From: Crambe crambe
Lineage: Eukaryota; Porifera; Demospongiae; Poecilosclerida; Crambeidae
Assembly: GCA_963924555.1 (NCBI GenBank)
Contig: OZ004590.1
Span: 4,952,001-5,016,000, forward strand
Reading direction: 5' to 3'
Length of the DNA stretch: 64,000 nucleotides
The translations under genes and the position numbers were made by a program. Numbering within the stretch: the stretch's first letter is position 1; each line of letters begins with the position of its first letter. Shown in pieces: positions 1-64,000 of the stretch. The notes beneath the pieces were generated by a model. It saw only the letters and a list, made by a program, of their open reading frames with translations. It did not search any database and had not been told where the DNA came from.

Positions 1-731
1 ACACTGGGCTGGTATGGGGACTCAATTATATGGGGGGAAAACCTGATGACAGTGTTTACTGCAGCCCTCTCAATATGGCTGGACTAACATCTGAAGAAAA
101 TTCTCTAGGCACTTTTGGCTCCACATCGAGAGGTTCCACTATATTTCACCCTGGTACTGAAATGAGGACACCCCCTATAATTAAGACTCTGCATCGAGGG
201 GGTTCCACTATATTTCACCCTGGTACTGAAATGAGGACACCCCCTATAATTAAGACTCTGCATCGAGGGGGTTCCACTATATTTCACCCTGGTACTGAAA
301 TGAGGACACCCCCTCTAATTAAGACTCTGCATCGAGAGGGTTCCACTATATTTCACCCTGGTACTGAAATGAGGACACCCCTCTAATTAAGACTCTGCAT
401 TGAGAGGGTTCCACTATATTTCACCCTGATACTGAAATGAGGACGTACAAGTGTTTTGTCAACAACATGCATGCAACATGTACATGCACCCAACATGTGC
501 ATGAATGTATGTTGTACATACTGATGGTACAGTGAAACCATCTCTTTCTCTATTATGGTGTCGTGTCCCAACTGTACCTATTCTTGTCCTTGCCACTTGT
601 CCCCCAACCCCCGATGAGGTCACAGTATGAAGTTTTAGCTTCACCAATTCCTTCCTCCAAGCATTACTTCATTTCTCAATTTCTTTCAGTTTCTAATAAT
701 TATTTTTATTTTTTTATTCGTTTTCTTGCAG
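1..731. other. Non-coding flank and intron upstream of the first visible SOS exon
   Basis: No exon is recognised here. The left half is a 69-base tandem array (entered separately). The rest is AT-rich and ends in a pyrimidine tract and CAG acceptor at 729-731. SOS proteins normally have a short N-terminal stretch before the first residues seen here, so at least one SOS exon should lie left of the window. The 118-codon open frame across the array is an artefact of a repeat unit divisible by three. Confidence 0.7.
126..443. repeat. 69-base tandem repeat, about 4.5 copies
   Basis: The word TTCCACTATATTTCACCCTG starts at 134, 203, 272, 341 and 409, giving spacings of 69, 69, 69 and 68. Copies are nearly identical, which suggests recent expansion. 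Read in reverse, each unit contains ATAGTGGAACC, which resembles the ends of the dispersed TA-flanked elements elsewhere in the window. Confidence 0.9.
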
Positions 732-3700
732 ATTCAGAAACAAGTCCACCCTCGTTTTGACATCGATGACGATGCCCTGGCATACCTGGAGGATCTGGTT
801 TACTGTCTCCTAGCCCAGATCTGTGCAGCACAGCCTCACACGAGGGGAGATGTCGAGGCATATGTGCAGAAGAATTTCACTGCCCCCATCGACACATGGG
901 CCCTTAGTGATGCCCAGCTGATGATGGAGCGCGCTCAGAAGAGGCGAGGGGTGTTTGTCTTCCCTGTGGAAAAGCTCTTTACACAGCTCCAGAAGGTGTG
1001 TGTGTGTGTGTGTGTGTATGTGTGTGTAGTGACAGGACCCCAGGGGGAGGAGGGAGGGAAGGGGATAGAGGAGGAGAGGATGAGTACCTTTCAGTATGTC
1101 TTTTTCTTTTTCTTTTTTTAAATCCCACCAACCTCTATACTAGTGAAGAAGGGAGGTCTTGTCCCCTTTCTGCAATACCTCCATTCCCGTTTCTATTGCC
1201 ATTCTGTTCCAATTCTGTGCCATTCCATTCCCATTTCTACTGCCATTCTGTTCCCATTCTGTGGCCCATATTCCACCATCTTAACAATCAAGAGCTCATT
1301 TCATTCTTTGAAGAGATTAATTTGATCCTCATCCTTGTAACTATAATTCAGCTTCTTTTTTTCTTTTCTTTTTCTTTTTTCGTAGGAGGTCTTTGGGTAT
1401 AAGATTGAAGTGAGTCTTGTCCAGTATATTATGGCCATCCTGGACTATGTATCTGCTGACATTCTCAAGGTAAACTTTTCATTGATTCATCCAATGGGGT
1501 GGGTATTATTTGTCTCATGATGATCACATGCATTGCTACCAATGTCACATTCACAACTACTAATGTCACATGATCACATACATTACTATCACCTGTACAT
1601 CCTTAGCTAGATTACAGCATTTACTGTCTTCATCTCACATGATAGTCACATGAGCATGTCATTATGATAATCGTATGATTGGATGATAGTCACATGAGCA
1701 TGTCGTGATATGATCTGACTCCCTAGGGTCCCTCCATCATAATAGTCACTAGCCTCGTACCCAGGCACGAGGCTAAATAGTTACATGAGCATGTCACGTG
1801 ATAATCATATGACTAATCCCAATAATATATATATTAGCCATAATTATGGAATAAGTGCTGTTGAGTGTTGTTTTCATAGGCTTTCAACTTTGGGAAAACA
1901 TAATCACTCGATCACTCGATCTTCTCTAGTTCCTCCTTGATTATTGTCGGCCAATCAATAAAGGCTTGCAGGAATGTTGTCCAAGTCCACAATGACTTGC
2001 TTAAAATCATGTCGTGTAATTATCACATGACATGATCATGTCCAGGGTTGAATTCAGAAAGTCTATTGGAGGTGGAGGGCAATGAAATTGCAACTTTGAA
2101 TAGGGTGGATGTGGCAAATCCCCTCTCCCCCCCCCCCCCCCCCCCCCCCCGAGTTCCCTGTTTCCTTTTAATTTCAAAACCACAAAATCCACTTCCTCGT
2201 TATATATACTTCAGCTCCTTGATTACTAGTAGCCTTGAGGATGACGTGGAGACAGAACACATGACAAAAGTTTGGGACAATTTCATCAATCAAAGCGTAC
2301 TTGAGTATTTGGGCTAAATAAAGATAAAAATTGATTATACAACTCAAGGACAGACTCAGTTCTTCATGCTACATTAGAGACTGTTAAGGAGAAGTTGCAT
2401 AGCCTGTGATACTGTGATACTGCTGTTGATTCTATTAGAAGCACAGTGATGTTGATATTGCATCTAATTAAGAAGACATACAAGTCCATTAGAAGCAGTA
2501 CACATGTTACTGCATATGAGGATCATCTTTTGACTTACTTGCAATAACATTGGCCCATATTAGTGGTAATAGTAAGGTTTGTTTAATATACAATGGCACA
2601 GGTATACTTTCAGCATTAAAAAAACATAATCTTTGGAGGATTCATATTGTATTGCATACAAAAAACCTTGTTACCATGTACCGAAGCTTGATCTCAAACA
2701 CTTTTTTTTTTTGTTTTGATAAACGCTGCTTGAGCGATACTTAAGATTTTTAATACTTTACAAGTGGCACACAGATTAATTGGCTTTCACTTTCTAGTTG
2801 GCGACAGAGTGTTACGCATATCCTTTTGAGATAGTGTATAATATTGACCACCTGCTTCTACTGCATATTTGATTCGAGTGTTATTCAAGTTGATAAGTTG
2901 ACATAGATAGATAGCTAGCAGTATTCCATTTGAAGTGACCACCTGCTTCTACTGAGTGTTGTGTGGCATGTGCCCAGTCTACTTCTGTCCTTCAAGTTGA
3001 TAAGTTGATATAGATAGCAGTATTCCATTTGAAGCAGTTTTGAAGTCACTATTCAAAGAAGCAGCACAGGGCTATATAGTTGTCAAGTGAGTCACTGAAA
3101 AAAGTATTAGTGGCACAGAGAGCTAGTTGAAGTGAAGTCAAGAAGTACAGCTCAGGGCTGGTTGGTTGCAGAGTTAAGTGTCACTTAAGTGGATACTTCA
3201 AGGCTGCAGAGTATAATGATAAGCATTATATGCACATGGTGTGTATACGTGAAGAGCTGATCTATATAGGCAGTGGTCGGTCGATGCAAGGAGTGAGAAG
3301 ACTGTGTGTGTGCATGTGTGAGTTTATTGCAGAGGCACGCACATGCACTGCATCGTGACTTACATGTAGCATACATGTTCAGTGGAAAGTTTATGGTGGG
3401 GGAGTCAAGATCTTCCTATGCTATGCCCTCCTGGGACTTACTTCCTGCAAGCAGCAGTTCATTCATGTTTCGTGTGAGTCTTGCAAGATTTCAAATTTGA
3501 GGTGGTTTGGTCAGACTTTCTAATGATCAGGAACTTCCTCTCAATAGAACTTGCGATGGGAAGAGGCAAACTATTGGGTAGTACGGCTCCTAATTAATTA
3601 TAGGGTTTGACTCACTAGCAGTCTGGAGTTATATTACTTGAGTTGAGCTTGTAAATTCCCAAATTAATAGGGTTTGACTCACTAACAGTTTGGAAGTTAC

Positions 3701-3785
3701 ATTACTTAGAGCTGAGCTTTAAATTCCCAAATTAATAGGGTTTGCTCCTCCCTATATGAACTCCTAAATTAGCAGGACATATACT

Positions 3786-3875
<90 letters not shown>

Positions 3876-5732
3876 GCAGTCTGGAGTTATATCACTTAAT
3901 GCTGTGTGTAATAAGGGAAAAAGCATTTCTTGAAATGAAAAAAGATGTAGGGATGACCACTGCTCAAAAAAGTAAGGAAACAAGAAGGATGGAAGTGGGA
4001 TCAATCTTTGTTCTGTATATCCAGCCAACAATCCCTACATATACACACATTACTACACTATAATCTGAAGCTACCCGACGTATATGTAGGGATTGTTGGC
4101 TGGATGTACAGAACAAAGATTGATCCCACTTCCATCCTTCTTATTTCCTTACTTTTTTGAGCAATGGTCATCCCTACATCTTTTTTTCATTTCAAGAAAT
4201 GCTTAATAATTCCTACCAATGCTGTGTGTAATAATTTATTATATTCTGGGGCTTGGTAGTTTCATTAGTTACAATTTGCTTTTTTCCCCAAGAGGGTAAC
4301 TGGATTGTGGTATACATTCAGCAAGTTATCTTAATGTACAGAAGCCTTTTTAGGGAGATGCTGGACAAAAGAAACTGGTCAAAGATGAAATTATCAATGA
4401 GCACTAGTGCATCAGTTTCAGTTGGTTTGATGGTGGAGAGGGAGGGATTCTTTGATGCAGTGTTAGCTTGCTTGCTGGTAAAGATTCACTCACTTGAAAT
4501 AACTGTAGAGCAAAAAAACAAGTTTGGACCATTCTGATGATTTAGGTAGATGATAATACATAGAGTAAGTGGCATACATACAGAGTGTGTGGGTTAGAGA
4601 TACATCTTCATGCTGTGTAGTTCAGAGAACAGTGACATGAGCCATGTCCTCAATCCTTACTTTAGTTTCATGCTCCTTTGTGTGTGTGTGTGTGTGTGTG
4701 TGTAGTTCAGAGAACGGTGACATGAGCCATGTCCTCAATCTTTGCTTTGTTTCATGCTCCTTTGGAAATTGTGTGTGTATGTGTTGGGAAAGTATGTGGT
4801 TAGTTGGAACTGGTAGGTCCCTATGATGTGTAGCCCTAGCAAGGGTTTTCTCGGAAACTGTACCGATCTTTTGAAGTGTTTTTATCTCTCTTTCTCTCAA
4901 TTGCCACAGTTGGCTGGGAATTTCGTCAAGAATACACGGAAGCCGGCCATTATTATCTGCTCCAGTGATATCAAAGTCTCCATATCGGCTGATCCAGTGA
5001 GTTGAATCTATATACTGTGCAGTAGTTGCCATGGATGCAGAAATATATCAATCAGCTGACTCAGCAGTAGTATGGGATATGTACAATGTACACACTTCTT
5101 GCCTGGCTTCATTATAATTATAGCCACACCCATTTTTGTGTATATACATCCATTGGGTTAGATATCAATCCTTCCTCTTACACATTTCCTCCACTCCCTC
5201 CCATATCTCCCCTCCCCTTTCCCTTTATCCCTCGTTCCTCCCCTCCCCTCCCTCCTCCTCTCACGTCCCAGGCACTGCAAGCTTTGATCCAGCCCCTTCA
5301 AGGGGGTCAGCCGTCTGGAAAAGACCTACACATGGAAAATTTCAATGAGGTAGACTACTCTTCTTAATTAACAACCAAGTCACATGACTTGATCACATGA
5401 CTTCACTCCTAGACATCTGAACGGAAATCGCTGACTTATGATGAGCTTCTTCGTGAGTTAATAGACGAGGAGTCGCAATATGTCAGACACCTGAACCTCA
5501 TCCTCAAGGTATTCATGGAGCCATTCCACAATAGAAAACTCTTCCCTGCACCTGTGAGTTCAACACCTACGCACTTGTAACTTTCAAGATCAGATGCTGT
5601 ATAAATCCCCTCTGCATAGTTTTTATTTCAAATCCACAAGGAATTCCCCCCCCCCCCCCCCAAAAAAAATGCAGCCCTGAATGGAAACATCTCTGATTCC
5701 TCCAAGAACATACCCTATGATACTGCGTACTG

Positions 5733-5795
<63 letters not shown>

Positions 5796-7672
5796 GATGT
5801 GGAGGCGATATTTAGCAATCTCACTGAGCTTCATGAGTTATCAGTCAAGCTGCTGGCAGATTTAGACGACTGCATAGAGATGTCAGGGGCCATTGGCGTT
5901 GCTGGAGACTCAGGCGTCCCCCAAGCTGGCATCATCTTTGAGGACTTGGCAGAGGTGGGTAGGTTGGATAACCAGGGATATGCATGTAACCAGTCTGACA
6001 TGCCCCAACAGCACTTATTCCAGCTTCCTCCCTACAGGGTTGTCCCCAGACCCTGTAAGTGGCACTGATAACTAATTGCATGTATGTGTATCAAATGCCT
6101 GTGCTACATCTGGTGTCTATGCATTTGACCAGTGTGCCTAGTATGAACTATTATACTGATATGGAAAGAGAGAGAGAGCCACATCTCCTTCCCACTCTCT
6201 CCCATTATGTGTCCAGGAGCAATATAGTGCCATTTTTTTCTTTTCCCTTCTACTTGTGTATGTTTTTTTTTTCCTGGGGAGGACCCTGCCCTAATTAGAG
6301 CCACTTACAGGTGGTCACAGTAAGCTTGTTTCACTCTACATATCTGACTTAAAAATCAAACTTGGATCTCTTCCGGTATGGTTGCACACACTCACTCCCA
6401 TCCTTCAGTCGTATGAATTTGAGGTCTACTCAAGGTATGCTGAGAGCTACATTGAGGCCAAAATCAAACTGGAGGAGTTGCTACAGGACGAGGAAGTGGT
6501 GAAATGTTTCAAGGCAAGCAAGACAAAGCTGTTCAAAGAGGCTGTGCAGTATATCCTTCCCAACAGTCTTCTGGAACCTGTCTACCACTGTTTCTACTAT
6601 TTTGATGTCATGGAGGTCAGTTGTGCGATTGTCTTGTGCCCCGCCCCCCTCTCTTAAAAAAAAAAAAATTAAAAAAAATTATGCAAGTCCTCCCTTACTT
6701 TTTCCCCCCTTATGGAGTTCTATATTTTGAGGGAAAGCCCCCATATTAAATATGTAATGATTTTTATTCAGAGCCTAGCAAAGTGTTCGCCAACCGATGA
6801 CGACAGAGAAGCACTTGAATCTGTAAGCTAAGCCATGCCCATTCATTTTCCAAACGTGGTCATCATGATTAGCCACGTCCCCTTTGCAGGCAATTAGCAG
6901 CACGCTGGCTGTCAAGATGGAAATAGAGAGGGTGTGTTCCAGATTCCTGCCAAAGAGAAAGTGAGTCGGTTAGACAGATGTAATAATGTATGTGTCATAA
7001 GCATATCAGAAAGAACACTAGTTCATAGCGTTTCCTTTTATAGAGATGACACGGGGATGTTTGGGAAAGGTCCTGGATATGGAGTGGCCCTGAGAAAAGT
7101 CGGTAAAATTCAGCAAAAGATTGAAGGCTGGGAGGTATGTATCTGTCTTCTTACCACATGGGTATCACGATCACGATAATCATACCATTAGGGTCCTGAT
7201 ATTTTATCTTGCTGCACCAAACTTATCAAAGGTGAGTAAGCTGTACTACGCCGTACTCCAACTGAATTGCACCTTAATATGTGTACATACTGACCCACAC
7301 CTCATATCACTGTGGTATTGTATTGTGATGTATATATAGAGGGCACTCTTGGCATCATCAGAGAAGGTGGACGAAGAGTAAGTCCCTAAGTTAATCATAA
7401 TAACGAATAAGAAATAAGAATAAAGAGTGATTTTTTACATTTTTGGGTTTGTGCCTTTGATGCACAAAGTGTATAATGTTGGAAGTTCTTTGTGATTGCG
7501 ATAGGCTCAGAAGACTGAACGTCATGTGTTTCTGCTGGATGGTTTGGCAGTGTGCTGCAAGACAAAGAACAGGAGCAGCGCTGGCGAGTATCGGCTTAAG
7601 GAGAAGATCAACATGAGGAAGGCAGAACTCATCGATGTGGATGATGCAGATGGTGAGGGGAGGGGAAAGGAG

Positions 7673-7714
<42 letters not shown>

Positions 7715-8107
7715 ATCTACATGAAGGGATGTTGTTGTTTTTTGACAAATTATCATTGTGATGGTTTATCTTCAGCAAGTTTCTCTCTGTGTCTTCCTTC
7801 TAGATCTGAAGTATGCATTTCAGCTGGTGGGGCAGGACCAGCCAGTGTTCACCTTCTATGCCATCTCCAAGTTGGAGAAGAACGAGTGGATGGGAGCCCT
7901 GACCCTCCTACTGACACGCAGCACCTTTGATAGGCTGCTGGACAGCAAGTTACGTGAGGAGGAGCAGAACATTGAAGTCCTCACCCCCAACCCCAAAGAT
8001 TACAAGTGAGTTAGAGTGGGTTGATTTTTAGGGGGGAGGGAATTATTCTCTCACACTCACTCACTCACTCACTCACTCACTCACTCACTCACTCACTCAC
8101 ACACACA

Positions 8108-8160
<53 letters not shown>

Positions 8161-10851
8161 GCACACACACACACACAGATTTGCTGAGGAAGATTCTGAT
8201 GAGAACATCATATTCGATGAAGTTGAGGAAGGGAAGCCTTCAGGAGGACCTGGACCCCCCATCAAGGCTGGCACCATTTACAAACTGGTTGAAAGACTCA
8301 CGTACCATGAGTATGCTGGTATGTATGTACTTCCTCTCTCCTTCCTTCCCTCCCCTTTCCTTCCCTCCATTTTCCCTCCCCCTCCCCTTTCCCTCCCCTT
8401 CCTCCTCCCCTCCCTCCCCTTTCCCTCCCCTTCCTCCTCCCCCTACCTCCCCTCCCTCCCCTTTCCCCCTTCCCCTCCCTCTCCTTACCCTCCCCTTCCC
8501 CTCCCTCTCCTTACCCTCCCCTTCCTCCTCCCCCTCCCTCCCCCTCCTCCCTTTTCCCCCCGCATCCCTCATCTCCTGCTCTTCTATGACCAACCACTCT
8601 CCTCATTTTGATGTGCAGATCCTTCCTTTGTCCGTACATTACTCATGACCTACCGTTCCTTCTCTGAGCCGCACGAACTCCTGAATCTACTAGTGGCTCG
8701 TTTTGACATCCCTATGCCTGTGGACATGGAGAATCCAGAGATCAGACGAGACCCGAGCATCATGAAGGCCGTCAAGAGATATAAAGCTAACTATGTCTCT
8801 CCCATACAGCTGAGGTAAGTATGAACTAGCCTCATACCCAACCCCACTTTTTTCACGGGCGCACCATGAAAAAAAAGCGGGCCTGGGTACGAGGCTATGT
8901 ATGAGCAGACCTTCAATGAAGAGTTTAAAAAGAGAGGTCAGGAGAGGTCAGGTCATAAGAACATTATCTTATCCTATAACTAGCAGAGGTAGTAGTTTAG
9001 GGATAGTTGTAAAGTTAAGTACTTGTCTTGGAGTAAGCATTTTGAACACCTGACAGACAGTTATGTGGTAGCTTAGAAGTTAAGTACATTTTTTTGTCTT
9101 GGAGTAAGCACCTGACAGACAGTTAAACCTGTCCCAATACTCACTTCTCATTGTGTACCTCTTCCTGTGTTTGTTATTGGTGCCATGGCAGGCACAAAAA
9201 CTCAATGTTACCACACAGGGAAACAGTCAGTCAGGATTGAGAAGTATTTCGTAGACTGGCACCATTCAGTATTCAAGTGGTACAGCTACTCTCAGCCTGT
9301 AACATACTTTTTTTTTTCTTGTTGTCATTGACAATTTTCAGAGTGTTGAATGTGCTGCGTCACTGGGTTGAGTTCCACTACTACGACTTTGAGAGGGACC
9401 CGAAGCTGTTGGTGAAGCTACGGGGCTTTGTAGACTCTGTCAAGTCCAAGAGCATGCAGAAGTGGGTGGTCTCCATTCACAGGTCCCTCCAGAAGAAGGA
9501 AGAGGAGAAAACGGCTATCAAACTTGTCTTCAATAAACAGTCTGCACCTGTTGAATGGCATATTGCCAAAAGTAGTAAAGACGATTATCACATTCTGACA
9601 GTAAGTGTAGGCTGTAAAATACATTTCAGTATTAGGGTTGGGCTAGATGTTAATTAGTAAAACCAGTGGGTATGGGATATCACTGTTGATGCTACACTTT
9701 TGTGAATATTATTGTACTTTTTGTCCATGACAACCTTTACCAAATCAAGTCTGCTGCTTGGCAGTATTCGAGCTGTCCTCTTGTGAGTGGGTGGGTGGGT
9801 GGGTGAGGACAATAAAGGGGCTTTTCCAAATACCCCCTTTCCTAACTCTTATTTAAAAAGTAAACATGAAAACGAATTTAAGTGCATTAGTATTTCTTGA
9901 GATGTATGTAATTTACCTTCATCTTTGCTTGAATCATAGCTACATCCAGTGGAGATAGCAAGACAGCTGACACTCATCCAGTCTGAGTACTTTCGAGCCA
10001 TCCACCCCTCGGAGCTCGTTGACGCCTCCTGGATGAAGGACGAGAAGAAAGAAAAATCGTCACCCAATCTTTTGAAGCTCAACAGATTTGAAACAACGGT
10101 AAGCTGATTATACAAATCAGTGCTCAAAATAACCCAGCAATATTGTGGGACATGTGCCTGATGATAACCCTACTCCCATAACTACTGATACAAATTTTAT
10201 CAGACAAGGCAGGCTCTGTGTCAGTCAGGCTGTTATTTACAATTGCTCTCTGATGTGTCATCATTACTGTAACACTGGTACATAATAAATTTTAGACATC
10301 TCTTTGGCTGGCTAAAGAGATTGTTTCCATGGAGAATTTCGATGAAAGATTAGCCTTGGTCTCACGTCTGATTGATATCATGGAGGTGAGTGCTGTCTTT
10401 ATCAAGTGTAGTCATTTTATCTCACTCACAAAGAATAAGCAGCTTGATTCTCTCTCTCTCTCTCTCTCCCTCTCTGTTGTACTCCTCCAGGAGCTGAATA
10501 ATTTGAACAACTTCGCAGGAATGTTTGTGATCAACGCTGCCCTTGAGTCAGCCTCTGTGTACAGACTGAAGCACACATTCAAGGTAAGGCAACCTCCTCC
10601 AGCAGGAAGAAACTGCACGAATATAGAACTCCAATTCGATAGGTTGTGTAAATTTGATTGGCACTGAGATTTGGTCTTGGCGAATGAAGTCACCAATAGT
10701 CATGATTATACTTTGCACCCTTTAGAATGTGAAGAGACAGAATGTGCTGGAGGACATGAAGCAGATAGCCTCCAGCGATAGAAGCTACAAGAACTACAAG
10801 GAGAAGTTGAGGTCCATCAACCCTCCTTGTGTGCCCTTTCTAGGTAGTACT

Positions 10852-10916
<65 letters not shown>

Positions 10917-12505
10917 TTTTTTTTTAAATTTGTTGTTATTTTTTTGTAGGGATGTACATGACATGGATAGTTTTCATCAAGGATGGCAGTGAAGACAAAG
11001 TGTCAGGGAGAGCAGACCAGTTTATCAACTTCAAGAAAAGGTATGGATGGACTGTGCAGTTAAAATATGTAATCTAGCGGTTGGGTTGATCCCATCTGTC
11101 CTGTAGTACCTGGTCATGTTCTGCCCTAAATTACATTCAGGACATGTCCAATAATTATCTCAAAACATCACATCTCATATCTTTGCTGTGTCCTATAGGA
11201 AGAGAATAGCAGATGTCCTGCAAGAGATTCAGCAGTACCAGAACTCGCCCTACTGTCTGACTCCGGAACCATCTATACAGGTATTATTAGTGAAAACTGA
11301 TATTAGGGCTACACCACAAGACTATGCTCTAGGTACTTACATGGAGTGCACGAGCACTGAGCCTGCACGATATGCAATAATTGGGCTACAAACACACGTG
11401 GCATTGGTTTTGCCTTTAGTTCCAAGAGCTCTAAAACTAGATCAAAACATGATACATGTGCAGTTGATTTTCTCCTTTGAATCTTGTGTGTACGTATAAC
11501 AGGAATGGATACGATCACAAGACCCTGTGGGATCTATGATGCCCAATCAGTTTGAAGACTACCTCTTCGATCTGTCTCGTTCCATAGAACCTAAAGACCA
11601 ACCTGTGAAGAAAATGGTGAGTTGCTATAGTGATAAGCTCCACCCACATTATATAGACATAGAATTTGCTATAGCAACAAGCCCCACCCACAGCTACAAG
11701 AGGTTGATTTGTAATTTTAATACGAATGAATTCATAGCCAAGGAAATACAAATTTGATCTGAAGCCACCACAAGAAGCAAAGAGTTACACACTGGGCACT
11801 CTGATTGGTCGAAATAGGCACAAACCTCACACCATGGCAACTCAAGATGAGGTGCCAAGTAACGAAGATCAACATTCGCCAGGACCAGGGAGTACTCCCC
11901 CCTCCCCTTCCCCCTTTATTGAGAATGGGGGTACTTTGCCAGAGAGGAGAAAGATATCTGCAAATTCGCAGAGTAGCAGAGGCCGGACCACTTCCTCACC
12001 AGGAGGGGAACCTGTGCGACCCCCAAAGCCACCGAAAAACTCCATCAGCATGGTGAACATTCAACTTCCTCCTCCCATTCCAGGTCGTACCCCTCACCCC
12101 AACCCCACTAGTAACACGCTCTCCAATACCATCTCAGCTCCACAACTCGGCCCCAAGCCAAAACCCCCTCGCATCCCTCCAGCCAACGACGAATTTCAAA
12201 ACGTACGAAAAGAGGAGAGGCACAAACCTCCATTGCCTCCCCCCCAGGATAACGAGGTTCGGGGGCGTCAGAAGCCTCCTCCTCCGCTCCCAGTTCCGGA
12301 CAATGACCTCCAGCAGCGAGAGAAGCGGCAGAAACCCCCAGCTCCACTCCCACCATCGTCAAGTGGCGAGAACACCTACAGACCTCACCCTTCCCCCCCA
12401 CAACAAACTAAAAACGCTCCACCTCTTCCCCCTCGTGTTGTACCCCCCATACCAAAGAAGAACAGACAGGTCGAAATGCCGCCCCCTCTACCACCAAAGA
12501 ACTGA
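732..12505 (+). CDS. SOS: Son of sevenless (SOS) Ras guanine-nucleotide exchange factor, 5' partial
   Basis: Catalyses GDP/GTP exchange on Ras (and Rac through its DH domain) downstream of receptor tyrosine kinases and Grb2. Exons: 732-995, 1386-1469, 4910-4996, 5272-5349, 5413-5553, 5796-5954, 6409-6615, 6772-6822, 6890-6960, 7044-7134, 7192-7231, 7340-7377, 7505-7652, 7804-8005, 8179-8318, 8619-8814, 9342-9600, 9940-10098, 10296-10385, 10491-10583, 10726-10843, 10950-11040, 11199-11280, 11503-11616, 11738-12505. All phases join, giving 1,256 residues to a TGA. Domain order matches the family: histone folds (about 1-170 of the visible part, starting QVHPRFD), DH (172-380, with [10 protein letters not shown] and EPVYHC), PH (about 410-550), REM (about 565-720, [12 protein letters not shown]), CDC25 (about 755-1000, [10 protein letters not shown] and [11 protein letters not shown]) and a proline-rich tail with SH3-binding runs such as PPLPPR. 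Human SOS1 is about 1,330 residues, so only a short N-terminus is missing. Family known; exon ends inferred from splice signals. Confidence 0.96.
1748..1777. repeat. Short inverted repeat with AGCCTCGT arms
   Basis: AGCCTCGT and ACGAGGCT flank the core ACCCAGGC. The same motif recurs as the arms of the inverted repeat at 8825-8902, so this looks like a solo or collapsed copy of one dispersed family. Confidence 0.6.
3786..3874. repeat. CT dinucleotide microsatellite
   Basis: About 89 bases of uninterrupted CT repeats inside the long SOS intron. The foldback element starts shortly downstream. Confidence 0.95.
3915..4217. mobile_element. Foldback (hairpin) element with two arms of about 125 bases
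   Basis: Bases 3921-4044 and 4080-4204 are near-perfect reverse complements, separated by a loop of about 35 bases. The left arm begins AAGCATTTCTTGAAATG and the right arm ends with its complement. A 17-base direct repeat, AATGCTGTGTGTAATAA, lies just outside at 3898-3914 and 4218-4234 and may be a target-site duplication. There is no coding capacity. Its class is unknown: a foldback transposon or hairpin MITE are both possible. In the SOS pre-mRNA it would fold into a long double-stranded stem. Confidence 0.85.
4619..4764. repeat. Direct duplication of about 60 bases
   Basis: GTTCAGAGAACAGTGACATG and the following bases occur at 4619-4680 and again, with a few substitutions, at 4702-4764, separated by a GT microsatellite. 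The duplication ends about 145 bases before a SOS exon. Confidence 0.8.
5736..5795. repeat. CT microsatellite forming the pyrimidine tract of a SOS acceptor
   Basis: CT repeats run without a break into the CAG acceptor of the exon starting at 5796, so the microsatellite itself is the polypyrimidine tract. Confidence 0.9.
8050..8178. repeat. ACTC/AC microsatellite ending in a SOS acceptor
   Basis: ACTC repeats grade into AC repeats and end directly in CAG before the exon at 8179. This acceptor has an AC tract rather than an uninterrupted pyrimidine run. Confidence 0.9.
8335..8565. repeat. C/T-rich simple sequence in a SOS intron
   Basis: More than 200 bases are almost pure pyrimidine (CCCTCCCCTTCC-type words) between the exons ending at 8318 and starting at 8619. 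Overlapping open frames here are low-complexity artefacts. Confidence 0.85.
8825..8902. mobile_element. Small inverted-repeat element in a SOS intron
   Basis: ACTAGCCTCATACCCAACCCC at the left is matched, inverted and imperfect, by GCCTGGGTACGAGGCT at the right. An A/T-rich centre contains TTTTTTCACGGGCGC and its rough complement. It is a compact hairpin of MITE size, related to the motif at 1748-1777. No target duplication is clear. Confidence 0.5.
10855..10912. repeat. GA microsatellite just after a SOS donor site
   Basis: GA repeats begin about 11 bases after the GTAGTA donor at 10844 and occupy most of this 106-base intron. Confidence 0.9.
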
Positions 12506-13420
12506 AATCCTATACCCATTGTTTTCCCCTGGCCTCGACATACCACATACAGTCCTCTATCAAATATTATCATAGTTATGGTAATATATATTGTACTGCT
12601 TTCTACCCTTCGTTCTATTTTTTTAGCAGAATGCTATTTTTTCAGAATTATTTCGTGATTATCATCATGCATGAATGGACAAGTATTGCTGCTTGACCAC
12701 CCACCCCCCCCCCCTAGAATCATTTTCAACATTTCTTCCCTCTCTTTCTCTCTCACCTTCAATTGCTACAATCAGACGGGTGATAGCAAAAACTATTATC
12801 AATGCAAGAAGCGTAGAATGTATTACTGTTCCATTTGTATCATAGTCCGTATATTATAAGTGTCATATTGTTGTGCCAAAAAGTGTGAAAATTAATAGTT
12901 TAATGATTTATGTGCCTACACTCACATTTCTTTCTCTGTTGTCATTATTGATGCTGGCATCACACACAATAATGTTCTAATTTGGTATGTACAGCCAATT
13001 AAGGCTCATTGGTTCCAGGGTTCTAGTCAGGATGAATGCGAAGAGTGGGGGGTTTAGGCAATAAGGAGGTCCAAAAACATGGAGTATACATATTCCACTA
13101 TACTAATTCAGTAACAATAGGGTGGGGGAAGGAAGAAATATAAGAGTGGGAGAGCACTCTTTGGCTAGAACACGGTTTTACTATGAAAAAATTCCTGTCG
13201 TATGTTCTATAGCGGCTACACATTTCACCCAGTAATTATGTTTTGGCCATATCACAACATTGGCTCCATTTACATTGAAGTTTTCTGACTCCTGTGCAGA
13301 GATCCACCTCGCCATGAGCTCCACAGGATTTGAGCCACAATTAATTTTATGTATTATTGACACTAAAGCATTGTATACAGATAGGTTAAAATGTTCAGCA
13401 TTATAGTATGATGGAGTTTT
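12506..13420. other. Tail-to-tail spacer between SOS and CHP
   Basis: This 915-base stretch must hold both 3' UTRs. It has a short C tract near 12708 and otherwise ordinary AT-rich sequence. I see no clear AATAAA for SOS, and no RNA gene or transposon. Confidence 0.6.
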
Positions 13421-14992
13421 CTAGGTCTGTAGGAATCGGATGCTCATTTTATCGTCCAGATCAACTTCTGCTAGTGCCTGCAGTGAATCAACATTGCACA
13501 TCATTCCAGTGGAACCTCCAATAAGGGATAAAAGACTAAAAAATTGATACACAATAAAGAGGACAACCTCTATGTAGGACAAAAGGCTGGGTGAAGTTTC
13601 ATGATAATGTGCAAAATTCCAGAGTAGGAAATGGTATGTATGTGTGGATGCGAAAAAGTTGTTCCCTGTGCAACTGTTACAACACATGGTATGGGTTATG
13701 TTACACACGTCTCCCTCCTCTACCTGTTTGAATTCTTCCATGTTGATGTAGTCGTCTTTGTCTTTGTCTGCTTCTTTAATGGTCCGTCTCACAATTGAAT
13801 TCAACTACATTGCAATGATAGAAGCAACTGTTCCAAATTTCCATCAAAATAGCTTAATCTCACCTGTTGCTTGGGAATGTGTAGTCCAACCATTGATGAC
13901 AGTATCTATATAATAAAGTATAATTGGCAAGTCATAGTGCATAAGAATGGATCAATAGCTCTCTTTCAAAATGTGGCCTTTTGAGCAGTAGTATCACCTT
14001 CCTTAGCTAGCCACAAGCATAACTAGAACAACTGGGCAAAGGTTTTTACTTCCTCTACCACATCACAGTATGTCTGCTAGTGTCTAGAGGTCACCTTTGC
14101 AGGTAGTAAGATTAAATAGTGGAACCTCTCATCGTGGAGACTTTTAGGACTGAAAAAGAGATATGACCTTTGGGGGTGAATCAATACATTTCTTATTGAA
14201 ACGGAAAACAAAAAATGCTGGAGTCCAACAGTTATATCCTCAGAGGTGTTAGCTATGATCTTACATTTTTCAGGTCGTCCTTAGATATTAAACCATCCTT
14301 ATCAGTGTCATAGATTTGAAACACGACTGTACAAAACAGAAATTAAGTGTCAAAAAATCTTAACAGTTAGTTGGTTGTTATTGGCAAGCATTGGCTCACA
14401 CTCTATTTTCTTATCACGTGTATTCATCTCGTGCTCACCACCTTTAGGTGCCTTTTTGAATCGGGCCAGAGTCCTCACAAATTGTCGAAAATTGATACTC
14501 TCCAAGGGCAACCTAGGGTCCTTCCTAAAATGGGTGACACTTTTGATCAGCAGCATGATACAGTCCACACTGAATGGTCCATTGTACATCACTGGTACAT
14601 GAATTGGTGCCTCTCCCTTGCCCCAGTATGAGCTAGACTTTCTCACCACTCACTCATCAGTGAAGAAGGCTTCTATTATCCTTGTCCCTAGTGGATTTAC
14701 AGCCAACTCTGGAATCAGCATCAAGTCTTCCCGGCTGTAAAATACAATGTAGGAATGAACTTTCTATAGAACTGCAGTAGTGGTACACACGTACATTAAG
14801 TAGCCTTTGCTTCTCTTGTCCAAGTGTGCAAATCTTGAATACAGTCTTCTGATTTGAGACTCTGTGACTAATTCATAATGCATAGTCTTCCATGGTCACT
14901 GGTACTATAGATGTGGAGATCGACTTACAGCCAGTTTCTTCGTGAATTTGTAGGTAGTCCTCCTCAGTCAGAAAAGTATTAATATTCCCCAT
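13421..14992 (-). CDS. CHP: Calcineurin B homologous protein (CHP)-like EF-hand protein
   Basis: CHP proteins are N-myristoylated EF-hand regulators that bind Na+/H+ exchangers and inhibit calcineurin. Exons in transcript order: 14992-14929, 14867-14795, 14734-14654, 14524-14439, 14326-14265, 13905-13864, 13804-13724, 13477-13421. They join in frame to 181 residues. The start MGNINT fits the myristoylation rule (G2, T6). Conserved blocks are SQIRRLYSRF, PELAVNPLGTRIIEAFF, FRQFVRTLARF, FQIYDTDKDG, MVGLHIP, EADKDKDDYI and the ending KMSIRFLQT. EF-hands 1 and 2 lack key ligands, as in the family. EF-3 has Asp at position 12 of its loop, and EF-4 is canonical. The linker between EF-2 and EF-3 is about 14-20 residues shorter than in human CHP1, which has 195 residues. 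The exon-4 donor could be at 14439 or 14442; both keep frame. Calcineurin B is the alternative, but the C-terminus is CHP-like. Confidence 0.9.
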
Positions 14993-15673
14993 CTTGATCG
15001 TGTGAAAGTCGAGGTCAAATATGCCCGCGCGCGCAATGCGCGGGGAAACGCGGGAAATTCAAGTAAGGAAGCCTGTCCAAGAGAAAGTGTAAGCTAGCTA
15101 TGATAGTATCAATTCTGTCTACTAATTCATTCTAGTTGAATTGGGAAGCAAGATTTGAAGCCTACCTACCTAACTGAGAAAGTGTTACTAGAATTGAACT
15201 GGAGGGAAGACTGAAGTATACAAGTGAAAGTGACTTCTGCAAGCATTGCAAGGAGTAGTATTTGAGGTGCAGTATTAATAGACACTATGATAATTTAAAG
15301 CATTGAGGTGAGCAATGTGGTATATAAGTATACCTACTATAGTTACATAGGGTGTACAGCATTTAGTTGCTTATATAAAAGCATTGAGGGCAATGCTGAG
15401 TATACATTACAGCTTATGTAGTAGATATTAAAGCATTTATCTACTGAAACCTGAAGCTCTGAAAAAGAGGAAAACCTACATAACAAACAACAAGAGTCCA
15501 CTATTCAGACGGGAACCTGTATCATTATCAAAACAGTCACTAAGGTACCTGAATTTGTGATAATTTGAATTGGCCAATCAAGCAAGGCTAATAGTGCACA
15601 CATCAAATTTGTATTGAGATTACTGTGTGTGTATATCCAGCTAAAATTTATTGAGTTGCACAACACATTTAGC
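14993..15673. promoter_or_regulatory. CHP 5' flank and spacer to MACROD
   Basis: A GC-rich patch at 15025-15056 (CCCGCGCGCGCAATGCGCGG) lies about 35 bases upstream of the CHP ATG and is the likely promoter or 5' UTR core. The rest to 15673 is AT-rich, with a repeated word (AAAGCATTGAGG at 15297 and 15379). I see no other gene here. Confidence 0.5.
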
Positions 15674-18600
15674 TCATGAAATGTCCATTTTTTCATTTTC
15701 TTTGTCTTCCTTTTCAGGGTGGCTGGAATCCTCATCATTAGCCGGATTAGAAGTATCCATGTCCTCACAACCCTCCTCCTTCTTGTCCTTCTCCACTGTC
15801 GAATCTTCATTTTTCACCATTTTACTCGCTGCAATACGATAATAGGAGTATCAAATTTAGTTCCACCAACAGTAGCTGGCATTCTTCATAGCTATCAATT
15901 ACCATGTATGATGGAACCCCTCTAAAATTAATGCGGACTCCTGGAACACAAAAACCTCTATATCCAGGACACTTTCTGGGATCCCTCTGCAAAATGTATC
16001 TATTCACCCCCTGAATCCGAGGGTGCATCCTTAACTACACATTTAGAGGTTCTACTGTAAAGTGCAATGATTATTGTGTAGTTTAGACTTGCCAGGCTCA
16101 GTTAGGCTGCGAGAGAGACTAGCAGGTTGGTCTACCCCTCCTCCAGAGTTGCTGCCAGAGTTCTCCTTCTCTTCCTCCTCTTTCTCCTTAGGTTTTTCGA
16201 TAGGTTTTGCTGCTTCACTACTATCAGCAACAATTTCCTCATTCTTGGGTGGCTTCAATTCACAACCATTGCCTTCACCACTACCTGCTACCTCTTTCTC
16301 AGTTGGACTTGATTCACTAGTTGTATCTGCTTCCGATATCTTAGGGACATTTTTCACTTCCTTGTTCTCACCACCATCGACACCACCATCCACCATACCT
16401 GCGCTTGCATCCTCTCGAGGAATTGGACTCTTCTCATGATGTTCTTTGGCTGCTGACTCATCACCTTTACCACTTTCAGCTGCCCTGGTCTCTGCTGCCC
16501 TGGTCTCCGCTGGAGGAAAGTAATGGAAAAGCTTCTGGCGATATATTTTGTAATCCTTCTCAAGAAAAACACAGAATATGATTCTATCAATCTGGAGATG
16601 AGAATGAGAGAAGTACTATCATAATATAGATGATACTATTATGAAAGGGGCATGGCTTAAATGAGGGGGAGATGATACTATTATGAAAGGGGGATGGCTT
16701 AAATGAGGGGGAGATGATACTATTATGAAAGGGGGATGGCTTAAATGAGGAGGAGATGATACTATTATGAAAGGGGCATGGCTTAAATGAGGGGGAGATG
16801 ATACTATTATGAAAGGGACATGGCTTAAATGAGGGGGAGATGATACTATTATGAAAGGGGCATGGCTTAAATGAGGGGGAGATGATACTATTATGAAAAG
16901 GGCATGGCTTAAATGAGGGGGAGATGATACTATTATGAAAGGGGCATGGCTTAAATGAGGGGGAGATGATACTATTATGAAAGGGGCATGGCTTAAATGA
17001 GGAGGAGATGATACTATTATGAAAGGGGCATGGCTTAAATGAGGGGGAGATGATACTATTATGAAAGGGGCATGGCTTAAATGAGGGGGAGATGATACTA
17101 TTATGAAAGGGGCATGGCTTAAATGAGGGGGAGATTATGAAAAGGGCATGGCTTAAATGAGGGGGAGATGATACTAGGCATGGTTTAAATGAGGGGAAAA
17201 GTACTTGCCTTGTCAGCATTTTTCTCTAGCCACTCGCGAGTGATGGTAAGAGCTATATCAGCTGCTTCATTGTTGGGGTAGCCATATATTCCTGTTGCTA
17301 TGCAACAGAAAGCCTGCAGCAGTTAACAAACACTTCAACCAGTTATAGCAGAGAGCAAACACAATTACTGTTACAGTATACTCTTACCACAGACTTGATG
17401 TTATGTTCCAACACCAGCTCGTAACAACTCTTATAACATCCCTCCAGCTTGTCTCTCTGTTGTCGCATTGGGCCAACAGTGTGTAGAATATCTGTACAAC
17501 ATGTGTAGTGAGTATTCATACATACAAAATATATTATAAGAACCCAAAATTCAATTATTGCTACAGAATTGTGAACAAAGGGAGGGTTGAATGACTATAA
17601 TTTACGTTCCTCCGGTTCCATATGGTGGGTGGTTAAAGCCACAATGCTTTGCATTTCCCTGGCATCTGATCATGAGAAGCAAGTGCTAGCAACCTCCTGG
17701 AGGCATGCTACGAGTTTAGGACATGCATACATACACCTGTCCTGTCCTGTTGTATTGCAAGCCCCCCCTCCCCCCAAAAGGGGGGCAGCAAAGTCAAGTT
17801 GACATACAATACACACACACATACTCTTTGCTGGTAGACGATGTCCTGAAGTGATTTTCGTCTGACCCGTTTCACACCCATTGAGAACGAGACATTCATC
17901 ATAGAGTGAATTGCCAGCAGCATTGTGTATGGCCCCATCGACCCCGCCCCCTCCTAGCAAGGAGGAATTGGCAGCATTTACAATGGCATCAATTTCCAAT
18001 CTTGTTATGTCTCCTCGCCACAATGATATCTTCTGATCCAAAATGGGAGAATGGCTGTACTCATCGGTTGTTGGTTTAGGTTTCTTTACTGTTCACAATA
18101 ATATAATCATGTGTATGTGTGCCATCATCACTATAGTGAGACCCCTTACCTATTTTCTTCCTCGTGTCAGCCCATGTTTCTATCTCCTTAAGAGTGATGT
18201 AGCGGGACTTACACTTGTAGAGTTTACGTTTCTCTTCCAGGGTTAACTTTTCATAGAAGTGACGATCTAATAGCATACCACTTCACATCATTCAATAACA
18301 ATTGAAAACAACTTACCTCTGGGAGGTTCTCGTGAGAAAAATCTGGTTATACTCCCCATTAGTCCTCCTCTTCCCTTATTTCCTCCGTCTCTATGCTCAA
18401 TTCTTCTTTCTCTATCTCTATCTTCACCTTTCCCATCTTCTTTTCTTCCTGGACCAAGTTCCTTGGCTTCATCCTCTTTCTTTCTCTCCTCCTTCAATTT
18501 TCCTGCTTTATTACTTTCAGCACCACTTTGGTCCTTTGCACAGTCCTTCCCCTCCACCTCCTTACTAACGACTGAAGACTCGCTCCCTGCTTCAGGAAGT

Positions 18601-19010
18601 GATATGGCTGGAGGCTGTGGGGTGCCACCAGCACCTTCTGCACAGTCCTTCCCCTCCACCTCCTTAGTAACGACTGAAGACTCGCTCCCTGCTTCAGGAA
18701 GTGATGTGGCTGGAGGCTGTGGGGTGCCACCAGCACCTTCTGCACAGTCCTTCCCCTCCACCTCCTTACTAACGACTGAAGACTCGCTCCCTGCTTCAGG
18801 AAGTGATATGGCTGGAGGCTGTGGGGTGCCACCAGCACCTTCTGCTGTGGTGCACGCTGACATGCTGGGCTTATGGGTTCGCAGAGCTTCCCCGTATTTC
18901 AACGTCCTAAAAGGTAACTGGCAAAGCACGAAATACGCGGTGCAAGAATGATAACTTCGAAGTTCCCTTGCGCAAACTAGAAAGCACTTGACAAAGAAAG
19001 AACTCATCAA
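15674..19010 (-). CDS. MACROD: MACROD-type macrodomain ADP-ribose hydrolase
   Basis: MACROD enzymes remove ADP-ribose from acidic residues of proteins and deacetylate O-acetyl-ADP-ribose. Exons: 19010-18317, 18266-18150, 18088-17825, 17491-17388, 17313-17209 (GC donor), then 16591 into an acidic region. The macrodomain (about residues 283-455) has all hallmarks: LEVDAIVNAAN-like VNAANSSLLGGGG, the catalytic VDGAIH, GHRLPAK, ILHTVGP, TGIYGYP and the end FLEKDYKIYRQKLFHYFP. The upstream helix (RHFYEKLTLEEK) matches MACROD1. The N-terminus MMSSFFVKCFLVCARELRSY is basic and hydrophobic and could be a mitochondrial presequence (inference). Three 34-residue repeats follow. The last exon is unsettled. 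The frame can stop at 16052 (607 residues), or splice to 15828-15674 or 15824-15674, which adds a Lys/Glu-rich tail ending KMDIS. Donors at 16120 or 16089 each give an open frame. Confidence 0.9.
15909..16057. mobile_element. TA-flanked short inverted-repeat element
   Basis: The left end TGATGGAACCCCTCTA and the right end TAGAGGTTCTACTG are imperfect inverted repeats, with TA immediately outside both (15907-15908 and 16058-16059). It is about 150 bases long and non-coding. Interior words (GGACACTTT, CCTCTATAT) recur in related copies. TA target duplication and CAGT-like ends are typical of Tc1/mariner-derived MITEs. It overlaps the end of the MACROD open frame, so one terminal reading of MACROD runs into it. 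Confidence 0.6.
16626..17196. repeat. 42-base minisatellite filling a MACROD intron, about 13 copies
   Basis: The unit GATGATACTATTATGAAAGGGGCATGGCTTAAATGAGGGGGA recurs every 42 bases from 16629, with a shortened copy near 17130 and a decayed last copy. Because 42 is divisible by three, the reverse strand has a 210-codon open frame of a repeated 14-residue peptide. It lies wholly inside an intron and is not taken as a gene. Confidence 0.95.
18540..18845 (-). repeat. Three in-frame 102-base repeats in MACROD exon 1
   Basis: Residues 56-157 of MACROD are three 34-residue copies starting AEGAGGTPQPPA and ending EVEGKDC, nearly identical at DNA level. They are Pro/Gly/Ser/Glu-rich, so probably disordered. 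High identity suggests recent or ongoing unit turnover. Confidence 0.95.
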
Positions 19011-19139
19011 CGTACGTATGGCTATGGTAAGGGGTCGCTATCACCAAAAATATGTTATGCGTAGCTAAGCTAGCTAGCGAAGCCTATTTGTTTTGCCCAT
19101 CCTTTTCCAAGGTTGAATTTGTTTTGTTGACACATTGTT
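19011..19139. promoter_or_regulatory. Divergent promoter between MACROD and DESI2
   Basis: Only 129 bases separate the start codons of MACROD (minus) and DESI2 (plus), so both 5' UTRs and the core promoters must fit here or overlap the coding ends. No TATA box is obvious. The palindrome-like stretch TAGCTAAGCTAGCTAGCGA lies near 19060-19080. Confidence 0.7.
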
Positions 19140-20442
19140 ATGGAACGAAGTGAAGAGGACAGAGAATCATTGGATGCCCTGTTCGATAAAATAGAGCTCC
19201 TCTCATCGGACAGAAAAGACGACCAGAGAGTTCTATCAACAGACTCTGAAGTCAGAGTCAATATCTATGACATGGTAATGATAATTTATTTAGCAAGCTT
19301 ATAATTGTGGTTTTGTGTCATTATAGATTGGGATTAATAGCTACATATCATACCTTGGCATAGGGGCTTTTCATAGTGGAGTAGAAGTGTATGGAAAGGG
19401 TGAGTTATTGATCCATGTAGCCTAGATGTCTACCTGGTAACAAGTTATAAACTTTGTTATAACTATTGAGTTTGCCAAAAATAATAACATGCCTCATTCC
19501 AAGGCTCCGAGGCAAAATAAATTATCCATTCTTCAGTACAATTTTTTTCCTCAAGAAGGTGTGAAATCTTTAGTAAAAAGTGTCAAATTCGTAGAATATG
19601 CATATGGAGGACACCCATATTCCTACACTGGAGTGTACAACATGGTGCCCAGACATCAAGAGAGCATCAACCCACAGGGAGGGGTGTGCTTTAGACAGTC
19701 CCTTCGCATGGGCTACACCTCCTTGTCGCTGACCGAGGTTGTAGATCTAGTCCAAGCCCTGGGAATGGAATACAATGGAAATGTCTACCATATCTTCCAC
19801 AAGTGAGTATGTATGTATGTATGTATGTATGTATGTATGTATGTATGTATATATGTATCCACTCTCCACCTCTCTTTATGGTGTGAACACCTTTGGATTA
19901 GAATGTGAACTTTACTCTATTGTGAAGCACTAGCTTTAGGACTGGGCCTTATGTGGACACCTTAATCTGTACCTTGAACATGGAAATACTGAACCTCATC
20001 TTTAATATTAATTTGCTTTATAGGAATTGTAATCACTTTGCCTCAGAACTTTGTTATGTGAGTTCATTCTAATTCTAAGAAAAATTCCGATTTTACTCTG
20101 CATCTCTACCCAATTATAGAAACTATGTGGCAAGCACATTCCTCATTGGGTGAACAGACTGGCCTACATCAGTTCATGGGTGCCCTTCGTCATTACGTGC
20201 TTACCCCCCAGCTGGATAACTCCTGGAAATCCCTCAGAAGAGGAGCAGGAGAGAGGGGGGGAAGGGGAGAGCAAGAGAGCCACTTTTCCTTATTTCTATT
20301 CCATCTCACAGAGCAAATGTAAGTAGTGGGTGACCAATTGACTTCTTGTACTGTTTACATGTATTTCATTCTAGTCCCAGGATTGGAACCAAACTCTACT
20401 GATTCAGAGGAACGGAATGCAAACAGGTCATCATCAGAGTAA
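19140..20442 (+). CDS. DESI2: DESI2-type PPPDE deubiquitinase/deSUMOylase
   Basis: PPPDE-family thiol isopeptidases remove ubiquitin or SUMO. Exons: 19140-19274, 19327-19399, 19595-19802, 20024-20057, 20120-20318, 20375-20442, all in phase, giving 238 residues. The catalytic pair is visible: His in [13 protein letters not shown] and Cys in [12 protein letters not shown]. The block [17 protein letters not shown] and the C-terminal [20 protein letters not shown] are characteristic of DESI2 rather than DESI1. An N-terminal extension of about 40 acidic, Ser-rich residues precedes VNIYDM, where human DESI2 starts almost at once. The last two exons encode a Glu/Ser-rich tail. The start is the first ATG after the divergent promoter. 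Family assignment is firm; substrate preference is not visible. Confidence 0.94.
19806..19852. repeat. GTAT tetranucleotide microsatellite at a DESI2 donor
   Basis: GTAT/ATGT repeats start at the donor site itself (exon ends 19802, intron GTGAGTATGTATG). Confidence 0.9.
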
Positions 20443-20722
20443 CTTGTCCCTCAACAGAATACATAATCGCCATATTTATTTTCATTACATTCAGTTTTTA
20501 AAAATAACATTCAAGAATATAATTCATTACACAATACCTATCAATTGCAAATACTGTTATGTGTGATAATGTGTCAAGTTATTCTCTGTATAAAAACTGG
20601 ACAAAAAAAAAACTACATATAAATTTTAAAATGACTGATGCAAGATTGGCAAACAAGAATGCATGTAAAACATTGTAACACAAAAAAAATTTTTATCATG
20701 GAAAAATACACCCTATCGATTA
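20443..20722. other. Tail-to-tail spacer between DESI2 and MLK
   Basis: AT-rich 280 bases holding both 3' ends. On the minus strand an AATAAA (plus-strand TTTATT at 20475-20480) lies about 245 bases after the MLK stop and is the best poly(A) signal candidate for MLK. No clear signal is seen for DESI2. Confidence 0.5.
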
Positions 20723-23700
20723 TTAGTGATGACCACCAATGTTCCACATGTTCTCAAAATTAAAATTTATCATGGTGGCTTCATCCACGTTAGCTTGTAA
20801 GTCAATCAAGCTGCTGGTAGTGGAGTTATTATCACTATCTGTTATGTACATACTCCCAAAGTCTTCGTCGAAAGAAAGAGCTCTCATGCTCTGCACAGAT
20901 CCTGTGGGAGAGGTGCCCCTTTGCCAGTGACAGTCGTGAGAGGTTCTTGGTGAAGGTGGTCTGGACGATGGAGCACTAATAGTTTGAAACATCATATCTT
21001 TGGATGGCATCGATACTACTTTGGTGGATGCCTTCGGTCGAGGGCGTGCGATGCTCACACTCGGGTGGACGGAATCATTTTTTGAAGTGAGAGATTGCTT
21101 TGGGGATATTGAAGATGGAGGTGAAACAGACTCAGAACCGGACAGCTTCGACGTAGTGACTGGTCCCATCCATATAGTTGTGTCCATTGAGTTCCGATGA
21201 TGGCGATGGGTAGCAACTGGAGTGGGCGTGGGAGAGGTGGAGATGCCCCCTGCTGTGCACTTTGACCCATAATAGAGAAGAGAGTCTTGTGATATGCTAG
21301 ATCGGAGGGCAAGGGGGTCAAATTCTGCCGTTATGTTGTCCTTTGCACTTGGCAGTCGACTCCGACACATTGGAAGGTGCATTGGAGAATCCAATTCGAT
21401 CATAGGATGGGTCTCACTGCTATTAGAATGCCCCGAGGCGTCAGAGCAAGTCAAGCTGTCCTTGCCCGAGTCGTACTGGGTCGTGTTGAAGTGTTTTAGT
21501 GGATGCTCAGCAGGGGTGAGGGTGACGCTAGGGCTGCCAGGACTGTTACTGTCTTTTGAAGGGAGCCTGTTCTTGGCGTTGTTGTAGAGACCCAAGTGGG
21601 CTGGTTTCATGAGGGGGAGGGAGGAGGTAGTGGCCACGAGGGTGGAGAGGGGAGAAGTGGAGGGCTGTGACGAAGAGCTGGAGGAGGAAGAAGCTGTTCC
21701 TTTGACAGGAGATACTGCAGTAGCGGAAAGAGTAGAGAGTTTATAATACTGTGGAGCGGTTGACACATCATATTACATATTAGGGGTAATATCCAATTAT
21801 AAGGAAGGGGAAATAAGCGTGTTCAAAAAACGAAAAACAAATAACTTTGAAAGTATGTATTCACACATGCAAGTCAACAACTAAATCACAAGGAGTTGTA
21901 TTATTGGGTAAAAACCTGTACAATGATTTATAATTACTTACTGTACGAAGGCAGGAGCAGCTGTTGATGAGGGGAATCTGTTCTCAAGTCCGACCAAGAT
22001 CTCTGACGGGATTTCTTTGCCATCTCCCTCTTGAGACTACTGGTGCCAAGGTTGGGCAGCACCTGCTGGGAGGGTCCCTGTGGAGGGAAGAACTGTTGCT
22101 GCGCTATGACGGGTTGGCATCGGTTGTGGTTGGGAGAACTTGGCACGGAACCACGTCTGGGCTGTGCGTTCTCCGAGGATGTATCCACAGAGAGGAAATC
22201 TGCACCTGGGGGAGATATCAAAAATGTGAGAATTGTAAATCTGTTGACAAGAAGAATGAAAACACAATCTTGTGCAAAGGAATGATCATCACCCCCACCT
22301 CACCCCCCATCATCTGATGCTGTGCTTCAGGGTGTTTGGGCAGAAGTTCTGTGGTTGCATCACTAACATTTTGCCAGTAACAGTTACAAACCAGTGATGA
22401 CATTTACTGTAAGTAGTATGACTAACAAAACCACTTTTAGTGAAATCCCAATGAATACCAAAACAGAGTTTCAATATAAGGTCTTTGATCCTATTCATTT
22501 CCTCATAAATATTGTTTCTATGGAGAATTGCACTCCCCCTTGCCATGTCTTGGGGGCAGAAATTTATCTAAAGTTGTGACTGGCGGAGAATGCAGCACAC
22601 AGCGGCACTTGGCAGCAGCTGGTTGGGAAAGGACATAATGGGAGGTAACCGTGTGCGTGTCATGAGAATTAAACGCAGCCATCACATCAAGAGAGAAACA
22701 CTGAAACCAGGAAGCTTTGAAAATGGGATGGATACACCATTAAGTAAGACAGGCATGCAAGCAAGTTTTTGTTACGTCTGGAATTCAATTAAGCAAAACC
22801 TCAACCAAAACTCATATAGTTATGCACACATACCTCTGTATTCGTCCGAGCTTCCCCTCTGGTGATGCCTTTTGATCGGACACTCATTGCTGAGGACCAG
22901 ACTCATCTTGTGACTGAAGTCACCAGGCATGTCCATGGATGATGGATCAGTAGCACGTCTCTTCGACAGCTGCTTCTTCTCCTCACCTCCCAGAGAGGTG
23001 ATCCGTCGTATGGCTCGAATGCTCTCTACTTTACTCGGAAGGGGACTGTCCATTTTTTTGATGCTGCTCTCGTTGCCCCACAGTTTTCTGATCAATCTTC
23101 GAATGGAGAATGGACGAAGACGTGGCGGTCGAACAAGCTGTACATCTTGTTTTTGTTGTTGTCGTTGCTGCAGTAGCTGTTGTTGTCGTAGTAACAATTG
23201 TTGTTGTTGTTGTTGTTGTTCTTGGTGAGAATCGGGAACAGAAAGGGATTTGTGTGGATGTGGTTTTGCTGTCAAGTCGTTATCCACTTCCTCCTCCTCT
23301 TTCTTCTCATTGTACACCTGACGAATCAGACGATCCAATTCCTCCGCCTTTTTGCGTATCTCTCTCTTCTCTTCTTCCAGCTCCCTCCTCTTCTGTTCCT
23401 GTTCAGAGATTCTCTCCTGTAAGATTTGCTCACGCTTCTGTAACTCCTGGAGAAAGAGAGAAAAAATAATTAAAGAATGATGTAATGGAAATTGCATTAT
23501 AGGACATGTAAACGTTTCCTTGACCTCAAATTCCCAAATAAAAGTCTTGCTAATGGCATTCATAGCTCAAAAGGTATTTCCTGGTTCCTGAATTATACAG
23601 CTGAGAGAAATGACCAAAATAATTGTGCAATGCTAACACATACTCCATGCATGTAACATACTACAACATACATGTTCCATGTATAACATGCATGTTCCAT

Positions 23701-25297
23701 GTATGTACTACATATAAATGCATGTGACTGTGATATCCCCCTGTACTCTCTCACGTACATGCTCCATTTTCTTAAGCTCCACGAATTTCTTCTGTATCTC
23801 GTCTCTCCAGGTGCTCTGCATAGTGAGGAACTCCTGGTCACTCAAGTCCGAGAAGAACTCAGAGTCTTCCAAGTTCTTGATATCCATGAGAATGTCTTCA
23901 AAGGAAGGCCTTTCTACATGGTCACGCCTCCAGCAAGCTGTAAGGGGAGAAATGTATATTGTCATTTATATTATGTCAGGATGAATTCTAATTAGAGGAG
24001 TGTATTCTAATACGTCAAAAGAATGAATTCTATAATTAGAAGAGTGTATTCTAACAAATTCCAATTAGGAGTGCACATGTGTTCTAATTGGTACAACTGG
24101 GAATGAATTCTGGGAGTGCATTCTAATTAGAGGTATTGAATTTTCTAATTAGAGGAATGTAGGTACAGATGAAACAATTCTGATTAGAGGAATACAGTCA
24201 TGTATTCTAATTAGAGGTACAAGAATTAGGTGTGCATTCTAATTAGAGATAAGTGGGTAGTTAGAGGACTGGGTCATGATTATGGATGACAAATGGGTAG
24301 ATAATGATAATCACCATAATTGGTCACTGAGTCATCCATTATTTCAGCTCCCAATAATATGATATCACTTTTTTGTTTGGGTATATTTCACTTGTACAGG
24401 AGGTGAGGGGGGTTTTAAATGAGCGCCTTTTTAAGTGGGAGGTTGCATACATCTAACTTCCAGCCCGATCGATCATAGCTGGTTTAACATATGGTTGCCA
24501 TGGTAAGGTTTAACGATTACATGTCCCCCATAATAATGAGGATGCAGTCACAAAACTAGACAAAATACAAAATGATGTGATTACACTCTGTGCTCTAACT
24601 GTCACACATAATACATAATATGAAGATCAGTTCCATTTTACCCCACCCTCTCATCATCCTATACGCACAAAACTCCTATCAGGTTTCCATTACGACTGTT
24701 AGTGCAAAAAGCTTATCAATTTCATATGCAGCTGCTATTAAAAGTACTCTTTCTATATAACTGGGAAACCAGAAGCATTTCCTTAACTCTAAGGCTTTCA
24801 TGGCTATCGTATTCTGGTTTGAAGAAAACCAAACCGGTATTAATTGGTTAATGAGTGTATACACTTTACTCAGCAGGAAGAGTGGGAAGATGCTTTCAAG
24901 AACATGATCATAACAGAGTTGTTGTTGTTATTGTGTTGGTCCAAACTGTAAGGGAAGGTATAGGTAGTGGGCCACAAAGCTGACTGTAGATCCTGAAGTG
25001 ACCACACAGTCCGGATATGGCTATAGACGGTACTAATTAAGGGGGTACCACCACCAGACCCCATAGCAATGGAGTGGTGCACATAACACTACTAAGACCA
25101 GCTAAGAAAAAAGATAACAGCAATCAGAACTGTGGCACTCTTACAAGTTAATTGACCTAATTCTTCCTTTTCTCATGATTCTAGAAATAATGGGAGAAGG
25201 AATTGTTATCATGCGGGATCACTGTCATTGCCACAGCAATACCTCTCTAAAGAAAATAGGATTCCGGGATTTTTATATTTCCTAGAGAAGGGATTTC

Positions 25298-25373
<76 letters not shown>

Positions 25374-28247
25374 TGACCATTTCCTTGAAAAAAGAGCAGG
25401 GAGATCAGTACATAATTAGCTCTAGTATCATCTTACAAAACACATTGTGTATATATCAGAACTATGTGGTGACAGCTTGTGAGAAATACCGCATCTCTAA
25501 GGATATTGGAATGCCAACAAAAATCCTAAATATAGAACTGGCAGTAGGAGAAAAAAAAACCCCCAACACAAAAGTATATAGGCAGCTAGTCAAGATTTAG
25601 TAAGGGATGCTTTCCCCACTTGGTCAAATTGTCTAAACTCTGACCTATCCTCTCTAGCTGTATTTTGTAATAAAGCTCTCTGCTAGAGTACTAGAATCCA
25701 TCAAGCAATATGGAGAGGTAAAAATAATTTGGTATCAAAATTTGATGCCATTTTTTTTTCTTTTAAGATAATGGACATCGTCATTCTTTCTGAATTAGAT
25801 TTCTCGCTCTAATTAGGCCGCCCACTTGTCATTATCACATGACACAATATAAGTATAGTGTAGTTTTCTCACCATCCATCAAAGTAGTCAAAGGTTGAGG
25901 GCAGCCTTCAGGGATCGGCAGAGAAAGAGTGCCAGTACCCACACCATATGCCACTACAAAGAGATTCAGTCCACCATACGGTCTCTCTCCAGTCACCAGT
26001 TCCCACAAAACAACCGCAAAACTATGGCAACAAGGGAATAATATAGGTAATCCTCCTCAGCCGAACTTTTCTGGGAGTGTATTATTCATAATTCCCTGGG
26101 GGGTTTGAGTGAAATGGTTACCAAGACAACAACAGGTGGGCTCAAGAATGCATTATATACAACCAAAAAAGATAATTCTATTTTTAGAGGTATCAGATAA
26201 ATATAAAAAACAAAAACAACAATGATAATTAAACAATATTGGAAAAAAAAAACAACAACAGAGAACAATCTACATTGTGTTCACACAGTTCACATACCAA
26301 GCTTCGGCAGTAATTAAGATAGACATTCCTATGGGTAGTTTAGTACTGACTGGTGCTAGGCTCAGGCTGATTTGATTGGCAATCTTTATTACAAGACCAG
26401 CGCCTTGTAATACCAAAGACCTTACGCACACCATATAATTAAAAGTCATCTACATCAGCTAACATTCTAGAGATGAAATTGTGCAATGTTTGTTGTTGTT
26501 TTTTTTATTACAATATGAGACTTATGTACCTCCATACATCTGACTTCTTTGAAAAATCTGACGTCTTGATGACCTCTGGGGCCATCCATGGGTAAGTTCC
26601 CGCCCCACTCATATGTGTGGTGTGCTCTATTTCACGAGCCAGGCCAAAATCAGTGATCTTAATCACGTTGCCCTTTAAGTTGGAAGGGTTAATTGTATTG
26701 GTAAGAAGAACTGGAAGGAGAGGGAAAAGGAAAGAAAAAAAAAAGAAGAACTTTTAGTTGTGTAAAGACAAAAGCATGATCAATAAATTCCCCCCCAATT
26801 CACAGCTTTCACACAGAAACCCCAAAAATGTCTGCATAGCACACACACAAGAAGGATGGCAGTATACTACAGCACCTTTGCAACACAACTCAGTTTATAC
26901 TGGAAGGTACTTTGGTGGAGTAGTGGAATAATGGATTAGTGTAAACTGTGGCTTGCTTTCCCAGTTGCAAAGGTGATGAAACAAGCTGTCTCTTTGGTAC
27001 TTGGACCAGTAAAAGGGCCTTCCTCCCACTGGGTTTGTATATTTAATTAGTAGTAGTAAACTCATGAGTTATGATTAGACTCTGCAGCTGTGCATGCATG
27101 TCTAATTAAGTCTCCCTGACTAGACTCTTTCAATTCCCCACTGAAAAAGAGACTGAACTTCCCCACTGAAAGGGAACTATGAGTTGAAAGTTAGTTAATC
27201 TTTCTAAAACTACTTACTGTTGCTGGTTTTGAGATCCCTATGAATCAATGTTGGAGAAGCTTCGTGGTGTAGATAGTACATGCCAGACGCTATTTGCCCA
27301 GTCCAGTTCATTATTACATCCATCGGAAGAGAGATGTTGCTCCTGTGAAGAATATCGGATAGTGCCCCACCTCGAGCGTATTCCAGGATAAGGCAAACGT
27401 CTTTGACGAGAACCACTCCAACCAAAGCACAGATGTTTACATGAGCCAGGTGAGCAAATTTCTCAGCTTCGCTCATAACATCTTGTACTGCTTTTAGCGA
27501 GTCAAAGTTGGTCGTCTTCGCAACTTTGACCGCCACTTCTTCTCCTCTGTAGATGGCACGAAAGACTTTCCCGAAACCACCAAGTCCGATCACTTCTTTC
27601 AATTCCACCTCAGAATTCTTGATTTCCAGCGGGTACTTGGAATTCACAGAAATCCCTCCTCCAATGCCCTGCACGTCACATGACACGCAGGCAGCTGGAA
27701 AGATGCCGATCTTTCCCTTGCTGTTCCGCCCTGTCCACCAGCCAATGTTGCGTGACACAACTGTGTCCTTGGACACTATTTCTATTTCCTCACCAACTCT
27801 CACTGTGAGTTCATCAGGGTACAAGCCATTAAAATCACCTATGACGATACCTCTATTTATTCGCTTATTCTGCTTTTTTCTCTCCAGGTTACGTTGAGAG
27901 CCTGCCCTCCTGTCTTGCCTGTTAAAGGTACTTCTCGTTTCTTCCCGATTTCTGAAAGTGAAGCCTGCTTCGGCTGGTGGATCAAGCTGTATTGACGGGC
28001 TATCTGGAGGGGGTGGCAGTGTCGTGCTAGTACCGGCTACAACAGGCGTCGTTGCATCTGGCAACACCGAAGTGAAAGATTTGATTGTTTTGCTCGAATT
28101 TCCTTCTTCTTCGATATCGTCTTGCTCCAAGGTCGGTTGATTGCTCAGAGCAAGCAAGGAGGGTAGAGTATGACTGACGGGAGAGGCTAGGGAAGGCTTG
28201 TCCGCTCTGTAGGGACGAATGACTGGACTTTGTTTCTTTTCGGACAT
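20723..28247 (-). CDS. MLK: Mixed-lineage kinase (MLK-type MAP3K)
   Basis: MLKs bind Cdc42/Rac-GTP and phosphorylate MKK4/7 to drive JNK and p38. Exons: 28247-27218, 26710-26530, 26021-25873, 23937-23759, 23446-22834, 22205-21942, 21714-20723, all in phase, 1,135 residues. SH3 is at about 133-190 ([25 protein letters not shown]). Kinase spans about 217-480 with the glycine loop [13 protein letters not shown] lysine (241), HRDLKTSN (336-343), DFG (364-366), MAPEV and ERPSFEDIL, so all catalytic residues are present. A Glu/Lys/Leu heptad region (about 485-575) is the dimerising zipper. A Gln-rich stretch follows, then a CRIB-like motif, MPGDFSHKM (about 685-694). The tail is Ser/Pro-rich, as expected for JNK and 14-3-3 sites. 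Domain order and length match MLK1-4. It sits head-to-head with Pecanex. Confidence 0.95.
23163..23222 (-). repeat. CAA/CAG repeat coding polyglutamine in MLK
   Basis: In MLK exon 5, mixed CAA/CAG codons give runs of Gln interrupted by Leu and Arg, after HQE. Read on the plus strand it is TTGTTGTTG. It is likely length-variable between individuals. Confidence 0.85.
23980..24260. repeat. Cluster of TCTAATTAGAG-like words
   Basis: About ten copies of TTCTAATTAGAGG or close variants occur in 280 bases, in the same orientation but with irregular spacing (for example near 23988, 24048, 24128, 24152, 24200, 24236). The core CTAATTAG is palindromic and contains TAATTA. It could be a decayed minisatellite or a homeodomain-site cluster. 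Confidence 0.7.
25300..25371. repeat. GA microsatellite
   Basis: Roughly 70 bases of GA repeats in the long MLK intron. Confidence 0.95.
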
Positions 28248-28785
28248 TTTAAAGCTTTTAACTCTGTTAGTTTAGCTACGCAGCTCAGCTAAAGTAAATA
28301 GTTCTACATACAACACCCAACGAATTGGTTCCTAGAGTAAGTTGTCACCTTTTCTTGTTGCCATGAATGGTGACACTAATCTGCACCACGTATCCAAATC
28401 ACAGTTTTTTTATAGCTAACGCAATTAAACCTCCGTCTGGCCCCGCCCCCATTTCCGTTTATCCAATTAACCGTTCTGAAGGGGGCACACTACTGAAATA
28501 TTTGAATCTCATGATATGGTGAAAGGTGAAATGGCGAATAGTCCTGTCTACTGTATTTGTTTCTGAGGGAGTGTAGCGTTAGCTGAGGAGCCATTCTACG
28601 CGAGCTGGGTGTCTTATATGAGTGAATATTCAACTTAGAAAAACAAGACGCCCCAAGGCTAAGGTTTATAGTTGGCTGTATCTGAAAAAGGGATAGCTTG
28701 CTACTTAGCCAAATCTGTGTTAAGAAGGAAGAGGTGGCACCCCTCACACATCTACTGATTCGGAAGGCCCTTCAAAAAACTACAC
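28248..28785. promoter_or_regulatory. Divergent promoter between MLK and Pecanex
   Basis: 538 bases separate the two start codons. A GC-box-like stretch, CCCCGCCCCCATTTCCG, is at about 28440-28456. No TATA box stands out. Unless unseen 5' UTR exons exist, both promoters lie here. Confidence 0.6.
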
Positions 28786-46914
<18,129 letters not shown>

Positions 46915-47189
46915 TCAGTTATTATAAATTAATGCAAGTGTGTAACTAAACAATTTACCGTCATTCCTTTAGTCTTTGAACATTGATTTGTATAATAATA
47001 ATATCTCAAATAAGAGCACAATGTCATAATTATAGTGAATAACATCAGTCGTTTTGTTGTGGTTTGTTGTTTACATTCATAATACACAGGGGGCGTTGGC
47101 CTACGGCGCGTGGGCAGAAACTCACCTATTATATTCTAGTCAATTAATGCCATAGGACTCGAGGACAGGTCATCTAGCTTTCCAGAACA
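46915..47189. promoter_or_regulatory. Spacer between Pecanex 3' end and DAAM start
   Basis: 275 bases between two genes on the same strand must contain the Pecanex 3' UTR and the DAAM promoter or 5' UTR. A GC-rich patch, GGGGGCGTTGGCCTACGGCG, is at about 47089-47109. No AATAAA is evident. Confidence 0.5.
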
Positions 47190-50100
47190 ATGCCTTTTGG
47201 TATCAAGAACTCTGGGGCGAAAGCCCCGTTGAAGTTCTCCAAGAAGAAGACTTATACGGTCCAGGAACACAATGCTTCAGCTCATCACGGAGCGGGAGAA
47301 GAAAAATTTCCCAAAGGAGGTGGTGGACCTGTGGTCTCTAGGAGCAGGAGAAACACAGCTCCTGCGGGCATACTGAAGAGAGGAGGGCACAAGCCTGTTT
47401 CTTATCTGCCTGCTCTGGAGGACGGTATGGTGCCTCAGGAAATGGCAGCTGCAATTCCAATGCCCAAGGAGATGGAACTTAACGCTCTCTTCGCAGAGAT
47501 GGTGGTAAGCTTCTTAATAGTTTTTAGTGTAGTCAGATGCAGTACAGTACAAACACAACAGACAGAATCATACTCATCCATGAGTGATAAAAATAGTCTG
47601 TTCTCTGTATCTTCCTGCGCTGCCCCCACCCCCCTGCATTGATGTGAGATTTTTTTTTTTTTTTTTTCCAATATGCAGGATGAATTAGGAGTTAGTAGAG
47701 AATTGATGTTCAACCTTCCTCCAGAGAAGAAATGGGAATTATATTTATCAAAGCAAAAGGTATCCATGATATGAGCAGCTGTATGACTAAATATGGCTGG
47801 TTATACTTTACACTATCTCACGGTGCTTGAAGAACTATGTGCAAGGCTCTTTGTGTGGCATTAAAATTCCATTAGCCAGAAACATGAGCGCTTCACAGCA
47901 ATAATAACTCAATAACTTTGGCATCACAAGAATTTCCTGATGAGCAAGATAGCTATGAGCCAGCTATGGTAGTGTACTCTTAAGTAAATAACTTCTTGTA
48001 CATGTATATAGATATTCTAATACTTTACTTAGTGAAGTCATACTACTATACTTCATTGTGCCTTTGACGAATCTGAAATTGTGATATAATCATGACGGGC
48101 ATTTTCATAGGCTTTTTCATTCTCACAGTCCATGATCCAAGTCACAGATTCTGTGGCTCCAGTTAGAAGACCGCTCAACTTAGACGCATTCTTTGTCTGG
48201 ATTTTGATCCAATTGTTTAAAGAATGAGCCGTGGATTGGTTTACTGGAATGTTAAATATGCAATAAACACAGCTGTTGGATCAAGCTCATAATATCTTAG
48301 CACATGCTTGGTCGCTACAATTTATTTTTGGTGTTATCGTCATTACCATTATTCAGAGAGGGGAAATGGGAGGGGGAATTTATAACAATGTCATTAAGAG
48401 GGCTCTATTGTTAAACTTCACACATATCTTAATAGAAGTACAGACATCACAAAACGCTGATAGATAAACAAATACTCCATTGTGTTCACAGCCAAAACAT
48501 CAAAACCAGCTCAATTCTTACTAAACGTATGTAATTCACTCCGTATATACCTACTACAAAATATATACGGCATGCAAAATTTGCACAGGGTATGAAATCT
48601 CCAATTTTTCTAGTTATTATCTAGATTTATGTGGCAGCAAAAAGGTTTTATTTAACTTTTGAGGTTATAAATGGTGTAAGTATTGATATAGTGAAGTTTA
48701 ATTGTTAGTTGAACATAATACTTTTGCTGTTTTCGGAAATTTCGTATAATAAGACACCATGAGCAATCCCTTTATCCCTTGCTGCGCATGAGTGCGTGCG
48801 CGGGGTAACAACAACAGTAACAAGCTGAATGGTACTTAATTCCATCTGCATTGCAGGAACTACAATCCACCAAAGGAGCAGACCCCCAACCTGAGTATTA
48901 CATTGATCAAATTGCTCAAATGACCAGTGTAAGTCGATATCCCAAACTTGTTGATATACCGGATCTATACTTTGTTGATATCCCAAAACCTAGTAAAACC
49001 CTTGGATATTTTTGTAATCCCTGGATACTTTCTTGTGCAGATGTTGAATAATGCTACTGAGGCGGAAGCAGATACTCAGAGTAATATCAGAGTCCTCAGT
49101 GAGCTAAAAGCTGCCTTGAGAACGCAACCCATAAAGTCAGTCATGACCAGTCTTCCTAAAACTGTGTCCTGCTATGATATATTTTGTCCTGTTATTGCAA
49201 TGCAGTTTCGTCCTGAGATTCATAGAGCAGAATGGGCTGGAGCAGGTATTGACATTCCTGCAGAGTATGAACATTGATGTCAGACAGAGTCAGCTCCACT
49301 TCACTCTGATAGGCTGCATCAAGGCACTCATGAATAACTCAGTATGCCAGTTTTGAACCAGTGCCCTGTCGTTTGATAGGAAGAGGGAGTTTATAATGAC
49401 TTTATGTTTATAGGACGGTCGTGCTCATGTGCTCGCTCACCCCACTGGTATTATGATCATTGCACAGAGTCTCAGAACACTCAACATCAAGACTAAAATC
49501 TTAGGTTAAAATGAACTGATCCTGTTCTTACAAACTTTATTAATTTTTTTTCGCAGCTCTGGAGATCTTGGGAGCATTGTGCCTTGTTCCTGGAGGTCAT
49601 AAGAAAGTTTTGGGTGCCATGGATCACTTCCAAAAGTTCTCTAGTGAGAGAACCAGGTTTCAGGTGAATGATCATAAATTAGATGGGCTACTGAGCATGC
49701 TCAGTGCTTAAAAAATTGTGAGCATGCTCAGTGGGGTCAACTGAGCATGCTCAGTGGTAGCTATAAAAGAAATGAACATGCTCAATGATTTTTAGACTTT
49801 GATGATTGATCTGACTCGAAGTTTGGAAGACAGATTGGACTCAGCTAACCTACAGATAGCCATACTGTCCTTCATCAATGTCATTATCAACTACAAAGCT
49901 GGAGAAGTAAGTCTATAAGAGTATACAAGGGAACTTGTGACTAAAGGAGACAGCCATTTTGTCCCTCAATGGGGTCTGAGGTAAGGTCATTCTGTGGAGC
50001 ATATCTTCTAAACTATAAGGCAGAGACACAACCTGTCAGTAGAGGAAGGATGGTTCTGTCTGATAAAGGAGACTAGAAGTTCGTACCTATAAGCACAGCT

Positions 50101-51731
50101 GAGATATTAGTCCTCAAATGTCAGCCATTAAGTGGTACAGTTTAGAGAGGTTGTCCTAAAGTGAACATTTGGGACCTTGAAAGTTGTCCTTTGTAGAGAG
50201 ACTATGTCTGTTCCTCAGAGGGTCCTTTATCGGAGGTTTGCTAGCTGCAATCCAATAACCATTAATACTGCATGAATTAATAATACAATGACAGATCTTA
50301 TTGTGTGCTACTGCATATTATAGGAGAGTCTTGAATTTCGCATGCACTTGCGCCATGAGTTTTTGATGCTTGGAATTCTGCCGATCATTAACCAGTTGAG
50401 AGCCCTGAACATTGCTCAGCTCAATAAGTAAGTCAGCAAAAAACAGCACACGACACAGTAATAATAACTCCCTATACCTTTTTGAGAAATGTTATTCCAG
50501 TGTTTTACGTAAAAGCATGAATGATAAAACACAGAAAAATTAAAAGGTGATACACCTCATTGTGTGATAATTTCTGTAAGCAATCTGTCAATGTACAATG
50601 AGTATAAGTTGATTGACAAGCTGCAACTTGCACTCATCACTCAAGATATTGTGTAGCAGCAAGATTACAAAATGCAGCTGGCGGAAATACCGGCTCCGCA
50701 GTGTGTGTTTGTTGATCGATAGTCTTTAGTTTACAGCTAGCAACTAGCATCATTACATTCTGGAATTTTATGCATTTAAAAAAGCAAAGCATGCAATTTG
50801 ACTAGACGATCAGTGCATTGGAGTGTGTATATTGAGTAAGCCACCTATGAGAATCTTGACTGTATCGCAACAATACGTAATTCCTAGGAATCTGCTCCTT
50901 GCAATAACAATACAGATTAGCTAAGCTACAATCTGAGTTGCTGTGATTATCTAAGCTACTATCTATGAAAGAACGTTCCAACATGTGGTGATATCTTGGT
51001 GGGGTAAAATTTGATACACAATCTTTTTTTCTTTTTTTTTTTTTTTTTTTGCACCACAAAAAATTTTACTCCATGAAAACACTATGCAGCTAATCTCCTG
51101 GATGCTGATTGATTTGTGCACTATAGCAGCTGCAAGTGGCCCCACTGACCTACTGTGCAACTCATCCCTTGTTTGGAGTAGGACCAGGGCCAAGCCCTTG
51201 GCTGTGGGCAATAATCATAGAGCTGCCTTAGGCATTGCCTTAGGGGTGTTGTGGCCAGCTTGAAGATATGTGCCCACCCTTTTCCTGCAGAGCCGTGCAG
51301 TAAATTACCAGCAATGCAGCCCTTTTTCCTGCAGTGGATACTAAGCACTTGGGGGATTAACTGGAGACATAGCTTCCAGGAATGGCCCATGTCCATGTCA
51401 CATCCTCCAATAAAGAAAGAGGGAAGGTACAGGAGGGTGGCAAAGAAGAAGCTGGCTAAGCAGTACCTAAGCTTCTCTGCTGCGATTTGTTGATTATCTA
51501 ACTCACTGCGCATGCACGAGCTGTCCATGCGTAAACACATCCAACATGCTGGACCACATGCACATCCATTGAGTAAACATCCTTAATCTTTTTTTCTAGG
51601 CATTTAGAGATCTTTGAACTTGTTCGACTGGAGGACGAACGAGAGCTATCATCAAGGCTGGAGGCTGTAAGTACAGTACTTATTGTCCATTTGCACTGCA
51701 TAATAATAGTAATAATAATAATAACAATAAC

Positions 51732-51775
<44 letters not shown>

Positions 51776-51863
51776 TAATAACAATAATAATAACAATAAC
51801 AATAACAACAATAACAATAACAATAATAATAATAATAATAACAATAATAATAATAATAATAAC

Positions 51864-51895
<32 letters not shown>

Positions 51896-51950
51896 TAATA
51901 ATAATAATAATAATAACAATAATAATAATAATAATAATAATAACAATAAC

Positions 51951-51989
<39 letters not shown>

Positions 51990-54900
51990 GCTTCTTAATC
52001 TGTAACAGGTTGCTGTTGATACTGGCAGCTTTAAGAGTATGGTGGAGCTCCTTCAGAGGAAAACACTCCACACCATGGCGTACTCTCATTTGATCTCCAT
52101 CATTTACCATTGTCTTCTTCTCCCAAGTTAGTCATCTTATGCTCTTACAAATGTACTCTCTATACCATTGTCTCCTCTTCCCAAGTAAGTCATTTTATAG
52201 GAAAGTGGACTTAGGGTATTGAAGGGGCTAAAGCAAGGTGTTCTTTTACTTAGGAAAAGAGTACCTGCAAACACAATATTATTTCAACTCGTCTGTACAG
52301 TTGACGATCCTCTTTACATCAAGTACTGGCAACTGATAGACCGTATGGTGCAGCAAGTGGTTCTCCAACAACGGCAGGGGATCGATCCTGATGTAAACCC
52401 CATCCCCATCAGCGTAGACTCCATTGTACAACAGTACGTCAATTTGTAGCTGCACCAGTCAGTGACCCCACGTACCTCTGGACCACCTTTGCCTCTCTCT
52501 ATTCACTTATTGTTTTCCATAATTATTGAATTGGCATGTTAATTAAGGGTTGACCCTGTAGTTCAAATTGTAGTACTTACATACATACCTGTCTTGTCGG
52601 CTACTATCACAGGAGACTGCTAGAATCTTTGTGGAGGAAACATGGCATTTAGCTTCCTTATATGGAAAGCTAGTGACTGTTATTCTAGAAGGCATAGGGG
52701 AAGGTATAAGGCATATTAGCCCGCTGTGCCTTAAAATGCCTGGGGTGAACCCTGCTTCCTCTGCTCTTAATTAACCACCTCACACACACCACGAAATACT
52801 GAACGTTCCATGCTGGTTTCTGTCTCACTTGTACACATGCAGGCTTGTTAAGGAGGATGAACTGCGAGCACTCCAGAGTGAGATGAAGGAGATGAGGAAA
52901 GCACGAGATGACCTCCGACTGAAGCTGAGGAAGAAGGAGTGGGAGTGCGAGGACAGACAGCGGGAGAGGGACCAGCAGAAGGGCATTGCCGAGAAGCTGA
53001 GAGTCAAGCTCAACCGGAAGGGAGCAGAGCTTAACGATGCTTGGAACAGGGAACAGAGTGCAGCAGATAAAATGACACAGTTACAGGAACAGGTGATTAT
53101 ACTACAATACTGTATTTCAGTATGGCATTTGTGAATGGTTGAGCATATTTGAGCTAATAAAAATGGAATAATATTCAGTTTCCTTGTTCCCTTGTTATTT
53201 TTTTCCAAGAATAAAAACTATCAATGAGAGATTTACCCCATAAAAAAATCTCCTTCAGTTGTACTTCTTTATGTGCGATTGCCATTTGTAGGTTAATGTG
53301 TACGAGCACAGAATAACTCAACTAGAAGCAACACTAAAGAAACATGACATCAGTCTGAACGAGATTGATGACCTAGCACCACCACTTGCCAAGTCATTGG
53401 CAGCTCCAACTCCTTCCTCCCCTCCTGCTCCCCCTCCTCCCCCTTCGCTGCCATTTGCTCCTCCCCCACCTCCACCTCCACCTGGTAAGCCTGTCTACTG
53501 ATTCTTGCAGCGTGACTAATCAAGATTAGGGGCTATACATGTCCCATATTATAGTGGGAAATTTTTTTCATAAAAAGGGAAAATTTTGCACGAAAATATA
53601 CTCCACAGAAAATTTAAAGTCTATTTGCATTCATTCGATCCTATTTGCTATACTTTCTCAGATTTTTCTCAATTCTTGATTTGGTCAAGAGTTATAACGC
53701 AAATAGACTTTTTTTAGTGTTTCTTCTTGCATGACATGTCATGTTCAATTTCAGACTTCATTTCATTTAGTGTATTATTTTCAGGTGCACCACAACCACC
53801 CCCAGCTGCTCCTCCTTTCAATTCGTCTTTCAGGGCCCCCACAAAATTTGCCCCTCAGCCATCTCAAGCGCTCAAGTCCTTCAATTGGAACAAGATTCCC
53901 CACAACAGAATCAGCCGGAACAGCGTCTGGGCAAGCATTGATGAATCAAAGGTAAAATTCTTATAGAGCACAGCATACCTTGAAGCATAGGGGCCCACTA
54001 TGGCTTCAAGTACATCTTCCTTTGATGTGGTCAATAGAATGCTGATTAACCATAAATACTCTTTGATGTGTGAAACCACCCCTATTCCTCCACTGATATT
54101 TTAGGGAGAACACTGTAGAATGTACTGTCCATTGCAGGTTGGTTGTCAGGAAGGTTAGGGGAATAGGTGGATACAATTTGTCCTATGGTTTACACAACTG
54201 CATGGATTGTATAGGACATGAAAGGATCAGGTTTCTTAGGTCCTTGTAAGCCACTACCTATTTCTCATTCCTTACTGACAACCATCCTGAAATCTACCAT
54301 TCCTTATGGACAACCATCCTGAAATCTACAGTATATGGTAGAGAGGTTTGCCTAGCTCTTTCAGAGGAATTTCTTGATACAACTTTCTCTTTTGCTTGTA
54401 TGCAGGTCCATGCAGTAATGGATATGAATGATTTTGAGAAAACCTTCTCCGCCTACCAGCCTACCAGTGAAGGCAGCCCCCAGGATGGTGGAACACTCAA
54501 ACGTCGGTCCAAGATCCTCTTGACTCTTGGCGAGCGTCCAAAGGAGCTCTCCTTGATTGATGGAAGGAGGGCTCAGAATCTTAATATTCTCCTCTCTAAA
54601 TATAAACTCTCGGAGGACGGGATTAGAGAGATGATCTTCAGTATGGACAGGGAGGGGAAGCTGAATAAAGACATGGTAGAGCAGCTGCTCAAGTTTGTAC
54701 CCACTTCAGCTGAGAAAGAGCTTCTGGAGCTTCACATTTCTGAGAAGTCAAACTTTGCAAAGGCTGATAAGTTCATGCTTGTAACCAGCAGGTGAGATAT
54801 AATTCTAGCTAGCTACCAGCTGTTCTTTCCTATTCCACTTCCCTCCCCCTCTCCCTTGCTCCCTCCTCCCCCTCCCCTCCCCTCCCCCCTCCCTCCTTCC

Positions 54901-56851
54901 CCCCTTGCTTCCCCCTCCCTCTTGCTCCCTCCACCCCCTCCCAAGTGTCCATGGGACAAGGTATATCACTTTTCTCCCTCTCCCTCTATCTAGCATTTTG
55001 CACTATGGACAAAGATTGAGAGCTCTTCACTTCATCAAGACACGAGACGAGCGACTTGGCGACATGCTACCTCAAATCAAGGACCTTCTCCATGCGTGTG
55101 ACGAGCTATCAACCAGCAAGAAGCTGAAGAAAGTTCTAGAAGTGGTGCTTGCCTTTGGCAATGTCATGAACCAAGGAAATAGGGGAAATGCATACGGGTT
55201 CAGACTCACCAGTCTCAACAGAGTCATGGATACCAAGTCCAGCGCTGACAGAGAGATGACACTGCTCCACTATGTCATCAAGACCTTAGAAGCTCAGGTA
55301 GATGATAGCTCTTTCATGAGATAATGGCTATACAGTGTAGCCTTCTTCTTGTGACCACCTATGGGCCAGGAACAAGTGGCCTCAATAGGGAGGTGGTCGT
55401 TGTTGGGACAGTGGAGTGGCCTTGATAGAAAGGTGGTCTCTTTAGGGAGGTTGAAATAGTTGGAATAGGTGATGGAGTGACAGGTGGTCGAAATAGGTGC
55501 TGTTGGGACATGGTGAAGTCCCCCTAATTACTCTTTAGGGTTGAAATATATAGCTGGAAATAAGTGCCGTTAGGACAGCCTTAATAAAAAGGTGGTTGGA
55601 ATAGGTGCTATTGGGACATGGGAGGTGGTCTCACTATAGGGTGATCTGAGTTTCACTGTCACACTTCAATTTTTACCCCACGAAAGTTCCATAGTTTAAC
55701 CATGTTTCAGTTCATCCCCAACCTATCGTTAAGCTAATGTGGTTATTCGTTCATATTATAGTTTAAAGATGTCCTTGCCCTGGAGAGCGAGCTTCAGCAT
55801 ATCAGAAAAGCTTCAAAAATTGAGTAAGTTTTACATGAAATGTGATTTACCCATTGTGAGATCATTATTACTCTAGCCTCAAGGAAATTGAGAAAGAGTT
55901 CAGTGATATGAAGATGGAGGTGAGGGAGATGAAGAAAGAAATCGAGTTCCACCAATCGCAGGATACTTCTGAGTCCAACGACCTCTTTGTCCCCACCATG
56001 GAGGGCTTCATAGCGGAGACTACCAAATCTTTCCAGATGTTGGAGGAACTCATCATCAAGATGAAGGAGAAGTTTGTAAAGATCTTGGAGTATTTCGGGG
56101 AAGAGATTGGAGATGGCCAACCTTACATGTCCACTGATGAATTCTTTGGCATCTTTTCCACTTTCCTACAGTCTTTCTCTGTAAGAGTTGAACCAAGACA
56201 AACTAAGCTTTGCTTTTTGCATGATTTTTTTATATATAATTATTATATATATTTTTTTTTCTAGGAAGCTCACATGGACCTTATTGCTGCTCGCAAAAGA
56301 AAAGAAGAAGAGCAAAAACGAAAAGAGGATTTGGTAAGGGGAGGGAGGAGAAGGGAGGGAAGAGTGGGGAGGGAAAGGAGGGGTGAAGAGGGGAAGATGG
56401 GGCAGGGGAGAGTGGGGAGGGGTGAAGAGGGGAAGATGGAGCAGGGGAGAATGGGGAGGGAAAGGAGGGGTGAAGAGGGGAAGATGGAGCAGGGGAGAAT
56501 GGGGAGGGAAAGGAGGGGTGAAGAGGGGAAGGGAGAGAGAACTGCTAACATTTAAGGTAATATGAACTGCAGGAAAGACAGAAGGAGATGACACTCCGTA
56601 GGAGAAGAAACAGGTTAAAACTGGAGGCATCGGCAGATAGCAGTTCACCAACTGGAAGAAATTCAATGGACTTCCCAGAAAACACAGAGTTTGACGAGCT
56701 GATTTCCTCACTGAAGACTGGAGACTATTTTGCACGTAGGAGGAGCCGGTTGAATTCAACATCGTCCGCATCATCACGGAGAGTGGAATACAGTAGAGAG
56801 AGACCACCATCAACTATTGACCTCCTTAGCAAAAAATCTGAACAGTCATAA
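47190..56851 (+). CDS. DAAM: DAAM-type formin (Dishevelled-associated activator of morphogenesis)
   Basis: DAAM formins nucleate and elongate unbranched actin filaments downstream of Rho and Dishevelled. Exons: 47190-47504, 47679-47759, 48857-48928, 49041-49135, 49206-49341, 49414-49504, 49557-49663, 49796-49906, 50324-50427, 51600-51666, 52009-52126, 52301-52433, 52843-53092, 53292-53484, 53785-53951, 54406-54791, 54994-55297, 55762-55823, 55877-56180, 56265-56333, 56573-56851. All in phase, 1,147 residues. GBD/FH3 (about 85-470) shows [49 protein letters not shown] and RTRFQTL, which are DAAM-specific. A coiled coil follows (about 477-585), then a short proline-rich FH1 (about 595-640) and FH2 (about 655-1030; [40 protein letters not shown]). 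The DAD-like end has [14 protein letters not shown] followed by a basic stretch, so autoinhibition is expected. Known family, clear match. Confidence 0.96.
47760..48856. other. DAAM intron, unique sequence
   Basis: 1.1 kb of AT-rich DNA with no repeat, RNA gene or exon that I recognise. The 3' part has a CpG-containing patch, GCGCATGAGTGCGTGCGCGG, near 48784-48803. Confidence 0.5.
49693..49783. promoter_or_regulatory. Four p53-family-type half-sites in a DAAM intron
   Basis: GAGCATGCTC occurs at 49693-49702, 49720-49729 and 49743-49752, and GAACATGCTC at 49774-49783. All four fit the p53-family half-site rule RRRCWWGYYY exactly. Gaps between them are 17, 13 and 21 bases. The first three extend to the perfect palindrome TGAGCATGCTCA. 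Regulatory function is inference; a decayed minisatellite is the alternative. Confidence 0.5.
50428..51599. other. DAAM intron with an unassigned minus-strand open frame
   Basis: Contains a T tract near 51025-51050 and a GC-richer block at 51120-51560. That block has a minus-strand open frame of 139 codons (51540-51121) without recognisable domains. The block differs in composition from the rest of the intron and could be an old insertion. Confidence 0.4.
51697..51985. repeat. AAT/AAC trinucleotide array in a DAAM intron
   Basis: Nearly 290 bases of AATAAT with interspersed AAC triplets, ending about 23 bases before the acceptor at 52008. Poly-Leu, poly-Tyr and poly-Ile open frames here are artefacts. 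Confidence 0.97.
55333..55658. mobile_element. Probable CAGTG...CACTG element in a DAAM intron
   Basis: Begins TA-CAGTGTAGCC and ends GAGTTTCACTG. The interior has repeated GGTGGTC and AATAGGTG words resembling the other family members. The right side lacks a TA duplicate, so the boundary is uncertain. Confidence 0.4.
56334..56545. repeat. Purine-rich minisatellite in a DAAM intron
   Basis: Units of roughly 50 bases (GGAGGGAAAGGAGGGGTGAAGAGGGGAAGATGG...) occur about four times between the donor after 56333 and the acceptor at 56572. The array starts at the donor itself. Confidence 0.85.
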
Positions 56852-57040
56852 CAAAAAAATTCTTCTCAAAATGTCATTTTTAACTGTGTATTTTTCGTTT
56901 CATTTTCTTGTGAAGTGCTCTCTTTGGGTATTTCATGCACAGTGTGCGCATAATATATTCATTATTATATAATTTCAGTTTAAAAATTTAATACTAAAAG
57001 TGAATGATATAAAAGTGAACCACATGATAACAGCTGTTAA
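56852..57040. other. Tail-to-tail spacer between DAAM and the PTB gene
   Basis: Only 189 bases for two 3' ends. ATTAAA on the minus strand (plus-strand TTTAAT at 56987-56992) is a possible poly(A) signal for the PTB gene. Transcripts may overlap. Confidence 0.4.
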
Positions 57041-59624
57041 TTAAGATGATGTGATAGGGTCCATTTTCAGCCAATATTTTATAGCATCCATAATCTGTTC
57101 TACAGGCTCCACCCCACAACGAAACACGTGGACTTTCTTGATGTTTGGGAAACCAGGTCTGTGAGATGCGAATGCGAAGAGTTTGGGATCTGTAGGATGT
57201 CTGCAATAACCCACAATCGTCTTGCATGGGTAGTTCCGATGGATGAACAATTTATGAGTCTTGTCCATGAGGTTGATACCGAGTGAGGAGACCTGGAGGT
57301 GGATTGTGTTCTTCAGGACAGCTGCTTGCCCAGCAGCTGTCCCTTCAGAACTGAATCGGCTTAGGGCGTCCTCTACAGAATCCTGAGTCAGCAAATAATC
57401 GTGAATGGCGGAACCGATGTAAGTTACCGGGAACCTGGCGTACTCGTCTTCAGTGCACTCCAGTGGGGAGGTGATGGTGTTATCTTTGTTCCTGTGAGCT
57501 GGGCTTTTGGGTATGGCATGGGAGAGGGAGGAAGGGGGTGGGAGGGTGCTAGAGCCAGTGCCAATGGAGTCCATGTTACGTGTGTGTGATTGGAAGGTGG
57601 GTGAGGGTTGTTTCGTGGTGGCAGAAGTGGAAGTGGAGGTAGCTGCTCGTTGGGATAGAGACATCGTGAAGGATCTGATCCGTTTGACAATTCCCGAATT
57701 ATCGTTGAGGCTTGAAAGTGTACTCTGGAGGAAAAAAAATAATAATTCAGTAATCTTCAGTAATCTTCAGTTACTAATCTTCACTATTTTTAGAATTGAT
57801 TTTCATGAATCCTCACTGTTTAGTGACATTACTGTAACAGTATCAGACTTTTACTGCTTACCAGAGCTAAATATCAAGAGAAAACAAGTCCTTTTGAACT
57901 GACTAACAACTTTGATTTCTCTATAGAATACACTGGCACGATAATGTGTAGCTACTCAAGCCAGCTATCTAGCAGGTCCTACTTTCTAAAAAAGCATGAT
58001 ATGGAAGTGCTTCATTACGTAGCTACAACTCTATATTATTAAAAGGACTGACAGAGAAAATTCTTTCTCGGATTAAACAAACATTCAAGTTATGATAAAT
58101 GTAGTGAATGTGCATACTTGTAGTTGATACACTTTCAAGTATATATTTTTCCAGACAAGGGCCAAGCCCTAAAAGCATAGTAACAGCTGTCTCCATAGCA
58201 TGGATACACACACAGGGGTAAGTTTCCTCATAATACATTTGAAGGGCCTTGGGATAAAAAAGACTTATGAACCCTTTAGTCCAAACTCGTGTAATAGTTT
58301 CAGATCGAGTGTAGCTGTACTTTCAAACAGGGTGCTTAATTGAATTAAATAGATTGATTATTAATCATATGGATAATATTTACTAATACCTCATTAGTTG
58401 CAATGAATCCCTAATTACTTGCACTCATAATTATGCTCATGTAGTTCATAATTGCACTCCTACATCTGCACATGTGCAGACTAGCCATAGTAACGATGTT
58501 TCTGGGTTATTTCTACATGGGTAATTTGCATTCGAAACTGTCTAAAATTGCACTGGCTTCCCTTGTGCAATTACCTAGCCAGTTTCTTTACTAATTGGTT
58601 ATTAATTAATGCAATAGACCCAGCCCACTTCCTCTAAAGTTTCTACACCCAAACAGGATGGCCCACCCTGCATTTAGCATACTGGGGGAAACGATGACTT
58701 TGATTCATACATACCTCCACTGAAGTCTCCCAATCTTCGCTCTCATCTGTGGATAATTCATCATAAAAGGTGCCTCCTCTCTGGGAAGATGTCAGCTGAC
58801 AGGATTGCCTCAAGAAGGACGTGAAGGACACCATCAGTGCAGCACTGTTGCACTTAATCACGTGACCCATCTGGGCCTTCCCTTCCTCCTTGATGATATA
58901 ACCAGCGAATCTCTTGTCCTCCAAGAATACACCCATTGCTCGAATCCTACTCGTCTCATGGGACAGAAACAAGATCCTCTCTCGCTGATTGGTGCCCGGA
59001 TTGCTCTTTTCCTCCATGAGTCGAATCTCCAGCAGACTCAGAGAGAGAGAAACCATCTTGGCCTCGCTCGGTCTGCATTCGTTCAAAACTTTCTCAATAA
59101 CAGTGTTGATGCTATGGACTTTTCCTGATATGGTGGTGGAGCCAACATACAGTGCTGGAAACCGATGAAGAATCTCAGTAATAGCATCCTCATTGCCTGA
59201 AGTGTTGGCATTGGAAAGTGGGTGTGGTTCGACATCCACCTGTATGTCATGATTATTATGGTAGCATGTTAGAGTATGATATGGTAGAGAATGCATGTCC
59301 CTCACACAAATTCACACCATCCAAGACCAACAATCTCCCAATGGACATGGGTTTCTGGACAAAGCATTGGCATTGGAATTGCGTCCATTTCCTGTATTGT
59401 TAGTAGTGTATACCAGTGATATGGTAGCATGCATGTCACATGTCAGAGATGCTGGTCATGATTGATAGGTAGCATGCATGATGTCACATGATGCTGGTAG
59501 TGACATGATGCATGTCACGTGACAGAGATGCATGCTGTTATGACATGCAAGTCACAATAAATGGCAGAGATGTTGGCAGAATCCTAGGTGCTAAATATAT
59601 TCATGAGTGGATAATTAGATCAGG

Positions 59625-59673
<49 letters not shown>

Positions 59674-60252
59674 GATACATGGACAATATCGACACCATAT
59701 AAGCTGATTCTTATTATGAGCCTGGCCTGGTTTACTTAAGCATATAAACGTGACATGAAGTTAAGTGCTAAGGAGCTTGTATACACAGCGCACACAGAGT
59801 CAACGTGCAAAAACAATTTGAAGTAAGTGCAAGTCATGGGAGACAACAAACACCTGATGACTTCACTCACACCAATGCCATGGGCTGACTGATGATATAC
59901 ACAGAGCCATTACATAAGTCTTACCCCACAAATCTCACCATTCTTATTAATGCAGCAATAAAGCGTACTTACTGATAGGATAAGGCAACTGTTTTCACTG
60001 CAACGGAACTGCAGTATCTGCCAGCTAGCAGTTACACACTGCCATGGTTACTAATGGACCCTCTCCTGGCTGCCACTGTAGGCATGCAAGCTGAATTTTC
60101 TATGCAATGGACTAACAACCATTCCCCAAATGCTACTATGCACAAGACCAACAACAGAACTGAATGGGTATTGTGCATGAGATTGGCAGATGAAACATGG
60201 TAGTATACTATAGTATACTATAGTATACTAGTATAATATATAATATAGCAAG

Positions 60253-60311
<59 letters not shown>

Positions 60312-63300
60312 CTTTATGTACTATAATTGATGGATGCCAAGTTTATAACCTGGTATTCACATTCCTTCACCCCCAAATCACAGTGAATAGTTGTATTTTG
60401 GATGCAAAGAAATGAGAAATCACAACTTTATATCCCTGTGAGGATAGCAAATCACTATTCTAACAATATATCTAGTTGGTCAGTTGGTCATTTGTTAATT
60501 CTAAGAATTCAATTCTGTCAATTATAGCCCCTGGGAGAAAGCTGTTTTTTGACTACCATTCCAACCAACCAATCAGCCAAACAATTTTTTTTTTCAATTT
60601 TGTGGGGAGGGGAGGGGAGTTATAAGTGATGATAAATCTGTACTCTAGACCAAGCATCTATAGGTACATATAGGCCAGGGTGCAAAATCTGTAAATTAGG
60701 TCTATGGTCAATGGCTGAGTGTGTTATGATAAAGTTCCCTATGGGAGAACAGTTGGCCTTTTAAGTAGAAACTCGAAAACCACTAATTGACACAACAGTC
60801 CCCTTAACCAGTCTGGGAGGTTTCAACATATGGACTGCGGGCACTCATTGCCAAGGATGGCTGCAGCTGTGGTTCCTAACCATAAACCTTGCAGTCTTGA
60901 AATTATAACACATACCAGTTAGCAATACAAGATTCAAAAACAGTGCTCAGCTGTACTATTTAAGTCTCGTCAGTGAGTATACATACCACATCAAGGTGAT
61001 AATCAACTAAAGTTTTGTGCAAGTTTTTAAAACTAAATTATTGTTGCCTTATTTCCATGTGTATCTATTAGGTTTCTGTTGACATGGCTGGTAATTACTA
61101 ACCCATTACACAGACAGCATTATGTAATGCATATAGAGTGGAGATTTCTGAGAGTTTGATCCCTTTCTCTCTCCTCCCCTCCCTTCTCCCTCCCCCCTTT
61201 TCTCTCTCCCTCCCCTCCCTTCTCCCTCCTCCCTTTTTTCTCTCCCTCCCCTCCCCTCCCTTCTCCCTCCCCCCCCTGTTCTCTCTCCCTCCCCTCCCCT
61301 CCCTCCTCCCCTCCCTTCTCCCTCCCTCCCCCCTTTTCTCTCTCCCTCCCTCCCCTCCCCTCCCCTCCCCTCCCTCCTCCTCAATGACATTAGTGGCTTT
61401 TGATACTGGTAAGTTCAGCTGGAAATGACTATTTGTGGGCACAACAAATACTACTGCTTTGCCCATGCAGGGTTGCAAGACAGACAGCAAGACTGCCCTG
61501 TGACACCAACAACATGACTGGACAGACATTTTTGGCCATAGACAACAATTCCAGCCTAGCATATTTTCGCAGGGTAGTTCCAATAACCAAATATATATTG
61601 TTAGGATCTCCACACCAGTAACTATAGTAACTTCGGAATACACCAGTTCAAAAATGGAAGCGTGCAAGATGTAAATAATTCTTGATTGTGTCGTTTATAG
61701 CGACTAATTGGACCGGCTTTATGTGGACGTCTTCTTATCAGCCAAGTAGCCTAGTTGCTATGAAAGCAAGCTCGACTTCAAGGAGAAGTGAATCCTTATC
61801 TGGACTGATAAGCCATGCCACAATGAACCATATACTTTGAATCATAACGTGATATTATGCTAGTGTTTAGTGATTGCCACAGAATACAGGGAAGATGGCC
61901 TGAGATGGTTCCTCTGAGCACGATTGTATTATTATACTTCCTAGGACACCAAAGAAAAAATGAGGATGTCCCTCTAATTAAAAATGAGGATGTCCCTCTA
62001 ATTGAAGCGTCTCGAACCTAATCTGAAATGGAAAGGCTTTTGCTGTATATTAAACAACCGAAATCTTATTTTTAATCAAGTGGATAGGAGAACAGAAAAT
62101 TAGAACACCTTTGCCGTGTCCCATTAGTGTTTCCCTCTAATCAAGACACTTTCTCCGTCTTATTGCATTATAATTTACCCTGAAATAAGGGACACCTCTC
62201 TAGTCAGGACACTTCTGTGTCTTTATAAATGTGCATTAAGTTTAATAGACCTTGAAAAATAAGGGACACCTCTCTAGTCAGGACACTTCTGTGTCTTTAT
62301 AAATGCATATTATGTTTAATACACCCTGAAAAATAAGGGACACCCTGAAAAATAAGGGACACCTCTCTAGTCAGGACACTTAATTTTTCAGGTTCCAAAG
62401 TGTCCTCATTAAGAGTACTCACTGTATATTGGAGAGTAAAAGTTCCCTATTAAGTGCAGAAAACACACAAGTTTCCTACCATATCAAAGGTATCACAAAC
62501 CAGATGGTTCCAGTTCCTTTAATTAAAATAGCTAAATTACCTCACTTGAGGGGACATCATCCACTTTCTGGGTTTGTTCCCACAAAGCATCAAAGAGAGA
62601 CACAGCTGTGATGTTGTCACGACAGCGAAGGATGTGGCAAGCCGGTTTGCTGTCCTTGGATTTCCAGATCATGATCCCGATGATACGCTTGTTCTTGGAA
62701 CACTGCCTCACAAACAAAATATCCTTCACGGCAAAGGATAGGAAGAGGGTGGCACTGTTGGGAGGGGCCAGTCTAATTCTCTTGGAGGTGACGTACACCT
62801 GGACTTCCTTTGGTCTTTGGTCTGCTGTTAGCTCCTTAGCCACCGAATTGATAGACTTAATGTACATGTCTACTTCTTTCATGCCCAGATAATCGGCACA
62901 GAACTTCCCACTTTCCTCTCCTTCTTTGCACTGGAGGAAAGTGACAGTTTGTGAACGTTGGAGATCCAGTGAGTTCAAGAAACTGGAGGACTGTGGAAAC
63001 GCTCTCCGATGGAAATACTGAGGTTTTGATGAATACTGAGATTTCGATGGATAAGGAATAGAATGTGGTTGATTTGAGGATGGGATGTCTTTGGAGGATA
63101 AAGGGGAGCATTCATTATCATCACCATCATCATCATCACTACTGTCGTCCAAATCAAAATTCCGTGGAGGTTTTATGGGTCTAGTTTTGATCATCAATTT
63201 GTGATCTGGAGATATCAGTACCACTTTCTTTCCTCCACTGTCTTCTTTTTTAGAGAGGCATGTTGATAGTATCTTATCCTGTGGCATGGAGAGAGAGAGA

Positions 63301-63978
63301 GACTGCTCACCTACGCTTGTGTTTGATTGAGTCTGCCGTACAAGTGGACGATGATGCACCTTGGAGAGTGAAGGGCTGGATCTTGGAAGAGCAGAACACA
63401 CGAGAGACAGAGGAGATGGGCTCACTGCATCTCTTTCAACACTGGAACCTGAGCACTGACTTTCATTGCTGCAAGAAGTTTCTGATCTTGTTTTGGTGCA
63501 GAAGACGTAAGGCTCAAAGACAGGTTCTGGAAGGGGAGAGGGAGAAGAACTGATATCCTTATACCTCTCCATCAAGTCTTCAGACTTGTAACCCGAGGAC
63601 AAGGGATCTCTGGTTGTAGCACAACTATTCTCCATTTCTGTGTTCAATCTGTGCACACAGACACCACTCTGTTCTAGGTTGGAGTTTGAATTCAAACTTT
63701 CAGCAGTAGATGATGCTCCAACAGCTGCAATGCCTGCATAGCACATCTTCAGCCCCTCCTCATGAACGTCTTGCAAGATACAAGGATTGATAATAGCCTG
63801 CTTGTCCTCAGGGCATATAAATTCCTCTGAGCCAGCTCTTCCTCCCAGTCCCTCAGGCATCTTTAGGTTGCAACTGCCTCCTTCTTGACCGAAACTTGGC
63901 GAGAAGTCTCTCACCGAACAGAAATTGGAGAAGTCTTCATCGAAAGCTGTGTCTAACTGGGTTGCCATGGACTGCCAG
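57041..63978 (-). CDS. Adaptor-like protein with three PTB/PID domains (5' end open)
   Basis: Three coding exons, 63978-62541 (ATG at 63968), 59239-58715 and 57724-57041, join in phase 0. From that ATG they give 878 residues. Residues 1-350 are low-complexity, Ser-rich, with an acidic run (DDSSDDDDGDD). PTB1 is about 355-468 (FCADYLGMKEV, ALWEQ), PTB2 about 500-625 (FPALYVGSTTI) and PTB3 about 744-872 (FPVTYIGSAIH). Each has the Y-hydrophobic-G turn of PTB strand 1 and ends in an amphipathic helix. PTB3 matches the tensin C-terminal type (VSSLGINLMD, KLFIHRNYPCKTI, KLFAFASHRPG). PTB domains bind NPxY tails or phosphoinositides, so a membrane-proximal scaffold is likely (inference). An acceptor precedes the ATG, so at least one more exon lies beyond the window; it may be UTR or coding. 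No SH2, kinase or GAP domain is visible. Confidence 0.8.
57725..58714. other. Intron of the PTB gene, no recognised content
   Basis: About 990 bases of AT-rich sequence with a short direct repeat, CAGTAATCTTCAGT, near 57747-57772. No exon or mobile element is recognised. Confidence 0.5.
59624..59671. repeat. CT microsatellite
   Basis: About 48 bases of CT repeats inside the large PTB-gene intron. Confidence 0.9.
60255..60307. repeat. GA microsatellite
   Basis: About 53 bases of GA repeats, just after a run of TATAGTATACTA palindromes. Confidence 0.9.
61160..61385. repeat. Pyrimidine-rich minisatellite
   Basis: CCTCCCCTCCCTTCTCCCTC-type units repeat about four times with TTTTCTCTCTCCC punctuation. 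Gly/Arg/Glu-rich open frames on the minus strand across it are artefacts. Confidence 0.85.
61955..62412. repeat. Array of GGACACCTCTCTAGTCAGGACAC units, 74-base period
   Basis: AAGGGACACC begins at 62187, 62261 and 62335, a period of 74, then at 62354 (19 further). A shorter doublet, AAAATGAGGATGTCCCTCTAATT, is at 61958 and 61980. The vocabulary (gaggtgtcc, tctaat, cactgta at 62419-62425) is shared with the CAGTGGAACC family, so this looks like an internally amplified member. Confidence 0.7.
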
Positions 63979-64000
63979 CTGAAATAATTATTAACTTACT

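Follow-up and report, generated by a model that had tools for sequence, protein, structure and literature searches.

The window, the whole 64,000-nucleotide stretch of DNA analysed here (C13:4952001-5016000 in a searched genome of 143 Mb and 119 contigs), carries on its minus strand three coding exons that probably form a single gene encoding three PTB domains. Coding exon 1 (62541..63968, minus strand) runs from an ATG at 63968 through a Ser/Thr/Pro/acidic-rich N-terminus, which extends to approximately residue 350 (S/T/P/D/E account for 43% of residues 1-340), into PTB domain 1, and ends at the donor GAG/GTAATT (the slash marks the exon border). Coding exon 2 (58715..59239, minus strand; 525 nt, symmetric with phases 0-0) encodes PTB domain 2 and lies between the acceptor ACATACAG/GTG, which scores weakly, and the donor GAG/GTATGT. 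Coding exon 3 (57041..57724, minus strand) follows the acceptor TTTTTTTTCCTCCAG/AGT and encodes a Ser/Thr/Pro-rich linker and a tensin-type PTB domain 3 before the stop codon TAA at 57041; a possible poly(A) signal, ATTAAA, is located at 56987..56992 on the same strand, approximately 50 nt past this stop. Both exon-exon junctions are in phase 0 with GT/AG borders, and the predicted product is 878 aa long (476, 175 and 227 aa from exons 1, 2 and 3, respectively). The coordinates, strand, open exons and phase-0 junctions given in a preliminary description were all as described there; of the gene extent that it proposed (57041..63978) the lower end stands, and the upstream limit shifts slightly, the first in-frame ATG being at 63968.

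The ORFs holding exons 1, 2 and 3 are 487, 222 and 241 aa long, and since the longest ORF obtained by simulation was 224 aa (mean of the longest 156; n = 30 random 64-kb sequences), the exon 1 ORF is far above chance, that of exon 3 slightly above it and that of exon 2 at the maximum. The first in-frame ATG of exon 1 has the context CCATGG, and the stop codon of a LYR-family ORF on the same strand is located at window-equivalent 64166-64168, approximately 200 bp upstream; exon 1 therefore probably contains the start codon, with no coding exon likely to precede it. The LYR-family ORF itself (PF05347, E 6e-12) occupies positions 1166-1489 of L009 on the minus strand (window-equivalent 64166-64489), with a PP2C gene beyond it, and on the other side part of a formin gene with an FH2 domain (PF02181, E 1.6e-61; window ~54405-56851, plus strand) is convergent with the PTB gene. 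Intron 1 (59240..62540, minus strand; 3.3 kb) contains simple repeats as well as a repeat dispersed through the genome, for which there are at least 79 matches, including the window itself (1141-bp query; 40 of 123 candidates scored). A short repeat (about aagggacacctctctagtcaggacactt) at window ~62132-62429, also inside intron 1, has many copies across the genome. Intron 2 (57725..58714, minus strand) is 990 bp long. No Pfam match at E ≤ 0.1 was obtained for the one ORF searched in each intron (61098-61694 in intron 1, 58023-58322 in intron 2).

In an exon-by-exon Pfam search, domain 1 matched PF00640 (E 4.6e-7; 30.4 bits against a cut-off of 20.9) and domain 3 matched PF08416 (E 9.1e-8; 32.7 bits against a cut-off of 27), and no further Pfam domain exceeded its cut-off in the three exons. 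The core of domain 1 (62607..62867, minus strand; C13:5014607-5014867) was also recovered as a PF00640 PID match in the genome-wide profile search (E 8.6e-6). Across the genome PF00640 had 8 matches out of 13 candidates, and PF08416 occurred at three places, only one of which, domain 3, was above cut-off. The closest PDB sequences to domain 3 were tensin2, tensin1 and then ANKS1B (E 0.014), which together with the PF08416 match bear out the earlier designation of this domain as tensin-type. Pairwise alignment of domain 3 with the ANKS1B PTB fragment gave a z of 10.2, a flattered score in that the APBB2, ANKS1B and tensin2 fragments were chosen because the tested domains had found them. Elsewhere in the genome, a PID match in L001 (C15:1150191-1150475) has an in-frame TAA inside it; its flank has long stretches in common with a Shc-like locus (L006, C19:618842-618940), and it is possibly a partial duplicate.

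Profile searches with PF00640 and PF08416 had been proposed as a check on each domain; they placed domains 1 and 3 above cut-off, but for domain 2 Pfam yielded neither a PTB nor a PID match up to an E of 10 with the HMMER filters on. This lack of a match raises the alternative that domain 2 is not a PTB and that the protein has two. Against it, domain 2 is similar to domain 1 over its full length (32 of 112 residues identical; 0 of 2000 shuffles equal), and it matches a five-sequence PTB profile, which detected domains 1, 2 and 3 at E 2.3e-11, 5.9e-7 and 1.4e-8 (best shuffles 0.37, 0.42 and 0.23; n = 500 each) and was built from three PTBs of this genome and PDB fragments of APBB2 and ANKS1B that had come from searches with the domains under test. 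A three-PTB profile, made only of genome PTBs picked by Pfam and free of choices made with the tested domains, scored domain 1 at E 1.4e-5 and domain 2 weakly (9.1 bits, E 0.084; 0 of 1000 shuffles equal), a result that fits the alternative. The same profile gave domain 3 an E of 0.13 (1 of 1000 shuffles equal) despite its recognition by Pfam and PDB, and the profile is itself weak, since it barely detects a Pfam-certified domain. With domain 3 included in the profile, domain 2 was matched at E 2e-7, yet one of 500 shuffles reached 0.0026.

Structure prediction gave a model of domain 2 with a strand-helix-six strands-helix order and a pLDDT of 88.1 (one of the five models had 43.9), corresponding to the seven-strand PH superfold with a C-terminal helix cap, and the best 40 structural matches were all PTBs; the three other rows of the input alignment were PTBs. 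Modelled without an alignment, the domain gave a poor structure (pLDDT 42) with no PTB among the 50 structural matches listed, which again favours the non-PTB reading. Taken together, the likeness to domain 1 and the predicted fold support the assignment of domain 2 as a PTB, and a two-PTB protein is scarcely credible. For domain 2, the structural check suggested in the preliminary description came out as a PTB fold, albeit one predicted from an alignment with PTB rows, and the count of three PTB domains given there is supported, domains 1 and 3 being identified by Pfam and domain 2 by likeness and predicted fold.

Domains 1 and 2 score a z of 11 to 12 against one another, whereas the best z of either against five other PTBs of the genome (two of them partial) was 8.7, obtained for domain 1 with a RabGAP1-like PTB (the Fe65-, tensin-, Shc-, RabGAP1- and FAM43-like labels of loci were assigned by eye). 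On sequence similarity, domains 1 and 2 are sister copies, and most simply they would have arisen when an exon that carried a PTB and was bounded by phase-0 junctions was duplicated. Domain 3 shows no likeness to domain 1 (928 of 2000 shuffles equal) and a weak likeness to domain 2 (35 of 2000), and it appears to be a PTB of the tensin/ANKS1 type with an origin separate from the other two. Because domain 3 is unlike domain 1, a single duplicated exon cannot explain all three domains; the exon duplication first proposed fits domains 1 and 2 but does not extend to domain 3, and the gene is better described as a likely duplicated PTB pair plus a third PTB of a different type.

The wider affinities of the pair are loose. 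A two-sequence profile of domains 1 and 2 had APBB2 (Fe65L1) PTB2 as its top PDB match (E 0.002), and pairwise z values against this fragment were 5.7 and 7.3 (0 of 1000 shuffles equal for each). Another PTB of the genome, L002, scored higher on the same fragment (z 8.7), and 'Fe65-like' is therefore a loose label for domains 1 and 2. Neither was significantly similar to PTB2 of the genome's own Fe65-like locus (689 of 1000 and 60 of 1000 shuffles equal, respectively). Domain 3 was weakly similar to the first half of the genome's own tensin-like PTB (28 of 1000 shuffles equal), a half identified by eye and with no Pfam match. Protein searches of the genome with domains 1 and 2 returned only self-matches at E ≤ 10 and were insensitive, the domain 1 query having missed domain 2. 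No relative was found in viral contigs with domain 3 as the query, or in genome contigs when the domains were joined into a 543-aa query; these collections are viral or prokaryotic, and the searches are uninformative for animals.

As to whether the three exons belong to one transcript, their splice sites were ranked against the 3489 GTs and 4624 AGs of the same strand using generic weights. The donor of exon 2 (8.6 bits) is within the top 1.3% of GTs and the acceptor of exon 3 (13.6 bits) within the top 0.06% of AGs, whereas the donor of exon 1 is fair (7.0 bits; top 3.0% of GTs) and the acceptor of exon 2 weak (1.3 bits; top 25% of AGs). The latter is close to the lowest-scoring acceptor of the formin gene (1.6 bits), the remaining formin acceptors ranging from 3.9 to 11.3 bits (n = 6, positions by eye). 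A CTAAC motif is present at -33 of the exon 2 acceptor; this is modest support, since the same pattern found none at the strong exon 3 acceptor. The exon 2-3 join is thus strong, and the exon 1-2 join combines a fair donor with a weak acceptor.

The weak acceptor would also suit two adjacent genes on the same strand, a single-exon gene encoding the N-terminus and PTB domain 1, and a two-PTB gene of exons 2 and 3 begun within the 3.3-kb gap, in which case domains 1 and 2 would be tandem gene duplicates. A candidate end for the first of these genes lies at 62518..62534 on the minus strand, where an in-frame TAG (62534-62532) and an ATTAAA (62523-62518) follow just past the exon 1 donor; in addition, the ORF of exon 2 has an in-frame ATG upstream of the exon, and the gap between exons 1 and 2 is long and bears repeats. 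Set against this, exon 1 has its fair donor in a phase that continues into exon 2, ATTAAA is commonplace (five copies on the minus strand in the scanned stretch, four of which lie in the gap from exon 1 to exon 2), and two genes would require a 3′ UTR that is very short and a promoter as yet unseen. We regard the two-gene arrangement as rather unlikely. Exon 2 carries the weakest of the scored splice sites and, being 525 nt long and in phase 0-0, could be skipped in frame, so that an optional exon 2 would yield two- and three-PTB forms of one gene; this form of alternative splicing is highly improbable. We infer that one transcript, from a single three-exon gene, probably encodes all three PTB domains.

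The 878-aa product of such a gene would most likely be a cytoplasmic adaptor or scaffold in which the N-terminus and linkers join three PTB modules, and at the membrane it would most likely bind more than one receptor-tail peptide, either from different tails or from multiple copies of the same one. In the literature, PTB proteins figure as adaptors or scaffolds, and choanoflagellate kinases may be exceptions; most PTBs prefer an unphosphorylated tyrosine, the tensin2 PTB can bind a non-NPxY site via an alternative surface, and Phe149 and Phe195 of Numb are described as essential to peptide binding (PMC3507883). In a single alignment, considered with a view to the binding of NPxY/NPxpY-type peptides, a Phe in the C-terminal helix was present in three of four comparators (the genome's own Shc-like PTB, ANKS1B and L002) and absent from domains 1, 2 and 3; the genome's own Fe65-like PTB lacks it as well. 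The aligned position is presumably that of Numb Phe195. A scaffold of three PTBs only, made from a duplicated phase-0 PTB exon and a tensin-type PTB, could be imagined to take non-standard ligands, for example via an alternative surface of the tensin2 type. The missing helix Phe need not mean unusual ligands, because it is missing from the genome's Fe65-like PTB as well, and Fe65-PTB2 binds the APP tail according to the titles of solved complexes; the non-standard-ligand reading is less probable for this reason, and as a whole we consider it doubtful. If the three domains do share one transcript, the gene would offer a defined case for tests of multivalent PTB binding, and would show an early-branching animal duplicating and recombining its PTB modules outside the familiar families.

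Compared with known systems, domains 1 and 2 are nearest, among solved structures, to PTB2 of the Fe65 (APBB) family, again loosely. Fe65 has a WW domain before its two PTBs, whereas this gene has a third PTB and no WW match, either in exon 1 (Pfam) or on C13 among 39 matches in the genome; WW matches adjoin an ORF with two PID stretches at the Fe65-like locus on C20. With tensins (TNS1-4) the gene shares the C-terminal PF08416 PTB, but tensins have an SH2 domain directly before it and this gene has no SH2 or PTEN_C2 match. Among the matches listed, for which 150 of the 166 candidates had been scored, no SH2 fell in the gene interval, and the exons were also negative in Pfam. Both searches ran exon by exon and could overlook an SH2 domain divided among small exons. 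At the tensin-like locus on C9, PTEN_C2 and SH2 matches share a strand and are separated by ~5.4 kb, and the Shc-like locus on C19 has one PID and one SH2 match. Among the matches listed, SH2 matches also form dense clusters at C5:1417826-1656255, C9:1487746-1614367 and C12:1751539-1843203, many of them paired on one strand at distances of a few hundred bases, which looks like a local expansion of SH2 genes. On C14, three equal weak SH2 matches (C14:3697948-3702252, minus strand; E 6.3e-4) with a spacing of 2058 bp lie within a giant ORF of 9513 aa made of tandem repeats. The PTBs of the EPS8 family fall into one Pfam family with the tensin PTB and occur without SH2. The absence of SH2 beside a tensin-type PTB, which the preliminary description had called unusual, is thus upheld as an absence, and its unusualness is weakened by the EPS8 family and by the separate tensin-like locus.

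Once the tensins are set aside, the PTB of ANKS1B/AIDA-1 is the best match to domain 3 in the PDB, but the ankyrin and SAM domains of that protein are absent from the exons of this gene in Pfam. TBC1D1 and TBC1D4 carry two PTBs, and domain 1 resembles the RabGAP1-like PTB of the genome; no TBC match was found in the exons. No three-PTB animal protein was found in searches of the open-licence PMC literature. The one counterpart found there is HMTK1 of Monosiga brevicollis, for which three PTBs are predicted with a tyrosine kinase at the end; the cDNAs of PTB 1 and 2 were not amplifiable and PTB 3 and the kinase alone were recovered (PMC3082566). Three predicted PTBs are common to HMTK1 and this gene and the kinase is found in HMTK1 only, which narrows the earlier claim that no three-PTB protein without other domains has been described; HMTK1 is both a precedent for such gene models and a warning on them. 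The locus probably encodes a signalling scaffold whose parts are familiar but whose arrangement is unusual; if transcribed as one unit, it would specify an unusual animal multi-PTB adaptor beside the separate Fe65-, Shc- and tensin-like loci of the same genome.
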